Assembly: GCA_019358855.1 (NCBI GenBank)
Contig: JAHHII010000006.1
Span: 62,001-126,000 of the forward strand
Origin: Timaviella obliquedivisa GSE-PSE-MK23-08B
Lineage (GTDB): Bacteria > Cyanobacteriota > Cyanobacteriia > Elainellales > Elainellaceae
Reading direction: 5' to 3'
Length of the DNA stretch: 64,000 nucleotides
Below, one piece after another: positions 1 through 64,000 of this stretch. Both the position numbers and the translations under genes were made by a program. The notes under the pieces were generated by a model, which searched no databases, had not been told where the DNA came from, and saw only the letters and a program-made list of their open reading frames with translations. Each line of letters starts with the position of its first letter. Positions within the stretch are counted from its first letter, which is position 1.

Positions 1-1116
1 CTGATGAACTGTTGGCACAAATCGAGGCACGGCAAGCGCTGAAGGATTTAGCCAAAAACCCGCTGTTGCTCAATATGATTGTGACGTTTCATCGTCGCTA
101 TCCGGGGGCAGAGCTACCGAAGCGGCGGGTGGAGTTGTATCGAGAAATTTGTTTGTTGCAGTTGCGAGACAGACCCGCTGCCCGCAAGCTAGAGACGCTA
201 TTGACTCAATGCGGGGCGCAGACTATTTTGCAAATGCTGGCGCTCTGGATGATGCAAGAAAAAAAAACAACAGTTGGATCGTGCGGTTCTACTGGAGCGA
301 ATTGCGGCTGACTTGCGACATCAACAGGAAACGGTGAAAGCCAAAGAATTCTTAGAGCAAGTGGTGCAGATTAGTGAACTGCTGGTGGAGCGAGAACCTG
401 ACGAATTTGAGTTTGCCCATCTGAGCTTGCAAGAGTATTTGGCGGCGGCTCAATTAGTGGAGCAAAAGCAGGAGAGTTTGCTGTACGAACATTTTGAGGA
501 GGATTGGTGGAAGACGACGATTTTACTTTATGCGGCTCTGACGAATCCGACAGCACTGATTGAGAAAGCGGTGAGAAGAGGGGCGATCGATTTGGCTTTT
601 TCTTGCCTACAGCAAACGACGAAAAAGATTAATGCTGAATTGAAGCAAACGATTAAAACTTTGCGCTGGGTCAAGTTGGAGGAGATGCTGAAGGCGCAGC
701 AGTGGAAAGATGCAGATTTAGAAACTTATCGGCTGATGATTACGGCGGTCGGGAAAGACCATGGACAGTACTTTACGCGATCGGAACTGTTGAACTTTCC
801 TTGTGATGAGCTAAGGGCGATCGATGGGCTATGGGTGAAATATAGCAACGGACACTTTGGGTTTAGTGTGCAGAAGCAGATTTACGTGGAGTGTGGTGGT
901 CAGCTAGACGGCAATGACTCAAGCCTTGAGGTTTGGATGGAGTTCTGCGATCGCGTCGGCTGGATAAACAATGGCGAATGGATAAACTACTCAAGCCTAT
1001 ACCCCTCTCTTTCCTCTCTCCAAGGAATTTTTCCAGCGGCTTTGGGTCGGTTGATGGTGCTTGGTGAGTTGGGTTGGATGGGTTGTTTGTTTCTTCTTTC
1101 GCACAAAGACTTGTGA
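1..1116 (+). pseudogene. NACHT-type NTPase with C-terminal GUN4 domain (5' cut by window, frameshifted)
   Basis: Only the 3' part lies in the window. The frame is open from base 3 and reads the helical region that follows a NACHT NTPase core (motifs NPLLL, RRVELY). It leaves frame at a run of nine A (259-267). Removing one A joins it to the next frame, which carries the typical NACHT tail motif FAHLSLQEYLAA (about 411-446) and then a GUN4 domain (about 660-1050: LWVKYSNGHFGFSVQKQIY, then DRVGWI). GUN4 normally binds tetrapyrroles and stimulates Mg-chelatase. As a C-terminal fusion to a STAND NTPase it may act as the sensor; that is inference. The residues after the GUN4 core (about 1020-1116) look unlike the family and may be a second frame slip. 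A sequencing indel in the A run cannot be excluded; otherwise this is a decayed gene. Confidence 0.8.
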
Positions 1117-1131
1117 ACTTTGGCATTTAGC

Positions 1132-1344
1132 TTAAGAGATCCCCTCAGGTTTACAATCCACAAAACTAAGTGCTTCTGGGTCTAAGGAAGCAGCGATCGC
1201 TGACTCCAGAACTGCCTCAATGGGATACTCAATCTCCGCTGCCCGCGCATAAAACGCCTCTCGAATATGTCGAGGCAACTTCTCTAAAAACGCCTGTGCA
1301 GTGGGTTGATCAAGGTGGCTAATTTGCTCTTCTGTGGATTGCAT
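1132..1344 (-). CDS. Small conserved cyanobacterial protein (possible partner of the GIY-YIG gene)
   Basis: A 70-residue acidic protein. The ATG at 1344 lies 2 nt after the TAA of the upstream GIY-YIG gene (1347), so the two are almost certainly co-transcribed; the longer open frame above it only overlaps that neighbour. It has the form LPRHIREAFYARAAEIEYPIE followed by a short helix and a DCKP tail. I recall this as a common small cyanobacterial family of unknown function, with a length and charge like an antitoxin. No catalytic motif and no membrane segment is visible. The function is not known; pairing with the nuclease-like neighbour is the only clue. Confidence 0.7.
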   Translation of the reverse strand: MQSTEEQISHLDQPTAQAFLEKLPRHIREAFYARAAEIEYPIEAVLESAIAASLDPEALSFVDCKPEGIS

Positions 1345-1346
1345 TA

Positions 1347-1721
1347 TTAATCCCTCATCGAAATTTTGACATTGAACGGCGGTTCTGTAGCTCGAATCAT
1401 CAGACTCTCTAGACTTAATGATAGCTGTGTCCACTGGGAGTAATCTAGCGGATAAACAGCGATCCTTACGTCGATTGGCTCATAGCCCTCTAGCCAACAC
1501 CACACTAAAGCCTTATGTCCTCCCGTAAATCGTAATTTAGGATTCTGAGCTTTACCTAGGTAAAGCAACCCTTCCTCTCGATGTCGCACTGCATAAAGAC
1601 TATGGCGGGTAGTAAGGTTCGTAAACTCTCTCCCGACTGGATAGCATTGCTCGAAAGGCGTTGAAATAAGAAATCCAAGAATTTTCCGGGCTTCTTGTTC
1701 TACCGATTTCCAATTACTCAT
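1347..1721 (-). CDS. GIY-YIG nuclease-like family protein
   Basis: A 124-residue single-domain protein. The fold markers run in order: SLY (GIY position, about residue 41), YLG (YIG position, about 54), an Arg in the following helix (KLRF), then a Glu (LESLM, about 105) and an Asn (PPFN, about 115) near the end, matching the catalytic positions of GIY-YIG nucleases. GIY is altered to SLY, so activity is not assured. GIY-YIG domains cut DNA in repair, homing and restriction, and small cyanobacterial members are mostly uncharacterised. It is the first gene of a tight two-gene unit with the 70-residue protein downstream. Another GIY-YIG gene begins outside the window and ends at 63729. Confidence 0.75.
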   Translation of the reverse strand: MSNWKSVEQEARKILGFLISTPFEQCYPVGREFTNLTTRHSLYAVRHREEGLLYLGKAQNPKLRFTGGHKALVWCWLEGYEPIDVRIAVYPLDYSQWTQLSLSLESLMIRATEPPFNVKISMRD

Positions 1722-1742
1722 GAAATGAATACAGCCTGTAGA

Positions 1743-2672
1743 TCATGTGGCACTTGCCCCCAACACACTCGCCAGTAGAGCCTTCTGAGCATGAAGCCGA
1801 TTTTCCGCCTGATCCCACACCAATGACTGTGAACCCTCCATCACTTCATCAGTAATTTCTTCGCCCCGATGCGCGGGCAAACAATGGAGCACGATCGCCT
1901 GCCCATCTGCACGGCTCAACAGGTGATTGTTCACCTGATAAGGCTGAAAAATGGGCAACCGTCCTTCTGCCAAATCTTCCTGCCCCATGCTTGCCCACAC
2001 GTCGGTGTAAATCACATGTGCCCCTTTAACGGCTTCGATCGGATCCTGCATCACTAAAACCTGAGAGCCTCCCGCAATTTCTGTTGCTTGTTGGACGATC
2101 GCCGCATCAGGTTCGTAGCCTTTTGGAGCCGCAATCCGCACATTCATGTCTGCTAAAGCACAGCCCAACATCAGCGAATTCGCCATGTTGTTACCATCTC
2201 CCACATAGGTGAGCGTCAGCCCTTCCAGTTGTCCAAACTGCTCTTTCACTGTCTGAAGATCTGCCAGTACCTGACAAGGATGCTCTAGATCAGTTAGCGC
2301 ATTAATCACAGGGATTTTGGCGTAGCTGGCAAAGGTTTCTAGCTCTTGCTGCTCGAAGGTACGAATGGCTAACACATCAAGATAGCGATCGAGCACCCGC
2401 GCCGTATCGATCGTGGGTTCGCCCCGTCCCACTTGGGTAACACTAGAATTCAGGTCAATTACCTGCCCGCCGAGTTGATACATCGCCACCGTAAAACTCA
2501 CCCGTGTCCGAGTCGAAGCCTTTTGGAACAACAGCCCCAAAACCTTGTTGCAGCGAAGGTTCACTTTTCCTGCCTTCATTGCGGCAGCTAAGTCTAGAAG
2601 CCCTCGCAACTCGTCCACGCTGAGATCTGCCATGCTTAGCAAATCCCTTCCCTGCAATGACGCTACGCTCAT
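1743..2672 (-). CDS. argF: Ornithine carbamoyltransferase
   Basis: Transfers carbamoyl from carbamoyl phosphate to ornithine to make citrulline in arginine synthesis; cytosolic trimer. The carbamoyl-phosphate loop STRTR is at about residue 53 and HPCQ at about 131. The ornithine/catalytic HCLPAHRG motif is near residue 265. The length of 309 residues from the ATG at 2672 is normal for the family. An upstream ATG at 2705 in the same frame would add 11 residues not expected at the N terminus, so 2672 is preferred. It stands between the GIY-YIG pair and hisZ on the same strand, with about 100 bases to hisZ; nothing suggests a dedicated arginine operon. Confidence 0.97.
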   Translation of the reverse strand: MSVASLQGRDLLSMADLSVDELRGLLDLAAAMKAGKVNLRCNKVLGLLFQKASTRTRVSFTVAMYQLGGQVIDLNSSVTQVGRGEPTIDTARVLDRYLDVLAIRTFEQQELETFASYAKIPVINALTDLEHPCQVLADLQTVKEQFGQLEGLTLTYVGDGNNMANSLMLGCALADMNVRIAAPKGYEPDAAIVQQATEIAGGSQVLVMQDPIEAVKGAHVIYTDVWASMGQEDLAEGRLPIFQPYQVNNHLLSRADGQAIVLHCLPAHRGEEITDEVMEGSQSLVWDQAENRLHAQKALLASVLGASAT

Positions 2673-2770
2673 CTTTGGTACTTGAATAAATGGATGGTAA
2701 AACAAATGGGTGGTAAAACCGTTTTAAGACACTAGCAGATCTAGGCAGATTGATGTAGCTATTGATATCG

Positions 2771-4006
2771 CTAATGAGCGACTTCTAAAGCTTCAACTTG
2801 AGCGACACCCGCCTCATTCACCCAGGCAATTTGCCGAATCCGACGGCGTTGGGCATAGGCAGCAACCGATTCTGACGATTCTCGGCTATCTAGCTCCATC
2901 TCGACACGGACTGTAGGGTCAGCATTACGCAATTGTTGGGCATGGGTAAAAGCGGCGGCATAGGCACGGGGCGTTGTTGGCACCACGAGCCAATCGCTGG
3001 CGGGCGTTTGGACGGGCAATTGTCCGGTAGGCAATAGAACCTGATGGAGTTCTTCAATGTTCAGCACAAATCCGATGCCGGGACAGGTTTCGCCTTGAGG
3101 ATGGTAAAGCCCTAAAAGCTGGTCGTAGCGTCCCCCTTGCCCTAGCACTCGTTGTCCAAAGATGGTGCCACTCACCACTTCAAAAACAATGCCCGTATAG
3201 TAATCGAAGGTTTGAATGAGGCTGAGGTCGAGCACAAGCGCCATGCCACTTTGCCCTGCCCAGCTTGCCTGCCACAGTTCAATCAAGGCTTTAAGATTAG
3301 CCACGATCGCCCGTTGCCCCTCATCTAAATCTAGACTAGCGACCTGTTGCAGCACATCCGCAGGCTGTCCTCGCAGATCCATAATTAATAGCGCCCGATC
3401 GCGCAAGGCTGGCGGCAGCGGCAGAGTTTCTAAGGTAATGCGATCGAGCATAGCGATCGCTACCCGCACTTTCTCTCGTATATTTTCAGGAAAAGCCGAG
3501 AGCAGCGATCGGGTTAATTCTGCCTCGCCCAGCACTAAATAAGAATCTTCTAAACCCAAACTCGTCAGACAGTTCATCATCACTAGCAGCACCTCAGCAT
3601 CAGCAGCCACACCGCTGCTGCCCAAGAGCTCTAAGCCCGCCTGATAAAACTCTTGCTGCCGAGTGTGGTCACCCTTCAGCGATCGCCGAAACACATTGGT
3701 ATTGTAATAAAGCCGCTGAGGTCGGCTGACTCCTGCCATCCGCGTCACGGCTGCCCGGGCGATCGAAGCCGTCAATTCTGGACGTAGCCCCAGCGCTTCG
3801 CCCTCCCGATCTTGCAGTTGAATCACAGTAGATTGTTCAATTGCTCCGCCCGCCATCAAAGTATCCAGACGCTCCAGGGTAGAAGTAATAATGCGGTGAT
3901 AACCCCAACTGTGGAAGACCTGCCGGAGACGATTCTCGATCCATCGTTTTTGCGCCACATCTAAGGGAAATAGATCCCTTGCTCCCACAGGAGATTGATA
4001 AACCAT
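2771..4006 (-). CDS. hisZ: ATP phosphoribosyltransferase regulatory subunit
   Basis: A 411-residue class II aminoacyl-tRNA-synthetase-like protein that lacks the tRNA-binding domain. HisZ binds short-form HisG and makes it histidine-responsive in the first step of histidine synthesis. Motif-2-like region: YYNTNVFRR (about 100-108). Motif-3-like region: GLGQGGRYDQLLGLY about residue 285. True HisRS would have a longer anticodon-binding end. Its ATG overlaps the stop of the upstream J-domain gene (TAATG, one base shared at 4006), indicating translational coupling. No other his gene is in the window, as is usual for the scattered his genes of cyanobacteria. Confidence 0.95.
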   Translation of the reverse strand: MVYQSPVGARDLFPLDVAQKRWIENRLRQVFHSWGYHRIITSTLERLDTLMAGGAIEQSTVIQLQDREGEALGLRPELTASIARAAVTRMAGVSRPQRLYYNTNVFRRSLKGDHTRQQEFYQAGLELLGSSGVAADAEVLLVMMNCLTSLGLEDSYLVLGEAELTRSLLSAFPENIREKVRVAIAMLDRITLETLPLPPALRDRALLIMDLRGQPADVLQQVASLDLDEGQRAIVANLKALIELWQASWAGQSGMALVLDLSLIQTFDYYTGIVFEVVSGTIFGQRVLGQGGRYDQLLGLYHPQGETCPGIGFVLNIEELHQVLLPTGQLPVQTPASDWLVVPTTPRAYAAAFTHAQQLRNADPTVRVEMELDSRESSESVAAYAQRRRIRQIAWVNEAGVAQVEALEVAH

Positions 4007-4974
4007 TATTTTTTCTTCCCGCCAAATAATCCAAATAGCCCGCCTTCGGGTTTCGGATCAACCTTACCGCTTTTCGGGGTTGCCTTTGGATCAACTTTTT
4101 CAGATTTTTTCCCAACCGTTATGGCAGCAGGCGCACTGCTGCCTTCAACTTTTTTCATGCCTGCCAGAGCCGCTTCATCTTTAGCATTTAACTCTAAGGC
4201 TTTTGTGAAATGAATCTTTGCCATCTTCGCTTGATTGGTTTTCAAATAAACTTCACCCAGACGGCTATGGCACTCACTATTTCTTGGGTCAATGCGCGTC
4301 GCATCCCGTAACTCTAAAATGACACGGGAATAATCTCGCTTTTTCTCGTACTCTTGGGCACGACGCAAATATGCCGCCACTAAGGTGTTTGTGCTTTGAG
4401 CCTTTGGAGAAGTGGCTGCTGCGATCGCGGCTTTCTCTGCATTTGGAGTTCCTACCGCTGCCTTTTTCCCTAAATTCAGTTCGCCTCGTCCCTCTTTTCG
4501 CATCAGGTAAACCAGATTCATCTCGCTGATTTGTCCCGTCAAATCCAATGTTTGACCCAAATGTTCATACTGACGCTCAGCCAAATTCTTTAAAGTGATG
4601 CGATAGAAATTATCAATATCGCTAGCCGCCGCCAGTTTTCGCGCGGGTTCGCTAATCAGGATCACGGTTTCTTGTTGCTTCAACGCCTGTTGTCCCTTAA
4701 TTCGCAACAGCACACAGTACTCAGTGTAATTGCGTTCTTGAGAAAGCTTTTCGTATGCAGGATTGACCATTTTTGAGAGAAACTCAGCCGCTTGTTGGCG
4801 ATCGCACTCCGCATCTTGAGCGCAGCTATCTGGGTGCAGCCGCCGCGCAATTTTAAGATATCCCTTGCGAATATCCTTCATATCCGCATCGACGGGAACG
4901 CCTAAAATTGCATGGTAATCGGTGAAGTCTAGATTAAATAATCCCTGTTCAATCTTCAAAGACATGCTAATCAT
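4006..4974 (-). CDS. J-domain protein with C-terminal TPR segment
   Basis: 322 residues. An N-terminal J domain (about 18-80) keeps the HPD tripeptide (47-49), so it should stimulate an Hsp70/DnaK ATPase. No Gly/Phe or zinc-finger region follows, so it is not a canonical DnaJ. A TPR-like block spans about 205-275 (AYLRRAQEYEKKRDYSRVI, then a second SRLGEVYLKTNQA unit). The C terminus is Lys/Pro/Gly rich and ends in GGKKK. A second ATG three codons in (4965) is equally possible. Cyanobacterial J-TPR proteins of this type are widespread but their clients are unknown. It is coupled to hisZ by the TAATG overlap. Confidence 0.9.
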   Translation of the reverse strand: MISMSLKIEQGLFNLDFTDYHAILGVPVDADMKDIRKGYLKIARRLHPDSCAQDAECDRQQAAEFLSKMVNPAYEKLSQERNYTEYCVLLRIKGQQALKQQETVILISEPARKLAAASDIDNFYRITLKNLAERQYEHLGQTLDLTGQISEMNLVYLMRKEGRGELNLGKKAAVGTPNAEKAAIAAATSPKAQSTNTLVAAYLRRAQEYEKKRDYSRVILELRDATRIDPRNSECHSRLGEVYLKTNQAKMAKIHFTKALELNAKDEAALAGMKKVEGSSAPAAITVGKKSEKVDPKATPKSGKVDPKPEGGLFGLFGGKKK

Positions 4975-5057
4975 CCCAGAAACTTACCCATAGAGGGTTC
5001 CCGCGAATGAACGTCCCATAACCCCAATAAGTAAGAAGTTAGAACAAGCTGGAAACT

Positions 5058-5873
5058 CTAATTCCACTCCACATTTAATGGCGTAGTTTTACCCAACTCT
5101 TGACTCAAAGCCTTATGAATTTGACCATTGGTGGCTAAAATTCGCCCCGAATCTATTGCAAAAGTGCTTTCATCATAAGCAGTCACTTTTCCTCCCGCCT
5201 CTTCAATAATGACAACCCCAGCCGCAATATCCCAGGGCGACAAGCCTCGCTCCCAGTAGCCATCTAGCCGTCCACAGGCGACATAAGCTAAATCGATCGC
5301 CGCTGATCCGCCTCGTCGCACGCCTTGAGTGAGATGAGTTAGGCGACAGAATTCGGCGTAGTTATTATCAGAGGTTTCGTGGCGATCGTAGGCAAACCCA
5401 GTCACCAGTAAGCTCCGCGACAGATCATTCGTTCGTGATACGCGAATGGGACGACGATTGCAAGTTGCGCCCAACCCCTTTGCTGCCCGAAATAACTCTT
5501 GGCGAGAAGGGTCAAAAATCACGCCGACTTGCGGTACGCCATCAATCAGCAAGCCAATGGACGTGGAATAAAAAGGATACTGGTGAGCAAAATTAGTTGT
5601 ACCATCCAAAGGATCGATCGCCCACAGAAACTTACTCTCAGCCTCGCCTAACTTCCCCGACTCTTCCGCCAAAATGCCATGTTCAGGGAAGTGCCGCTGA
5701 ATCACCGATAAAATTGCTACTTCAGCCCGTTTATCAGCTTCAGTCACTAAATCGCCGGGTCGTCCTTTTTCTTGGATATCTTCCAATTTGCCGAGGTAAG
5801 TCTGCAAAACTGCCCCTCCTGCAAGCGCCGCTTCAGTTGCAATATCTAAAAATGTTTGAAGAGATTGAGTCAT
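5058..5873 (-). CDS. Inositol monophosphatase family phosphatase
   Basis: 271 residues, the normal size for the family. It is a Mg-dependent, Li-sensitive-type phosphatase of sugar or inositol phosphates. Metal and catalytic motifs are intact: AEES (69-72), DPLDGTTNF (87-95) and SPWDIAAG (about 212-219). Cyanobacterial members act on inositol-1-phosphate or related substrates; the exact substrate cannot be read from sequence. It lies on the minus strand between the ferredoxin gene (18 bases upstream) and the J-domain gene (83 bases downstream). The short gap to the ferredoxin suggests one transcript. Confidence 0.93.
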   Translation of the reverse strand: MTQSLQTFLDIATEAALAGGAVLQTYLGKLEDIQEKGRPGDLVTEADKRAEVAILSVIQRHFPEHGILAEESGKLGEAESKFLWAIDPLDGTTNFAHQYPFYSTSIGLLIDGVPQVGVIFDPSRQELFRAAKGLGATCNRRPIRVSRTNDLSRSLLVTGFAYDRHETSDNNYAEFCRLTHLTQGVRRGGSAAIDLAYVACGRLDGYWERGLSPWDIAAGVVIIEEAGGKVTAYDESTFAIDSGRILATNGQIHKALSQELGKTTPLNVEWN

Positions 5874-5891
5874 AGGAAGAAGTGAATAGAA

Positions 5892-6260
5892 TTAATCTTC
5901 ATCGAGCGGTAAACCTTTGCGCACCCTGCCTTTGCCAAAGTATTGCCCAAACTGAAGTTCGTACACTTCATCTTCATCCTGGGTTTCGACTTCTAAATCC
6001 GATCGCGCATAGCTGACACAGAGCAGCGCATAGCCTTTTTCTCGAAGTTTGGGAGATAGTCCCATCGCTTCGGGTTGATAAATTTCGCCAGAAACGACGC
6101 GAACGGCGCAAGCGGTACAGGCTCCATTGCGGCAGGAAAAGGGTAGTTCAACGCCCTGGTTTTCGGTGAAGGCGAGGATGTAACGGTCTTCGGGAACCTG
6201 GACGGTATGGTGAGTATTAGTTTGGCGGTTGTAGATCCGCACGGTGTGAACGCGGGGCAT
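5892..6260 (-). CDS. 2Fe-2S ferredoxin with C-terminal extension (FdC2-like)
   Basis: Plant-type ferredoxin. Cluster ligands are Cys-X4-Cys-X2-Cys in SCRNGACTACAV (about 42-53) and a fourth Cys in YALLCVS (about 81). After the usual end there is a conserved extension (YELQFGQYFGKGRVRKGLP), which is the mark of the FdC2 group found in cyanobacteria and chloroplasts. FdC2 has altered redox behaviour and has been linked to stress and iron signalling. The ATG at 6260 gives 122 residues, the usual size. An upstream ATG at 6320 would add 20 residues and overlap the stop of the upstream antitoxin-like gene as ATGA, so it remains possible. Confidence 0.88.
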   Translation of the reverse strand: MPRVHTVRIYNRQTNTHHTVQVPEDRYILAFTENQGVELPFSCRNGACTACAVRVVSGEIYQPEAMGLSPKLREKGYALLCVSYARSDLEVETQDEDEVYELQFGQYFGKGRVRKGLPLDED

Positions 6261-6316
6261 AGGTAAGGGGCGATCCTTAGCGGGGATCTCGAAGAGGGCG
6301 CGGGACTGCACAAGGG

Positions 6317-6529
6317 TCATGATAGCGGGTATTGGCGATCGCTTCCGGCAAAGAACACTATTTTGCATCCCTTTTCATTTAATGGGGCTACAGGCTTCCA
6401 CCACCGCGATTTGCTAAAGAACTCTTTAGTCAAAGGAGGAATATCAGCGGTGTCGATTTCTTCCTCTGTAAGCGAGTCAACTTTCTCCCAATTCGTCCTG
6501 GAGGAACTGTTCATATCATTCTCGTTCAT
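6317..6529 (-). CDS. BrnA-like antitoxin, C-terminally truncated
   Basis: About 70 residues. It has the hallmark N-terminal block of cyanobacterial BrnA-type antitoxins: TNWEKVDSLTEEEIDTADIP followed by PPLTKEFFSKSRWWKP. Family members then continue into a ribbon-helix-helix DNA-binding tail with a motif like VLAWFQAQG. Here the tail is replaced after WWKP by about 28 unrelated residues. The junction lies next to a 17-base sequence (6361-6377) that also occurs at 6994-7010, which suggests rearrangement. No BrnT toxin gene is adjacent. Probably a remnant. Starts at 6529 and 6514 are both possible. Confidence 0.6.
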   Translation of the reverse strand: MNENDMNSSSRTNWEKVDSLTEEEIDTADIPPLTKEFFSKSRWWKPVAPLNEKGCKIVFFAGSDRQYPLS

Positions 6530-6557
6530 TGAGGGAATACAAAGGGCAAATAACGAC

Positions 6558-6947
6558 TCATGCCTCCACTGGTGCAATTAAGCCTCGTTTAACGGCTTCT
6601 GCAAGAGCGGTAGCTTTGCGAAGTAAGCCTTCCTGGTAGTTTTGCATGAGTGCTTCTAGTTCTAGATGTGCTTCTGGGGATAGGGTTCCAGCTTGCTGTT
6701 GATCAAGGAGATGACTGAGTTGAGTATCTTGCTCAGGCTCTAGTTGAAGTTCGGTAAGGGCAAGAAGTTGTTCGTGGGTGAGTTCTGTGACGGTGGGCAG
6801 AGTGTTGATATGGGCACTCAGAAGAGGGATGGTTTGGGCGATCGTGTCTGCTAAGACGCTAGCGATATCGCGGTTGGCTAGGCGGGCAAACTGCTCGGCA
6901 CGTAGATAAATGTCATCGGGGATGTTAAGGGTGACTTGGGTAGTCAT
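6558..6947 (-). CDS. RHH/CopG-like small protein, antitoxin-type
   Basis: 129 residues. The N terminus reads QVTLNIPDDIYLRAEQFARL, a beta strand followed by a helix as in ribbon-helix-helix (CopG/Arc) proteins. A Gln/Leu/Glu-rich helical C-terminal part follows (about 60-125). Such proteins are abundant in cyanobacterial genomes and are usually annotated as hypothetical or antitoxin-like. In many genomes they precede a toxin or nuclease gene; here the next gene (28 bases on) is the truncated BrnA-like fragment and no toxin is present. Expected role: DNA binding and autoregulation, by analogy only. Confidence 0.7.
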   Translation of the reverse strand: MTTQVTLNIPDDIYLRAEQFARLANRDIASVLADTIAQTIPLLSAHINTLPTVTELTHEQLLALTELQLEPEQDTQLSHLLDQQQAGTLSPEAHLELEALMQNYQEGLLRKATALAEAVKRGLIAPVEA

Positions 6948-6993
6948 TAGTAATTTACGAAATAAACTATGGTTATTCTATCGTGTTCCCCAT

Positions 6994-7010
6994 TTTTGCA
7001 TCCCTTTTCA
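6994..7010. repeat. 17-bp direct repeat (second copy at 6361-6377)
   Basis: TTTTGCATCCCTTTTCA occurs at 6361-6377, inside the altered 3' end of the BrnA-like gene, and again at 6994-7010 in the gap between the RHH-like gene and the HigA gene. Same orientation, 633 bases apart, flanking the RHH-like gene. Confidence 0.75.
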
Positions 7011-7069
7011 AGCCGCCTCAACTACGCAACATAGGGATTTATTTTCTCCAAATCACTTGCCTCTGCCTG

Positions 7070-7321
7070 CTAGGCATGGTATGGATCCCACCGCAATTGC
7101 AGCGTCATCCAGAAATCGGCAGACACCTCAAAAAATTTAGCTAGTCTCAGCGCCGTTCCCGGTGTCATGCCCCGTTTGCCCTTAACCAGTTCGTTTACCC
7201 GCTGATAAGGAACATGGAGTGCGTCAGCTAATTCCCGCTGGGTCAATCCCATTGAAATTAAAAACTCTTCTAGTAACATTTCTCCTGGATGAGTTGGAGA
7301 TCTATGGGTTGGTATTCTCAT
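7070..7321 (-). CDS. HigA-family antitoxin (short C terminus)
   Basis: 83 residues. It begins with the HPGEMLLEEFL motif typical of HigA addiction-module antitoxins. An XRE helix-turn-helix follows (TQRELADALHVPYQRVNELV, about 27-46), then the family motif GMTPGTALRLAKFFEVSADFW. Family members usually run about 15-20 residues further; this one stops at WDPYHA. Its ATG overlaps the TGA of the NACHT gene as ATGA (7318-7321), so it is translated as the distal gene of that operon. No HigB toxin gene is present on either side. It may be a lone antitoxin or may have become the transcriptional regulator of the NACHT operon. Confidence 0.88.
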   Translation of the reverse strand: MRIPTHRSPTHPGEMLLEEFLISMGLTQRELADALHVPYQRVNELVKGKRGMTPGTALRLAKFFEVSADFWMTLQLRWDPYHA

Positions 7322-9465
7322 AAAGGGTAATTTTTGGAGAAGGCAAAGTGGTCGAGCAGTTCGCGGTGAATGAAGCGATAGCGACCGCCGATGCGCTGGA
7401 GCAGGCGACGTTCAACGCAGTAGTTGAGGAAACGGGCATAGTTCCAAGGAATTTTGCGATCGTGGGTAAGCGTAAAGCGAAGGCTGAGGTGTTGGATACA
7501 GGCTAAGCCACCGCCAAACAAGCCAAAAATCAATGCACCTGCTATTCCTGGAATGATTGCCTGTAGCAATGATTTCTGAACAACTTCAGCAGTGACAAGT
7601 AAAGACTGTCTTGCCATGCCTGCTTTTAAAGCTTCTACAGGTAAAGTTATGGTTCCAGCCATCCACATCACAGCCAAGGGATAACTGAAGGTCGTGACCC
7701 AGGCGACATTATATAAAGATTTCCAAATACCTTGATTGGGGCGCGATCGCGTTTTCAAATCCTGTTTCATCCCGTTAAGTAGCCCACTAATCAGCCCAAC
7801 TGTCAGCCCAAAAATTAACCCATAGATTAACCCAACTATTAAAACTATCAGAGACAAAATTAACCCAAAAATTAACCCAAAAATTAGCCATCCTCGCAAA
7901 CTCCTTAGGATTTCTCGGCGCACTTTTTGAGACATCGAAATACGAAAGTTTTCAACAGGCTTAATATCATCTAGCCTACCAATCAGCCCAACTGTCAGCC
8001 CAAAAATTAGCCCAACTGTCAGCGAACCGAGCAGTCCACCAATCAGCCCACCAATCAGCAAACCGAGCAGTCCAACGGTCAGCCCACCAATCAGCAAACC
8101 TGTTAGCCCAAAAATCAGCCCAACACTCACCCGATACCCCCACCTCGATCGACCCTCATCCAACCAACTCGGCTGCATCTTTTCAATCAACAATTCCACC
8201 TGATTCCGCTCTTGCAACTGCCCCGCCAACCATCCCAACGATCGCCGCACATCACGCCAATCTGGTTCCCGCGCCAAAGTTTTGTATGCCCAATCTCGAT
8301 TAGTAAATTCCTTACGAAGGCGATCGCTCTCCCGCACTTCTGGGCTTAATTGGCGATCGATATACCGCTCAAACAAATCCGCCTTCCCCTGCAACGGCTT
8401 CTGCGAGTCATACACCCGCGCCGCTAACCCAATAAACAACGGCACCCGCAATAATCCTGGCTCTTCCTCATCCTCAGAATTATCCTCATCTTCCTGACTG
8501 ACCGCAGGTAACACAGGCTTCAGCAACCTCGCCATCTCCGGCACCGCCTGAATCTGTTGCCACAGTTCTAACTTGCCTACCTGCCCCAAATACTCCTGAA
8601 TCTGCCCATCCGACAACGGCTGCAAACACACCGCACCCCGCAAATTACTCAGCTTCACCCCCGCTTGCATAAACTCCCGCACCCGACAACACACCACCAA
8701 CTGTGGATAAGTCCGCGCAAACTCATTAATCTTTTCAGTACAAAGCTTCTGCCGCACCAGCCCCAACTCATCCAACCCATCCAGCAACGGCAGCAACACC
8801 TGCTTCTCTAGCCACGGCTCATAGATTTTGCGTTTGCGATCGCCCCCAAAATTCTCATACAACTGCGCCAATAACCAAGCCTCAATGCTCTGACTGTCAT
8901 CCCGCCAAGTCGATAGCTCAAAAATAATCGGAATCACCGTCTTAGGCTGGGCGATTGCCTCTCCCACCAACTGTTCTGCCAACTTCAACAGCGTCGTCGT
9001 TTTCCCCGCCCCCGGCGTTCCCAAAATCAACAGCTTGCCCCGAATATCTTCCCTGGCATAGGTCGCCAAAATCGGCTGACGAGAATCGATCGCCTCTTCG
9101 TGTACCCCGTCAATGGTCAGGATTTTCTGTGCTTCCAATGCGGTGGATTGCGATCGCAGCTTTGCCACCAGTTCAGGTTCCTCCGCCAAATCCACATCTA
9201 GCAGCACATCCCCAAATAGCATTTGCTTCAAGCGGCTCTTAATCTCCGGTTGCTGTTGCTGCAAAATCCGCCCCGCCCGCTCCCAGTCAATTCCCGGTTG
9301 TTCCCGCGACTGACCAAATAGTGAAATGAACGATCGCTGAATCGTCAACTGAGCATGAGGCGAATTATTGAGAGCATTAACATCTCCCCCCGCCTGAGAC
9401 TGCTGGAGATTGCTGTCCTTTAGTTCAGTACTTTCAATTCCCTGTCCTTGCAATGGATCAGTCAT
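7318..9465 (-). CDS. NACHT NTPase with Gly/Leu/Ile-rich membrane domain
   Basis: 715 residues. Walker A GTPGAGKTT (149-157) and Walker B LLPLLDGLDELG (224-235) define a NACHT-clade STAND ATPase. The N terminus has a short Gln/Gly block (SQAGGDVNALNNS) resembling the repeat-like N terminus of the small upstream gene. The C-terminal third is membrane-embedded. Two blocks built of GLI/GLT/GLL units (about 443-495 and 524-562) are separated by a charged loop, two more hydrophobic segments follow (about 590-660), and the protein ends in a soluble tail with RYRFIHRELLDHFA. Bacterial NACHT proteins are known anti-phage sensors; the membrane part could be the effector. It lies 28 bases after the small upstream gene and overlaps higA. 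Confidence 0.9.
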   Translation of the reverse strand: MTDPLQGQGIESTELKDSNLQQSQAGGDVNALNNSPHAQLTIQRSFISLFGQSREQPGIDWERAGRILQQQQPEIKSRLKQMLFGDVLLDVDLAEEPELVAKLRSQSTALEAQKILTIDGVHEEAIDSRQPILATYAREDIRGKLLILGTPGAGKTTTLLKLAEQLVGEAIAQPKTVIPIIFELSTWRDDSQSIEAWLLAQLYENFGGDRKRKIYEPWLEKQVLLPLLDGLDELGLVRQKLCTEKINEFARTYPQLVVCCRVREFMQAGVKLSNLRGAVCLQPLSDGQIQEYLGQVGKLELWQQIQAVPEMARLLKPVLPAVSQEDEDNSEDEEEPGLLRVPLFIGLAARVYDSQKPLQGKADLFERYIDRQLSPEVRESDRLRKEFTNRDWAYKTLAREPDWRDVRRSLGWLAGQLQERNQVELLIEKMQPSWLDEGRSRWGYRVSVGLIFGLTGLLIGGLTVGLLGLLIGGLIGGLLGSLTVGLIFGLTVGLIGRLDDIKPVENFRISMSQKVRREILRSLRGWLIFGLIFGLILSLIVLIVGLIYGLIFGLTVGLISGLLNGMKQDLKTRSRPNQGIWKSLYNVAWVTTFSYPLAVMWMAGTITLPVEALKAGMARQSLLVTAEVVQKSLLQAIIPGIAGALIFGLFGGGLACIQHLSLRFTLTHDRKIPWNYARFLNYCVERRLLQRIGGRYRFIHRELLDHFAFSKNYPL

Positions 9466-9493
9466 TGGCAGTCCTAATCAACACCTCTACTTA

Positions 9494-9943
9494 TCACAGA
9501 CTCAATAAAGTCGCTGCCGCACCTAGCCAAGGCGAAACTGCCTTAAACACCTCTGCCCCCGTTTGCCACAAACTCTTCCCTGCCTCAGTCGTCTCCTTCA
9601 GCGTCTTCATTGTCTCGCCTACTTGCTTCAGGTTCCTGCCCACCAGTTCTTTATCTGGTTTCTCCTTGCCCACTTCCCGCTTTGCCGACTTCAAATAATC
9701 CAGCATCTCTTCTTTTTGGTCTGCCGAGATATCTGTGGTGGCGATCGCCCCTCTCAACTGCTCCAGCAATGCCAGCACATCCTCTCCAGTCAGCCCTTGC
9801 TGCTGGGTCGCCATCTGTCCTGACTGGCTCTGGGTCAAATCGCGTCCAGCTTGACCTGCCTGCAACTGCCCTCCATTAACCGTGACATTGCTAATTGTTT
9901 GGGATTGAGCAGGTTGTTTTTTGCCAAAAAGCTTATCTAGCAT
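9494..9943 (-). CDS. Small Gly/Gln-rich plus helical protein, first gene of the NACHT operon
   Basis: 149 residues. The ATG at 9943 has a strong Shine-Dalgarno (GGAGGA, 7 bases upstream). The N terminus (about 16-45: SNVTVNGGQLQAGQAGRDL, then QSQSGQ) is a low-complexity beta-like stretch seen at the N terminus of many cyanobacterial NACHT and other STAND-linked proteins. The middle (about 50-125) is charged and likely helical or coiled coil. The end (about 130-149) is hydrophobic. The NACHT protein encoded next carries a similar Gln/Gly motif, so the two may interact. I do not recognise an enzyme. Function unknown; an adaptor or regulator of the NACHT protein is inference. Confidence 0.75.
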   Translation of the reverse strand: MLDKLFGKKQPAQSQTISNVTVNGGQLQAGQAGRDLTQSQSGQMATQQQGLTGEDVLALLEQLRGAIATTDISADQKEEMLDYLKSAKREVGKEKPDKELVGRNLKQVGETMKTLKETTEAGKSLWQTGAEVFKAVSPWLGAAATLLSL

Positions 9944-10116
9944 TACGCTTCCTCCAATTACTCGGAATGATGGTCATATTCTATGCCAGATCAATGGTTA
10001 GAGCGGCGCATCCAGCTTTTCCAGCCGTTCTAAAAATAAGTTTGACTAAAACGCCCTAGAGTCTGCTACTATTACCAACTGGCGGCTTATTTAAGTTGTC
10101 ACACAAAACACCACCT

Positions 10117-10201
10117 GGAGAGGTGGCCGAGTGGTTGAAGGCGCAGCACTGGAAATGCTGTTTAGGGCAACTTAACGAGGGTTCGAATCCCTCCCTCTCC
10201 G
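10117..10201 (+). tRNA. tRNA-Ser (GGA)
   Basis: Class II tRNA of 85 nt. The acceptor stem GGAGAGG pairs with CCTCTCC, followed by discriminator G. The anticodon stem CAGCA/TGCTG holds loop CTGGAAA, giving anticodon GGA. A long variable arm follows, then the T arm GAGGGTTCGAATCCCTC. CCA is not encoded. A T run follows directly (10202-10207), which may help termination. Confidence 0.96.
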
Positions 10202-10296
10202 TTTTTTGTTAACTGCTAGTCTCTCGCCTTTGCGATCGCCTCTAAGGAATGACTTGGAGAAATTTTGAGAATGGTGAAGTATGCGCACAATAAAAA

Positions 10297-10346
10297 CTTC
10301 AGGATGAGTGCAACTTAGAATTTTTCTAGGTGCATTCATCCTGAAG
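10297..10346. repeat. Long imperfect inverted repeat
   Basis: CTTCAGGATGAGTGCAAC pairs with the region ending GCATTCATCCTGAAG, giving a stem of about 20 bp with one bulge around a short AT-rich loop. No U run follows, so it is not a classic terminator. It sits in the 330-base gap after tRNA-Ser, in which I see no gene. Confidence 0.7.
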
Positions 10347-10533
10347 CGCTAATTAAGATTGCCAAATAGCTGTGTGCTGACGTTACAAAACTTGTAAGGT
10401 ACAAAGCTTTATTTCGTTCTAATGTTCTGGTCAGCAGTTGTTAGCCATACCGTTATTTCTAAAGCCAAACAAACTACTTATCCAAGGACAAGGTTTTCAA
10501 GTCTCTATTCTTAGCAACGAAACTTGTTAGCTG

Positions 10534-10818
10534 TTAGTGGTAATAGCGCTGTTCAACCCAAACTCGCACATCTGCTTCAGTAGTAAAAGTTTCAGTCTTT
10601 CCAGTAATAGGGTCATACACGTGCCAGTATTCGTGACCGGAAGGACTAAATTTTAATTTGATCTGAGGATCGTTACCGCCACTAAGTTTTGCCACTAGGG
10701 CTTGAAGAACACGGCTAACTATCGACTCTTTCTTTTGTTTCTTGTTGACGCTTTCTAGATCCCAGTATTCTTTGAAGCTAATGGGATACTGTTCAGTAAA
10801 CTTGGCGGTCGTTTTCAT
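10534..10818 (-). CDS. Conserved hypothetical protein
   Basis: 94 residues, basic N-terminal half. The C-terminal half (about 52-92) contains SPSGHEYWHVYDPITGKTET followed by an Asp/Arg/Trp helix ending in QRYYH, which looks like a small alpha/beta domain. I recognise the general style of cyanobacterial hypothetical proteins but no named family. A purine-rich stretch (AGGAGCAAG) lies upstream of the ATG at 10818. It stands alone between tRNA-Ser and the LysR gene. Function unknown. Confidence 0.6.
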   Translation of the reverse strand: MKTTAKFTEQYPISFKEYWDLESVNKKQKKESIVSRVLQALVAKLSGGNDPQIKLKFSPSGHEYWHVYDPITGKTETFTTEADVRVWVEQRYYH

Positions 10819-10998
10819 TTTCTTGCTCCTTTATCTCACCAAAAATTGAGTGGTTAGTTCTGTTCCGATCGCCCTACTTCTGGGTCATACTGCTCAATCT
10901 CAGCCGATGATCATGAACTCATCTCAAGTCGGTAAATGTCTATGTGTCTACTGTAGGCATTCCATCTCGGCAAATCAAAAGGTATCATGCATCCTAAG

Positions 10999-11015
10999 TA
11001 TGAATAGAATTCATA
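10999..11015. promoter_or_regulatory. Candidate LysR-type operator
   Basis: Perfect inverted repeat TATGAAT-AGA-ATTCATA about 90 bases before the LysR start. It fits the partially palindromic T-N11-A sites of LysR regulators, so it could be an autoregulatory site. Confidence 0.45.
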
Positions 11016-11072
11016 GACATCACTAGCCTTCGCAATTCGGTGATCTGCGATACTCTTGGAACATCTTGGGGG

Positions 11073-11090
11073 GTGTCATGCTCATGACAC
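11073..11090. promoter_or_regulatory. Perfect palindrome overlapping the lysR leader
   Basis: GTGTCATG-CT-CATGACAC is an 8-bp perfect inverted repeat ending directly before the Shine-Dalgarno (GGGGGAG) of the LysR gene. It could be a repressor site or an RNA hairpin that limits ribosome access. Confidence 0.5.
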
Positions 11091-11103
11091 GGGGGAGAAG
11101 GAA

Positions 11104-12075
11104 ATGAACTTAGAAGAAGTGAAATTATCCCAATTACGGGCGCTTGTGGCAGTTGCAGCGCACAGTAATTTTAGCGAGGCGGCATCCACCCTGTCGATTT
11201 CACAGTCTGCCGTGAGCCATGCGATCGCCACCCTCGAAGCCCAGCTTGGAGTCGTTCTGCTCTACCGAGGGCGGCAAGGAGCAAGCCTCACGCCTGTAGG
11301 AGAGCGCATTCTGAAGCACGCCCAAGACATGCTGCGATCGCTAACCTTACTAGGCAAAGAAGCCGATCTATCAAAAGGGCTGCAAGGTGGGCAAGTCCGA
11401 ATTGCGTCTTTTCGCAGCGTAGCAACTCATGTTTTGCCAGAAGTTATTTCTAAGTTTCGAGAGAACTATCCTGCGATCGCTGTCACTATTACCGAATACC
11501 GAGGAGATGAAGGGGTCGAGGAAGCCTTGCGAGATGGGCGATCGGATATTGCGTTTACCTGTCTGCCTCCCTCTCAAGAATTTGATTCTTGGGAACTCAT
11601 GCAAGATGAGTATATCGTGCTGCTGCCACCCAAAGCTAAAGCACCAGCCGGGCGAATGACATGGAAACAATTGAAAAGCTACCCGCTGATCATGCCGCCT
11701 AAAAATGACTATTGTTCCACGACCATTCACAGTTATTTTGCAGAGGCGGGGCACGTCTTAAAATCGACCTATGAAATCGTTGAAGATTCAACCATTATCA
11801 GCATGGTAATGAAAGGACTAGGAATTACAATCATGGCGAAGCTGGCAGCTGAACCCTTGCCATTAGGGGTACAAGTGCGTGAATTACCCACAACGCTGAC
11901 CCGTGTCATTCAAGTTGCCACTTTAGAATCGGCGCTCAATCCGCCGCCAGTGTACGCATTTTTAGACACGTTAAAACAACACTGGAGATTAACGAATAAT
12001 CTTTCCACAGCGGCTAAATCTTTGTCTCCGGGCGCAATCTCAACCCCGCTAGAAAGATCGATGCCGTCGGGTTGA
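11104..12075 (+). CDS. LysR-family transcriptional regulator
   Basis: 323 residues from the ATG at 11104, which has a strong Shine-Dalgarno (GGGGGAGAAGG). An upstream ATG at 11056 in the same frame would run through the palindrome and is unlikely. N-terminal winged helix (about 5-65): LSQLRALVAVAAHSNFSEAA then QSAVSHAIATLEAQLG. The effector-binding periplasmic-protein-like domain spans about 95-300. The usual end (DTLKQHW) is followed by about 28 extra residues that lie antisense to trpF. The target genes are not evident; divergent regulation of the small gene at 10534-10818 is possible. Confidence 0.93.
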   Translation: MNLEEVKLSQLRALVAVAAHSNFSEAASTLSISQSAVSHAIATLEAQLGVVLLYRGRQGASLTPVGERILKHAQDMLRSLTLLGKEADLSKGLQGGQVRIASFRSVATHVLPEVISKFRENYPAIAVTITEYRGDEGVEEALRDGRSDIAFTCLPPSQEFDSWELMQDEYIVLLPPKAKAPAGRMTWKQLKSYPLIMPPKNDYCSTTIHSYFAEAGHVLKSTYEIVEDSTIISMVMKGLGITIMAKLAAEPLPLGVQVRELPTTLTRVIQVATLESALNPPPVYAFLDTLKQHWRLTNNLSTAAKSLSPGAISTPLERSMPSG

Positions 12076-12611
12076 AGCTTTTGCAGCGCATCGATTACGT
12101 TATCTGGTGTAATGCCACCTGCCAGAATCCAAGGGCAACGAGGACGGAATTGCTTCAGGCTCTCCCAGTTGAGGGTTTTTCCCGTTCCACCCAACAGTCC
12201 AGGGTTAGTGACATTAGGATGGTAAGCATCAAGCAGCAGTGCATCGACGCAGTTTTCATAACTGCGGGTGTGTTCCAGCGTTTCGGCATTCCGCACCCGG
12301 AAAGCTTTGATGATTTCGATCGCAGGTAAAGCTGCCCGTAGCGCCTGACAAAACTGGGGAGATTCATTGCCGTGAAGTTGGGCGGCAGTCAACTGAGCGA
12401 TCGCCACCACTTGCTCGATTTCCGCCACTGATGCATCGACAAACACGCCCACTCGATCGACCGTTTGTAACGTGGTAAGTCCTCGAATTTGTTCAGGAGC
12501 AACATAGCGAGGAGATTGTTTGACACAGATAAAGCCAAGGGCACTTGCGCCAAATTGGGCGATCGCTTGAGCCTGATCTGTCTGAGTAATACCGCAAATT
12601 TTAACACGCAT
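11910..12611 (-). CDS. trpF: Phosphoribosylanthranilate isomerase
   Basis: Converts phosphoribosylanthranilate to CdRP in tryptophan synthesis; TIM barrel. It starts MRVKICGIT, with the catalytic Cys in KICG. VGVFVDAS and QLHGNE follow (catalytic Asp in the family position later, LLLDAYH). WILAGGITPDNV and GIDLSSGVE, the phosphate-binding loops, complete the barrel. The family normally ends soon after GVE-PG-KD. Here about 25 extra residues continue to 11910 and overlap the convergent LysR gene by 166 bases. It is a stand-alone trp gene, as is common in cyanobacteria. Confidence 0.95.
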   Translation of the reverse strand: MRVKICGITQTDQAQAIAQFGASALGFICVKQSPRYVAPEQIRGLTTLQTVDRVGVFVDASVAEIEQVVAIAQLTAAQLHGNESPQFCQALRAALPAIEIIKAFRVRNAETLEHTRSYENCVDALLLDAYHPNVTNPGLLGGTGKTLNWESLKQFRPRCPWILAGGITPDNVIDALQKLQPDGIDLSSGVEIAPGDKDLAAVERLFVNLQCCFNVSKNAYTGGGLSADSKVAT

Positions 12612-12811
12612 GTTTTAGGCTTTGGCGAAGATATAAACAGTTAAATCTCAAATAAATCTCAAAATTTTGGAGGATAGGTAAAACAAACTTTCAATCGTTG
12701 AACTGTAATCTTTAAACTGTTAACTATTTAAACAAAACTCTATTCCTCGTCACACTGTCTCCGATAATCCTTATTAATTGATGCTGATATCGACATTAGG
12801 AGTATAAAACT

Positions 12812-13078
12812 TTGACGTACCTAACTTTACTAGCAGCCGTGCCTCATACGCCAGAATGGTCTTATAAAGTAGCGCTGGTGATGATTTCTTGCAATTTATT
12901 TGCGATCGCTGTTGGCTACTACGCCATCAAAAATCGCGGTGTTGGCCCTCAGCTTCCGGTGGCAGTACCCGCCATGTTCACCGGATTTGGCATTCCCGAA
13001 CTATTAGCAACTGCCAGCTTTGGGCATGTGCTAGGGGCAGGGTTCATTCTAGGATTGGGGAATGCAGGCTTGCTGTAG
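12812..13078 (+). CDS. psaK: Photosystem I reaction centre subunit PsaK
   Basis: 88 residues. Small thylakoid membrane subunit with two transmembrane helices (about 18-37 and 60-82), peripheral in photosystem I and involved in antenna or IsiA/trimer contacts. It matches the family at VGYYAIKNRGVGP and ASFGHVLGAGFILGL. The start is a TTG with a good Shine-Dalgarno (TAGGAG, 8 bases upstream); no ATG lies in a plausible place. A strong terminator follows, so the gene is monocistronic. Confidence 0.95.
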   Translation: MTYLTLLAAVPHTPEWSYKVALVMISCNLFAIAVGYYAIKNRGVGPQLPVAVPAMFTGFGIPELLATASFGHVLGAGFILGLGNAGLL

Positions 13079-13107
13079 CGCTGAAATAGCGATCGCCTTT
13101 ACATCTC

Positions 13108-13146
13108 AAGGGTTTCGGATCAGTTGATCTGAAACCCTTATTTTTT
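13108..13146 (+). terminator. Rho-independent terminator of psaK
   Basis: Stem AAGGGTTTCGGATCA / TGATCTGAAACCCTT with one mismatch and a tiny loop, followed by ATTTTTT. Confidence 0.92.
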
Positions 13147-13169
13147 AACGCTTGGCAGTCTTGAATTGT

Positions 13170-13190
13170 TTATGGTAAAATTTACCATAA
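13170..13190. promoter_or_regulatory. Perfect palindromic operator before the cysteine hydrolase
   Basis: TTATGGTAAA-A-TTTACCATAA is a 10-bp perfect inverted repeat around one base. It ends 16 bases before the ATG at 13207, so a bound protein would block transcription or early elongation. Because the gene is nicotinamidase-like, an NAD-metabolism repressor such as NrtR is a candidate; I could not verify this. Confidence 0.6.
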
Positions 13191-13206
13191 CAATCCAGAA
13201 AACACC

Positions 13207-14238
13207 ATGCAAACCACAACTCACTTACCCACTCATTTTGATCCGGCAAAAGTTGGAGAAGTATGGCGAGTTCCTTATCAAGAACGGGCGATCGCTGCCC
13301 AAGAATGGGCAAAACAACACCGTATTCAGCCTGCAACAAGCGATTCTCAGCGGGTATGCTTATTGGCGATCGACGTACAAAATACCTTTTGCATTCCCGA
13401 ACATGAGCTATTTGTAGGCGGCAGATCGGGCAGGGGCGCAGTTGATGATAATGTTCGCCTCTGTGAGTTCATCTATAGAAATTTGGCGGAAATTACTGAA
13501 ATTGCATTAACGATGGATACGCATACCGCCACCCAAATCTTTCATCCAGTCTTCTGGGTCAACTCGGCAGGCGCACATCCTTCGCCCATGACCGTGATTA
13601 CGCTAGAAGACGTGGAAAATGGGACATGGAACGTTAATCCTGCGGCGGTTCCTAGCATCATTCTAGGCAAAGATTCAGACGGACATCTAAATGGATATCA
13701 AGATCTGCAAACTTATGGACTTCACTATGTTCGGCGGCTTCATCAAAACGGTAAATTTCCGTTAACGATTTGGCCTTACCACTCTATTCTAGGAGGTATA
13801 GGTCATGCGATCGTTTCGGCGGTAGAAGAAGCCTGTTTTTTTCATACCTTAGCGCGTGGCAGTCAGACACACTTTGAACTAAAAGGGAGCAATCCCCTAA
13901 CCGAAAATTATTCGGTGTTGCAGCCAGAAGTGATGAGTGATCAACAGGAACGGGCGATCGCCCACAAAAATACGGCTTTTCTACAAAAGCTCCTCAGCTT
14001 TGATCGCATTATTATCGCCGGACAAGCCAAAAGCCACTGTGTTGCTTGGACGATTGATGATCTGTTAAGCGAGATTCAGGCGACCGATCCAAGTCTGGCT
14101 CAAAAGGTTTATTTGTTAGAAGACTGTATGTCTCCTGTAGTCGTTCCGGGCATCGTCGATTTTACCGATCAGGCGATCGCCACATTTCAGCGGTTTGCCC
14201 ATGCTGGAATGCAGGTAATTCGATCGACAGATTGGTAA
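13207..14238 (+). CDS. Isochorismatase/nicotinamidase-family cysteine hydrolase
   Basis: 343 residues, longer than the roughly 200 of plain nicotinamidase. Catalytic Asp in LLAIDVQNTF (Asp56) and nucleophile Cys in GQAKSHCVAW (about 278). A metal-site-like Asp/His pair sits in TMDTHTATQ (about 98-106). An insertion (about 130-200) and a longer N terminus set it apart from PncA. The family cleaves amides such as nicotinamide or isochorismate. The exact substrate is unknown; the large cyanobacterial form is usually annotated only as cysteine hydrolase. It lies after the psaK terminator and directly behind a perfect palindrome, so it probably has its own regulated promoter. Confidence 0.88.
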   Translation: MQTTTHLPTHFDPAKVGEVWRVPYQERAIAAQEWAKQHRIQPATSDSQRVCLLAIDVQNTFCIPEHELFVGGRSGRGAVDDNVRLCEFIYRNLAEITEIALTMDTHTATQIFHPVFWVNSAGAHPSPMTVITLEDVENGTWNVNPAAVPSIILGKDSDGHLNGYQDLQTYGLHYVRRLHQNGKFPLTIWPYHSILGGIGHAIVSAVEEACFFHTLARGSQTHFELKGSNPLTENYSVLQPEVMSDQQERAIAHKNTAFLQKLLSFDRIIIAGQAKSHCVAWTIDDLLSEIQATDPSLAQKVYLLEDCMSPVVVPGIVDFTDQAIATFQRFAHAGMQVIRSTDW

Positions 14239-14388
14239 GCAACCCCTTTCCTACAATTGCTGTTGAAGGGCAAGGGAAGGGCAATTGACAGAGGGCGATT
14301 AACAGGGGATTAAATCGCGAACAACGATTGATTTACAATGCATCCTGGGCATCCTCCTAAACACCAGTCGTAAGCGCAAGAACTCCCA

Positions 14389-16449
14389 ATGAGCATTTTT
14401 TGGAAAAAGGTTTCTCTCAATCCACAAAATATTGAACAAACTGTAGAACGAGTCAACGCTTCAATTCGGCAGCCTGGTTTTACTGCTGCATTTACCGTTG
14501 ACGTAGAGGGAGATGCACGGCTGGTAATTGTGGCAGAAGTAGAGCGACGATACCGCCAGTCCCAACCTGAGGAACAGGCAGAAACATGGGGCGATCGCCG
14601 TCAGTCGAATCTTGATGATCATGCTCCCGTTCATCAACCCCTTGATGTTGAAGATATTATTGCTGGCATTCGCTACTCGGTCGCAGAGCATCATGACTTA
14701 CCTGTTTATGCCGTCTTGCTGCTGCGGGCAGGCATGATGCCCTTAATGCCTGATGGACGAGTCGATCGCGGCACCTGCCGAGAGAGTTATTTAGCAAGCA
14801 CATTAGAGGCGATCGCCGAGTCTCGACTCATGATTAGTGAAACTAGCGGTAAAGATGACTTAGTGAATTGTCCCAAAAAAGAGGATGCCAACAAAAAAAC
14901 TGAAGGTCATTTAGAACCCAACCAGAACGATGGCATAGCCGCGGATAGGAGTATAGAGACACTGCTACAGAAGCTGCGATCGCAAAGGAAGCAGTCTCAG
15001 AATAGAGACATTTCACCGCTGGTCATGAATTTGGCACAGCAGGGTTTATTAGGAATGCAAATTCCCCTGCAATATGGCGGGCTAGGGTTTGATCATTTCA
15101 GCACGCTGCGCGTTTTACAGCAGTTAGGCGCGATCGACATTTCTCTGGCACTCTTCATCAGTCTTCATAATGCGCTAGGGGTTTACCCAATCATGCATTA
15201 TTCTTCTATAGCGACTCGTCGAGAACTTTTACCTCTTTTAGCCGCCGGACACGAGCTAGCAGCATTCGCCCTAATGGAAGAAGGCACAGATTCTTTCTCA
15301 CCCACAATTGCCTCTAAAGCGATCGCTAACGGTCGGGGAGATTGGCAGCTTTGGGGCAAGAAAAAATGGAGCAGTCCTAACTCAAGCTGCATACCCGGAA
15401 TCTTTAATATTTTTGTGCAACAAGTAGATGCTCAAGGCAATACCCAAGGCATCGCGGGTTTTGTAGTACGTGACAGTTTGCGCCAAGAACGGGCTGGAAC
15501 CTTAGGCAACACTTTATTTCTAGAGGGTGATATCGTCAGTTCGGAGCAGCGGTTGAGCAAGGTTGGGGCAGGGATGGACATTGCCCAAAACGTTATGCAG
15601 CTACATCGGCTGAGTATTGCAGCAGTTTGTCTAGGCGGCATGAAACGGTGTGCGCAGATGACCTTACAAGCCACTCAGCACCTCACTGTTTCCGCCGACC
15701 AACCCTTCGACCATCCAGTGACGCTGATGGGCTTGAGTGAAACGACTCTAGCGATCGCTGCTGTTGAGTCATTGGTGAGTCACCTGGGCTTGCTGCTCGA
15801 CCAGGGCTATCCCGTTCCCATGGAGGCATATTTAGCTTGTAAAACTTCGGCTCCAGAGTTCTTTTGGAAAAGTGCAGATAGCTTAGTGCAATTCTTAGGA
15901 GAACGCAGCGATGTCTTGGAAATTTTGCAAGATGCCAGATTGCTACGAATGGTTGAAGGATCAACAGAGACGCTCAACTCCCTGCTGGGAGAACAGGTCA
16001 TTTATGATGGTGATGCTCTACACCAGTTTTTGTGCCATGAACTGCGCGCTCCCGACATCGCCGAAACTTTAAAGACGGCTGCTTTCCAAATTCACGATCG
16101 CTATACCCAATTTCCTGGACGCTTTACCCCGCCAGCTGCCAGCCAATGGGCAGACGGGGCAATTGGAGCGATCGCCACCTGGGCAATTCTGTGGGCGGCG
16201 GTTGGACGAGCATTAAATGCAACACCATCGCCACTCTTACAACAAACATTTAATTGGGCACAGCTTCAGTTTGAGCATCGATTATTTCAAGCGCTGATTC
16301 CAATGGCTAGCGAAGTCACCCTTTCAACAGCTGAAGAAATGATTGAAGCAGTGGCTCACTATGCAGACGCGATCGGTGAGATTGGCATTAATCAGGATTT
16401 AGATACGCCAACAAAACTACCGACAAATCATGAATCAGAACAGGGTTGA
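14389..16449 (+). CDS. Fusion of a fatty-acyl-AMP-ligase C-terminal domain with an acyl-CoA-dehydrogenase-like domain
   Basis: 686 residues. Residues about 10-145 match the C-terminal subdomain of fatty acyl-AMP ligases: NPQNIEQTVE stands where the YPQDIE motif should be, then LVIVAEVERRYR, VAEHHDLPVYAVLLL and a GRVDRGTCR segment. The large AMP-binding N-terminal domain is absent, and the 150 bases upstream do not encode it. After a charged linker (about 150-195) comes an acyl-CoA dehydrogenase fold (about 200-580): LGMQIPLQYGGLGFDH, EEGTDSFSPT, and GAGMDIAQNVMQLHRLSIAA. FAAL and acyl-CoA-dehydrogenase domains occur together in cyanobacterial polyketide and lipopeptide loading modules. This may be a remnant of such a protein or a free-standing tailoring enzyme. 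No ketosynthase or carrier protein is nearby. Confidence 0.8.
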   Translation: MSIFWKKVSLNPQNIEQTVERVNASIRQPGFTAAFTVDVEGDARLVIVAEVERRYRQSQPEEQAETWGDRRQSNLDDHAPVHQPLDVEDIIAGIRYSVAEHHDLPVYAVLLLRAGMMPLMPDGRVDRGTCRESYLASTLEAIAESRLMISETSGKDDLVNCPKKEDANKKTEGHLEPNQNDGIAADRSIETLLQKLRSQRKQSQNRDISPLVMNLAQQGLLGMQIPLQYGGLGFDHFSTLRVLQQLGAIDISLALFISLHNALGVYPIMHYSSIATRRELLPLLAAGHELAAFALMEEGTDSFSPTIASKAIANGRGDWQLWGKKKWSSPNSSCIPGIFNIFVQQVDAQGNTQGIAGFVVRDSLRQERAGTLGNTLFLEGDIVSSEQRLSKVGAGMDIAQNVMQLHRLSIAAVCLGGMKRCAQMTLQATQHLTVSADQPFDHPVTLMGLSETTLAIAAVESLVSHLGLLLDQGYPVPMEAYLACKTSAPEFFWKSADSLVQFLGERSDVLEILQDARLLRMVEGSTETLNSLLGEQVIYDGDALHQFLCHELRAPDIAETLKTAAFQIHDRYTQFPGRFTPPAASQWADGAIGAIATWAILWAAVGRALNATPSPLLQQTFNWAQLQFEHRLFQALIPMASEVTLSTAEEMIEAVAHYADAIGEIGINQDLDTPTKLPTNHESEQG

Positions 16450-16723
16450 TCCCAGATTACGGCAGCGGATCTCCCCATTCATTGAAGCTAGGTACCTGTC
16501 CGATCAAGACTTTTCCGACCATCGGATCGCTCTCATCCCATCTCAGCGTTTGGCTTAATCAGCGCTCTGTTGATTTAGACGGAGATTACAAATCATGACT
16601 TTGGTCAGAGGCAAAGATAAAAAGTGCGTTACTTGCAAAGAAATCGTTTAAGATGGACTGAAAATTACTTGAACTAAGTTATCCTCATTTCAAGTGTTGT
16701 CATTATCATCGAGAATAAAAACT

Positions 16724-17224
16724 ATGCCTCCTAGGAAGAAACTTCCCATCTTAGCTGCTGAAATTTCCAAGAACTCCATTGAACAAGTTTCGCTATCTCT
16801 GCAAGACTTGCCTGAAAAACCAAAAGATTCCTACTCATTACGAGAAGCGATCGCCCTCATGCATTCTGCGATTACCACTGCTCTAAGCCGGGGTTACAAG
16901 CACGAGGAAATCTCCAAACTTCTCGCCAATGAAGGCATCAAGATCACCGCTTCTTCGCTCAGAAGATACCTTTCCATCACCAAACCCAAAGGCGAAGGGA
17001 AAGCAAAAGCGAAACGCCAACCCAGAACTCCAAAGGCTGTTAGTGAAACCACCGCAACCGAGCCTGCACCAACGCGCGGAAAGCCCGGTCGCAAGCCTAA
17101 AGCACTCTCAGGAGAAGAAGCTGCTACCCCAGCGCGGCGCGGTCCAAAGCCCTCCTCAGAACCGAAAACGACCACTCGGAGAAACGCTACAGCCACCACT
17201 ACTCGCCGCCGCAAAGCAACTTAA
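16724..17224 (+). CDS. Basic DNA-binding-like protein with HTH-like core and AT-hook-like tail
   Basis: 166 residues from the ATG at 16724; an in-frame upstream start at 16694 is less likely. The middle (about 35-85) is helical and resembles a resolvase/TraK-like helix-turn-helix: SLREAIALMHSAITTALSRG, YKHEEISKLLANEGIKITAS and SLRRYL. The C-terminal half is Lys/Arg/Pro/Ala/Thr rich with GRKPK and RRGPKP, like AT hooks, and ends in repeated TTRR. Similar architecture is seen in nucleoid-associated and plasmid-borne proteins. A chromosome-binding role is likely but unproven. It is monocistronic; the lipoprotein gene downstream is convergent. Confidence 0.7.
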   Translation: MPPRKKLPILAAEISKNSIEQVSLSLQDLPEKPKDSYSLREAIALMHSAITTALSRGYKHEEISKLLANEGIKITASSLRRYLSITKPKGEGKAKAKRQPRTPKAVSETTATEPAPTRGKPGRKPKALSGEEAATPARRGPKPSSEPKTTTRRNATATTTRRRKAT

Positions 17225-17350
17225 AATAGTTGTCTGAAAGAACGTTGCCGAATACAACAGGTTTCGGAACGCTGTAGTCTTATATGGCTGTAATCTTCAT
17301 GATTAGCCAGCGCCATGCGGGTGCTATGAGTATTCAGCAACGTTCATGCT

Positions 17351-17875
17351 CTATTTCACATCTGCTTTTTGTACAAACTTATCATCTATACCTAACGTTA
17401 ACGCTAAGGGTTGTTGATTAGGCAGAGCTTTCACGACAGTGCGATACACATCGTAGTTAGTCGGGGCAGTAATCGTTTGTCCATCCGATTCGTAGGTAAG
17501 GGTATAGGCTGCATCCTTAAGCAATTCAGGCTGGCTGATTCGCTCTTGTGGTTTTTGTCGCGCTTCTATTTCATCAACCGTAGGGCGAGGCGGCAAGGCA
17601 GGGTACCAAAGTCCCCGATCATCGGGCCCTGTTACAGCTTCTCCTGGTCTTTCACCATTTTTATTAATCAGAGAAGTTGAAGCAAATTTTTCTCGGCGAA
17701 TTTGGTTAGTCTTATCTGGATTAATGCTGTATTCAACTTGCCAAGTATAAGTCACTGTCGCCGTGGCTTCGTATTGAGTGGTTATTCTTCGATCGCAGCT
17801 CATTAGCCCTACAAGGCTGGCTAGAGTAATCATCGCGTGGCGAATTGGCTTATGCTGAGTTCTAAGAGAAGTCAT
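17351..17875 (-). CDS. Putative lipoprotein
   Basis: 174 residues. A basic N terminus and short hydrophobic stretch end in a lipobox-like LMSC (Cys at about 27), so the mature protein is probably anchored to a membrane. The rest is polar, with YEATATVTYTWQVEYS and a C-terminal segment rich in Thr, Pro and Asp. No enzymatic motif is seen and I do not recognise a family. Its 5' end overlaps in antisense the untranslated leader of the divergent glycosyltransferase gene. Confidence 0.65.
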   Translation of the reverse strand: MTSLRTQHKPIRHAMITLASLVGLMSCDRRITTQYEATATVTYTWQVEYSINPDKTNQIRREKFASTSLINKNGERPGEAVTGPDDRGLWYPALPPRPTVDEIEARQKPQERISQPELLKDAAYTLTYESDGQTITAPTNYDVYRTVVKALPNQQPLALTLGIDDKFVQKADVK

Positions 17876-17902
17876 AGGTGCGCGAGTTTAAAGGGTAGAG
17901 AA

Positions 17903-19117
17903 ATGGATTTAAGCCTTTGCATGATTGTTAAAAACGAAGCGGATAAACTGCCCCGTTGTTTGTCTAGCGTCCAGGGGATGGTCAATGAAATGATCGTAGT
18001 CGATACTGGCTCGACCGATCAAACGACAAAAATTGCTCAGTCTTTTGGAGCACAAGTTTATCACTACTCTTGGAACAACAACTTTTCGGCAGCCCGCAAT
18101 GAATCGTTAAGATATGCTCAAGGAGAATGGATCTTGGTGCTAGATGCAGACGAAGTTTTAAACCCAGAAAGCATTCCAGCCTTAAAGCAAGCAATGCAGC
18201 GCGACCAGGCATTGGTGATTAACTTAGTGCGCCAGGAAATTGGTGCAGTGCAATCGCCTTACTCTTTAATGTCTCGACTGTTCCGTAACCATTTCGGAAT
18301 TCGTTTTTCTCGTCCTTATCATTCCATGGTAGATGATAGTGTGACGCGCTTGTTGCAACGCGAACCGACTTGGAAAATTATTAATCTGCCAGAGGTAGCA
18401 ATCTTACATGATGGCTACGAGCCAGGCGCGATCGCCACCCGCAACAAGCTCCAACAAGCAAAAGCCACCATGGAGGGCTATCTAGCCACCCATCCGGAGG
18501 ATGCCTACGTGTGCGCCAAACTGGGCGCTTTGTACAACGACATAGGCGAAGTTAAAAAGGGGATCGCGCTCCTAGAGCGAGGGTTAGAGATTATTGCTCA
18601 TTCTGCTCAAGCAGCCGAAGAAAACGCTCCCGTGCTTTACGAATTACACTACCACCTGGGTATCGCCTACAGCCGATCGCAAAATTTAGTGAAAGCAGAA
18701 GGACATTACCGAACCGCGACACAGCAGCCTATTTTGAACCGTCTGAAGGTTGGCGCATACAATAACCTGGGGGGGCTGCTGAAAGCCAAAGGAGATTTGT
18801 CCGGTGCCCGGATGAACTACGAGATTGTTACCAAGGTTGATCCGACTTTGGCAATTGGACATTACAACCTGGGTATGACGTTTAAAGCAATGGGAATAAT
18901 GCCTGATGCCATTGATCATTACCGCCAGGCGATCGCCCTCAACGCTACTTATGCTGAAGCCTACCAAAACCTGGGAGTAACGCTGCTAAAAGTAGGAGCG
19001 GTAAAAGAGAGTCTAGAGGCATTTGGACAAGCGATCGCCCTTTACGAACAACGCGATCCTCAAGAGGCGCTACGGTTACAGCAAGGACTGGTCGAGATGG
19101 GGCTGTTGAAAAAGTAA
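17903..19117 (+). CDS. Family 2 glycosyltransferase with TPR repeats
   Basis: 404 residues from the ATG at 17903 (Shine-Dalgarno-like GGGTAGAG before it). An earlier in-frame ATG at 17837 lacks support. GT-A domain (about 1-230): LSLCMIVKNEADKLPRCL, VVDTGSTDQT and the DXD-type motif VLDADE (about 78). At least four TPR-like units follow (about 200-400), including YNNLGGLLKAKGDL and YQNLGVTLLKVGAV. This is the architecture of cyanobacterial SunS/PgaC-like TPR glycosyltransferases; donor and acceptor are unknown. It ends 12 bases before the RarA fusion gene, so the two probably share a transcript. Confidence 0.92.
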   Translation: MDLSLCMIVKNEADKLPRCLSSVQGMVNEMIVVDTGSTDQTTKIAQSFGAQVYHYSWNNNFSAARNESLRYAQGEWILVLDADEVLNPESIPALKQAMQRDQALVINLVRQEIGAVQSPYSLMSRLFRNHFGIRFSRPYHSMVDDSVTRLLQREPTWKIINLPEVAILHDGYEPGAIATRNKLQQAKATMEGYLATHPEDAYVCAKLGALYNDIGEVKKGIALLERGLEIIAHSAQAAEENAPVLYELHYHLGIAYSRSQNLVKAEGHYRTATQQPILNRLKVGAYNNLGGLLKAKGDLSGARMNYEIVTKVDPTLAIGHYNLGMTFKAMGIMPDAIDHYRQAIALNATYAEAYQNLGVTLLKVGAVKESLEAFGQAIALYEQRDPQEALRLQQGLVEMGLLKK

Positions 19118-19129
19118 ACCTCTGAAAAA

Positions 19130-21343
19130 ATGAACCTGTTTGCCCATCATCATCAGCAAATGACCCAGGCTGAAGCGCCGCTTGCGGCTCGGATGCGTCC
19201 GCGTACCCTGGATGAATTTGTCGGGCAAGATGCCATCATTGGCGAAGGGCGGTTGCTGCGTCGGGCGATTCAAGCCGATCAGCTTTCATCATTGATTTTT
19301 TACGGCCCACCAGGAACCGGAAAGACGACGCTAGCACAAATTATTGCCAACACGACAAGAGCGCACTTTATTGCCATTAACGCAGTTTTGGCAGGCGTGA
19401 AGGAAATTCGGGACGCGATCGCCACTGCCCAAGATAAACGCGGAATGTTCAGTCAACGCACGATTTTATTTGTCGATGAAGTTCATCGCTTCAACAAAGC
19501 CCAGCAGGATGCGTTATTACCCTGGGTAGAAAACGGCACCGTGATTTTGATTGGCGCAACCACAGAAAATCCTTACTTTGAAGTCAATAAAGCGCTAGTG
19601 AGCCGATCGCGTATTTTTCAACTGAAGTCGCTGAATGAAACCGATCTGCGGCGTGTGGTAGAACAGGCGTTAGCAGATGGCGATCGCGGTTATGGCAAGC
19701 TCAATGTACAGCTTGAGATAGCAGCATTAGATCATTGGGTGAATGTTGCTAACGGTGATGCTAGAACCTTGCTGAATGCACTAGAGTTAGCCGTTGAGAC
19801 GACTCCTGAGCAAGCAAGCATCATTCACATTACCCAGGCAGTTGCCGAAGAATCCATTCAGCAGCGGGCAGTCCTCTATGACAAAGAAGGCGACGTTCAC
19901 TTTGATACCATTAGCGCCTTTATTAAAAGTCTGCGTGGCTCCGACCCAGATGCCGCCTTGTATTGGTTGGCACGGATGGTTTACGCAGGAGAAGATTTAC
20001 GGTTTATTTTTCGACGGATGACGATTTTAGCAGGGGAAGATGTGGGCATGGCAGACCCTAATGCGATCGTTGTAGTGAATGCCTGTGCCCAAGCATTTGA
20101 ACGGGTAGGAATGCCGGAGGGAAGATATCCTTTAGCACAAGCAGCAATTTACTTAGCAACGGCTCCTAAGTCAAATAGCGTCATGGGTTTTTTTGATGCG
20201 TTGGCAGCAGTAGAACAGGAACGAGAAGCCGAAGTACCCAATCATTTACGGGATGCGAATCGAGATAAACATAGCTTTGGGCATGGACAAGGATATCTTT
20301 ATCCCCATGCTTATCGTGATCATTGGATAGAGCAACAGTATTTACCTAAAACGCTTCAAGGACAAGTTTTTTATCAGCCCTCTAAACAAGGTTATGAAAA
20401 TAAAATTCAGGTACAAGTCTCACAGCGCCGAGAAGCACAGTTAGCCGCAGTGATTGAAGGTCTAGGAATAGCACTGCCAGAAGTATTGACCTTTAGCCCT
20501 GTCAATTCTGCTCAGGATCGATGGCTCCAACGATCGCTCAGCCAAGCCGGAGAGAAGCTGGCAGCCGTGCGCGATCGCCTTTTCATCCTCGCCCAACCAC
20601 AGCGTCACCACGTCATTTTAGATGTGAATGCAGGTAGTGGATTCCTGACTTGGGAAGCGTTGCGCCAAGTTCCAGAAGGCGGTGTTTATGCAGTAGTTCA
20701 ATCACCCGAAGATGTCGAAGCGCTCCGAGAACAATCTGCCGCTTTGCCGGAACTAGCTCGTCCTATTGTGCTGCAAACTTCTCTACTAGATTTGTCCACA
20801 ATCTTAGCAGCACTTGATTCCCGTCTCCGCTTCGATCGCATGATTGGGCGTAATGCATTATTAGACGAACCAGATAAAGTCCAAGTGATTCAAGTTCTAA
20901 TGGAGTTCTTACGTCCAGACGGAAGCTTAGTGTTGGCGGAAACCGTTCCTCGCCACACACAGCGGCTTTATGACTTAATTGATGCAAAGCAATTCAATAC
21001 TAAGATCTACAAACGGTTGGTAAAGGCAGAAGAAGCCATTTATCAGAACGCTAAAGATGCAATGGTGAATTGGGATGAAGATGAGTTGCGATCGCTTTTC
21101 CAAAATGCAGGTTTAACATCTGAGGTTCAGTTAGAAACAACTCAGACCGATTTACACATTACGCCTGCCTTATTGGAACGCTGGTTTAATACAGGCAGCA
21201 ATCGCCCCAGCTATGGCGATCATTTGGCAAGTACTTTAAATACGGCAGAGTTAAAAACCGTAGAAACTATCTTTCGCAGAATCTTAACGAATCAAATAGT
21301 GAGGTGGAAAGGGGCGATCGCTTTTTGTCGAGTTACATTATGA
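19130..21343 (+). CDS. rarA: RarA/MgsA AAA ATPase fused to a methyltransferase-like domain
   Basis: 737 residues; ordinary RarA is about 430-450. RarA part (about 1-425): Walker A GPPGTGKTT (59-67), Walker B ILFVDEVHRF (112-121), sensor-1 GATTENP, and the RarA-specific HGQGYLYPHAYRDHW region. RarA acts at stalled replication forks with RecA and SSB. The extra C-terminal part (about 430-737) contains VILDVNAGSGFLTWEAL, a glycine motif like that of SAM-dependent methyltransferases, with the rest of a Rossmann-like fold after it. Such a fusion is known in cyanobacteria; the activity of the added domain is not known. Confidence 0.93.
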   Translation: MNLFAHHHQQMTQAEAPLAARMRPRTLDEFVGQDAIIGEGRLLRRAIQADQLSSLIFYGPPGTGKTTLAQIIANTTRAHFIAINAVLAGVKEIRDAIATAQDKRGMFSQRTILFVDEVHRFNKAQQDALLPWVENGTVILIGATTENPYFEVNKALVSRSRIFQLKSLNETDLRRVVEQALADGDRGYGKLNVQLEIAALDHWVNVANGDARTLLNALELAVETTPEQASIIHITQAVAEESIQQRAVLYDKEGDVHFDTISAFIKSLRGSDPDAALYWLARMVYAGEDLRFIFRRMTILAGEDVGMADPNAIVVVNACAQAFERVGMPEGRYPLAQAAIYLATAPKSNSVMGFFDALAAVEQEREAEVPNHLRDANRDKHSFGHGQGYLYPHAYRDHWIEQQYLPKTLQGQVFYQPSKQGYENKIQVQVSQRREAQLAAVIEGLGIALPEVLTFSPVNSAQDRWLQRSLSQAGEKLAAVRDRLFILAQPQRHHVILDVNAGSGFLTWEALRQVPEGGVYAVVQSPEDVEALREQSAALPELARPIVLQTSLLDLSTILAALDSRLRFDRMIGRNALLDEPDKVQVIQVLMEFLRPDGSLVLAETVPRHTQRLYDLIDAKQFNTKIYKRLVKAEEAIYQNAKDAMVNWDEDELRSLFQNAGLTSEVQLETTQTDLHITPALLERWFNTGSNRPSYGDHLASTLNTAELKTVETIFRRILTNQIVRWKGAIAFCRVTL

Positions 21344-21450
21344 GTTGACCATCATTTAGCTGGCTCTATTACAGGCAGTGAAAGTAGAAGAGGTTTGAAA
21401 TTACTGCTAAAGTGTTTCAAGCTAAGGTTGCAGTATCCGTATCGATTAAT

Positions 21451-22050
21451 ATGGAAGAGTACTTGAAGGTTAGTAAGGTCATCGACTGGCGGCATCCCAA
21501 AATTATGGAACGCGCCAAACAAATTGCATTGGGATTTGAGACCTCGATAGCGATCGCACAAGCGTGTTTTGAATGGACGCGAGACGAGATCTGTCACAGT
21601 TATGACTATCAAATGAATCCTATGACTTGCCGAGCTTCAGACGTTCTTCAACACAAAACAGGTTATTGCTATGCTAAGAGTCATTTACTGGCAGCACTTT
21701 TAAGGGCAAACCAGATTCCAGCAGGATTTTGTTACCAGCGGTTAAGTATTGATGACAAGGGTGCGCCATACAGTTTGCACGGTTTCAATGCCATTCATTT
21801 GCCTGAATTTGGTTGGTATCGGGTTGATGCGAGAGGTAATAAATCAGGAGTCAACGCTCAGTTCACTCCACCTCAAGAGCAGTTAGCATATAAGATTCAG
21901 TTTCCTGAAGAGGCAGATTTTCCAGTAATTCTTGCCGAACCACTTCAGATTGTTGTAGAAGCATTGCAAGCACAGACTAAATGGGATGAGATACTCCGTA
22001 ACCTTCCAGATATTTCATTAAATTCAGCAAAGAGTCATAGTTTGGTGTGA
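21451..22050 (+). CDS. Transglutaminase-like cysteine protease family protein
   Basis: About 199 residues from the ATG at 21451; a GTG at 21412 in frame would add 13. The catalytic triad of the transglutaminase superfamily is visible: Cys in TGYCYAKSH (about 71), His in LHGFNAIH (about 106) and Asp in YRVDARGN (about 122). Bacterial members are often peptidases or amide-forming enzymes of unknown substrate. It is a stand-alone plus-strand gene. The N-terminal helical part (KVIDWRHPKIMERAKQIA) is shared with many stand-alone bacterial members. Confidence 0.88.
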   Translation: MEEYLKVSKVIDWRHPKIMERAKQIALGFETSIAIAQACFEWTRDEICHSYDYQMNPMTCRASDVLQHKTGYCYAKSHLLAALLRANQIPAGFCYQRLSIDDKGAPYSLHGFNAIHLPEFGWYRVDARGNKSGVNAQFTPPQEQLAYKIQFPEEADFPVILAEPLQIVVEALQAQTKWDEILRNLPDISLNSAKSHSLV

Positions 22051-22150
22051 TCGGTATTGGGGCTATCCACATCCAATTACAGGTTAGGTGACTTCTGATT
22101 CTGTGGGTTAGGCATCTTGCCTGACATCAAATAGCCAAGATAACTATTCA

Positions 22151-22188
22151 CCTTATTTAATCCACGATCTCCTTATTTAATCCACGAT
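22151..22188. repeat. 18-bp tandem-like direct repeat
   Basis: CCTTATTTAATCCACGAT occurs at 22151-22168 and 22171-22188, two bases apart. The second copy overlaps the last codons and stop of the pentapeptide gene, so the 3' end was duplicated. Confidence 0.85.
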
Positions 22189-22848
22189 TTTCAGAACTTT
22201 TCCTTCTAAAAGCGTCCCTACCACACAGGCTCCGCTCCAATTCGCCCCAGCCCAACTTGCACCTTCTAAATCCGCACATAAGAGATTTGCGCCACTTAGA
22301 TTTGCGCCTGCTAAATTGGCATCGCGTAGATCTGCTTCTTCTAAATTCGCATTACTTAAAATTGCACCTTGTAAATCTGCCTGCGCCAAATTGGTGCCGC
22401 TCAAGTTTGCTCCACTTAAATTAACCCCGCGCAAATCAGCCCCGCGCAAGTCTACACGCTGCAAATTTACGCCCATTAAATTTGCTCCACTCAAAAACGC
22501 ACCTGCCATCGCAGTATTAGATAAGCGCGCCTGCATCAAATTTGCCCCGCGCAAGTTTGCCCCGCGTAAATCTGCTTCTGTTAAATCTGCCTGCATCAGA
22601 TTGGCACCCAGCAGATTTGCTCTCAAATCAGTACCCGTCAACTGACAGCCTACTAAATTTGCCCCGTCCAGGTTTGCGCCTATTAGCTTAGCGGCGGCTA
22701 AGTTTGCCCCGCTCAAATTTGCCCCGCTCAAATTTACTTTGCTGAGGTCAGCATGGGAAAGATCCTCATCTTCTAGGTCGGCTCCAGCCAAATGCTTAAG
22801 CTTGCCAGCGCGAATAGTTGCAATGTCCATGGTTAATAGTGCGTTCAA
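22177..22848 (-). CDS. Pentapeptide-repeat protein
   Basis: 223 residues. After a 20-residue N terminus, nearly the whole chain consists of A(D/N)LXX pentapeptides (about 22-215), for example LSGANLSGANL and LRGANLRGANL. These fold as a right-handed quadrilateral beta helix. No signal peptide and no extra domain. Pentapeptide proteins are very numerous in cyanobacteria and mostly of unknown role; some mimic DNA. It lies 17 bases downstream of the DICT gene and is likely co-transcribed. Confidence 0.95.
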   Translation of the reverse strand: MNALLTMDIATIRAGKLKHLAGADLEDEDLSHADLSKVNLSGANLSGANLAAAKLIGANLDGANLVGCQLTGTDLRANLLGANLMQADLTEADLRGANLRGANLMQARLSNTAMAGAFLSGANLMGVNLQRVDLRGADLRGVNLSGANLSGTNLAQADLQGAILSNANLEEADLRDANLAGANLSGANLLCADLEGASWAGANWSGACVVGTLLEGKVLKIVD

Positions 22849-22865
22849 GATTGGGCGTTCAAAGA

Positions 22866-24299
22866 TTAAATAAGAGGGAGGTCTGCCATTGATTCTTCAT
22901 AGCGCAGTAGCTCTTCTTCAGAGTGAGAATCGAGCATCCACATTCCGGCAGCAATTTTGGGCATGGCGATCGGTAAACTCATGCCTTGCTGTAAGCCTTT
23001 AACTAAAAGCGTTAGCACTTCAATCAGTTTTGGATCCCAACGATCGCTCGCTTCTGCCCGACAATCGGCTAAAGCTTGAGTGAGCAAAGTCTCGATCGCC
23101 TCCTCTGGAGAAGCTGCCCGATACCGAGCTACCCGCTGCTGAAAACAAGCCACCAATCCTAGAATTCTCGCTTCTACCGGAATCTCATCGCCTGAAAGTC
23201 CCGCAGGTTGACCAGAACCATCCCAGGCTTCGGTATGATGAGTCAAGATTGTGGCGATCGCCCGTAGTCTGCCCATTTTTCGCAACACCTGCACACCCGG
23301 AACCAAAGGACAACTCAACGGCATATCAGGCGATTCGACCTGCTGATAAATCGAAGTTCCAGCAGTCAACCGATTTTCAGCTTTGTCTAGCAGAGCGATC
23401 CGGTGCAGCAACCCTGCCAACCGCAACCGATGCAGTTGCCAAGACGGCAAATCTACCAACTGCCCCATTGCTTCCGCCAAACTTGCAACCTCAGCCGCCG
23501 CCATCGGATTGCTTAAGTCTGTTTGATCAATCAGTTGCGCCACCCGCAAAAATGCCTGTAGCTCGTTAGAAGTGAGGTTGTTATCAAGCGGCTCAAGGCG
23601 ATGATTCAAATCTTGCTGATTCTCTTGCAGATAGTCTACGACGCGAGCTACAGTTCTGCCCAAATGATCAGCCGTGGGTTGATGGCACAATGCATTGTCT
23701 TGCTGAATCCGAGCGGCGATCGCTTCCCGGTGCGTGATTAATTGCTGACACAGTTCAGAATTATATTGACCGATATGGGCGATCGCCAATTCCACCGTTT
23801 CTAAAACCAGCCTTGGCTCAAACGTCCAAAACCCGTAGAACTTTCGTTCCAAGTCTTCTTGAGGAAAACCCGCAACTCCGTAATCTGCCTCAGTTAACTC
23901 CTGACACAACACCATTGCTGTATAATCAGGCGACAGAATGATCAGATGCCATTCCTGTGCCACCGGATCAGAGTCATCTAACGCCACCAACGCCACGTTT
24001 TCTTTTTGGCTGGTTGGATGTTCGGCAAAGCCTGCATCATCAGCTGCCATAATCACCACTTGGCTCGATCGCTCTGAAATACTGCGATAGCGATCGGCTT
24101 CTTGCAAATACCATTTTCCGCGCTGAAAAGCCGTAATCACCAGCGGCGAATAATCAGCTTCTAGAATGGCATCTTCGAGGGCGTGGCACAGTGCCACCAA
24201 AGTATTTTTGTAATAAACTCCAAAGTTCAAGGGACGCTTGTCCCCTTGTCCTAGCTCATGGGAAGCCTTGAGCTTCTGTAAAATTGAACCCTCTAACAT
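22866..24299 (-). CDS. DICT-domain sensor with degenerate HD-GYP-like domain
   Basis: 477 residues. The N-terminal half (about 1-150) is a DICT sensory domain, common in cyanobacterial signalling proteins (LNFGVYYKNTLVALCHALED; later QEWHLIILSPDYTAMVLCQE). The C-terminal half (about 255-460) looks like an HD-GYP c-di-GMP phosphodiesterase fold. HHTEAWDGSGQPAGLSGDEI (about 344-363) and the following IPVEARIL match the second half of the domain, but the N-terminal HD dyad is replaced by LLHRIALLD. Metal-dependent catalysis is doubtful, so it may bind a ligand without cleaving it. The pentapeptide gene follows. Confidence 0.85.
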   Translation of the reverse strand: MLEGSILQKLKASHELGQGDKRPLNFGVYYKNTLVALCHALEDAILEADYSPLVITAFQRGKWYLQEADRYRSISERSSQVVIMAADDAGFAEHPTSQKENVALVALDDSDPVAQEWHLIILSPDYTAMVLCQELTEADYGVAGFPQEDLERKFYGFWTFEPRLVLETVELAIAHIGQYNSELCQQLITHREAIAARIQQDNALCHQPTADHLGRTVARVVDYLQENQQDLNHRLEPLDNNLTSNELQAFLRVAQLIDQTDLSNPMAAAEVASLAEAMGQLVDLPSWQLHRLRLAGLLHRIALLDKAENRLTAGTSIYQQVESPDMPLSCPLVPGVQVLRKMGRLRAIATILTHHTEAWDGSGQPAGLSGDEIPVEARILGLVACFQQRVARYRAASPEEAIETLLTQALADCRAEASDRWDPKLIEVLTLLVKGLQQGMSLPIAMPKIAAGMWMLDSHSEEELLRYEESMADLPLI

Positions 24300-24364
24300 C
24301 TTTGGTTTTGCTTTTAGTTTAACGGTGGTTTATAAAAACTGAAATTCTACCCCTCACTATATAT

Positions 24365-25471
24365 TCAATAGCTTGAACGTGCAGGATGTAGATATTGATT
24401 CTGCTCAAAATTAGAACCAGAATTTAACGCTAAAAGAACAGATTTCACTTGCTCAGGCACTACCCGAACTTGCGCCTCTGTTACCATCAAATTGGTCACG
24501 GCTCTCAAAGATTCAACCCCGATCGCCAATACCCCCACGCCCTGTTCCATCAGCTTTTGAGCAACCGCCGCCGCAGATACTCCCGGCGTGTGAAACACCA
24601 CAATATTAGTCTGTACCTCCTCTGGATTAATTTGAACTCCGGCAACTTGCTGCAATCCCTTTGCCAAAATTTGGGCATTAGCATGGTCTTCTTGTAAGCG
24701 CGATCGCTGATGCTGCACGCCATACAAAGCCCCTGCCGCAATAATTCCCGCCTGCCGCATTCCACCACCCAACATTTTGCGGAAACGTCGAGCGCGCTGC
24801 ATTTGTGCCGCCGAACCCACTAGCGCCGAACCCACAGGTGCGCCCAACCCTTTAGAAAAACAAACGCTCACAGTATCGAACGGCTTAGCATACTCTGCTT
24901 CTGATATTCCAGTGGCAATACAGGCATTCCAAAAGCGAGCACCATCGAGATGCAGCTTCAGATCATGGACTTGGCAAAGGCTGGCGATCGCCTCAATTTC
25001 TGCCAGTGGAAAAACTCGTCCTCCGCTGCGATTATGAGTATTTTCTAAACAAACCAGTGTGGTTTTAGGAAAATGTGGATCGCTCGGACGCAGCACCTTC
25101 TGCAAATCCGTTGCCGTAAACACACCTTTATAACCTTGAATCAGCCGACACATGACACCAGACAATGCCGCCGGAGCGCCGCCCTCGTAATAATAGATGT
25201 GCGCCTCTGATTCCAAAATAATTTCGTCCCCTGGCTCAGTGTGCAGCCGCAGCGCTACCTGGTTCGTCATGGTGCCCGAAGGCATGTAGACCGCCGCTTC
25301 CTTACCCAAAAGCTCTGCCGTGTATTGTTCTAAGGCGTTCACTGTTGGATCATCGCCAAACACATCATCACCCACCTCAGCGATCGCCATTGCTTGACGC
25401 ATTGCTGGAGTAGGTTTTGTAATCGTATCGCTGCGTAGATCAATCATTGAATCTGGCATGAAATCTGGCAT
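24365..25471 (-). CDS. ltaE: Low-specificity L-threonine aldolase
   Basis: 368 residues, a PLP-dependent fold-type I enzyme that cleaves threonine/allo-threonine to glycine and acetaldehyde. It has IDLRSDTITKPT at the start, YMPSGTMTNQVAL, HLDGARFWNA (PLP-Asp) and the Schiff-base Lys in VCFSKGLGAPVGS (about 200). The ATG at 25471 shares one base with the stop of the radical SAM gene (TAATG), so translation is coupled. Internal ATGs at 25459 and 25447 are also possible; most homologues begin near the IDLRSDT motif. Confidence 0.95.
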   Translation of the reverse strand: MPDFMPDSMIDLRSDTITKPTPAMRQAMAIAEVGDDVFGDDPTVNALEQYTAELLGKEAAVYMPSGTMTNQVALRLHTEPGDEIILESEAHIYYYEGGAPAALSGVMCRLIQGYKGVFTATDLQKVLRPSDPHFPKTTLVCLENTHNRSGGRVFPLAEIEAIASLCQVHDLKLHLDGARFWNACIATGISEAEYAKPFDTVSVCFSKGLGAPVGSALVGSAAQMQRARRFRKMLGGGMRQAGIIAAGALYGVQHQRSRLQEDHANAQILAKGLQQVAGVQINPEEVQTNIVVFHTPGVSAAAVAQKLMEQGVGVLAIGVESLRAVTNLMVTEAQVRVVPEQVKSVLLALNSGSNFEQNQYLHPARSSY

Positions 25472-27051
25472 TAGACTTTGACTAGCTCCTTTTTAGGTTC
25501 GACGGGTGCTGTCAACGCTTCCGCCAAATCAGCCCTGCCCAGCCGCGCCTCCAAAATATTCATCACCTCCCGCCCAAAATCATTCGGGTTCTGATTCCAC
25601 GCCTGCAAGCAAACTTCACCAAAGAATGAACCCAGCGGCTCCGGATTCCACAGCACTTTCATAACGACCCAAGGCATGACGCTCATGGGGTTGTATCCCG
25701 GCTTCAAAATCTTATGCTTAAAGGCATACTCTTCTAAATGGGTGTGGGGCTGCAACCCAATGAAGAAGATGGCTGGCTCCACCTTGTCGGCTCCAAAGAT
25801 CCGCTCTAGCTCCCGATGATAGGCAATGGTTTGACGAATCGTATCGAGCCGCTCATCAATCACATTAAAAGAATAATTGACTGAAACCACATCATTAAAG
25901 CCAGCCGCCTTCAAATCTCGACAGTTTTCCAGCACCGTCCGCAGGTTATAGCCCATCCGCATTTTGCGAACTAGCTCTTGAGAGCCGCTAGTAATGCCAA
26001 TCTCAAAATAGTTCATTCCTGTTTTAACCATCAGGTCGCACAGTTCCGGGGTCAAATTATCCGCCCGAATATACGCCGCCCAATGGATGTCATCCATTCC
26101 TGCATCCAAAATCTTCTGCAACAGTTCGATCGCATCATCAATAAACCGCCGCGCCGGAATAAATTGAGCATCGGTAAACCAGAAGTTGCGCACACCGCGA
26201 TCGTAAAGCTGACGCATTTCCTTCACCACTTCATCAGCAGGATTAATGCGTACCTGCTTTCCTTCCACTACTGTATAGATGCAATAACAGCAATTATGCG
26301 GACAGCCGCGCTTAGTTTGCACCCCCACATAAAAATCTTGCTCTTGCAGGTAGTACTGGAAATCCGACCAAATTGTAGAAATGTAGTCGTAATTACACGC
26401 AGATTTTTCTACGGGGGTAGGCTGCTCATGAATCAGGCGATCGCGAGGCGTAGATTTACCCACCACATAACACCGTTCCCCTGAAAAATCCTCTCCCCGC
26501 AGCAATTTTTCCAGCAGTGTCTCCCCTTCTCCCACCGAAAGGATTGCACCCTGGGGCAGCATCTTACCAATCTGCTCATAAAACACGCTCACCGCACCAC
26601 CGCCCACAACTAACTGCGCTTGGGGGTTGTAACGCTGCGATCGCTTCAGCCCACGCTTAATCAGGCTCAAATTTTGCCAAAGCTCTGAGTAATAAGAGGT
26701 TGCCATCCGTATCCCCCCGATCGCCCCGCGCAGCTTGTGGAGCGGATTACGTGAATAATAAAGCTCAAACGCATTTTGTAATGGGTTGCCGCCTCGCCCT
26801 CCTACAGGTGCATAAATCTGAATATCGCGCCAGGAAAATACCAGTAGCGTCGGCTGAAATTCATCAATGCACTGATCCATGGCTGCCCCAAAGTCCAAGG
26901 GGGGAATGGTACCCAGATCAAAAATGCGCTGCTCTATCACTGGAAACAACTTATGAATATGATCTGCCAGATAAATTACCCCAATCGGAAAAATGGGGTT
27001 GCAGGGAAGGCGAACATAAAGAATGCGGTTATTCGTTGAGGTAGCAACCAT
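25471..27051 (-). CDS. Radical SAM protein with N-terminal B12-binding-like domain
   Basis: 526 residues. The 4Fe-4S radical SAM motif is intact as RGCPHNCCYCIY (Cys-X3-Cys-X2-Cys, about 250). A Rossmann-like N-terminal region (about 8-200, with VVGGGAVSVF and SVGEGE) fits the cobalamin-binding domain of this class, but the DXHXXG ligand motif is not clear. The C-terminal domain (about 440-526) is specific to the family. It is conserved across cyanobacteria and its reaction is unknown. First gene of a pair with threonine aldolase. Confidence 0.9.
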   Translation of the reverse strand: MVATSTNNRILYVRLPCNPIFPIGVIYLADHIHKLFPVIEQRIFDLGTIPPLDFGAAMDQCIDEFQPTLLVFSWRDIQIYAPVGGRGGNPLQNAFELYYSRNPLHKLRGAIGGIRMATSYYSELWQNLSLIKRGLKRSQRYNPQAQLVVGGGAVSVFYEQIGKMLPQGAILSVGEGETLLEKLLRGEDFSGERCYVVGKSTPRDRLIHEQPTPVEKSACNYDYISTIWSDFQYYLQEQDFYVGVQTKRGCPHNCCYCIYTVVEGKQVRINPADEVVKEMRQLYDRGVRNFWFTDAQFIPARRFIDDAIELLQKILDAGMDDIHWAAYIRADNLTPELCDLMVKTGMNYFEIGITSGSQELVRKMRMGYNLRTVLENCRDLKAAGFNDVVSVNYSFNVIDERLDTIRQTIAYHRELERIFGADKVEPAIFFIGLQPHTHLEEYAFKHKILKPGYNPMSVMPWVVMKVLWNPEPLGSFFGEVCLQAWNQNPNDFGREVMNILEARLGRADLAEALTAPVEPKKELVKV

Positions 27052-27299
27052 CGGTCTAAAGCTCTGAGAGGTTTCTGAGACGTAGATTCATATAACTTTA
27101 CGATACCACTGACGCCCTTGACCTGCATGGAACTTTCCTGGGATCTGCTTAGTAGACGCTCCTCCGTATCAAGCATCTTGAAAAAACACCGATAAAAGGT
27201 GGGTTGGTAGCTGTATTTACAGCTATGGGGATCGGGGAGTGTTAGGGTCTAGAGATATTCTAGTTTCTTCCTAATTCTTCCTCTAAGGAGACTCGAGCT

Positions 27300-27617
27300 A
27301 TGGCTCAAATCATTGATCCGCTGCCCCCTGATGCTCAAGCTGCTCTCTGCTGCTACGTCAACGCGACCAGTAAGATTCAGATTGCTCGAATTACTAATAT
27401 TCCCAACTGGTACTTTGAACGGGTGGTTTTTCCAGGACAACGGCTTGTCTTTGAGGCATTTCCCCAAGCCCTTCTAGAAATTCACAGCGGCATGATGAGT
27501 ACTATTCTGGCAGATACTATTCCCTGCGATCGCCTTCATGTTGAGGTAGAGCTAGAAGGAGACTTACAGCTAGGCGAATCAGAAACTCCTCTCCTATCCG
27601 TAGCTGTCGAGTCATAA
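27300..27617 (+). CDS. DUF1830 family protein
   Basis: 105 residues. The family signature is CCYVNATSKIQIARITNIPN, then FERVVFPGQRLVFEA and a strand ending in LHVEVELEGD. DUF1830 is almost confined to cyanobacteria and has no assigned function; it is likely a small cytosolic beta-rich protein. Shine-Dalgarno AAGGAGA before the ATG. A good terminator follows at 27748. Confidence 0.9.
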   Translation: MAQIIDPLPPDAQAALCCYVNATSKIQIARITNIPNWYFERVVFPGQRLVFEAFPQALLEIHSGMMSTILADTIPCDRLHVEVELEGDLQLGESETPLLSVAVES

Positions 27618-27747
27618 CCGTTCTCAGATTGTATTTAACTTAAAAAATTCGTTTCAAATAATTTTGTTGCTTTCTTGACTCAGTGCCTTAAACCTGCCCT
27701 CTAGAACGAGGGACAAAATGAAATTTTTCCTAGTATCTTCCTTATAC

Positions 27748-27781
27748 ATCCCCCAATCAGGTGAATTGAGGGATTTTTTTT
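27748..27781 (+). terminator. Rho-independent terminator after the DUF1830 gene
   Basis: ATCCCCCAAT / ATTGAGGGAT stem with one mismatch and a 7-base loop, followed by eight T. Confidence 0.88.
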
Positions 27782-27910
27782 GGCTTTGTTAAAAAGTATT
27801 AGATATATATATACTCTCTCTTCTGGGTCATATCCTGCTTAAGCTTTTTGAACAGGTTAGTCCCTTAAAAAATACCGAATACTCTTCAAGAAACGTTAAA
27901 AGTTAGCAAC

Positions 27911-28384
27911 ATGTTGAATATTGTCTTAGTTAACCCACAGATCCCACCTAATACTGGTAGTATCGCTCGGACTTGTGCCGCTACTGGAACCCGGCTGCAC
28001 TTGGTCGGGCCCTTAGGGTTTGAAATTAGCGATCGTCAACTTAAACGAGCAGGCTTAGACTATTGGCCCTACGTGGACTTACACTATCATCCTTCCTGGG
28101 AAGACTTTCAGAGCCATTACCAGCAGCAACAAGAGCACCAACCAGGACGTTGGATTGGATTCAGTACTTCAGGTAAATATAGCCATGTAGAGCTTCAGTT
28201 TCAACCTGATGATTGGCTCCTCTTTGGTTGTGAAACAAAAGGATTGCCTGGTGAAGTGTTGGCAGCTTGCGATCAAACTGTCCGTATTCCCATGACTCAA
28301 ATTCATGTTCGCAGCCTTAATCTTTCGGTCAGCGTTGCCATTGGGCTCTTTGAAGCTCGTCGGCAGTTAGGTTACCTCTCGTAA
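27911..28384 (+). CDS. trmL: tRNA (cytidine(34)-2'-O)-methyltransferase
   Basis: 157 residues, a minimal SPOUT (trefoil-knot) methyltransferase that 2'-O-methylates the wobble nucleotide of certain tRNA-Leu species. Motifs: NIVLVNPQIPPNTGSIARTC at the start, LHLVGPLGF, FGCETKGLP (motif 2) and the knot segment IPMTQIHVRSLNLSVS (motif 3). Full length for the family. A gap of about 930 bases follows. Confidence 0.96.
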   Translation: MLNIVLVNPQIPPNTGSIARTCAATGTRLHLVGPLGFEISDRQLKRAGLDYWPYVDLHYHPSWEDFQSHYQQQQEHQPGRWIGFSTSGKYSHVELQFQPDDWLLFGCETKGLPGEVLAACDQTVRIPMTQIHVRSLNLSVSVAIGLFEARRQLGYLS

Positions 28385-29316
28385 AATATCAAACAAACTC
28401 TGTCTATAGATAGATGCCAGTTACAAAATTTTTTGCTCTGATATCTCAGTCACTTCTTTAGGTTTGTTTACGACTTAAAGCTCCCTATATCGATCCTTTT
28501 AGTACTTGATATCGATATATAAATCTGATTGTCGATTAATAGGAAACAGATTGAATCACTCTTCAGCGTCGTTAAAGCCGCTTGGATTCTTCACGTAAAA
28601 ACTCAGATTTGCAGTCTTCTATACTACAAACCGCGATCGTTTTTCATAAGAAATTCATATACCCAGTATCCTTTCACCAACTTAAATTTTGGTTACCTGT
28701 CAGAGATGATCTGCCTCTATTTAGCTCATTCTTCAGATAATTTTTTCCTCTCCTTAAAAACAGTTCGTCATCCGTAAGATCAACCGTTTTCAACGAACTG
28801 ATTAGCCTAATCAATTGAGGGTTTCAAACCAAAGTTAATATGAAAATATAATTCAAAAAATCTTAAACATCAAATTTTTTTCTCGGCCTATACCCGTTTC
28901 TAAGCAAGGCTTTCAAGGTTATTACAAACCTAATAAGGTTTCCTGAAACATGACCCTTTGCAATGTCTTTTTATAAAGAAATAGACTAGATGTAGGTATT
29001 ACTTGGATGCCATTCAAATAGTAGTAGGGTAGACTGTGCCGTTGTAGACAAACTTACGATGCCAAATGAGAGAGTAGAACTGTCATTGCAGCACGAGTTT
29101 AATGTTTTAGCTTGTTCTACATAGTCAAGTGTTGAATTTTTTGGCAACTGGTGTAAGCTTGTCTAAGTCAAAAGACAGAGGTAATCTTACCTAGGTAATG
29201 CTTTTATCTCTATGACTCAGGTCTTACAATCAGTGTGACTTGAATCACGGAAGGCATTAGAACGAAGTACAGATTGCCAACACAGTTAAACGCTGCTCAT
29301 TTAGGAGGTTTTTTCT
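28385..29316. other. AT-rich intergenic region before the M23 peptidase gene
   Basis: 932 bases with no convincing gene; the one open frame of 82 codons (28529) has neither a Shine-Dalgarno nor protein-like composition. It holds a 12-bp perfect palindrome TTACCTAGGTAA (29187-29198), a CRP-like site (29234-29249) and the strong Shine-Dalgarno of the next gene. It probably contains a long 5' untranslated region; I recognise no riboswitch class. Confidence 0.6.
29234..29249. promoter_or_regulatory. CRP (SYCRP1)-like binding site
   Basis: TGTGA-CTTGAA-TCACG matches the TGTGA-N6-TCACA consensus of cAMP receptor proteins with one terminal mismatch. It lies 68 bases before the start of the LysM-M23 gene. 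Confidence 0.55.
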
Positions 29317-31461
29317 TTGAAGCGAGCACATTTGCAGAGGGTCAAGCCTGTTGAATACTCTCCAAGTCAAGTTGAAGGTTCGGTAGAACAGCAAGAGCAA
29401 ATGGTTAACGGCGTTAAGCGTAAAAAGCGCACTTCCGCAGCCATGATTGGATTAGCGCTCTCCATGGGTGCATCTAGCTTGCTCATTCCTCGTCAAAACG
29501 AAGGAGCGACGGCAGCCGAGCCAACCCCTACTGACACTGCAACACTTTCGCTAGTTCCCTCAGCATCTACTGCACCTGCAGCCACGATGACTGAGCACAT
29601 AGTGGTTAAAGGTCAAACGCTTTGGCAATTGGCTCAGCGCTATCAAGTCAGCGTAGAAGCGATCGCAACTGCCAATTCTCTCAAAGCTAGCGACATCGTT
29701 AGAGTTGGGCAAGCTATCAAAATTCCAACCGCTGTTTCTGAAGTTGATGCGACTGAAGCACAACGATCTGTTGAGTTTTCTACCCTTCGCTCCCCTCAAC
29801 GGGTTGCATCAGCAGACTTAAGTAGCCTTGCGGTCACCCCGACTCAACCTAGTGCCAAAGCTGAAACCTCTAAGGTTGAAGTTGCTCAAGTTCAACGTAA
29901 CGTTAGCCTCGATCGGCTGAGACAGCAACAAGAGAAGCTGCGTCAGTCTTTAGCAGATCTCAAAACAAAGGATCAAGCTGCCAAAGCTGAAGGGATATCT
30001 TCTGGCGAAGCTGCTATATCAGAGACATCTACAATCGCCTCCAAGCCTTCATACACTAGAGACTATCAAAATCAACCTAGTGAAGCTGCTGATACTGTGA
30101 CGCTTTCCAGTAGTGGCTCAAATCAACTAGCTGTCAGCAACTTATCTGCTCCTGATGGGCTACGTACTAATCAAGCTGTGACGGTTCCTCCCGAAGCAGG
30201 CCTGATTACACAGGTTCCTAGCCCTGCTTCGGCTGCTGCCCCGCTCGTTTCTGCTCCTGTTCAGGTTTCACAGCTTCGGGTTTCGCAGCCAACTGTGCGT
30301 CCCAACGTTCAACAGGTCGCAGCCAACCCCAAGCCTGAAATGGTTTCTTACCAAGTTAATCTTGGCGATACAGTTGCTCAGATCGCTAGCGCTCACAACA
30401 TTTCCCCATCGACCTTAGTTCAAGCCAATCGCATTAGCGACCCAAATTTTATCTTCGTTGGGCAAATATTAAGAGTTCCGACTATTCAAGCCATGACCTC
30501 TGCCCCAGCGCCACGTGTTCGTCAGGCTGCACCTTCTCAGCAAGTTGCTACCCGTTTGAGTGTAGTGCCCAGCACGGTTACAGTGGCCAATCCCGCACCA
30601 GTTACTCAATCCAGCCCAAGTATTGGTGGTAGCCTAACCTCACCTTCACCATCAGGGCTTGATCCTCATGTTGAAACTCTTTTATCTGAAATCAAGGTTT
30701 TGAGAGAGCGGCATCGTACTGCTACTCCAGTTGCTACAGCCTCCAGCACTCCTATTCCTGAATCGGTGCAAGTTGCCGCGTCGAATTTACCGACACCTTC
30801 AGTTAGCACGCAGTTTAATCCAGGTGGACTCAATCCTGTTCAGGCTGCTCAACCTTCAAGGCGCACTGCCCGATCGCAGGTCATTCCCATTCAAGTTCCG
30901 GCGGCTGAAAGACCCCAAACATCTACATCAGCCCCACAGCCTCAGCAAGTTGCGGCTGCCCCAGCAGGAGCCGAGAGCTATGCTCCCCTGCTCCAGCCCG
31001 TCACCGGGAGGATGGTATCTCCTGACCTGCCGCCTCTTCAGGGCGAAGAGAGTTTCCTACCTGAAGGTGCACCCTCTTTTAATGGCTACCTCTGGCCTGC
31101 AAAAGGTCTGCTGACTTCTGGCTACGGCTGGCGCTGGGGCAGAATGCACGCTGGCATTGACATTGCTGCAGATGTGGGTACACCCATCTTTGCCGCTGCT
31201 GACGGAGTGATTGAGTACTCTGAGTGGAACTCAGGAGGCTACGGCAACTTAGTAGAAATTCGTCATCCAGATGGCAGTTTAACCCGCTATGCACACTTGA
31301 ATAAAAGCCTTGTACGAGCAGGGCAGAAAGTGAAGCAAGGTGAGCAGATTGCAGAGATGGGTAGCACGGGGTATAGTACCGGGCCTCACTTACACTTTGA
31401 GGTGCGTACAGCAACGGATGGCGGGTCGGTTGATCCGATCGCTTATTTGCCGCAGAAGTAG
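29317..31461 (+). CDS. LysM-domain M23 peptidase (murein hydrolase activator type)
   Basis: 714 residues. TTG start with a near-perfect Shine-Dalgarno (TTAGGAGGTT). A single hydrophobic segment (about 42-60) anchors it in the membrane. LysM domains at about 90-136 (VVKGQTLWQLAQRYQVSVEA) and 341-388 bind peptidoglycan. A Pro/Gln/Ser/Ala-rich linker follows. A C-terminal M23 domain (about 585-712) carries GYGWRWGRMHAGIDIAA (zinc ligands His and Asp) and GPHLHFEVR, so it should be active. It acts in the periplasm on cell-wall crosslinks, in division or elongation. Followed by an inverted repeat and tRNA-Met. Confidence 0.94.
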   Translation: MKRAHLQRVKPVEYSPSQVEGSVEQQEQMVNGVKRKKRTSAAMIGLALSMGASSLLIPRQNEGATAAEPTPTDTATLSLVPSASTAPAATMTEHIVVKGQTLWQLAQRYQVSVEAIATANSLKASDIVRVGQAIKIPTAVSEVDATEAQRSVEFSTLRSPQRVASADLSSLAVTPTQPSAKAETSKVEVAQVQRNVSLDRLRQQQEKLRQSLADLKTKDQAAKAEGISSGEAAISETSTIASKPSYTRDYQNQPSEAADTVTLSSSGSNQLAVSNLSAPDGLRTNQAVTVPPEAGLITQVPSPASAAAPLVSAPVQVSQLRVSQPTVRPNVQQVAANPKPEMVSYQVNLGDTVAQIASAHNISPSTLVQANRISDPNFIFVGQILRVPTIQAMTSAPAPRVRQAAPSQQVATRLSVVPSTVTVANPAPVTQSSPSIGGSLTSPSPSGLDPHVETLLSEIKVLRERHRTATPVATASSTPIPESVQVAASNLPTPSVSTQFNPGGLNPVQAAQPSRRTARSQVIPIQVPAAERPQTSTSAPQPQQVAAAPAGAESYAPLLQPVTGRMVSPDLPPLQGEESFLPEGAPSFNGYLWPAKGLLTSGYGWRWGRMHAGIDIAADVGTPIFAAADGVIEYSEWNSGGYGNLVEIRHPDGSLTRYAHLNKSLVRAGQKVKQGEQIAEMGSTGYSTGPHLHFEVRTATDGGSVDPIAYLPQK

Positions 31462-31468
31462 AAAAGTT

Positions 31469-31509
31469 TTAGCTGGCATTGAATTAATTTTTGGTTCAAT
31501 GCCAGCTAA
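31469..31509. repeat. 15-bp perfect inverted repeat after the M23 gene
   Basis: TTAGCTGGCATTGAA / TTCAATGCCAGCTAA with an 11-base AT-rich loop starts 8 bases after the stop codon. No U run follows. It is likely a 3'-end stabiliser or weak terminator. Confidence 0.8.
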
Positions 31510-31589
31510 CCTAGAAGGCTGAAGTGTGGCGATCGCTACACCAATGTGATACCTTAATTAAGGTTGATTTCATCAGCGATAGTGTATTC

Positions 31590-31663
31590 GGCTCAGTAGC
31601 TCAGTTGGTTAGAGCAGGGGACTCATAAGCCCAAGGTCGCAGGTTCAAATCCCGCCTGAGCCA
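31590..31663 (+). tRNA. tRNA-Met (CAT), elongator type
   Basis: 74 nt. Acceptor GGCTCAG/CTGAGCC with discriminator A, D arm AGCTCAGTTGGTTAGAGC, anticodon loop CTCATAA, T arm GCAGGTTCAAATCCCGC. CAT also occurs in tRNA-Ile2 (lysidine-modified), but the overall form fits elongator Met better. CCA is not encoded. Confidence 0.92.
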
Positions 31664-31823
31664 TCAAAGCGTTGATCATTGATGTCTTGAAGGTTTTTTA
31701 GAAATCTTTGAGTTAAGGTTAGATTGCTGCGTGCATCTGCTATTGCTTTTTGGCATAATTTCTAGGTATTTGACCAGTTGCTTCTGCTCAAACCTGTGGT
31801 TAGAGGATTAGGCGTGACTGCCC

Positions 31824-32078
31824 TTAATTTGGCTCATTGTCACCCGAAGAAACCCGCTTATCATTGACCGAAATAATTTGATCGAGTCGAATAACGGTGT
31901 CATCTTCTAGCTTCACATAGTCGGCATGATTGGCAGCATAAATATCTGCAATTCGCCCTTCAACCTCGCTAGTGGTATTTGCCTCAGTATGATAAACAAT
32001 CCGGCAGGTTTGGCGCAGCGTTGCGATCGCCTCCAGTTCATCTTGAAAATCGCAGCTGACGGGGGTGTAGGAGTCCAT
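31824..32078 (-). CDS. Rof-like (Rho-binding antiterminator) family protein
   Basis: 84 residues. The pattern YTPVSCDFQDELEAI, then EGRIADIYAANHADYVKL and VIRLDQIISV, matches the small Sm-like Rof fold, in which E. coli Rof binds and inhibits the terminator Rho. Most cyanobacteria lack Rho, so the partner here may be another protein or RNA. It is a single gene between tRNA-Met and the photolyase gene, on the same strand as the latter. Confidence 0.75.
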   Translation of the reverse strand: MDSYTPVSCDFQDELEAIATLRQTCRIVYHTEANTTSEVEGRIADIYAANHADYVKLEDDTVIRLDQIISVNDKRVSSGDNEPN

Positions 32079-32138
32079 GGCAATTCCTGTGTTGTGAGTG
32101 TTTCTGGAAGACCGCTTTATAAGCGGTTTTCTTGCCCA

Positions 32139-33791
32139 TTAAGATAGAAGATTCAACTGCATAAAGTCATCAGCCTTTGGAGCCTTTTTTCCAGACTGTC
32201 GAGGCTTGTGAGATTTAATATTGACATGGGCTACAAACCAGGTGCGCAAAGCATAGGATTGCTCAAGATCCAAATTATCTAAATTGAGCGGCGGTGGAAA
32301 AAGCTGAAGGTTTTGAGCCTTCGCCCAACCTACTTCGCTGCCGAACCTTTCTGCACCAAAAGGCATAAATGAACTCGGTAAATGAGCAAGATAGGGAACG
32401 ACATTTTGTTGATGCAAAAATAACTGACGCTGTTGTTCTAATTGTTTAACTCGCTGCTGACGCGCCTGTTTGTAATTAAGGATGGGAGATGGATAATCCT
32501 TTAAAAGTAAAGAGGGAGGAAGTCCCAGATCTTCGGGGCTTAGGTGGGCTAATTCTGGAACCCAGCGCTTGATAAATAGACCTTCTGGATCACAGCGATC
32601 GACTGCTGTTTGTTCTGGGTTGTAAATTCTAGTCCAAGTTTTATCGACACAATGGGTCACGCCAGACTGCATTGCCCACTGATAATGATCAATTGGACAA
32701 TCGCCATCCAACAGATGTCTCATAAAATGTAGCGCTCCGTACCGCCAATCCATTCTCAGAAGGTTGCTCAAGAAGCTGGAGTACATTGCCCGCACGCGAA
32801 AGTTAAGCTGCTGCCAGCCGCCTGTTGCCTGTAAACATCGAGCTGCTGCATCAATAATGGGAAAACCCGTTTGCCCCTGCTGCCAAGCTTGATAAAGAGT
32901 TTCGTCAAACTCCCATCCCTCTTGATCAAAAATACTGTAGAGCGATCGCACTTCTAACTGAGGCAAATAGCGAAACCGCTGAGCGAATCCACTCCCCCAT
33001 CGCAGCCTCGAAATTAACTGCTGCCGACTCCGTTCTGCCTTGGCGCTCGTTAACGGGTGCTGCTCTGCTGTCTGAAAACATTCCCGAATTGAAATTGCCC
33101 CAAACTTAAGATAAGGACTCAGCCCAGTAGTTGCCTCTGCCCCCGGATACGAAAGCTGCCAATAATAGCGATCGACCTTTTCTGCAAAAAATTCATTCAG
33201 CAAACATCGCGCGGCTTGAGTGCCCCCAGTCGGTATCACCTTTGTATCAGCCACAAGTCCTAACTTTGCTAGGTCGGGCAAGGGTTCGCTGCTTACCTCT
33301 GAAGGAACAGAAATTTGGCTGGGGGTGGGAACTAGCTCTGCTCGCATATCTTTGTACCAAAGATCACGATATGCAGGATAAGGAAGTAAATCTGGCGTAC
33401 TGGCGATCGCTTCAAACCACCGAATCTTCATTCCCTGTTCCAGTAACGCTTGATTCAAGCGAGCATCGCGCACCCGTCCATAAATCCGTTCATAGTCTAT
33501 GTACGCATAGATGCCATCGGCTTGAGTTTCACGAATTAATTGGGGCAAAATTTCTACCGGATCACCGTAACGTAAAATCAAGCGTCCACCTTGCTGCCGT
33601 AAATCTTGGTCAACATGATGGAGGCAACTCAACATAAAAGCCACCCGAGCCGGAGCCGTTTCGGGGTGGTGCAGAAGAGCGCGATCGAACACAAACACTG
33701 GAACTACAGATCCCCTTAACGCGGCTCGATACAGAGGCGCATGATCAGACACTCGTAAATCTCGCCGGAACCAAACGATCGTACGACTCAT
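32139..33791 (-). CDS. DNA photolyase/cryptochrome family protein
   Basis: 550 residues. N-terminal antenna-binding Rossmann domain (about 1-135): TIVWFRRDLRVSDHAPL. C-terminal FAD domain (about 215-480): GLSPYLKFGAIS, QTGFPIIDAAARCLQATGGW and LLDGDCPIDHYQWAMQSG with THCVDKTWTRIYNP. The Asn-Arg pair of classical CPD photolyases (NRLR) is NFRVR here, so repair specificity is uncertain. A C-terminal tail after about 480 is Lys rich. It could be a light-driven DNA-repair enzyme or a blue-light sensor. 60 bases upstream of the Rof-like gene. Confidence 0.9.
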   Translation of the reverse strand: MSRTIVWFRRDLRVSDHAPLYRAALRGSVVPVFVFDRALLHHPETAPARVAFMLSCLHHVDQDLRQQGGRLILRYGDPVEILPQLIRETQADGIYAYIDYERIYGRVRDARLNQALLEQGMKIRWFEAIASTPDLLPYPAYRDLWYKDMRAELVPTPSQISVPSEVSSEPLPDLAKLGLVADTKVIPTGGTQAARCLLNEFFAEKVDRYYWQLSYPGAEATTGLSPYLKFGAISIRECFQTAEQHPLTSAKAERSRQQLISRLRWGSGFAQRFRYLPQLEVRSLYSIFDQEGWEFDETLYQAWQQGQTGFPIIDAAARCLQATGGWQQLNFRVRAMYSSFLSNLLRMDWRYGALHFMRHLLDGDCPIDHYQWAMQSGVTHCVDKTWTRIYNPEQTAVDRCDPEGLFIKRWVPELAHLSPEDLGLPPSLLLKDYPSPILNYKQARQQRVKQLEQQRQLFLHQQNVVPYLAHLPSSFMPFGAERFGSEVGWAKAQNLQLFPPPLNLDNLDLEQSYALRTWFVAHVNIKSHKPRQSGKKAPKADDFMQLNLLS

Positions 33792-33973
33792 GAAAAGATG
33801 CCTAAGTCAGCCTTCATGACATAGTGTAACAAGCTCTGCTTGACTGATATTGATCTAAAGGCACACGCTCAAAGGCGCAACAGATCACAAACTGTTCTGG
33901 AAATAATCGAAAAGTTTGCAGGCAAGATTCTAATGTAATATCGGTTTTATTGAGCAACCCTACAAGCAACCCG

Positions 33974-35728
33974 TTATGCCGCCCGTGCAAACTGTGCTTG
34001 CAACTGCATGTCTGCTAACTGCTTTGCCCGGTTCATCAGAGCATCTACAGGCATATTTCCAAACTCAGTGAGTTCAGTCGATTGGACTTTTCGCCGCTCT
34101 GTGGTTGCCATAACGCCAATTCCTAGGAGTGCACCCAAAATAGCTCCAATTCCCAGGTTCCTTTGCAGATTTGGAACCGTAGCAACAGGCTGCCCCGAGC
34201 GATCGCGCATGATATCAGGCGGCGCTGTCACTTTAAGCTCAATCTCTGGCTGCGCTTGCTTTTGCAATGCCTTCAAGTTGTTAAAATGCCGCTGTAATGC
34301 ATCAGTTTCCAAATCTAGCTTTTGTCGGAGTTGATCATACTGACCCAGTAACCGAATCATCTGCGATCGCTGCTGCTCTAAATCTTGTTTTGCCAGCGTT
34401 AAGGTTGACTGCCGTGCCTGCATGATTTGGATAGAGTTCAGCGTTAGAATTGACTGCTGCAAAAGCTGTAAACTGACTGCATTTTGAAAAATAGGATTTC
34501 GGGTATTCGCTCCTGGGTTAGCCAAATACTGCGGTAACAGAGACTGGCTCTGCTGCAAAAGCTGATTCGTTACCCGCTGATGCTGAGCCTGGAGAGCTTG
34601 AATATCATTGCGATCGCCGCCGCCTAAGTTAGCAAACTGCTTGCCTAATTGTTGCTCTAGAGCTTGAAATTGAGTCAGCAACATGCGGTAGCGCGAGTCT
34701 TGGCTCAACAGTTGATTAGGAATTTCTACCGATGGCTGACCACCTGCCGCTTGACCCGCTGCTGTTTGAGGTGCCTCAACTGGTTTCAAAGCAAGCCGTT
34801 GGGAAAACTGAGTATAAATCTGCTGGGCTTCCGCTAACTTGCCTTGAAGTTGAAGTTCTTGTTTCGCTACATCGGCAGTACGAGTTTCTAACAGCTTTAA
34901 CTGGACTTGTAAATTATCAACTCCATACTGCTGATGAAGCTGCTCAATCTCAGTTCTAAGGTTTTGAAGTCGAGCTTGTGATTGAGGAATCTGGTCTTCC
35001 ACAGACTTCACACCTCTACAGGTGCTGCCCTGGCACTCCTGTCCATAGCTGATGTAAGACTGAGTTAATTGAGAGAGTACTGCCTGTACCCGTTGTGGAT
35101 CAGCATCTCGATAGCGAACCAAAATTCGTCCACCCTCTGTGGTTAGAGCCAGGTTCTTTACTAAAGATTGGTAGCTAAGCTGCGGAAGTTGAAGTTGCTG
35201 AATCACCGGATCAATCAAGCGCGGACTAGTCAGGACATCAGTTGAAATGTCCGCAGTTGAAATATCCACCATAAGGCTAGGCGGAGAGATATTGGACTGG
35301 GCTTGCTGAACGGAATCATTGTATCGGTCAGTCGGTGCTATGGTCTGGGCTGCAAGCTCAACGGAGCCTTCGTAAACAGGAGCTTGACTTAGAACCTGGG
35401 TTAAAGCTCCTGCTGTAGCTGCGATCGCCAAGCCCACAGCTATAGCAGCCCGTTGCGGCGAAGAATCTGAGGCTGAATAAGCCGGTAGAGAAAGCGGCTG
35501 GGGTAAAGAAGGAGGTTGGGGCAACACCACAAGCTGAGGTTTAGGAATGCCAGAAGAATGAAGTGAGAGGGTAGAACTAGGAACACTGAAAGCTGTTCTC
35601 TTTCTCGACACAGGAGCCGCAGGAGAAAATGGCGACGTAACACTGTTGCCATCCGGTGAGGCATTCCTGTCATTTTGACAATATGGTAAAGCGAATAGCC
35701 TTGCTTCCATGGTTGCAATATCCTCCAT
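33974..35728 (-). CDS. Wzz/PCP-like polysaccharide chain-length or export membrane protein
   Basis: 584 residues. A Pro/Ser-rich cytosolic N terminus (about 1-90) leads to TM1 (about 93-113, AAIAVGLAIAATAGALTQVL), a large periplasmic region with extended coiled coil (about 220-490), TM2 (about 524-542, LGIGAILGALLGIGVMATTE) and a short cytosolic tail. This is the layout of Wzz/polysaccharide co-polymerase proteins, but no BY-kinase domain is fused. No other capsule or EPS genes are adjacent. A second ATG at 35710 is possible. Confidence 0.82.
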   Translation of the reverse strand: MEDIATMEARLFALPYCQNDRNASPDGNSVTSPFSPAAPVSRKRTAFSVPSSTLSLHSSGIPKPQLVVLPQPPSLPQPLSLPAYSASDSSPQRAAIAVGLAIAATAGALTQVLSQAPVYEGSVELAAQTIAPTDRYNDSVQQAQSNISPPSLMVDISTADISTDVLTSPRLIDPVIQQLQLPQLSYQSLVKNLALTTEGGRILVRYRDADPQRVQAVLSQLTQSYISYGQECQGSTCRGVKSVEDQIPQSQARLQNLRTEIEQLHQQYGVDNLQVQLKLLETRTADVAKQELQLQGKLAEAQQIYTQFSQRLALKPVEAPQTAAGQAAGGQPSVEIPNQLLSQDSRYRMLLTQFQALEQQLGKQFANLGGGDRNDIQALQAQHQRVTNQLLQQSQSLLPQYLANPGANTRNPIFQNAVSLQLLQQSILTLNSIQIMQARQSTLTLAKQDLEQQRSQMIRLLGQYDQLRQKLDLETDALQRHFNNLKALQKQAQPEIELKVTAPPDIMRDRSGQPVATVPNLQRNLGIGAILGALLGIGVMATTERRKVQSTELTEFGNMPVDALMNRAKQLADMQLQAQFARAA

Positions 35729-36374
35729 TTAACCGGGTACAGCTTGGGTCGAATCAACCCGTACCTCACCCATGCACAACTAACAGCCGCTCATCAGGAT
35801 GTTTTGAAGCAGTCTATATCTCAGCTTTACAATCCGGCAGCTGAGTATCAATTTTCAATAAAGCTTGTTCCAATTTAACTGAAAGACTCAGTAGATTTCA
35901 GTAGGTCTGGACTATTGGGGCACACTCAGCACAACTGTAAAAACCCTTACTGAGCTAAACATTTTTGCCGACTTTTATCAAGATGTCTATAAAAACTTTA
36001 AGGTTTAAATGTATTTACTGACTCGCTCAACAATTTATCCGGATTCAACATTGCCCCAACCGCAAAGGGAAGTGGTCAATGATTCTTGATACCTAAATTG
36101 AGCCAAAACTGGAAAATACGTGGATTTATAGCTCTTAGAAACTTTTTAGGACAGGGAAAATTCAAGGTTAGGCATTTGAGTAAATTTACTGGTTAGCTTG
36201 TATTAGGTTATTGACGACCACTTAGCACTCACGACTGCACTCGTGACCTCAGCCCATTCAATTCAACCGTACATTTCTATTACATGTCAACGCTAACCAT
36301 ATTATGCTCTAGCCTCACTCACAGCTAAAACCAGACAGGCTCTTGCAGCATTCAACCTTAAACAGGGGAAACCA
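35729..36374. other. Intergenic region upstream of the lasso-peptide cluster
   Basis: 646 bases between divergent genes. No coding frame with protein-like composition, no inverted repeat that I would call an operator, no RNA gene recognised. It must hold the promoter of the lasso operon on the right and that of the Wzz-like gene on the left. Confidence 0.5.
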
Positions 36375-36686
36375 ATGACACCGTTAAAAACCAATTTGCC
36401 TGCACTCCACAACGTCGTTGCTGCCACGCAAGGTCAGATTTCTTCTAATCTTGCCGGAGAAGCAGTCATCCTCGATTTAACGTCAGGCATCTACTACGGC
36501 TTAAATGAGGTCGGAGCAAAAATTTGGCATCTTATTCAACAACCCTGCACGATTCAAGCAATTCAGCATAGTTTACTTCAAGAGTACGATGTTGAGTCCG
36601 AAATTTGTACTCAAGATCTTCTCCAACTTCTGCAAGAATTACAAGCCGCTGGATTGGTCAACATTAGCCATGAAACATCTGCATAG
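36375..36686 (+). CDS. Lasso-peptide B1 protein (PqqD-like RiPP recognition element)
   Basis: 103 residues, PqqD fold: AVILDLTSGIYYGLNEVGAK (strands of the peptide-binding winged helix) and a helical C terminus with QDLLQLLQELQAAGLV. In split lasso systems the B1 protein binds the precursor leader at its YxxP motif and presents it to the B2 protease. The precursor at 39270 carries this motif. First gene of the operon, Shine-Dalgarno GGGGA. It overlaps the B2 gene by 17 bases. Confidence 0.93.
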   Translation: MTPLKTNLPALHNVVAATQGQISSNLAGEAVILDLTSGIYYGLNEVGAKIWHLIQQPCTIQAIQHSLLQEYDVESEICTQDLLQLLQELQAAGLVNISHETSA

Positions 36687-37140
36687 GCTCAAGAGTTTAG
36701 CTCAAATGTCGGGAAGCGATCGCCTTCACCTGCTCAACGCCTTTTTGCTGCTCTCATTAATTAGGCTAAGTTTATGGCTACTGCCCTTTCGGCTAGTGTT
36801 AAAGCTAGTTCAAAGGTTAAGCAATCCCTTGCAGATATCTCAAAAAGGCGGCTCACCAGTCTCACCTGACTACCCAATCAGCCACATTGTTTGGCGGGTG
36901 AATGTTAGCAGCCAGTACATGCCAGGAGGCGCAAAATGTCTTGCCCGTGCCCTAACAACCCAAGTGTTATTGCACCGACAAGGATATCTCCCGGATCTGC
37001 GCATTGGAGTCGCGAAAGCAGCAGCAGGGCAGTTAGAAGCCCATGCCTGGGTTGAGTATCAAGGTCGCGTCGTCATCGGTCAGTTAAAGGATCTCGCACG
37101 ATATCTACCACTACCGTCTCTCGAAGGAGTCAAGTTATGA
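36670..37140 (+). CDS. Lasso-peptide B2 protein (leader peptidase)
   Basis: 156 residues from the ATG at 36670, inside the end of the B1 gene; the longer upstream frame is only antiphase B1 sequence. It belongs to the transglutaminase-like cysteine protease group of lasso B proteins. The hydrophobic N terminus (about 18-45) is usual for B2. Catalytic Cys is in GGAKCLARAL (about 83) and His in LEAHAWVEY (about 120). The third triad residue (Asp about 12 residues after the His) is not obvious. It cuts the leader after the B1-presented precursor is engaged. It overlaps the cyclase gene as ATGA (37137-37140). Confidence 0.93.
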   Translation: MKHLHRLKSLAQMSGSDRLHLLNAFLLLSLIRLSLWLLPFRLVLKLVQRLSNPLQISQKGGSPVSPDYPISHIVWRVNVSSQYMPGGAKCLARALTTQVLLHRQGYLPDLRIGVAKAAAGQLEAHAWVEYQGRVVIGQLKDLARYLPLPSLEGVKL

Positions 37141-39089
37141 GTGGTATTTTGGGAATTTACAATCTTGATAATCAATCGGTAAAGCGTCAAGATTTAACAC
37201 GAATGGCTGATATTTTAACCCATCGAGGTAGAGATGGGTCTGGAATTTGGCAGGAAGGGGCGATCGGGTTGGGGCATCGAATGCTATGGACAACACCAGA
37301 GTCGTTATTAGAACAATTGCCGCTTCAGAGTGACGGCTTAGTGCTGACCGCAGATGCACGAATTGATAATCGGGAGGAGTTAATTCAGTCACTAGAATTG
37401 AGAAACTTGCCTGTCGAAAAAATTACCGATAGCGATTTAATTCTTTCTGCATATCGACAATGGGGCGAAGATTGTGCGAAGTATTTGTTAGGAGATTTTG
37501 CATTCGCCATCTGGGATCAGAAAAATCAGCAATTGTTCTGCGCCCGTGACCATTTTGGAGTCAAGCCGTTTTACTACTACGCATCTAGCCAAACCTGGGT
37601 ATTTGCATCTGAAATCAAGGCTCTGTTTGAAGTTGCAATAGTTCCTCAACATTTGAATGAAGAACGTGTTGCAGACTATCTTCTCACTCAATTCGACGAT
37701 AAAGAAATTACATTTTATCAGGAAGTTTTGCGGCTTCCGCCTGCCCATTGTCTAACCGTTCGTTCAACGGGTGGTCAAGTCAATGCCTACTGGGCGCTCG
37801 ACCCCGAACAGACCTTACAATTCGAGACTCCTGAGCAATATGCTCAAGAACTTCAAAGGATCTTTGCAGAAGCAGTTCGCTGTAGATTAAGAAGTGCTTT
37901 GCCAGTAGGGGCTATGTTGAGTGGAGGCTTAGATTCCTCTTCGATCGCTTGTATGGCAGGTCGTTTAATTGAGTCCGATCGCCATCTTTCTACGTTCTCA
38001 GCCATCTTTGATGATGTGCCTGAATGTGATGAACGCGCCTATATTAACCCTGTCCTTGAGCAAGGAAAATTTGATCCTCATTATGTGTACGGAGATCAGG
38101 TTAGTCCGCTGGTAGATATCGAACAAGTGCTTTGGCACCAAGATCAACCCCTTTTTGCCTACAACTTGTTTTTAAATTGGAGCCTCTACCGCGTTGCACA
38201 AGCTCACCATACTAGGGTTATCTTAGACGGATTTGATGGCGACAGCACCGTTTCCCATGGCACTAGCTATTTATTAGAACTTGCCCAAAGCTGTCTCTGG
38301 CTAAGGCTTTATCGAGAAATTCGAGGCCTGAACCAAAACTTTGATCAACAGTTTCGAGGAACATTTAAAACTTTGTTTTGGCGCTATGGCGTTCAACCCG
38401 TCATTGCAAAAATATTGCCCCTTCGGTTTCTGAAACGGGTTGGGAGGGCGATCGATCGCAAAATAAGTTCCTCCAAATTATCCAATACCTTATCCTGGAC
38501 TCACGCAATCCATCCTAATTTTATTCAGCGCCTAAATCTAGAAGCCCGACGCAAAAATAAACCTATCCCGTTCCCCCAAAAATTATCACCCGCCAAAGCC
38601 GCACACTATTACAGCTTAGTTCGAGGTGTCATGCCTTACACCCTAGAAGTGCTAGATCATGCGGCAGCAGCATTTTCAATTGAACTTCGATTTCCTTTTT
38701 GGGATAAACGACTGGTTGAGTTTTGTCTGGCAATTCCACCTGAGCAAAAAATGGAACAAGGCTGGACAAGAATGATCATGCGTCGAGCCATGGCAGGAAT
38801 TCTGCCTGATGCCGTGCAGTGGCGACGCGGTAAGGCAAACTTGGGTTCAAGCTTTACGTATGGTCTATTAACCTACGAAAGAGAACGACTAACAGAACTC
38901 TTTTTGAATACTTCTCAGGACAGTTCTACCTATCTCAATCAAACAAACTTACAACACTCCTGTGAACGTTTTATAAACAGTAATTCTCAGGAAAATGATA
39001 TATCTAGCCTCTGGCAGGCATTGAGTTTATCTCTGTGGATGAAGGAAAAAGGATTTGGATGTAACGTTGCAGACGTAACGGAGGCGTGA
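37137..39089 (+). CDS. Lasso-peptide C protein (asparagine-synthetase-like macrolactam cyclase)
   Basis: 650 residues. The N-terminal class II glutaminase-like domain (about 1-210) begins MSGILGIY, with Ser where true asparagine synthetases have the catalytic Cys. It therefore cannot use glutamine, as in known lasso cyclases. The C-terminal synthetase domain has the PP loop SGGLDSSS (about 264-271) for ATP. It adenylates the ring Asp/Glu side chain and closes the bond to the core N terminus around the threaded tail. Translation is coupled to B2 through the ATGA overlap. About 180 bases separate it from the precursor gene. Confidence 0.94.
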   Translation: MSGILGIYNLDNQSVKRQDLTRMADILTHRGRDGSGIWQEGAIGLGHRMLWTTPESLLEQLPLQSDGLVLTADARIDNREELIQSLELRNLPVEKITDSDLILSAYRQWGEDCAKYLLGDFAFAIWDQKNQQLFCARDHFGVKPFYYYASSQTWVFASEIKALFEVAIVPQHLNEERVADYLLTQFDDKEITFYQEVLRLPPAHCLTVRSTGGQVNAYWALDPEQTLQFETPEQYAQELQRIFAEAVRCRLRSALPVGAMLSGGLDSSSIACMAGRLIESDRHLSTFSAIFDDVPECDERAYINPVLEQGKFDPHYVYGDQVSPLVDIEQVLWHQDQPLFAYNLFLNWSLYRVAQAHHTRVILDGFDGDSTVSHGTSYLLELAQSCLWLRLYREIRGLNQNFDQQFRGTFKTLFWRYGVQPVIAKILPLRFLKRVGRAIDRKISSSKLSNTLSWTHAIHPNFIQRLNLEARRKNKPIPFPQKLSPAKAAHYYSLVRGVMPYTLEVLDHAAAAFSIELRFPFWDKRLVEFCLAIPPEQKMEQGWTRMIMRRAMAGILPDAVQWRRGKANLGSSFTYGLLTYERERLTELFLNTSQDSSTYLNQTNLQHSCERFINSNSQENDISSLWQALSLSLWMKEKGFGCNVADVTEA

Positions 39090-39269
39090 CAAGAACCGAC
39101 TTAGATCATACATCTAGAACTCAAATGGCTATTCTGTCGGTTGAGAATTCAAAAACAACCGACAGCCCAGCTATTTTGGAATTACTTTTTATCGAAGATA
39201 GTTCCCAATGGCTGTATTGATGAACCCGACCAGGTTCTGTTAAGTCAACCTAAATTTAAGGAGAAAGTC

Positions 39270-39416
39270 ATGTCTTCTAATCGTCTCTATGTCAAGCCTG
39301 AACTAACTGTTCATGGCAATGTTGAAACCATCACCCAACAGGGTGGCTTTAGCAACACAGATGTTCCTGCTGGTACTCCCGTAGGCCCCGCTGGTGTTGT
39401 AACAGTTGCTTCTTAG
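39270..39416 (+). CDS. Lasso-peptide precursor (A)
   Basis: 48 residues. The ATG at 39270 has a clear Shine-Dalgarno (AAGGAG); the in-frame open region upstream (from 39141) is non-coding leader. The leader has the YxxP recognition motif (YVKPELTVHGNVETIT, 7-22). With Thr22 as the conserved -2 Thr, the core is residues 24-48, from Gln24 to a C-terminal Ser. Asp31 then sits at core position 8, giving an 8-residue macrolactam. The alternative core starting at Gly25 would give a 7-residue ring. The tail (VPAGTPVGPAGVVTVAS) has no aromatic or basic plug residue, and the core has no Cys. The C-terminal Ser is the expected phosphorylation site for the adjacent HprK-like kinase. Confidence 0.92.
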   Translation: MSSNRLYVKPELTVHGNVETITQQGGFSNTDVPAGTPVGPAGVVTVAS

Positions 39417-39427
39417 TAAGCGCTAAC

Positions 39428-39464
39428 CTGTCGAGGCTTAAGCTTAGGCGAACAGCCTCGACAG
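39428..39464 (+). promoter_or_regulatory. Hairpin between precursor and kinase genes
   Basis: CTGTCGAGGCT / AGCCTCGACAG, an 11-bp perfect stem with a 15-base loop, 11 bases after the precursor stop. No strong U run. It is likely an attenuator or 3' stabiliser that raises precursor mRNA over the downstream tailoring and export genes. Confidence 0.75.
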
Positions 39465-39495
39465 ACTTCTTTAGGTTCTTAAAATCTTCAGTTCT

Positions 39496-40458
39496 ATGAA
39501 AATTAATCTACCCGATCGCGTCTTGGCTACAACATCCACCTCTAAAACAGCACCCGCTCAACCGTCGTTTTTTTATACGGCGTATGGCATTAATATTTGT
39601 TCTGATATTCTGTTGCCAGAATTAGTTGTGAGCGCTAACCCTCAGGTAGATGCGATCGTTCAGTTTGGGGTACTGTCTAGCCCACTCGATCATTCAAGTG
39701 CCCATAGTTTTCAAATGACTCCCGATGGCATGTATTTATTCTGGCAGGAGATCGGCACATTTTTAATTCGTAATGGTAAAGAAATTATCATCGATCCGCT
39801 CCCAGAAGCCGATGAAAGTCGGTTACGGTTGTTTATTTTAGGAGCAGCCATGGGTGTGCTGCTGCATCAACGGGGGCATTTTATTTTACATGCCAGCGCT
39901 GTTGCTATTCATGGAGCAGCGGTTGTATTTACAGGCGACAAAGGCTGGGGCAAATCTACGATCGCCGCTGCTCTTTGTCAGCGCGGGCATCGGCTTCTAG
40001 CAGATGATGTTGTAGCACTTACCGCCAGTGATTCAGAGCAGCAGGTTATCCCAGCCTTCCCTCAACTCAAACTATGGCTAGATGCTGTGACTTTTCTTGG
40101 AAATCATCCTGATGACTTTCCGCCCCTCGTTCCTCATTTAGATAAACGAGATTGTCGGCTGACTGAAGAATTCATTAATACCGTCGTTCCACTTCAGCAC
40201 ATTTTTGTACTCGGTCGGGGAGACAAAGTTGAAATTCAGCGAATGCCACCCCAAGAAGTTTTACTTTACTTAATGCGGAATTCTTACATTACTCGCTTTG
40301 GTGAAGAATTGCTAAAGAGCGATCGCGCTACTCATTTTTTGAAACTAACTCAACTCTCTCAACAAGTTGCTATTTGGCGGTTATTACGCCCTAACAATTT
40401 ATCTCAACTCACAGAGACAGCCGAGTTCATAGAGGCACACATTGCGTTTAATTGCTAG
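39496..40458 (+). CDS. HPr-kinase-like lasso-peptide kinase (PadeK/ThcoK type)
   Basis: 320 residues. The C-terminal HprK/P-like domain (about 128-245) has His in FILHASAVAIHG (132), P loop GDKGWGKST (147-155) and a double Asp in LLADDVVAL (170-171). The N-terminal half (about 25-125) is the extra domain seen in cluster-linked HprK homologues. In paeninodin-type clusters such kinases phosphorylate the C-terminal Ser of the lasso precursor, and the precursor encoded 80 bases upstream ends in Ser. That match makes the role likely, but it is inferred. Confidence 0.87.
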   Translation: MKINLPDRVLATTSTSKTAPAQPSFFYTAYGINICSDILLPELVVSANPQVDAIVQFGVLSSPLDHSSAHSFQMTPDGMYLFWQEIGTFLIRNGKEIIIDPLPEADESRLRLFILGAAMGVLLHQRGHFILHASAVAIHGAAVVFTGDKGWGKSTIAAALCQRGHRLLADDVVALTASDSEQQVIPAFPQLKLWLDAVTFLGNHPDDFPPLVPHLDKRDCRLTEEFINTVVPLQHIFVLGRGDKVEIQRMPPQEVLLYLMRNSYITRFGEELLKSDRATHFLKLTQLSQQVAIWRLLRPNNLSQLTETAEFIEAHIAFNC

Positions 40459-40512
40459 ATATTTTGTGCAATGTAATGAACGGTAAGAGATCATGATCAG
40501 GAGTGTTCTACA

Positions 40513-42360
40513 ATGTTTGTCAATAATATTAAACGTTATGCTGCTCAGATCTCTTACTTTCCTAGAACATTTCGTCTAATCTGGTCTGCATCAAAGCATT
40601 GGACTATTATTTGGAGTGTCCTGCTCGTTATTCAAGGTATTTTACCCGCCGTTACTGTTTATTTGACTCGCACCTTGGTCAACCAATTGCTAGTAGCGGT
40701 GGGTTCAGGGGTTTCTTGGGAAAGCGTACAAGTGATTTTGCTTCCGGCAACACTCATGGCGATCGTCATCCTGATGACGGAAGTGCTGCAAGGCGTTAGC
40801 GAATGGGTGCGAACTGCTCAATCTGATCTCGTGCAAGATTATATTAGCGGACTGGTTCATCAGCAGTCGGTTCGCATTGACTACGGTTGCTACGAATCTT
40901 CTGACTACAATGATCGCCTTGAGCAAGCCCGTGAAGGAGCCACGACACGACCGCTTGCATTGTTGGAAAACGCAGGCAGTCTGGTTCAAAATATCATTAC
41001 CCTGCTGGCAATGGCAGCGATTTTGCTCCCCTATGGTCAATGGTTGCCCATCCTTCTGTTTATTAGCGCCCTCCCTGCTTTTTATGTCGCCCTCCGGCTC
41101 AATATCCGACAGTACCAATGGTCGCAGCGGACAACGATCGATCGCCGCCGGTTGCACTACTACGATTCTCTACTAACAAATAGTTGGGTAGCCGCCGAAC
41201 TGCGCCTCTTCAATTTTGGCTCTTTTTTTCAAACTGCCTATCAGCGTCTACGGCAACGGCTGCGTCGTGAAACCATGACCCTTCTACGCGACCAAACCCT
41301 AAGCCGCTTGATGGCAGGGGCGATCGCTTTGGTGATCGCGGCTGGAACCATGACCTGGATGGGTCGCCAAGTCCTGCTCGGTCTAGTCACGCTAGGTGAT
41401 TTAGCACTTTTTTATCAGGCCTTTAACAAAGGGCAACTCATCATTAAATCGTTGCTAGGCAACCTGGGGCAAATCTACAAAAATAGCTTATTTATTAGTA
41501 ATTTGTTTGAGTTTTTAGAACTTAGCCCTGAAATTACCGATCCGCCTCAGCCTCTCGCCGTTCCTTCCCCACTTAAAAAAAGCGTCACCTTTCGCCAAGT
41601 AACCTTTCAATATCCTGGCAGCCAAGACGCAACCCTGGAAGATTTTAATCTCACCATTCCATCTGGCAAGATTGTTGCCATTGTCGGCGACAACGGTGCA
41701 GGTAAAAGTACGCTCATTAAACTTCTCTGTCGTTTTTATGATCCTCAAGCTGGTGGCATTGAACTGGATGGGATTGACCTACGTTCATTTTCAGTCGCAG
41801 ACCTGCGCAGTATGATCACAGTTCTGTTTCAAAATCCCATCCCCTACTACGTCACTGCCGCCGAAAGCTTAGCCCTGGGAGATTTATCCACAACGCCCAG
41901 CCCTGCTGAAATAGAACGAGCCGCCAAAGATGCAGGCATTCATGACAAAATTACGCGTTTACCTCAAGGCTATGGTTCCTTACTCGGAAAATGGTTCCCA
42001 GGGGGCAGCGATCTGAGCGGCGGTGAATGGCAACGCCTTGCCTTGGCACGAGCCTTTTTACGGCGGGCGCAGTTAATTATTTTAGATGAACCGACTAGCG
42101 CCATGGATCCTTGGGCTGAGTTTGATTGGTTAGAGCGGTTTCGGACTTTAGCCAATGGACGCACCGCGATCGTCATTACTCATCGCTTTACGTTAGCCAT
42201 GCGGGCTGATGTAATTCATGTGATGCGTGCCGGAAAAATTGTGGAATCAGGAAACCATGATGAACTGCTTGCCCAAGACGGACTGTATGCCCAGTCTTGG
42301 AAAACTCAAATGCAAACTTCTTCGGTTGCACCCCAGCAGCCTATTGCAAAATTCACCTAA
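40513..42360 (+). CDS. ABC exporter of the lasso cluster (D protein)
   Basis: 615 residues, a half transporter with six predicted membrane helices (about 25-330) and a C-terminal nucleotide-binding domain (about 355-600). Walker A GDNGAGKST (about 394), signature LSGGEW (about 500), Walker B LIILDEPTSAMD (about 518-529), switch His in VITHRF. No C39 peptidase domain, consistent with cleavage by B2 instead. It presumably exports the mature lasso peptide and gives immunity. Confidence 0.93.
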   Translation: MFVNNIKRYAAQISYFPRTFRLIWSASKHWTIIWSVLLVIQGILPAVTVYLTRTLVNQLLVAVGSGVSWESVQVILLPATLMAIVILMTEVLQGVSEWVRTAQSDLVQDYISGLVHQQSVRIDYGCYESSDYNDRLEQAREGATTRPLALLENAGSLVQNIITLLAMAAILLPYGQWLPILLFISALPAFYVALRLNIRQYQWSQRTTIDRRRLHYYDSLLTNSWVAAELRLFNFGSFFQTAYQRLRQRLRRETMTLLRDQTLSRLMAGAIALVIAAGTMTWMGRQVLLGLVTLGDLALFYQAFNKGQLIIKSLLGNLGQIYKNSLFISNLFEFLELSPEITDPPQPLAVPSPLKKSVTFRQVTFQYPGSQDATLEDFNLTIPSGKIVAIVGDNGAGKSTLIKLLCRFYDPQAGGIELDGIDLRSFSVADLRSMITVLFQNPIPYYVTAAESLALGDLSTTPSPAEIERAAKDAGIHDKITRLPQGYGSLLGKWFPGGSDLSGGEWQRLALARAFLRRAQLIILDEPTSAMDPWAEFDWLERFRTLANGRTAIVITHRFTLAMRADVIHVMRAGKIVESGNHDELLAQDGLYAQSWKTQMQTSSVAPQQPIAKFT

Positions 42361-42380
42361 CGCTGAACATTCACCCGATT

Positions 42381-43505
42381 ATGAAAACCCTATCTCCCTC
42401 TCTTCGTCAGCCAAAAGCCAGTATTCGTCCCGAAAACGAACTCATGTTTTGCTGTGCGCGTGTTCAAGTTGAGCCGCAAACCTCTCAACGAATTCAAGCC
42501 CTTATTCAACAAAATCTCGACTGGCAAGCAGTGATTCAACTGGCTTATCGACATGGTGTCATGCCACTGCTGTATAAAAATCTCCATGCCATCTCCCCTC
42601 AAGCAATGCCTGGGGCAGATTTTGAACAATTACGCCATTTATTTAAAGCCAACACGCAACGCAGTTTACTGTTGGCGGGAGAACTCGTCAAAATTTTAAC
42701 TCTGTTCAATCAGCATCAGATTGCAGCTGTGCCATACAAAGGGCCCGTTTTAGCCAATGCGGTATACGGGGGTGTAGCGTTTCGGCAATATTTTGACTTA
42801 GATATTGTAGTGCAGCAGCAAGACGTATTACCCGCTAAGTTACTGCTTATTGAACAGGGATATATCCCCAAAGATAAGATGAATGAACTAGAAGAAGAAG
42901 CGTTTTTACAATCACGAGATGAACATAACTACACCTTAATTCATACCGATAAAAGAATAGCAGTAGAACTTCACTGGCGAATTACACCGCGATCGACTTC
43001 AGTCATTGAACCTAAGCACTTTTGGGAACGGCTAGAACCTGATCTGTTTGCAGGCACTCAAATTGCCAATTTATCTCTTGAAGAATGGCTGCCTATTCTT
43101 TGTGTTCACGGTTCTCGCCATCGCTGGGAACGCTTAACTTGGCTATGCGATATTGCTGAAATTATGCGACTTCGCCCCGAGCTAGATTGGGATGCAGTCA
43201 TAGCCCGATCGCAAATTCTGGTGTGTCAACGGATGTTATTTTTGGGTGTGCTGCTGGCTCACCGTTTGCTTGATGCGCCTCTACCGATCGCCATTTTACA
43301 AAGAATGCAGACCCATTCAGAAGTAGTGACACTGGTGAATAGCACCTACCAGCAGCTTTTATCCGAAACCAAAGTATCAGATCAATTTTTAGGCAAAACG
43401 ATTTACCAAATCCGGGTCAGCGATCGCTTTCAGGAAAGGGCGATCTACCTGCAATCTTTTTTACAATGGCTGATTAATCCTGATAAAAGAGTTGTGCATC
43501 ATTAA
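42381..43505 (+). CDS. Nucleotidyltransferase-family tailoring protein of the lasso cluster
   Basis: 374 residues from the ATG at 42381, 20 bases after the exporter stop; the longer frame from 42297 overlaps the exporter. Motif VPYKGPVLANAVYGG then FDLDIVVQQQD (about 118-128) is the family's NTase core with its Asp pair. The remainder is helical. This family is recurrent in lasso clusters with a kinase. In the pseudomycoidin cluster the homologue is needed for addition of a hexose to the phosphorylated C terminus. Convergent with the next gene, overlapping by 3 bases. Confidence 0.88.
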   Translation: MKTLSPSLRQPKASIRPENELMFCCARVQVEPQTSQRIQALIQQNLDWQAVIQLAYRHGVMPLLYKNLHAISPQAMPGADFEQLRHLFKANTQRSLLLAGELVKILTLFNQHQIAAVPYKGPVLANAVYGGVAFRQYFDLDIVVQQQDVLPAKLLLIEQGYIPKDKMNELEEEAFLQSRDEHNYTLIHTDKRIAVELHWRITPRSTSVIEPKHFWERLEPDLFAGTQIANLSLEEWLPILCVHGSRHRWERLTWLCDIAEIMRLRPELDWDAVIARSQILVCQRMLFLGVLLAHRLLDAPLPIAILQRMQTHSEVVTLVNSTYQQLLSETKVSDQFLGKTIYQIRVSDRFQERAIYLQSFLQWLINPDKRVVHH

Positions 43506-43864
43506 GAGCTTTGAATCGGTTGGCGGTGAAGGCAGCGATCGCACGAGCCTTCTGGATTAATGGCGCATCGCAGCAGTTCCGATCGGGCATTGTACAAACA
43601 GGTCACATCACCAATAACCCAATAGCCATTCACTAAGCTCATGTCTGCTGGAGCATCAAACTTTTGAACGTAGAGAGCAACTTTACTCATTTGGTAACGC
43701 CCTGCCTTGAGATGATAATGATGCCGCCGCTCTAAAACCAGGTACGTTTGACCCTCAAATTCTAAATAGCCTCCGGGCTGAAGGTTTCCCTGTAACGATA
43801 GGTGACCCAGAACCGAATGGGAATGGCTGAAAATAATTTCTGCGGATAGAGAACTTAGCTCCAT
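43502..43864 (-). CDS. DUF6464 family protein
   Basis: 120 residues, conserved cyanobacterial family of unknown function. LQPGGYLEFEGQTYLVLERR followed by a segment ending in YVQK, then VNGYWVIGDVTCLYNARSEL and Cys-rich CAINPEGSCDRC near the end. The paired Cys (about 101-112) could bind metal. It marks the right edge of the lasso operon. Confidence 0.85.
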   Translation of the reverse strand: MELSSLSAEIIFSHSHSVLGHLSLQGNLQPGGYLEFEGQTYLVLERRHHYHLKAGRYQMSKVALYVQKFDAPADMSLVNGYWVIGDVTCLYNARSELLRCAINPEGSCDRCLHRQPIQSS

Positions 43865-43921
43865 AAGCGGATTAAGTATTCAACATTTTGAGAAAACCGA
43901 ATCACGATATAAATAAAATCT

Positions 43922-44018
43922 AGTTCCCCTGCCCCTTTAGGGAAGGGGTTAGGGGTTAGGTTTCGCCAACGCAGATAGAGACCTCTCCCCAAACCCCTCT
44001 CCTAAAGGAAAGGGGTTT
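43922..44018. repeat. Interspersed repeat, copy 1 (inverted copy at 58780-58878)
   Basis: About 97 bases, C/T-rich then G-rich, with partly self-complementary arms (CCCTTTAGGGAAGGGG and its counterpart CCTAAAGGAAAGGGG). The reverse complement is clearly similar to 58780-58878, including GAAACCTAACCCCTA. A cyanobacterial small dispersed repeat; no gene inside. Confidence 0.85.
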
Positions 44019-44033
44019 TGAGCAAGGTAGCTG

Positions 44034-46124
44034 TTAGGAGGCGGCGGCTGCCTGACGCTCTTTCGCTTCCTTAATCACCTCTTCAGCAATGTTGCTAGGA
44101 CAAGGTGAATAGTGCGAGAACGACATTGAGAACTGTCCACGCCCAGAAGTCATGGTGCGCAAATCGCCAATGTAGCCAAACATTTCACTGAGCGGCACAT
44201 CAGCTTTAATGCGCGCACCCGTTTGTCCAGTCTCTTGAGATTTCATCATGCCTCGGCGGCGGTTAAGGTCACCAATTACGTCGCCCATGTAGTCATCAGG
44301 GGTAAAAACATCGACGTTCATAATCGGTTCTAGAAGCTGCGGCCCAGCTTTAGGCATGGTTTGACGGTAAGCAGCTTTAGCAGCAATTTCAAAAGCGATC
44401 GCCGATGAGTCAACCGGGTGAAAGCCACCTTCTGTCAGCGTGAACTTCAAGTCCATGCAAGGAAATCCTGCCAACACGCCCTTATCAATACAACTCTCGA
44501 AGCCTTTTTGCACCGCCGGCCAGTATTCTCTAGGAACGCTGCCCCCCGTCACTTTCGACTCAAACAAGAAGCCTGTCCCCGGTTCACCCGGTTCCAAAAT
44601 GTAGTTGATTTTAGCGTACTGACCGGAACCACCCGACTGCTTTTTGTGGACATAGCCATCTTCGAGGCGCTTCGTAATCGACTCGCGGTAAGCAACCTGC
44701 GGTTCGCCCACTTCCACCTCAACGCCGTGGGTGCGCTTGAGAATATCCACCTTAATATCCAGGTGCAACTCGCCCATGCCTTTCAGAATGGTTTCGCCGC
44801 TCTCCTCATCCGTCATCATGTGGAACGAGGGATCTTCCTGCACCATTTTGGTCAGCGCTGCGCCCATCTTTTCTTCGCCGCCTTTCACCTTCGGCTTCAC
44901 CGAAATTGAAATCACGGGTTCTGGGAAAACCATGGGTTCTAGCGTTGCCGGATTTTTGGGATCACAAATGGTATGCCCGGTGCGAACGTTTTTCATACCC
45001 ACGATCGCCACAATATCGCCCGCCTGTGCCGACTCAATTTCTTCGCGAGAGTTGGCGTGCATTTCTACCAAACGGCTGATTCGCTCGGTTTTGCCTGTAG
45101 CAGTGTTCAGCACCGTATCGCCTTTAGAAAGCGTGCCAGAGTAAAGGCGAGTAAAGGTCAATGCGCCAAAGCGATCGTCCATAATCTTAAATGCCAATGC
45201 CCGCAGCGGCTTCTCAGGATCAACAATGGCAAACGCCCCAGTTTCATTTCCTTCCAAATCCACCTCAGGCTGAGGGAGAACTTCCATAGGGTTAGGCAAA
45301 TAATCCACAACGGCATCCAGCACCAACTGCACGCCCTTGTTTTTGAACGACGAACCGCAATAGGTCGGGAAAAACTTCAGGTCGCGAGTGCCCTTCCGAA
45401 TACACCGCTTGATATCTTCCAGGCTAGGCTCTTCGCCTTCCAAATACTGTTCCATGACAGCATCATCTTGCTCAACCGCCATCTCGATCAGTTGTTCGCG
45501 GTAAGTTTCGACTATTTCAGCCATGTCAGCCGGAACATCGGTAATGGTGTATCCTAACGGATCGCCCGAATCATCCCAAATCCAGGCTTTCCGAGTCAGC
45601 AAATCGACCATGCCACTGAACTTTTCTTCAATGCCGATCGGCAATACCATGACCAACGGCTTCGCGGCTAGGATTTGATCAACCTGCTTGACGACGCGGT
45701 AAAAGTCAGCACCCGTGCGATCGAGCTTATTGATGTAAATCAAGCGCGCCACTTTAGAATCGTTGGCATAGCGCCAGTTCGTTTCAGACTGAGGCTCAAC
45801 GCCGCCAGAGCCACAGAAAACCCCAACCCCACCATCCAGTACCTTCAGGGAGCGGTAAACTTCAATGGTGAAATCGACGTGACCGGGAGTATCAATAATG
45901 TTCAGTTGATGCTCGTTCCAAAAGCAGGTGGTGGCAGCCGACTGAATGGTGATGCCGCGCTCTTGCTCTTGCGCCATGAAGTCTGTTGTTGCTGCGCCCT
46001 CGTGAACCTCACCGATTTTGTGGATTTTTCCGGTTAGCTTCAAGATTCTTTCAGTGGTGGTGGTTTTGCCAGCATCAACGTGAGCGAAGATGCCGATATT
46101 TCGATAGCGAGTAAGATCTTTCAT
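44034..46124 (-). CDS. fusA: Elongation factor G
   Basis: 696 residues, full-length EF-G: GTPase G1 [12 protein letters not shown] (14-25), G2 RGITIQSA, G3 DTPGHVDF, G4 NKLD, then domains II-V. It drives ribosomal translocation. The gene is alone and not in the str operon (no rpsL, rpsG, tufA nearby). Its N-terminal sequence ([20 protein letters not shown]) fits the main type. Cyanobacteria often carry more than one EF-G gene, so this may be a paralogue. Several long open frames on the opposite strand are shadows. Confidence 0.96.
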
Positions 46125-46498
46125 AATTGCTCTGTTAGATTAAATGCAACAAACTGTTGGCGACCACCTGCAAGTGTCACGTAGAGGAAATCTGCTCTCA
46201 AAGCTAGTCCAGACTAGATTTTAATTCCTCAGAACTAAAATTTTTGCTTTTAGCTTGGGCAGCATGACTACATTACTAATTGTAAAGTGTGGCAGGTATA
46301 AAGGTTAAAGTAGTCTAGAAGATTGGGTATCTTGGTCAGCCAAAATATTTTTTGACCGTCTAAAAACACGCATAAATCACTCCAAACTGTCCACGCTAAG
46401 CTGCCCACCCCTATCGTCATGATCCAAAGTGCCTAACTGATTCTAGCGAGAGAACGGCAAATGGTGTTAAGAGGATATTTGAAAAGTATGAGAATGCC
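46125..46498. other. Divergent intergenic region, fusA / pheS
   Basis: 374 bases, AT-rich, expected to hold both promoters. No RNA gene or strong palindrome seen. Confidence 0.4.
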
Positions 46499-47932
46499 AT
46501 GCTGAACGTAGATAGAAATCAACTGACTGGCAAGCAACGTCAAGTTGTGCAGCTTTTACAACAGCAGTTGCAAATTCCTAGCTTGCAAGGCTTTTGTCAG
46601 CAGCACGACTTGGACTTTAATTTTGTTAAAGGTTTTTTGTTAGGTGGAACGCTAGATCGGTGGGTGCAAGTTCAAGCTTTACCCAACGAAACTTGGGTGC
46701 TAACTCCTAAGGGAGAAAGCGGCGAGGTGATGGGGTTTCCTTTAGCCGAAAAACTCTTGCAAGGGTGCAATCGACTGGAGCTACTCCAAACCCAACTAGG
46801 ATATGCTTTTAGACTTCATTACGGGGCGCTGCGGAAAGAAAATGCCGTAGATATGGGAATGCACGCTGGCAGCAAGGTCGTTGAGATTCTCGATCGCACG
46901 GTTTTAGAAAACTTTCAGCAGCGACAGGCAGCCTTGCAAAATTTAACCCATGCCAACTCTAGCGATCGCCACTGGTTAGCCGAACAAGGTTTGATCACGC
47001 AGTCAGAAGAACTGGATTACGCGCTGGCGATCGCCCCCACCCTACAAGATTTAGTCATTAAGCCCCTCGTCACGAACCTCACCACAGACCTGTTAATTTC
47101 AGGCAAATGGCAAGACGTAGAACTCAAGCCCTACAACATCCACGACGATGTTCCTGACATTGCCTATGGTCGAGCTACGCTGCTGACTCAGTGCATCCAG
47201 CGAATTCGCAATATTTTTCTCGGCATGGGTTTTGATGAAATGTCAGGATGCATTGTCGAGTCGGCGTTCTGGAATTTTGACGTACTGTTTACGCCCCAAG
47301 ACCACCCCGCCCGCGAAATCCAGGACACCTTTTACTTAGCCAATCCTGGCACGTTGCCGCTGCCCGATCGCCAGCTTGTTGAGCAAGTAAAACAAGTGCA
47401 TGAACAAAGCTATGGCGATGAATGGACAGAAGCAGAGGCTAGTAAAGCGATCTTGCGGGCACACACCACCCCATCAACCGCTCGGCGTTTGTATCAAGCC
47501 CAGGGGCAAAACGGAAAATACTTTTCCATTGATAAAGTATTCAGAAACGAAAACGTCGATCGCACCCATCTAGCCGAATTTCACCAAATTGAAGGCGTAG
47601 TCATTGGCGAACTTTTGAGCGTTCGCACCCTGATTGGCTACCTGACTTACTTTTATGAACAGCTTGGCTTCCAGCAGCTTAAGTTTAAGCCGACCTACAA
47701 TCCCTACACCGAGCCTTCGCTAGAAGTGTATGCCTACCACCCTCCCAGCCAAAAATATTTAGAGGTCGGCAACTCAGGCTTATTCCGCCCCGAAATGCTG
47801 GAGCCGTTGGGCTGTGGCGGCAAATCCACGATCGCTTGGGGATTAGGGCTAGAGCGAATCGCGATGATTTTGTACGACGTAGACAAGTTATCAAACCTCG
47901 TTGGCCCCGATATTAGCTTGCATTCTCCCTAA
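46499..47932 (+). CDS. pheS: Phenylalanyl-tRNA synthetase alpha subunit, archaeal/eukaryotic type
   Basis: 477 residues; the bacterial alpha subunit is about 330-350. It has an N-terminal winged-helix region (about 1-75, LTGKQRQVVQLLQQQ). The diagnostic archaeal/eukaryal block reads VESAFWNFDVLFTPQDHPAR (about 251-270), followed by DTFYL. Class II motif 2 is FRNENVDRTHLAEFHQIEG and motif 3 is GLGLERIAMILYDVD. The bacterial form differs at all these places. It charges tRNA-Phe together with the downstream beta subunit. The ATG at 46499 overlaps the preceding base run GCCATG; no strong Shine-Dalgarno. Probably acquired by transfer. Confidence 0.88.
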   Translation: MLNVDRNQLTGKQRQVVQLLQQQLQIPSLQGFCQQHDLDFNFVKGFLLGGTLDRWVQVQALPNETWVLTPKGESGEVMGFPLAEKLLQGCNRLELLQTQLGYAFRLHYGALRKENAVDMGMHAGSKVVEILDRTVLENFQQRQAALQNLTHANSSDRHWLAEQGLITQSEELDYALAIAPTLQDLVIKPLVTNLTTDLLISGKWQDVELKPYNIHDDVPDIAYGRATLLTQCIQRIRNIFLGMGFDEMSGCIVESAFWNFDVLFTPQDHPAREIQDTFYLANPGTLPLPDRQLVEQVKQVHEQSYGDEWTEAEASKAILRAHTTPSTARRLYQAQGQNGKYFSIDKVFRNENVDRTHLAEFHQIEGVVIGELLSVRTLIGYLTYFYEQLGFQQLKFKPTYNPYTEPSLEVYAYHPPSQKYLEVGNSGLFRPEMLEPLGCGGKSTIAWGLGLERIAMILYDVDKLSNLVGPDISLHSP

Positions 47933-47942
47933 AAAAACTCCT

Positions 47943-49589
47943 ATGCCCACAGTTTCGTTCTCTTTAGAATATTTACAGCGGTTAACCTTGATAACGCCAA
48001 AACAGCTTGAGCAACAGGCGTTTAACTATGGCTTGGAGGCAACGCTGCACCCCCATACCCTAGAGGTAGAAGTCACTGCCGATCGCCCCGACCTGTTGGC
48101 AGCAGAAGGATTTGCTCGTGCTGTCAATATCTACAATGGCAGTGTGCGCGCTGCTTCGCAGATACCGCCAGGGTCGCTCCCCGCAGCTTTAGAAGATTCT
48201 GGACGGATGGTTCAGGTTGATTCGTCAGTGCGATCGCTGCGTCCGTTTATTGGTGCATTAATTATTGAGCAAGTGGACTTAGGACAGGCAGGGTTAGATG
48301 CATTAATCCAATTTCAGGAAAAAATAACGCAAACCTTTGGGCGACATCGCAAAAAGATTGCAGTTGGGGTGTATGACTTATCTGCCATCACTGGAACCAT
48401 TGAATACACCACTGCCCACAAAGATACTTTGTCATTTGTGCCGATCCATAGTGACTCTGCCCTCACCGCCAGAGAGATTTTGGCTGAGCATCCTACCGGA
48501 AAACTCTATGCCCACACGTTGCCCGAAGGTGATTTTGTACCGGTTCTACGCGATTCTACAGGTCAGGTTTTATCGATGCCGCCTATCATTAACGCCAATG
48601 GTGTCGGTAACGTCACGCCTGATGCGCACAGTTTGTTCATTGACGTGACTGGAACCAGTGCAAAAGCTGTTACCGAAGTTGTTAATATTCTGGCGCACAA
48701 TTTCTTAGACTGCGGGGCACAAGTTAAAACTGTAACGATCGTCTCGGCAGACGGGCAAAGCATTACACCCGATTTACAGCCAAGGGCGATCGCTTTTTCT
48801 GCCCGTTTTCTCAACGAAATGGTCGGCACTAACATTGCCAAAAAAGATCTGCATACTTATCTTTCTCGTATGGGTTTAGAAACCACCGGAACCAACGTGA
48901 TTCTGGTGCCTACCTATCGCACTGACATTTTTAGTCAGATCGATATTGCTGGAGATTTAATGGTCGCAGTAGGGTTAGAAAATCTTAAAGCCGACTTAGG
49001 CGTAATCCGGTTTCATACAGGCACCGCCGATCCGCTCAAAGAACTGAGTCATACCGTCGGAGATTGGGCGCAGCGCATGGGCTTAATGGAGGTCAAAAGC
49101 TTTATCTTGACCGACCCAGAAATGCTAACGTTATTTTCACCCCATGCCATCCAAACTGAAAACGCTAAGAGCCGCAGTTATAGCGCTGCCCGCACTACTT
49201 TACAAGCAGGGTTATTAGAGATCCTCTCGCGCAATATTAGCGCGCCCAAGCCTATTAATCTCTACGAAATTGGGGAAGTGCTGCACGGGTCAGACACCGG
49301 AGAAGTATACGAAACGCTGTACTGGAGTTTTGCTAGTCTCGATTCTAGGGCTTCTTTTACCACTGCAAAATCCTATATTCAAACCCTGCTAAAGGCGTTA
49401 GAAACCCCTTACGAGTTAGTGGCTTGCCAAGAGCCGCGCTACATTCCCCATCGAGCCGCAACAGTGCAGGTCAAGGGGCGCAGCATCGGGCATTTTGGTG
49501 AGATTAACCCCAATATTCTGGAGTATTTTTCCTTCCCCGAACCCGTTTGTTCGGGCGAGTTAGATTGTCGGTGGCTAAGCTTGATCTAG
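47943..49589 (+). CDS. pheT: Phenylalanyl-tRNA synthetase beta subunit, archaeal/eukaryotic type
   Basis: 548 residues from the ATG at 47943, 10 bases after the pheS stop; the bacterial beta subunit is about 800 residues. It starts directly with MPTVSFSLEYLQ and has no N-terminal OB-fold/EMAP domain and no C-terminal ferredoxin-fold anticodon domain. LEVEVTADRPDLLAAEGFAR matches the B3/B4 entry of archaeal PheT, and VPTYRTDIFSQIDIAGDLMVA is the B5 segment. Ends with YEIGEVL and IGHFGEINPNILE. It forms the heterotetramer with the gene above and overlaps the convergent small gene by 4 bases. Confidence 0.88.
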   Translation: MPTVSFSLEYLQRLTLITPKQLEQQAFNYGLEATLHPHTLEVEVTADRPDLLAAEGFARAVNIYNGSVRAASQIPPGSLPAALEDSGRMVQVDSSVRSLRPFIGALIIEQVDLGQAGLDALIQFQEKITQTFGRHRKKIAVGVYDLSAITGTIEYTTAHKDTLSFVPIHSDSALTAREILAEHPTGKLYAHTLPEGDFVPVLRDSTGQVLSMPPIINANGVGNVTPDAHSLFIDVTGTSAKAVTEVVNILAHNFLDCGAQVKTVTIVSADGQSITPDLQPRAIAFSARFLNEMVGTNIAKKDLHTYLSRMGLETTGTNVILVPTYRTDIFSQIDIAGDLMVAVGLENLKADLGVIRFHTGTADPLKELSHTVGDWAQRMGLMEVKSFILTDPEMLTLFSPHAIQTENAKSRSYSAARTTLQAGLLEILSRNISAPKPINLYEIGEVLHGSDTGEVYETLYWSFASLDSRASFTTAKSYIQTLLKALETPYELVACQEPRYIPHRAATVQVKGRSIGHFGEINPNILEYFSFPEPVCSGELDCRWLSLI

Positions 49590-49882
49590 TCTTTAGCTGC
49601 CATGAGAGAAATAATCCAAACAATGACTCCCGCGTAGAGAATCTGAGACAGAAACAGGTCATTGTCTGGATCAGTCAACACTGCTGTCGTAGATTCAGGA
49701 ATTCGATCGAGCACAGAGTCGGATGCAGATTGGGCAAAAGCCCGATCGCCCTGAGAGATATACAATGGATCGCCCCACCCAACGCCCAAAAGTAAGATAA
49801 GCTGTCCTAACAAAATCTGCTTCCAAGTGGTGCTTCCTAGCCGTCGAAAATACGCTTGAACATTACAAATACGGGTAAGCAT
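49586..49882 (-). CDS. Small membrane protein
   Basis: 98 residues from the ATG at 49882; a longer frame reaches 49942 through a tandem repeat and is less likely. One hydrophobic segment (about 22-40, ILLGQLILLLGVGWG) and a second at the C terminus (about 79-95, ILYAGVIVWIISLM) flank a polar loop with Asp and Ser. No known family recognised. Possibly a secreted or thylakoid-membrane peptide; function unknown. Confidence 0.55.
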   Translation of the reverse strand: MLTRICNVQAYFRRLGSTTWKQILLGQLILLLGVGWGDPLYISQGDRAFAQSASDSVLDRIPESTTAVLTDPDNDLFLSQILYAGVIVWIISLMAAKD

Positions 49883-49892
49883 TACGACTTCC

Positions 49893-49922
49893 TTCAAGTG
49901 GTAGATATTCAAGTGGTAGATA
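49893..49922. repeat. 15-bp tandem duplication
   Basis: TTCAAGTGGTAGATA twice in direct succession (49893-49907, 49908-49922), just upstream of the small membrane protein gene. Confidence 0.95.
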
Positions 49923-50126
49923 TTGACCGATCGAATGCACACCCCGATAAGTCAGCCTTTCCAGACTCCGCAACCCTCGTAAATATACTGATACTATAGC
50001 GAAGACTTAGCTTGCTTGCTTTTTGTAACAGTTAAACCCAGTTTTTTAAATCTGTAGCTTTAAATACATTTCAATAGAGTAAAGACCGCTTCCCCCTGCC
50101 AACGATCGCGCCGATCGTGATGCCTT

Positions 50127-51407
50127 ATGCTTTCTCTCCTTTCTGATGCGAACCAAAGACTCGAAAAAGCGCTTCGCTATGTCTCCATCCCAGAAGATGC
50201 GATCGAGCGCCTTAAGTTTCCCAAAGCTAGCCTCACCGTCTCGATTCCCGTACGAATGGACGATGGATCGTTAAAAGTATTTCAAGGCTACCGCGTTCGC
50301 TATGACGACAGCCGAGGGCCTACCAAAGGCGGCATTCGCTTCCATCCCAGCGTCAATTTAGATGAAGTACAGTCTCTCGCATTTTGGATGACCTTTAAGT
50401 GTGCAGCGCTCAATATTCCGTTTGGAGGCGCTAAGGGCGGCATTACCTTAAACCCTAAAGAGCTATCTCGGTTTGAACTAGAAAGTTTGAGCCGGGGATA
50501 TATCAATGCGCTCGCCGACTTTATCGGTCCCGACATCGACATTCCTGCCCCCGACGTATACACCAACGCCATGATTATGGGCTGGATGATGGATCAGTAC
50601 AGTATTATTCAACGCCAAATTATTCCGGGTGTGGTGACAGGCAAGCCTATCTCCATGGGAGGGAGTTTGGGCAGAGAAACCGCAACCGCCATGGGGGCTT
50701 TTTTTACGATTCAAACGCTTTTGCCAAAATTTGGACAGGCTCCCCAAGGAACGACTGTTGCGATTCAGGGCTTTGGCAACGCAGGGGCTGTATTAGCTGA
50801 ACTGCTATTTAAGGCAGGCTACAAAGTTGTTGCGGTCAGCGACTCCCAAGGCGGTATCTATGCCCCCCAAGGACTGGATATTCCTAGCGTTCGGCAATCT
50901 AAAGATGCGACGCGCAGCATCAAAGCCATTTACTGCAAAGGGAGTGTTTGTAACTCGGTAGAACATTCTGTGATTACGAATGCAGAGTTGTTAGAACTAA
51001 AAGTTGATGTGCTGATTCCGGCTGCCCTAGAAAATCAAATTACGCCTGCCAACGCCCATTCAATTAAAGCGGCGTATATCTTTGAAGTTGCGAATGGTCC
51101 TGTCACTTCTGAAGCGGATTCAATTTTGGCAGAAAAAGGCATCCAGGTAATTCCCGATATTCTGGTGAATGCTGGAGGTGTGACAGTGAGTTACTTTGAA
51201 TGGGTGCAAAATAAAAGCGGCTTCTATTGGAGTTTGGAAGAAGTTAACCAACGGCTGCAAGATAAAATGACGGAGGAAACTGAGTGGATTTGGGAAACTG
51301 CGCAAGATTTGGCGATCGATTTGCGTACCGCTGCCTACGTCCATGCCTTAAGTCGCTTGGCTGATTCAATCCGGGCTAGAGGAACGCGCGAGGACTATAT
51401 CAAATAA
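50127..51407 (+). CDS. gdhA: Glu/Leu/Phe/Val dehydrogenase, probably glutamate dehydrogenase
   Basis: 426 residues, hexameric NAD(P)-dependent oxidative deaminase family. Substrate/catalytic motifs: RGPTKGGIRFHP (about 55-66), PFGGAKGGI with the catalytic Lys (about 94-102), PAPDVYTN and the Rossmann signature GFGNAG (about 212-217). This form (about 420 residues) is the NAD-type group I; cofactor preference cannot be read safely. It links 2-oxoglutarate and ammonium metabolism, beside GS-GOGAT. Stand-alone gene. Confidence 0.92.
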   Translation: MLSLLSDANQRLEKALRYVSIPEDAIERLKFPKASLTVSIPVRMDDGSLKVFQGYRVRYDDSRGPTKGGIRFHPSVNLDEVQSLAFWMTFKCAALNIPFGGAKGGITLNPKELSRFELESLSRGYINALADFIGPDIDIPAPDVYTNAMIMGWMMDQYSIIQRQIIPGVVTGKPISMGGSLGRETATAMGAFFTIQTLLPKFGQAPQGTTVAIQGFGNAGAVLAELLFKAGYKVVAVSDSQGGIYAPQGLDIPSVRQSKDATRSIKAIYCKGSVCNSVEHSVITNAELLELKVDVLIPAALENQITPANAHSIKAAYIFEVANGPVTSEADSILAEKGIQVIPDILVNAGGVTVSYFEWVQNKSGFYWSLEEVNQRLQDKMTEETEWIWETAQDLAIDLRTAAYVHALSRLADSIRARGTREDYIK

Positions 51408-51514
51408 TTTGGCTTAGAGTATTTCTCTAGCTGTCATCCCTCTCAAGATAGATAGTCATTTCGACGGGGCTGATTGAAAATTGTTGAGAAGAAGGACTTT
51501 ACAAACCGAGGGGT

Positions 51515-51823
51515 ATGGCTTTTCATCAAGCTTGTGCTGATATAAGACAGCCTGCGATCGGTTCCCTGATTCGGAAACTCCGACAAACCTTGAAGCTGGC
51601 TCAAGAGGAATTTTCGGCTCAAATCTTTTCGGCTCAAATTGGAGTTACTTTCCTGATGATCGATCGTTGGGATGATGGACACGCCCTACCCTCGCCCCTA
51701 ACGCTTAAGCAAATTGATAGCTTGCTGAAGCAGTCAAATCAGTCGCCAGATTTAGCCCTGCGTAAACTGAGTCAAGAACTGCAAGTAAAATATTTTTTGC
51801 AAAGGAAGAGCAAGAATGAGTGA
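51515..51823 (+). CDS. XRE-type helix-turn-helix protein
   Basis: 102 residues. IGSLIRKLRQTLKLAQEEFSAQ begins a Cro/XRE helix-turn-helix, followed by VTFLMIDRWDDGHALPSP. Between helix 2 and 3 there is an in-frame duplication (FSAQI FSAQI) from a 15-bp tandem repeat (51611-51640), which may disturb the fold. The stop overlaps the start of the hybrid kinase gene by 8 bases (51816-51823), so the two are coupled. It could be the regulator of this signalling unit. Confidence 0.75.
   Translation: MAFHQACADIRQPAIGSLIRKLRQTLKLAQEEFSAQIFSAQIGVTFLMIDRWDDGHALPSPLTLKQIDSLLKQSNQSPDLALRKLSQELQVKYFLQRKSKNE
51611..51640 (+). repeat. 15-bp tandem duplication inside the HTH gene
   Basis: TTTTCGGCTCAAATC then TTTTCGGCTCAAATT, adding five residues inside the helix-turn-helix region without shifting the frame. 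Confidence 0.95.
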
Positions 51824-54800
51824 GGAGCAAAAAGCAGTCTCTGAAACCAGTTTTGTCAGCAACGGCGAGATAGGAGCATTAATTCGATCGCTCGACTGGT
51901 CACAAACACCATTAGGAGCTACCGAAACCTGGTCGCAAAGCCTCAAAGACACCATACAAATTCTGTCTACAGAACTCGATCGGGCTAAGCATCAGCAGCA
52001 ACAACCAGCGCCAGTAGCCCAGCAGAATGAAGCCCAGCAGAATGAAGCCCAGCAGAATGAAATAGATACCCTGCTGGCGAAAATTAGTAACGGATTTTAT
52101 CATCTCGATCGCCATTGGTGTTTTACCGCTGTTAACGCTCGCCTCTGCGAAATTGTGGGAATGGAGCGTGAAGCAATCATCGGGCATAGTATTTGGGAAT
52201 TGTTTGCTGATCTGGTCGATACCCAGTTTGATACCGAACTACGACGATCGCTGAACGAGCAAATTCCTACTCATTTCGAGTATTTTTACCAGCCTTGGAA
52301 TCGCTGGTATGAACACTGGGTTTACCCTTCGTTGGATGGATTAACCATCTTTGGAGCCGACATTACTGCGCGGATGAGCGTTGAAGCAGAACTCCCCACT
52401 CAAAGCCAACTGCTCGAAACGGTCGTGAACTACTTGCCCAGTAGCGTGGCGATCGTCCGGGGACAGGATCTGACTTTTCAATTTGTTAAGCCCATGTACC
52501 AGGCGATCGCACCGGGCAAACAAATGGTGGGCAGAACGATCCAGGAAGTATGGCCCGAAACGCAGCCACTTTTTGCTGAGCGCTGCCGCCGCGTTTTAGA
52601 GACAGGCGAACCCTATTATGCTGTTGATGAAGTCTTCGACATGAGACGCGCAGACGGCGAGCCGCTTGAGACTGCCTCCTTCAACTGGTCAATGCACCCC
52701 ATTATCCTACCCAGTGAAACCGAGCAGGGCATTTTAATCACAATTTGGGAGACGACTGACCACAAGCGGGTTGAGGAGGAATTGCGACAAAGCAACGATC
52801 GCTTTCATACCGCCATGCAAGCCGTCGAAGGCATAGTGTTTGAGTGGAACTTACAAACGCAAACGGTCTACCGATCAGAAGGATTGTTTCAGCTAATTGG
52901 AATTCGGGCAGAAGAAGCGTTGCCAACGGCAGAATGGTGGATGGAACGGCTACATCCTGATGATGTTAAACGAATGGAGCCAGAGCTTTCGGCAATTATG
53001 ACAAGTGCCGATCGCTATGAGGGCGAATATCGCGTTCGTCATGAGGCGGGTCACTGGGTAGACGTATGGGAGCGAGGCTATTTGCAGCGCAATCCTCTGG
53101 GTGAAGTGATTAGAGTTGTCGGTTTTACAACGGATATTAGCGATCGCAAGCGAGCCGAAGCTGCCCTCCAAGAAAGTAAAATGCGGCTCGACTTTTCGTT
53201 AGAAGCGGCTCAGTTTGGGGACTGGGATCTAGACCTGAGAACTCACCAGGCTCATCGCTCTTTAAAGCACGATCAAATTTTTGGCTATGAGTCTCTTTTA
53301 CCCGAATGGACTTATGAAATGTTTCTGGAACACGTGTTGCCAGAGGAGCGGGAAACCGTTGATCAGCATTACCGCATTGCTTTAGAGAACAACGAACCCT
53401 GGAACATTGAGTGCCGGATCTGTCGGGCAGACCAACAAGTGAGATGGATTTGGGTGCTGGGATACGTTTACTTTAATCCGCAGGGAGAGGCGATCCGCAT
53501 GGTGGGGCTGGTTTCAGATATTAGCGATCGCAAGCAATCTGAGGCAGCGCTCCGTGAAAGTGAATCGCAATTCCGCCTCATTGTTGATAGTGCCAAAGAG
53601 TACGCTATTTTCACAATAAACTTGCAGGGCTATATCACGAAATGGAACTCTGGGGCAGAGCGGCTGTTGGGCTATTCCGAAGCAGAGGCGATCGGGTGTA
53701 AGGGTGAAATTATCTTTACCCCCGAAGACAACGAACAGGAACGAGCCGCATACGAAATACGAACCGCTTTAACCGAAGGACGGGCAGAAAATGAACGTTG
53801 GCACCTTCGCAAAAATGGAAGCCGCTTTTGGGCAAGTGGATTGATGATGCCCCTCCTGGATGAGACAAATACTCCGCAAGGCGTTGTCAAAATATTGCAA
53901 GACAAGACTGCGCAGCGACAGGCAAGCGAACGACTGCAATTGTTATATGAAACAACCCGCGATCTACTTTCGACAGATCAGCCCTTAGCGTTGATACAAA
54001 ATTTATTTAGTAAACTCTCAGTGCAACTCGATCTGCACTGTTATTACAACTTTATGGTGGAAGAAAAAGACAATCAGCTAATGCTCCATCTCAGAAATTA
54101 TGATGGCATTTCTGAGGAAGCCGCTCAGGAACTAGAATGGATTCACTTTGGCGAGTATCTCTGTGGGATGGCAGCCCAAGAGCGGCGGCAAGTGATCTTT
54201 AACGAAGCCCAACTGAAGACTCATCCCAATGCTCAAGTCGTCTATGCCATGGGTGTCAAAGCTTATGCTGGGCAACCCTTGATTACCCATGGGCGGCTGC
54301 TCGGAACGCTCTCTTTTGCTAGCCGAACTCGAACCTGTTTTATGCCAGCAGAAATTGAACTATTGCAATCAACCTGTGATCAGATCGCGATCGCCATTGA
54401 ACGCACTAATTTAACTCATTCACTGCAACAGCAAGCCGAGCAACTTAGACAAGCGAACCGGATTAAAGATGAATTTTTAGCAGTCCTGTCGCACGAATTG
54501 CGATCGCCTCTCAACCCCATTCTAGGTTGGTCAAAGCTGCTGCAAAGCGGTAGTTTAAGCCCCGCAAAGACGGCTCAAGCCCTGACCACGATTGAGCGAA
54601 ACGCTAAACTGCAAGCTGAACTGATCGAAGACTTGCTAGATGTCTCTCGTATTTTGCAAGGCAAGCTTCGTCTCAATGTGAGTGCAGTCAATTTAGCCCC
54701 AATCATTGAAGCGGCGATCGAAACGGTGCATTTAGCCGCAGAAGCCAAGTCTATTGCCATGGAAGCAACGCTTGATTTTCAGGCGGGTCAGGTTTCTGGT

Positions 54801-55574
54801 GATGCGACTCGCTTACAGCAAGTTGTCTGGAACCTGCTGTCGAATGCGGTTAAGTTTACGCCCACGGGCGGACACGTTACTGTACAGTTAGCGCAAGTGG
54901 AAAACCAGGCTCAGATGACCATTAGCGACACTGGAAAGGGAATTCCCCCTAACTTTTTGCCCTATGTATTTGACTATTTTCGGCAGGAAGATGGTGCTAC
55001 CACTCGCCAGTTCGGCGGATTAGGACTCGGACTGGCGATCGTTCGTCATCTGGTTGAGCTCCATGGAGGCACAGTTCAGGTGACCAGCCCAGGCGAAGGG
55101 TTGGGAGCAACTTTTACCGTAAAACTACCGACAATGCCTGTCTCTTCTGCTATGACCGTCAATCGGCGGTCTTCTGAACCATCGCTTGACTTAAATGGCA
55201 TTCGGGTCTTAGTCATTGATGATGAAACCGACTCGCGTGAGTTTGTCGCCTTTGTCCTAGAGCAGGCAGGTGCCAGGGTAACAACTGCTACTACAGCCAG
55301 TGAGGGATTCGCCATACTAACGCAATCTCAGCCCGATGTGCTGCTCAGCGATATTGGGATGCCCGACATGGATGGATATATGCTGATGCAACAAGTTAGG
55401 CTGCTGCCACCCGAGCAAGGGGGAAATGTTTTAGCGATCGCCCTCACTGCCTATGCCGGAGACTTTAACCAGCAGCAAGCCCTACAAGCCGGGTTTCAGC
55501 AACATTTGGCAAAGCCCATAGAGCCGGAGGCATTAATCAGAGGCATTGCTAATTTGATCAACAGCATTACGTAG
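51816..55574 (+). CDS. Hybrid histidine kinase with multiple PAS, GAF and C-terminal receiver
   Basis: 1252 residues, cytosolic (no membrane segment). Order: N-terminal Gln/Ala/Glu linker, about five PAS-like domains (about 85-705), a GAF domain (about 710-865), HisKA with the phosphoacceptor His in FLAVLSHELRSPLNP (about 895), a HATPase_c domain (N box WNLLSNAVKF, G1 DTGKGI, G2 GGLGLGLAIV), and a receiver (VLVIDDETDSREF, Asp in LLSDIGMPDMDG about 1176). It receives several signals, perhaps redox, light or small ligands; no chromophore Cys is evident in the GAF. It overlaps the HTH gene. The C-terminal half is near-identical in layout to the next gene. Confidence 0.93.
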   Translation: MSEEQKAVSETSFVSNGEIGALIRSLDWSQTPLGATETWSQSLKDTIQILSTELDRAKHQQQQPAPVAQQNEAQQNEAQQNEIDTLLAKISNGFYHLDRHWCFTAVNARLCEIVGMEREAIIGHSIWELFADLVDTQFDTELRRSLNEQIPTHFEYFYQPWNRWYEHWVYPSLDGLTIFGADITARMSVEAELPTQSQLLETVVNYLPSSVAIVRGQDLTFQFVKPMYQAIAPGKQMVGRTIQEVWPETQPLFAERCRRVLETGEPYYAVDEVFDMRRADGEPLETASFNWSMHPIILPSETEQGILITIWETTDHKRVEEELRQSNDRFHTAMQAVEGIVFEWNLQTQTVYRSEGLFQLIGIRAEEALPTAEWWMERLHPDDVKRMEPELSAIMTSADRYEGEYRVRHEAGHWVDVWERGYLQRNPLGEVIRVVGFTTDISDRKRAEAALQESKMRLDFSLEAAQFGDWDLDLRTHQAHRSLKHDQIFGYESLLPEWTYEMFLEHVLPEERETVDQHYRIALENNEPWNIECRICRADQQVRWIWVLGYVYFNPQGEAIRMVGLVSDISDRKQSEAALRESESQFRLIVDSAKEYAIFTINLQGYITKWNSGAERLLGYSEAEAIGCKGEIIFTPEDNEQERAAYEIRTALTEGRAENERWHLRKNGSRFWASGLMMPLLDETNTPQGVVKILQDKTAQRQASERLQLLYETTRDLLSTDQPLALIQNLFSKLSVQLDLHCYYNFMVEEKDNQLMLHLRNYDGISEEAAQELEWIHFGEYLCGMAAQERRQVIFNEAQLKTHPNAQVVYAMGVKAYAGQPLITHGRLLGTLSFASRTRTCFMPAEIELLQSTCDQIAIAIERTNLTHSLQQQAEQLRQANRIKDEFLAVLSHELRSPLNPILGWSKLLQSGSLSPAKTAQALTTIERNAKLQAELIEDLLDVSRILQGKLRLNVSAVNLAPIIEAAIETVHLAAEAKSIAMEATLDFQAGQVSGDATRLQQVVWNLLSNAVKFTPTGGHVTVQLAQVENQAQMTISDTGKGIPPNFLPYVFDYFRQEDGATTRQFGGLGLGLAIVRHLVELHGGTVQVTSPGEGLGATFTVKLPTMPVSSAMTVNRRSSEPSLDLNGIRVLVIDDETDSREFVAFVLEQAGARVTTATTASEGFAILTQSQPDVLLSDIGMPDMDGYMLMQQVRLLPPEQGGNVLAIALTAYAGDFNQQQALQAGFQQHLAKPIEPEALIRGIANLINSIT
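52020..52064 (+). repeat. 15-bp tandem repeat, about three units
   Basis: CAGCAGAATGAAGCC in three successive units (the third diverges after 12 bases), encoding AQQNE repeats in the linker of the hybrid kinase. Confidence 0.95.
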
Positions 55575-55636
55575 AACCCGCGTTGATCGGTTATCGTTTT
55601 ATTACACAACCCGATCCCATTGCTCGGCTGGTTAAT

Positions 55637-58588
55637 ATGTCTAGTTTGTCGCCCGAAAAACCTTTGACCCTATCTGTGCCCACCAACGAGGCAGAGCGAT
55701 TGGCAGCACTCTACCGCTACCGAATTCTTGATACCCCGCCAGAAGCAGCGTTCGATCGCATCACTGCCTTAGCAGTAAGATTGTTTGATACTCCTGTTGC
55801 CCTCGTTTCTCTAGTCGATAAATCCAGAGCTTGGTTCAAGTCTTGCATTGGCTTTAGCAACCACGAAGTTCCACGGGAAAGTGCGCCTTGTAGCTTTGCT
55901 GTGTTGAAAGATGTTCCCTTAATCGTTCTCGACACGCTGCAAGACGATCGCTTTGCCTGTACACCCCTTGTTCAAGATGAACCTGGTGTACGGTTCTATG
56001 CAGGGGCACCTCTCCTCACTCACGACGGCTTTAACCTAGGAACCCTGTGTGTGGTTGACACCCGACCTCACGATTCTATGAGTCTTGAGCAGCAAGCGAC
56101 TTTGGTTGATTTAGCAGCAATGGTTGTAGACGAGCTAGAACTTCGCTTGGCAGCCTACCAAATTGCCCAGGTAGATACAGCTTTATTAGAGGTTACCAAA
56201 GGCATTGCAACGGTTACGGGCGAGGCTTTTTTTCAAGCTCTAACGCAACACTTTAGCAAAGTTTTAGGCACTGATTATATTTACATTGGTCTAGTCGAAG
56301 GCGATGTCAACGTCATGATGAGACCGATCGCCACTTGTGCTCATGGTCAAATGATTGATCACCCAGCGTGTCCATTGCCAGGTAGCCCTTGCGAAGAAGT
56401 GGTTAAGCAACGGACAATTTGTTGCTATCCCAGTGGAGTTCAAGCTGTATTTCCCAATGTGCCACTGCTCAAATTGCTAGATGTTGAAAGCTATATGGGC
56501 ACTCCGTTCTTTGATTCTAAGGGCACTCTCTTAGGAGTATTAGGCGTAATGCATGGGAAACCCCTAGAGAATATTCAACTGGCACAAACTTTGCTGTCAC
56601 TCTTTGCGCCTCGCATTTCTACTGAACTCGAACGTCAGCAAACAGAGGTAGAACTCCGTCAGGCAGCAGAACGAATGAGCGCTGCCCAACATTGTGCCAA
56701 AGCAGGCTTGTGGAGTTGGGATATCATCACCAACGAAGTCTACTGGTCGCCCGAATACTACACTTTATGGAGCATCAGCCCCAATATTTCTGCGGCTTAC
56801 GACACTTGGTTAAATGCAATCGTCGAGGAAGACCGCGATCGCGTTCGTCAGCATATTCAAGCCGCAGTAGCACAGCAACAACCCATTCAGGTTGAATATC
56901 GCTACCTCCATCCAGAACGCGGTTTATGTTGGTTTATGTCAATTGGCAACACGCTTTACAGTGCTGAGAATCAACCGCTGCGGGCAACCGGGATCTCCCT
57001 AGATGTTACCGATCGCAAGCAAGTTGAAGAAGAACTGCTGCAAAAGAATGCCATCTTGAACGTTATTAATGAGTCAGCACCTACGCCAATTTTTGTTAAA
57101 GATCGACAAGGACGGATTATTTATGGCAACCCAGCGACATTTGAGGTGTTGGGAAAATCCGCATCTGAGGTGATTGGCTTTCGAGATGGCGATCTCTTTC
57201 CAGACCTCGAAGATGCTGCCAGAGTGATGGCAAACGATCAGCGGATTATGGAAGCTGGACAAACCGAGGTCGTTGAAGAATCTCCTGATGGCGTTCGGAC
57301 ATTTTTGGGCATGAAATCTCCTTACCGGAATAAGTCTGGAGAAGTAATAGGATTAATTGGCATCGCCAGTGATATTAGCGATCGCGTGCAGCTTGAACGC
57401 GATCGTGAACGTGTTTTGCAACAAGAACAAGCCGCGCGTGAATCAGCCGAAACCGCCAATCGGATCAAAGATGAATTTTTGGCGGTACTGTCCCATGAAC
57501 TGCGATCGCCGCTCAACCCTATTTTGGGTTGGACTAAACTATTGCAAAGCGGCAACCTAGATCAAGAGAAAACGGCTCATGCGCTAGAAACCATTGAGCG
57601 CAACGTCAAGCTACAGTCCGAACTCATCGAAGATTTACTGGATGTTTCGCGGATTTTACAAAGCAAGCTCAGTCTCAATATATCGTCTGTCAACTTAGGC
57701 TTAACCATTGAAGCAGCGATCGAAACCGTCAGTTTGGCAGCCCAAACCAAATCCATTAAAATCAACACCACATTAGATCCTGAAATAGGGCAAGTTCTAG
57801 GAGATGCTAGCCGCTTACAGCAGATTGTCTGGAACTTGGTTTCTAATGCAGTCAAATTTACACCGGAAGGGGGGCGCATTGAAGTGCGTTTAACCCGCTT
57901 TGATCATCAGGCTCAGATTACTGTAACAGATACCGGAAAAGGCATTACCGCCGAGTTCTTACCCCATGTCTTCGACTACTTCCGTCAAGAGGATAGCGCC
58001 ACTACTCGTCGGTTTGGCGGGTTGGGGTTGGGGTTGGCGATCGTGCGTCACCTGGTTGAACTGCACGGCGGTACTGTTCAAGTCACTAGCCCTGGTGAAG
58101 ATCAGGGTACAACTTTTACGGTCAGCATACCGTTAGCCGAGAGTGCTAACGGGCAAGGTGTTGAGTCACAAAAAACTTTCTCCGCACGAACTAACAAAAA
58201 CTCGCTTTTAGGCATTCGAGTGCTGGTTGTCGATGATGAGCCGGATATGCGGGATGTTATTGCTTTCTCGCTAGAGCAATCGGGTGCAGAGGTCATTGCG
58301 GTTGGGACTGCAATGAAAGCGTTAGAAGCTCTAGCTCAGTTTCAGCCAGACATCCTAGTGAGCGATGTGGGTATGCCAGATATGGATGGCTATATGTTAA
58401 TGCAGAGAATTAGAGCCTTAAATTCAGAGCAGGGTGGGCAAGTTAAGGCGATCGCCCTGACTGCCTATGCCGCCGAGTTTGACCAAAACCAAGCTCTACA
58501 AGCGGGTTTTCAACAGCACCTCGCAAAACCTGTAGAACCAGAGGTTTTGGTCAGGGCGATCGTCAGGTTATTTAAAAGTAATGCCTGA
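55637..58588 (+). CDS. Hybrid histidine kinase, GAF-GAF-PAS-PAS-HisKA-HATPase-receiver
   Basis: 983 residues from the ATG at 55637; a TTG at 55583 also opens the frame. GAF1 (about 15-175, LYRYRILDTPPEAAFDRITA), GAF2 (about 185-335), two PAS domains (about 350-600), HisKA (His in FLAVLSHELRSPLNP about 618), HATPase_c and receiver (VLVVDDEPDMRDV about 860, Asp in LVSDVGMPDMDG). From the HisKA on it is closely similar to the preceding kinase, suggesting duplication. The gene starts about 60 bases after the first kinase and probably shares its transcript. Ligand unknown. Confidence 0.92.
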   Translation: MSSLSPEKPLTLSVPTNEAERLAALYRYRILDTPPEAAFDRITALAVRLFDTPVALVSLVDKSRAWFKSCIGFSNHEVPRESAPCSFAVLKDVPLIVLDTLQDDRFACTPLVQDEPGVRFYAGAPLLTHDGFNLGTLCVVDTRPHDSMSLEQQATLVDLAAMVVDELELRLAAYQIAQVDTALLEVTKGIATVTGEAFFQALTQHFSKVLGTDYIYIGLVEGDVNVMMRPIATCAHGQMIDHPACPLPGSPCEEVVKQRTICCYPSGVQAVFPNVPLLKLLDVESYMGTPFFDSKGTLLGVLGVMHGKPLENIQLAQTLLSLFAPRISTELERQQTEVELRQAAERMSAAQHCAKAGLWSWDIITNEVYWSPEYYTLWSISPNISAAYDTWLNAIVEEDRDRVRQHIQAAVAQQQPIQVEYRYLHPERGLCWFMSIGNTLYSAENQPLRATGISLDVTDRKQVEEELLQKNAILNVINESAPTPIFVKDRQGRIIYGNPATFEVLGKSASEVIGFRDGDLFPDLEDAARVMANDQRIMEAGQTEVVEESPDGVRTFLGMKSPYRNKSGEVIGLIGIASDISDRVQLERDRERVLQQEQAARESAETANRIKDEFLAVLSHELRSPLNPILGWTKLLQSGNLDQEKTAHALETIERNVKLQSELIEDLLDVSRILQSKLSLNISSVNLGLTIEAAIETVSLAAQTKSIKINTTLDPEIGQVLGDASRLQQIVWNLVSNAVKFTPEGGRIEVRLTRFDHQAQITVTDTGKGITAEFLPHVFDYFRQEDSATTRRFGGLGLGLAIVRHLVELHGGTVQVTSPGEDQGTTFTVSIPLAESANGQGVESQKTFSARTNKNSLLGIRVLVVDDEPDMRDVIAFSLEQSGAEVIAVGTAMKALEALAQFQPDILVSDVGMPDMDGYMLMQRIRALNSEQGGQVKAIALTAYAAEFDQNQALQAGFQQHLAKPVEPEVLVRAIVRLFKSNA

Positions 58589-58591
58589 GGC

Positions 58592-58810
58592 ATGAGTCAA
58601 ACTCATCATTTACAGGGCTGTTTAATCTATGTAGAAATGGTGCAAGGTAAAGTTTGGGTACAGCGTGATGAGACGGAAAATAGCGTGACCAATGACCTAC
58701 TTGCCGCAGGAACCTCCAAAGAGGCGATCGTTTTAGGATTTCACGAGCCGGCATTGCTGAATCAAAACATGAATCCTTCAAGGTCCCTTGCCTTTAGAAG
58801 AGGGATTTAG
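58592..58810 (+). pseudogene. XisI-family fragment (fdxN element excision control-like)
   Basis: 72 codons. LQGCLIYVEMVQGKVWVQRD then GTSKEAIVLGFHEP matches the central part of XisI proteins, which run about 110 residues. The N-terminal half and the C-terminal end (normally close to TEFAV) are missing. After HEP the frame runs into the interspersed repeat at 58780. XisI/XisH pairs are widespread in cyanobacteria beyond the fdxN element. No XisH is adjacent. Most likely a decayed copy. Confidence 0.75.
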
Positions 58811-58878
58811 GGAGAGGTCTGTCTCGCTGCGTTGTCGAAACCTAACCCCTAGCCCCTTCCCTGCGAGGGCAGGGGAAC
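58780..58878. repeat. Interspersed repeat, copy 2
   Basis: About 97 bases, similar to the reverse complement of 43922-44018, including GAGAGGTCT, CTGCGTTG, GAAACCTAACCCCTA and GGCAGGGGAAC. It begins where the XisI-like frame ends. Confidence 0.85.
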
Positions 58879-58986
58879 ATGATTTTCATATCGCAATTCA
58901 GCAGCGCCCACGAGCCTTCGGTACGAAACTATACAGAGTTTGCAGTCGCTTAAACATAAAAAATACGAAGCGCTAGAAAGGCTGGC

Positions 58987-59379
58987 TCAATCAACTCGCG
59001 CTCCAATTTCTGCCATACTCCAATCGGGGCGCAGGTGTCTGGCATGTCTCAGATAAGGATGGTGAATTTTTACTAGCACCGGAGTATTAATGTGAATTAA
59101 AAATCGAATGCAGCGGACTAAACTGCCTTCGACGTGCATTTGTTGGACATCTAGCAGCGGCACATTTTGCCAATGAGGACGCTCACGAGCGATCGCCGCC
59201 GGAAAAATTGCGTCTAAATCATGAGTTGCTGAGAAAGTGGCGCTAATGATGTCATCGGGGTCAATCGAATTGTGGGATTCTAGCTCATCTAATAATTCTT
59301 TAACAGCTTCTCGAATTGCCTGAACCGAATTTTCTGGGACAGTCGTTGCCCCCCGAATTGCCATCACTCGCCAGCCCAC
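58987..59379 (-). CDS. aroH: Chorismate mutase, AroH type
   Basis: 130 residues. Trimeric AroH fold: MAIRGATTV start region, SATHDLDAIFPA (active-site Asp/Ser region), EGSLVRCIRFLIHINT and the C-terminal RPDW. It converts chorismate to prephenate for phenylalanine and tyrosine synthesis. A GTG at 59379 is favoured as start because GGAGGA lies 7 bases upstream; the longer TTG start (59394) would overlap that site. A separate AroH is normal in cyanobacteria. Confidence 0.93.
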   Translation of the reverse strand: MGWRVMAIRGATTVPENSVQAIREAVKELLDELESHNSIDPDDIISATFSATHDLDAIFPAAIARERPHWQNVPLLDVQQMHVEGSLVRCIRFLIHINTPVLVKIHHPYLRHARHLRPDWSMAEIGARVD

Positions 59380-59472
59380 GGTCAAATCCTCCAATTGTTA
59401 CGAAAAGGACGTTCACTTAAAAACAAACAGCCTAGTTTACTTAGAAATCAACATGGCTCTAGGCTAAAATCG

Positions 59473-60312
59473 CTAGGGTCGATAGAGCCAGAGCGGTAAT
59501 CCGCTGGTAGACAGTTCAAATTCTAACCAGTCTGCTCCTGATTTTAGCCCCGGAGAATTGCTCAATCCGAAAGCCAATTGACTTCGACCAGGCAAAAAGC
59601 GACTGGCAAAACTTTTGGGTTCTTCTAAAGTGAAACACTGTGTCTTCTCAGGGTCAAGACCTGCTAGTTCAGCCACCCATCGACGTGCGTCTTCTTCAGA
59701 ACCCAAGCGATCGACCACTCCCAGTTCTAGCGCCTGTTGCCCCGTAAAAATTCGGCCATCGGCAAAGCTTTTGACCACTTCTACTGCCAGATTTCTGCCC
59801 TCGGCAACCGTTTGGACAAACTGCTGGTAGCTCACATCAATCAGTTCTTGCAGAATGCTTTGTTCAGGGGCAGTTAGCTCTCGGTCAAACGAAAGAATAT
59901 CTTTATAGGGGCCAGACTTGATCACCTTGAAAGACACGCCAACTTTTTCCAGCAAGCGTTCCAGGTTATTGCCCCGCAGAATTACGCCAATGCTGCCCGT
60001 AATCGTTCCAGGGTTTGCCACAATATGTTCGGCTCCTACACCAATGTAGACCCCACCCGAGGCAGAAATATTGCCAAAACTGGCAACAATTTTAATTTTT
60101 TCGCGCAATCGCTTCAGGGCGCTATAAATTTCTTGCGAGTCTCCAACGGTACCACCAGGGCTGTCAATTCGTAGTAACAGTGCCGGAAATTTTCGTTCTT
60201 CAATTGTCTTCAGAGCCTCTAGAACTCGTTTGCGGGTGGCAGCACCGATCGCCCCCGTAATTTCAATGCGAGCAATTTGTTTGCGGTATCGAGGTTTAAA
60301 AGGCCAAACCAT
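59473..60312 (-). CDS. sppA: Signal peptide peptidase SppA, short form
   Basis: 279 residues, the single-domain form. RIDSPGGTVGDSQEIY, then the nucleophile Ser in GNISASGGVYIG (about 102-113) and the Lys in KSGPYKDI (about 150), the Ser-Lys dyad of the family. It cleaves remnant signal peptides in the membrane. No N-terminal membrane helix is seen, so it may be soluble or peripheral. In cyanobacteria, SppA has also been linked to degradation of phycobilisome linkers or light acclimation. Confidence 0.93.
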   Translation of the reverse strand: MVWPFKPRYRKQIARIEITGAIGAATRKRVLEALKTIEERKFPALLLRIDSPGGTVGDSQEIYSALKRLREKIKIVASFGNISASGGVYIGVGAEHIVANPGTITGSIGVILRGNNLERLLEKVGVSFKVIKSGPYKDILSFDRELTAPEQSILQELIDVSYQQFVQTVAEGRNLAVEVVKSFADGRIFTGQQALELGVVDRLGSEEDARRWVAELAGLDPEKTQCFTLEEPKSFASRFLPGRSQLAFGLSNSPGLKSGADWLEFELSTSGLPLWLYRP

Positions 60313-60529
60313 GTTGCGTGAACCTATAAAAAGTCTTTAAACCATCCAGTTTACCGAATCGCCGGGTAGATCGCGCAATCCCCCCCAGGGGGTAGGCGTT
60401 CCATATCTATTCATGTGTCATCTATCCAGGCTTCATCTATCCATGCCTCATTTACGATACAGCCACAAAAGCATAGCAAGTGATAGGGTGATGGAGGCTG
60501 TTGGGAGAAAGAGCTACTGGGAGAAAACT

Positions 60530-61351
60530 ATGGGAAACGACATTCGGCTCATCGTTGTAGATTTAGATGGCACAACCGTTGGTGCCACAAATCAAATTCA
60601 ACCCGCTGTTATACAAGCGGTTCAGGCAGCACAGGCAAAAGGTGTGAAGGTCGCGATCGCCACAGGACGCATGTACCGTTCTGCCCTTCGCTTTCACCAA
60701 GAGCTCGGTTCTACAATGCCCTTAATGAGCTATCAAGGCGCGTTCATCAAAGATCCGATGACCGAAAAAGTTCACCAAAACCTGACGGTTTCTAGCCTTG
60801 GAGCAGAGCAGCTTTTAGACTATTTTGAGCATCCTGATCTGCGGCACAAAATTTCAGTGCATTTCTACATCAACGACGAGCTATACGTGCGCGAAATAAC
60901 AGACGGCACAAAAGACTACATTCAGCGCTCCCTGATTCAACCCATTCCAGTCGGAGATTTGCGCAAAACCCTAGCAACGGAACCCACCAAAATTTTGGCA
61001 TTGTGCGATGACCCAGCCCTGATTGATGAACTGCTGCTAGGCTTGCAAGTTCGCTACTCTCCCGAAGAGTTTTACTTCACCAAATCTGTTGCAACCTTTC
61101 TAGAGGCAACCCATCCCCAGGTCAATAAAGGCGCTGCCGTTCGCTACATTGCAGAGAAAATGATGGGTCTACATCCTGATCAAGTGATGACACTAGGCGA
61201 TAACTTTAATGACCTAGAAATGCTTCAATACGCGGGAGTGGGTGTGGCAATGGGTGATGCACCCGAAGCAGTCAAGGCGGCAGCAAATTGGGTTGCGCCT
61301 ACTGTGGCAGAGAATGGAGCAGCTCTGGCGATCGCCAAATTTGTCCTTTAG
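60530..61351 (+). CDS. HAD-family hydrolase, Cof type
   Basis: 273 residues from the ATG at 60530 with Shine-Dalgarno GGGAG; earlier in-frame starts (60413) lack support. Motif I VVDLDGTT (about 8-15), ATGR, Lys in VNKGAAV (about 200), motif IV GDNFNDLEML (about 222-231). These are cytosolic phosphatases of sugar phosphates or nucleotide/PLP substrates; the specificity is open. A stand-alone gene divergent from sppA. Confidence 0.92.
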   Translation: MGNDIRLIVVDLDGTTVGATNQIQPAVIQAVQAAQAKGVKVAIATGRMYRSALRFHQELGSTMPLMSYQGAFIKDPMTEKVHQNLTVSSLGAEQLLDYFEHPDLRHKISVHFYINDELYVREITDGTKDYIQRSLIQPIPVGDLRKTLATEPTKILALCDDPALIDELLLGLQVRYSPEEFYFTKSVATFLEATHPQVNKGAAVRYIAEKMMGLHPDQVMTLGDNFNDLEMLQYAGVGVAMGDAPEAVKAAANWVAPTVAENGAALAIAKFVL

Positions 61352-61455
61352 CACTCGGTTAAGCCAGCTATTTAGCTGTTACAAACAATATCAATTACTC
61401 AGCAACAAGTTTGCTAAACTGCAAGCAAATGTTGATCGTTGTTTAATGTTCCAAC

Positions 61456-62364
61456 ATGTTCCAACCTCCTGGTTTTTCCCAACATAGCATCGTCACTAGT
61501 TTAGGCTCACTGGTCTACTACACTGCTGACACAGCACCCTGGCGATCGTCCCATGAAGCCACAGAAAAGCGATCGACCTTAGTATTTTTGCACGGCTTTG
61601 GCGGAGGTTCCTCGGCATACGAGTGGTCGAAGGTTTATCCAGCATTTGCCTTCGAGTACCGGATCTTGGCGCCCGACTTATTGGGCTGGGGGCGATCGGA
61701 ACACCTCCAACGAAACTATCAAGTCGAAGATTATCTGGTAACGCTGCGAGAGTTTTTAGAGCAAACCTGCGCTGGAGAACCTGTAACGGTTGTTGCATCA
61801 TCGCTGACAGCAGGCTTTGTGATTCGGGTGGCGATCGCGCATCCCCATTTGTTTAAATCCCTGATTCTTTGCGCACCTTCAGGTGTGGCAGATTTTGGTA
61901 AAGACTACAAGAGCAATTTTTTTGCCAAGCTGGTCAGCATTCCCATCTTTGACCGATTTTTTTACAGTGCAGCGATCGCCACTCACTCCGGTATTCGCGG
62001 ATTTTTATCGAATCGTCAGTTTGCTCGCCCTAATCGGATCTCTCAGGAAATAGTCGATGCTTACCTCACTTCTGCCCAACTTCCCCATGCCGAGTTGACT
62101 GCACTTTCCTTTGTACGCGGCGATTTATGCTTTGATTTAGCAGAGTTTATGCCGCAATTGACTACCCCTACCGCCATCATTTGGGGCAAGCAGTCTCAGC
62201 TGACTGACTACACCATTGGCGAAAAGCTGGCGAAGCTCAACCCGCAAGCCGTTCGATTTTTAGAAATTTTAGAAGATGTCGGATTAACGCCTCAGTTAGA
62301 GTTGCCTGCTGTCATGATTGGAATGGTTCAAAAATTTCTGGACGAACTAGGGGAAGGAAGTTAA
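61456..62364 (+). CDS. Alpha/beta hydrolase-fold protein, catalytic His not seen
   Basis: 302 residues. LVFLHGFGGGSSAYEW (oxyanion region), PDLLGWGRSE, then VVASSLTAGF, where a nucleophile Ser is in place, though the usual GXSXG is altered. At the C terminus the position of the catalytic His reads DVGLTPQLELP instead of GH. It may therefore lack hydrolase activity or be a chaperone-like member; the same layout occurs in several cyanobacterial proteins. No signal peptide. It sits 104 bases after the HAD gene. Confidence 0.85.
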   Translation: MFQPPGFSQHSIVTSLGSLVYYTADTAPWRSSHEATEKRSTLVFLHGFGGGSSAYEWSKVYPAFAFEYRILAPDLLGWGRSEHLQRNYQVEDYLVTLREFLEQTCAGEPVTVVASSLTAGFVIRVAIAHPHLFKSLILCAPSGVADFGKDYKSNFFAKLVSIPIFDRFFYSAAIATHSGIRGFLSNRQFARPNRISQEIVDAYLTSAQLPHAELTALSFVRGDLCFDLAEFMPQLTTPTAIIWGKQSQLTDYTIGEKLAKLNPQAVRFLEILEDVGLTPQLELPAVMIGMVQKFLDELGEGS

Positions 62365-62412
62365 GGGAGTTGCATGAAGATAAAACCCCAGTGGGATGCT
62401 TTGACTTTTCAG

Positions 62413-62482
62413 CCCCCTAAATCCCCCATTTTGGGGGACTTCCGAACCTTTCAAAGTCCCCCAAAATGGGGAATTTAGGGGG
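62413..62482. repeat. Palindromic repeat element
   Basis: CCCCCTAAATCCCCCATTTT then GGGGGACTT pairs with the following AAGTCCCCCAAAATGGGGA and ATTTAGGGGG, about 29 bp with one mismatch around a short loop. Dispersed C/G-rich palindromes like this are common in cyanobacteria. It lies between the convergent hydrolase and ackA genes and may also stop transcription. Confidence 0.85.
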
Positions 62483-62512
62483 CGATTCGGGGCGTTATTT
62501 AATTGCAACTTC

Positions 62513-63715
62513 CTAACCTACGTTTTTCAGCAATCGCCAACAGTCCTTGGCGATCGCCCAGTCTTCCTCAGTATGAACAACTAAAATTCGCACTGCCGAA
62601 GCCGCCGTCGCAATATCTTGATCCATGGGCGAATGATTGTTTAAATCCCCATCTAACTGCCACCCCAAAAACTCAAACCCCTGACAAACTGCCGATCGCA
62701 CGTTTGCTGAATGTTCGCCAATGCCTGCTGTAAACACCAGCGCATCCAAGCCGCCTAAACCAGGTAACAAAGAAGCAATGGACGATCGCAGCCGATCTAC
62801 AAACAAATCAAACGCCAGTTGTGCCCGTGAATTTTCTGCCTTAGCGCCCAGAATCTGGCGCATATCAGATGACACGCCAGAAACGCCCAGCAAACCAGAA
62901 TTGCGATTTAGGGCGCGATCGAGATCATCCACCGAATGCCCCTGTCGCAGTAGATAAATCAAAATACCTGGATCGATCGAGCCACAGCGCGTTCCCATCA
63001 TTACGCCATCCAGCGGCGTAAACCCCATGGTAGTGGCAATACTGCGCCCATCCCGAATGGCAGCCAAAGAACAACCGTTTCCTAAATGGCAGATAATCAG
63101 CCGAGACTGAGGCATACCCAGAATTTGAACCGATCGCTCAGTCACATATTGATAGCTAGTGCCATGGAAGCCATAACGCTGAATGCCCTGTTCATACCAG
63201 TCATAGGGCAAGGGATAAACTGTGGAAGTCGGTGGCATTTGGGCATGAAAAGCGGTGTCAAAAACTGCCACTTGGGGCATAGTTCCCAACTGTTCCATGA
63301 CCTCGATCCCCTCTAAGTTGAGAGGATTATGAAGCGGCGCAAATGCAGAGAACTGCGCGATCGCCGCCTTCACCGCCGGCGTAATTAACACACTTTCCCG
63401 ATACTCTCGTCCACCCTGCACCACCCGATGCCCCACGCCCTTAATCTCATCCATTCCAGAAATCACCTGAGTTTCGCCTTGCCACAGGGTCGAGATCAGG
63501 TGCTTCATCACCTCCGATCTAGAGGTCATGGGTAAAGATTCAGTTTTCGTCATGTGTTGGGTCTTAATCTTAATTTCCACAGTTCCGGGTTGATAGCCCC
63601 AGTCAATCAGTCCTTCCCAAATGGGTGAAGGAGGATTTTGGGGAATTTCTCCCTCAAAATCATAAAGACCACTTTTTTGGCTACTCGACCCAGCATTGAG
63701 AACTAAGATTTTCAT
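62513..63715 (-). CDS. ackA: Acetate kinase
   Basis: 400 residues, ASKHA fold. NAGSSSQK (residues 7-14), GVGHRVVQGG, GFHGTSY (about 183-189), CHLGNGCSLAAI, and GFTPLDGVMMGTRCGSIDP. It makes ATP from acetyl phosphate, or the reverse, in acetate overflow and dark fermentation. No pta is adjacent. It is followed on the same strand by the GIY-YIG gene upstream, about 14 bases apart, so both may be read from a promoter beyond the window. Confidence 0.97.
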   Translation of the reverse strand: MKILVLNAGSSSQKSGLYDFEGEIPQNPPSPIWEGLIDWGYQPGTVEIKIKTQHMTKTESLPMTSRSEVMKHLISTLWQGETQVISGMDEIKGVGHRVVQGGREYRESVLITPAVKAAIAQFSAFAPLHNPLNLEGIEVMEQLGTMPQVAVFDTAFHAQMPPTSTVYPLPYDWYEQGIQRYGFHGTSYQYVTERSVQILGMPQSRLIICHLGNGCSLAAIRDGRSIATTMGFTPLDGVMMGTRCGSIDPGILIYLLRQGHSVDDLDRALNRNSGLLGVSGVSSDMRQILGAKAENSRAQLAFDLFVDRLRSSIASLLPGLGGLDALVFTAGIGEHSANVRSAVCQGFEFLGWQLDGDLNNHSPMDQDIATAASAVRILVVHTEEDWAIAKDCWRLLKNVG

Positions 63716-63728
63716 GATTTCCCTGATT

Positions 63729-64000
63729 TTATGTCATCTTTCCGCCCACAAAAGGCGTTCCCCAAAAGTTCCAATTTTGTTTGTTAAAAGGCGATCGCCA
63801 CCGTTCAATTAAAGCCGATTCTAACTGTTGCCGAGGACGCACTTCTGCCGGAATATCCCAGTAAAATGCAGTATTAATGGCGGTTTCAATACCGTACTTA
63901 GCATGAAGATCTCGGTAGTTTAAAACATAGCGCTTGCAGTCATGGATTCCCTTCCAACGCTGGTTTGCCTTCACGGTTTCACCGACATACAACAATAACG
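63729..64000 (-). CDS. GIY-YIG nuclease-family protein (5' end outside window)
   Basis: The frame is open to the window edge; the N terminus, including the GIY strand, is missing. YVG (second strand), Arg in NQRWKG, Glu in QQLESALIERW and Asn in SPFNKQNW are the family positions. At its end the chain carries FWGTPFVGGKMT. Function unknown; single-domain members are common in cyanobacteria. It lies 13 bases upstream of the ackA start. Confidence 0.75.
   Translation of the reverse strand, partial: LLLYVGETVKANQRWKGIHDCKRYVLNYRDLHAKYGIETAINTAFYWDIPAEVRPRQQLESALIERWRSPFNKQNWNFWGTPFVGGKMT

What the first reader, a model, noticed from the sequence alone, without database searches (positions are those of the whole stretch)
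36375..43505. Complete lasso-peptide cluster with kinase and nucleotidyltransferase in a cyanobacterium
Seven plus-strand genes in order B1-B2-C-A-kinase-exporter-nucleotidyltransferase, with translational overlaps (17 bp, ATGA) among B1, B2 and C. The combination of an HprK-like kinase, a nucleotidyltransferase and a precursor ending in Ser is that of the paeninodin/pseudomycoidin class described in Bacillales. A cyanobacterial version with this precursor is, as far as I can tell, undescribed.
Basis: partly seen in the sequence, partly recalled or inferred. Interest (0 to 1): 0.88.

Follow-up and report, generated by a model that had tools for sequence, protein, structure and literature searches.

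The report
Cyanobacterial phospho-lasso peptide gene cluster
A Leptolyngbya-like cyanobacterium carries a complete gene set for a knotted, probably phosphorylated and perhaps sugar-tagged peptide; similar sets turn out to be common in cyanobacteria, and many, this one included, seem to start the peptide ring with unusual amino acids.

Summary
In detail: seven plus-strand genes B1-B2-C-A-kinase-exporter-nucleotidyltransferase lie at 36375-43505, with the 17-bp and ATGA overlaps. Profiles name B1, B2, a lasso cyclase and a lasso leader; the kinase keeps the lasso-kinase motif at exact spacing. A close relative (MAG CSU_1_4) has the same operon; its precursor is 48/48 identical despite 8 synonymous changes, so the peptide is under selection.

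The gene combination is that of paeninodin/pseudomycoidin, but it is not a cyanobacterial singularity: in 61 loci, 63 of 66 cyclases have such a kinase nearby and 34 of 66 a nucleotidyltransferase, and NCBIfam already holds cyanobacterial lasso models.

What looks new is in the comparison. (1) The Thr(-2) register predicts a Gln1-Asp8 ring; residue 1 is Gly in only 11 of 65 representative cores. (2) Two large clades differ: in the window's clade cores end in Ser; in the other the tail more often holds an internal GSx(D/N) motif. The remaining lineages are mixed. This suggests different phospho-acceptors.

No product has been seen. Verdict: a new member of a known kind, in an under-described family.

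The parts
36375..36686 (+). B1: PqqD-like leader-binding protein (RRE)
   Evidence: PF05402 E 9.4e-20, NF033536 81.4 bits; closest solved chains 9x90_B (lasso PqqD chaperone, E 5.5e-14) and TbiB1 5v1u (E 1.8e-8)
36670..37140 (+). B2: transglutaminase-like leader peptidase; Cys90 and His125
   Evidence: PF13471, NF033537 113 bits; C90 and H125 in 59 of 59 aligned B2 proteins
37137..39089 (+). C: lasso (isopeptide-forming) cyclase, AsnB family
   Evidence: NF033535 862.3 bits against cut-off 525; SGGLDSS motif read in the translation
39123..39176 (+). inverted repeat between C and A (21-nt arms, 81% complementary)
   Evidence: the CTGTCGGTTG / CAACCGACAG core is unchanged in L032
39270..39338 (+). 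leader of precursor A (23 aa; YxxPxLxxxG and Thr at -2)
   Evidence: NF033521 above cut-off; one of 95 precursors with this motif in 55 loci
39339..39413 (+). predicted core QGGFSNTDVPAGTPVGPAGVVTVAS; ring Gln1-Asp8; last residue Ser25
   Evidence: register from Thr(-2): first acidic residue from position 7 on lies at 8 or 9 in 51 of 65 representative cores; 2000 shuffles gave mean 13.3 and at most 25; 48/48 identity with L032 with only synonymous changes
39428..39464 (+). stem-loop between A and kinase (11-bp perfect stem), probable attenuator
   Evidence: (z -2.87, 1 of 200 shuffles as stable); stem kept with a compensatory change in L032; a stem of other letters read by eye in L096, none evident in L125 or L177 in that alignment
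39496..40458 (+). K: HprK-like precursor kinase
   Evidence: PF07475 43.5 bits; H132-G147-G150-G152-K153-S154-D170-D171, identical spacing to the BsfK motif H148...D187; solved HprK chains hit at E 4.1e-9
40513..42360 (+). D: ABC exporter (MsbA-like)
   Evidence: PF00005 105 bits; MsbA_rel family hit below its cut-off
42381..43505 (+). NT: nucleotidyltransferase-like protein, PsmN type by annotation and context
   Evidence: PF14907 200.6 bits; K120, G121, Y129, R135, D139, D141 in 37 of 37 aligned homologues

Best explanation
The operon makes a phosphorylated, probably further glycosylated, class II (disulfide-free) lasso peptide. B1 binds the YxxPxL leader. The HprK-like kinase phosphorylates the terminal Ser25 on the linear precursor. 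NT then decorates that phosphate, most likely with hexose as reported for PsmN. B2 cuts between Gln(-1) and Gln1, two residues after the conserved Thr. C activates Asp8 and closes an eight-residue Gln1-Asp8 macrolactam around the tail, and D exports the product. Shown here: the gene content, the conserved catalytic residues, the selection on the precursor, the statistical register of the ring, and the terminal Ser of the clade. Inferred from known families: every enzymatic step, the order of steps, and the sugar.
For: Profile hits for B1, B2, C, the leader, the kinase and NT. Catalytic motifs in K, B2 and NT kept across homologues, with K spacing identical to the characterised BsfK. Precursor under strict purifying selection, 0/106 nonsynonymous against 8/38 synonymous. 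Ring register: 51 of 65 representative cores have the first acidic residue (from position 7 on) at 8 or 9 counted from Thr(-2), against a shuffle mean of 13.3 and maximum of 25. In the starred 14-row cyclase clade that holds the window, 13 of 14 rows have a precursor ending in Ser; in a starred 27-row clade 1 of 26 labelled rows does. The kinase tree is similar: 15 of 17 rows against 1 of 24 labelled rows. Stem-loop after A kept by compensatory change in L032, as expected for an operon that makes more precursor than enzyme.
Against: No product or expression data exist. The characterised kinase BsfK phosphorylates Ser3 of the ring, not the last residue, so homology alone does not fix the site; ring Ser5 is also present in 4 of 11 representative cores of the clade. 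Terminal Ser is not confined to the window's clade: 8 of 20 labelled cyclase rows outside the two clades have it. Nucleotidyltransferase presence and terminal Ser are not significantly associated over loci (Fisher p 0.25; Ser in last three residues p 0.099) nor in independent pairs on the tree. The cyanobacterial lasso model NF033528 is missed by 4 bits for A. Gln1 has no experimental precedent in the passages I saw, and free N-terminal Gln can turn into pyroglutamate, which would block ring closure (general chemistry, recalled).
Confidence: 0.57

Rival explanations
1. Same lasso peptide, but the kinase phosphorylates ring Ser5 (or another internal residue) and NT acts there, not at Ser25.
For: BsfK, a lasso kinase with the same motif, is strictly regioselective for residue 3 of the ring (PMC10368454 passages), and LppK for S3 of its peptide (PMC13381572 passages). 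Ring Ser5 is present in the close relatives L125, L177 (first precursor) and L181 and in L174. Cyanobacterial relatives of this kinase serve precursors with no terminal Ser.
Against: Ring Ser5 is absent from L096 (QGGPPVRVD), L176 and the second L177 precursor. In the clade's 11 representatives Ser5 occurs in 4, terminal Ser in 10.
Confidence: 0.2
2. The core starts one residue later (Gly1), giving a 24-residue peptide with a seven-residue Gly1-Asp7 ring.
For: Gly is the classical first residue and Gly-Gly follows the predicted Gln1.
Against: It would put Thr at -3, against the Thr(-2) rule that a 2023 paper states for all lasso precursors known before its own Ile(-2) case (passages). Relatives in the same clade have Ala, Lys or Asn at that place with the same spacing to Asp (L125, L177, L181), and the register statistics favour rings of 8 or 9.
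Confidence: 0.12
3. NT is not a glycosyl-adding enzyme but a true nucleotidyltransferase (or a resistance/editing factor), so the product is a phospho- or nucleotidyl-peptide without sugar.
For: The review of pseudomycoidin leaves open that PsmN nucleotidylates and a host enzyme adds the hexose (PMC9266682 passages). The catalytic G-R-DxD residues are fully conserved in 37 of 37. 30 of the 63 cyclases with a kinase have no NT within 8 kb, some of them on contigs that end early.
Against: Knock-outs assigned hexose addition to PsmN in that system. In cyclase-less cyanobacterial clusters NT stands with glycosyltransferases and an NDP-sugar epimerase, which fits a sugar pathway.
Confidence: 0.3
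4. The cluster is decaying or silent and makes nothing.
For: No expression data. In L032 the exporter is split over two overlapping frames, though that is a low-coverage MAG (cov 2.58 in its record title).
Against: All seven genes are open in the window, with pN/pS 0.12 to 0.19 in the five other genes tested (B1, B2, C, K, NT; D was not computed) and 0 in A.
Confidence: 0.03

Closest known systems
Paeninodin (Paenibacillus)
   Same: Class II, HprK-like tailoring kinase with the His-Lys-Asp-Asp set, precursor ending in Ser (PMC9266682 passages), separate B1, B2 and C.
   Different: Predicted first residue Gln instead of Ala and an eight-residue ring (paeninodin core recalled, not fetched); NT gene present here; cyanobacterial host; product not shown.
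Pseudomycoidin (Bacillus pseudomycoides; PsmK and PsmN)
   Same: Kinase plus nucleotidyltransferase-like protein and terminal Ser (PMC9266682 passages).
   Different: Same combination in another phylum; no direct sequence comparison with PsmN was made, since I had no PsmN sequence and its paper was not held.
Cyanobacterial lasso clusters (NCBIfam NF033535 lass_lactam_cya, NF033528 lasso_cyano)
   Same: Cyclase 337 bits over its cut-off; same gene set in many cyanobacteria.
   Different: Precursor just under the NF033528 cut-off; belongs to a terminal-Ser clade distinct from the larger clade with internal GSx(D/N) tails.
Bradymonas bsf lasso cluster (BsfK)
   Same: Kinase motif with identical spacing.
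   Different: BsfK targets Ser3; leader has Ile(-2) instead of Thr(-2).
LPP family of Bacillota (LppA-K-B-S-D-N)
   Same: HprK-like kinase, RRE, MsbA-like exporter and NTP transferase together (PMC13381572 passages).
   Different: LPP uses a signal-peptidase-like protease and only about a third of such loci have lasso enzymes; here B2 and C are present.

Membership tests
Lasso peptide cluster | AsnB-type isopeptide cyclase of the lasso family | tested here: met
   NF033535 862.3 bits, cut-off 525. By sequence no solved lasso cyclase was hit at E 1e-5; the best chains are a hydroxyamidotransferase (7ylz) and asparagine synthetases
Lasso peptide cluster | Leader peptidase B2 and RRE protein B1 | tested here: met
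   NF033537 113 bits, NF033536 81.4 bits; B2 Cys and His in 59 of 59
Lasso peptide cluster | Precursor with YxxPxL leader, Thr(-2) and acidic residue at core position 7-9 | tested here: met
   YVKPEL...ITQ|QGGFSNTD, D8
Lasso peptide cluster | Threaded macrolactam product | not testable with these tools
   needs expression and tandem mass spectrometry
Phosphorylated (paeninodin-type) lasso | HprK-like kinase with H...GxxGxGKS...DD | tested here: met
   H132, G147, G150, G152, K153, S154, D170, D171; offset 16 throughout from BsfK
Phosphorylated (paeninodin-type) lasso | C-terminal Ser, conserved among relatives | tested here: met
   10 of 11 representative cores of a hand-picked set of the clade end in Ser; 13 of 14 rows of the whole clade have such a precursor
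Phosphorylated (paeninodin-type) lasso | Ser phosphorylation observed | not testable with these tools
   no product data
Pseudomycoidin-type (kinase plus PsmN) | PF14907 nucleotidyltransferase in the cluster | tested here: met
   200.6 bits, cut-off 31.2; that PsmN itself is PF14907 is assumed, not tested
Pseudomycoidin-type (kinase plus PsmN) | Direct sequence relation of NT to PsmN | not tested
   PsmN sequence not at hand; paper not held
Pseudomycoidin-type (kinase plus PsmN) | NT co-occurs with terminal Ser across genomes | tested here: inconclusive
   Fisher p 0.25 and 0.099; independent pairs not informative
NF033528 lasso_cyano precursor | Score over the curated cut-off | tested here: not met
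   28.9 bits, cut-off 33; so A is not filed in that family, only near it
Bacillota LPP family | Archaeal-type signal peptidase SpI in place of B2/C | tested here: not met
   no signal-peptidase family among the Pfam hits of the seven genes; B2 and C are present

The most novel reading that the evidence does not exclude
Cyanobacteria hold a large phospho-lasso family in which the ring-closing first residue is nearly free (Gln here; Ile, Val, Lys, Asn, Phe elsewhere; Gly in only 11 of 65 representative cores). Within it at least two kinase/cyclase clades have different phospho-acceptors: a terminal Ser in the window's clade, and an internal GSx(D/N) Ser in the larger one. The window's peptide would be the first Gln1 lasso peptide and a cyanobacterial phospho- or glyco-phospho-lasso.
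Probability: 0.4. Interest if true: 0.62.

Novelty: new member of a known kind. Interest (0 to 1): 0.42.

Why it matters
The metanodin paper of 2025 names Gly, Cys, Ser and Ala as examples of observed first ring residues and reports Asn as new (PMC12670498, section read); Trp1 in fusilassin is recalled by me, so that list is not complete. A natural family that uses Gln, Lys, Ile or Val there would widen what can be made with these enzymes. The clade difference offers a ready comparison for how one kinase fold chooses a terminal or an internal Ser. A kinase beside 63 of 66 cyclases says that phosphorylation is a core step of these cyanobacterial lasso peptides, not a rare decoration.

Tried and rejected
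Idea: NT goes with terminal Ser. Tested by locus (NT anywhere on the fetched stretch: last residue Ser, 13 of 30 loci with NT against 6 of 24 without, p 0.25; Ser in last three, 20 of 30 against 10 of 24, p 0.099; L032 left out as a near copy of the window) and on the cyclase tree. Not supported; not claimed.

Idea: an ATP-grasp enzyme replaces the cyclase in the cyclase-less clusters L111, L112 and L114. Pfam on the L111 protein showed a group 1 glycosyltransferase instead; rejected.

Idea: close relatives on plasmids. tblastn of C against plasmids at E 1e-60 gave 2 records, a haloarchaeon and an alphaproteobacterium at about 37% identity; no bearing on the window.

Solved structures: B2 no match at E 1, NT no credible match. 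Repeating the phylum scan centred on G305 returned only loci already seen, so it added nothing. The precursor-only scan of 386 genomes gave 23 genomes (the window's own included) with matches up to E 0.1, most of them weak; eight places lie inside frames of 283 to 1496 codons and are probably chance.

What the counts leave out: the 66 cyclases are ORFs over 1.5 kb with at least 250 bits to my own profile in 61 loci (window and L032 included), so at least one (L150 2695) is below the NCBIfam cut-off; L105-L108 (below that cut-off) and L109-L114 (no cyclase found, fetched for other reasons) were dropped. Distances are between gene centres. 95 precursors came from one regular expression in 55 of the 61 loci; a wider pass later found three more (L095, L127, L177), not in the counts. 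In one search I picked loci by hand from the tree; L032, L102 and L175, which fall in the 14-row clade, were not in the terminal set (L102 cores end in V; L175 cores end in Ser or in Gly), and one L176 core that belongs to its second cyclase was left out. The label 'int' means any Sx(D/N) in the tail, which shuffled tails often show too (mean 14 of 31); the stricter GSx(D/N) is the informative one. The trees are the quick method with several long branches flagged; the 17-row kinase group has support 80 only. Absence of K or NT on contigs that end early (for example L102, L160, L171, L181) is not real absence.

The ring-Ser rival went from 0.15 to 0.2 and the main reading from 0.6 to 0.57.
Full report
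What is there. The seven genes reported are real and correctly placed. B1 (36375-36686) overlaps B2 (36670-37140) by 17 bp and B2 overlaps C (37137-39089) by ATGA. A (39270-39416) encodes 48 residues. The kinase K is at 39496-40458, the exporter D at 40513-42360 and the nucleotidyltransferase NT at 42381-43505. Pfam and NCBIfam name B1, B2, the lasso cyclase, a lasso leader, an HPr-kinase domain, an ABC transporter and NTP_transf_5. The cyanobacterial precursor model NF033528 is missed by about 4 bits; the leader model NF033521 is passed. The window's genome has 4.91 Mb in 29 contigs.

A second copy and selection. A scan of genome contigs with patterns from the kinase, which reaches close relatives only, confirmed one locus: contig JAAUPA010000186 of the MAG Leptolyngbyaceae cyanobacterium CSU_1_4 (L032). 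It carries the same genes in the same order, with the exporter split over two overlapping frames in this low-coverage assembly, and beyond them pieces of the same minus-strand gene that follows in the window (44034-46124, elongation factor G by my own recognition, no profile run). A same-genus genome, G417, has its cyclase at the same contig coordinates as L032 and is presumably the same assembly. Between the window and L032, B1, B2, C, K and NT are 84 to 90% identical with pN/pS 0.12 to 0.19 (D was not computed), whereas A has 0 nonsynonymous changes at 106 sites and 8 synonymous changes at 38. The peptide sequence is what selection keeps.

How common it is. NF033535 is over its cut-off in 17 of 386 cyanobacterial genomes drawn over the phylum, 8 of 36 in the window's order and 46 of 388 in the order of G305 (these draws overlap). 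I examined 61 loci that carry a cyclase (window and L032 included) with profiles built from homologues of the window's proteins. Of 66 cyclases, 63 have the kinase on the same strand within 5 kb, 34 have NT within 8 kb on either strand and 25 have the full set. So kinase-bearing lasso clusters are the rule in this sample of cyanobacteria, and this cluster is one of many. The nearest cyclases beyond L032 are those of L125, L181, L096 and L177.

Core and ring. One regular expression found 95 precursors (92 distinct cores) in 55 of 61 loci. Counting from the conserved Thr as -2, the first acidic residue from position 7 on falls at 8 or 9 in 51 of 65 representative cores; 2000 shuffles gave a mean of 13.3 and at most 25. 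In this register the window's core is QGGFSNTDVPAGTPVGPAGVVTVAS with a Gln1-Asp8 ring, lasso mass 2266.123. Position 1 is Gly in 11 of 65 representatives, Ala in 20, Gln in 8, Ile in 5, Asn, Ser and Val in 4 each, Phe and Lys in 3 each, and Leu, Thr and Tyr in 1 each. Within the window's 14-row clade it is Gln, Ala, Lys, Asn, Gly, Ser or Glu. The 2025 metanodin paper reports Asn as a first and names Gly, Cys, Ser and Ala as examples of the observed kinds (abstract and one section read). Trp1 in fusilassin is recalled by me, so that list is not complete; a 2014 caulonodin title on 'unprecedented N-terminal residues' was seen only in a reference list. The other near-constant is Gly at position 3, in 42 of 65, which I cannot explain.

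Kinase and acceptor. The kinase keeps H132, G147, G150, G152, K153, S154, D170 and D171. H, K, S and two of the glycines are in 68 of 68 aligned sequences, both Asp in 67 of 68 and G147 in 61 of 68. The spacing matches the BsfK motif H148-G163-G166-G168-K169-S170-D186-D187 at a constant offset of 16 (motif from PMC10368454 passages). In the cyclase tree the window sits in a starred 14-row clade in which 13 rows have a precursor ending in Ser. A starred 27-row clade has such a precursor in 1 of 26 labelled rows. The other 25 rows are mixed: 8 of 20 labelled ones have it. Tails in the 27-row clade hold GSx(D/N) in 19 of 31 representatives, against a shuffle mean of 2.2 and maximum of 8 in 1000; the hand-picked set of the window's clade has none and ends in Ser in 10 of 11. 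The kinase tree is similar: 15 of 17 rows of the window's group (support 80) serve a terminal-Ser precursor, 1 of 24 labelled rows in the starred 25-row clade does, and at least 8 changes of that label are needed on the tree. Known lasso kinases hit a terminal Ser (paeninodin type; review passages) or Ser3 of the ring (BsfK), so both readings have precedent. Ring Ser5 of the window is shared by L125, L177, L181 and L174 but not by L096 or L176. NT keeps K120, G121, Y129, R135, D139 and D141 in 37 of 37. NT presence does not track terminal Ser significantly.

Regulation. Between A and K lies an 11-bp perfect stem at 39428-39464, kept in L032 with a compensatory change and present with other letters in L096; it was not evident in L125 or L177 in the same alignment. 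It is probably an attenuator that keeps enzyme below precursor. A second inverted repeat stands between C and A.

Literature. Nine searches for lasso peptide with cyanobacteria, kinase, nucleotidyltransferase, HPr kinase, phosphorylation, Nostoc, Leptolyngbya and first-residue terms led me to open four papers that mention cyanobacterial lasso clusters: PMC9332814, PMC9967302, PMC6460039 and PMC8600333 (passages). None of these passages ties the kinase or NT to the cluster. Seen as passages only: PMC9266682, PMC13352647, PMC13381572, PMC10368454, PMC7533575. PMC8498205 was searched for terms with no hit. Other listed papers were not opened. The paeninodin and pseudomycoidin papers were not held and Tietz 2017 was not read.

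Verdict. A real, intact, selected phospho-lasso cluster of paeninodin/pseudomycoidin type in a Leptolyngbya-like cyanobacterium. It is a new member of a known kind, and the kind is already widespread in cyanobacteria. Its scientific interest lies in the predicted Gln1 ring, the free first residue in the family, and the clades with different likely phospho-acceptors.

Noticed in passing
L111, L112, L114 (L113 partial): Cyanobacterial clusters with B2, HprK-like kinase, exporter and NT (B1 too in L111, L112, L114) in which no cyclase was found. A protein of L111 is a group 1 glycosyltransferase; L114 has a family 2 glycosyltransferase and an NDP-sugar epimerase. Precursors in L111, L112 and L114 (YSEPEL leader, core QVGGSGGF...) lack an acid at 8/9. 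They look like unringed phospho/glyco-peptides built on the lasso leader system.
   Followed up: partly
L109 7741-7935; L110 7408-7560: Orphan lasso-type precursors in G101 with none of the six profile genes on the 16 kb fetched; G101 has a full-looking cluster elsewhere (L097) with similar precursors, so these may be served in trans.
   Followed up: no
L177 5109-5438: A second precursor missed by the first pattern: core QGGGNAVDVPIGTPIGPDGISSVTGDFS beside KGGASSTDVPVGTPVGPDGITSVAS, so one cyclase would face both Gln1 and Lys1.
   Followed up: partly
precursor cores of 55 loci, position 3: Gly is conserved at core position 3 (42 of 65 representatives) while position 1 is variable; no explanation.
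   Followed up: no
L147 and L155: Cyclase loci with two NT genes each; no precursor was found by the pattern, and L147 has no kinase on the stretch fetched.
   Followed up: no
window 43502-43864: DUF6464 gene on the minus strand overlaps the end of NT by 4 bp, converging with the operon.
   Followed up: no
L032 1-400: The first few hundred bases of the MAG contig translate into frames unlike the window's upstream gene before window-like sequence begins; possibly an assembly chimera.
   Followed up: no
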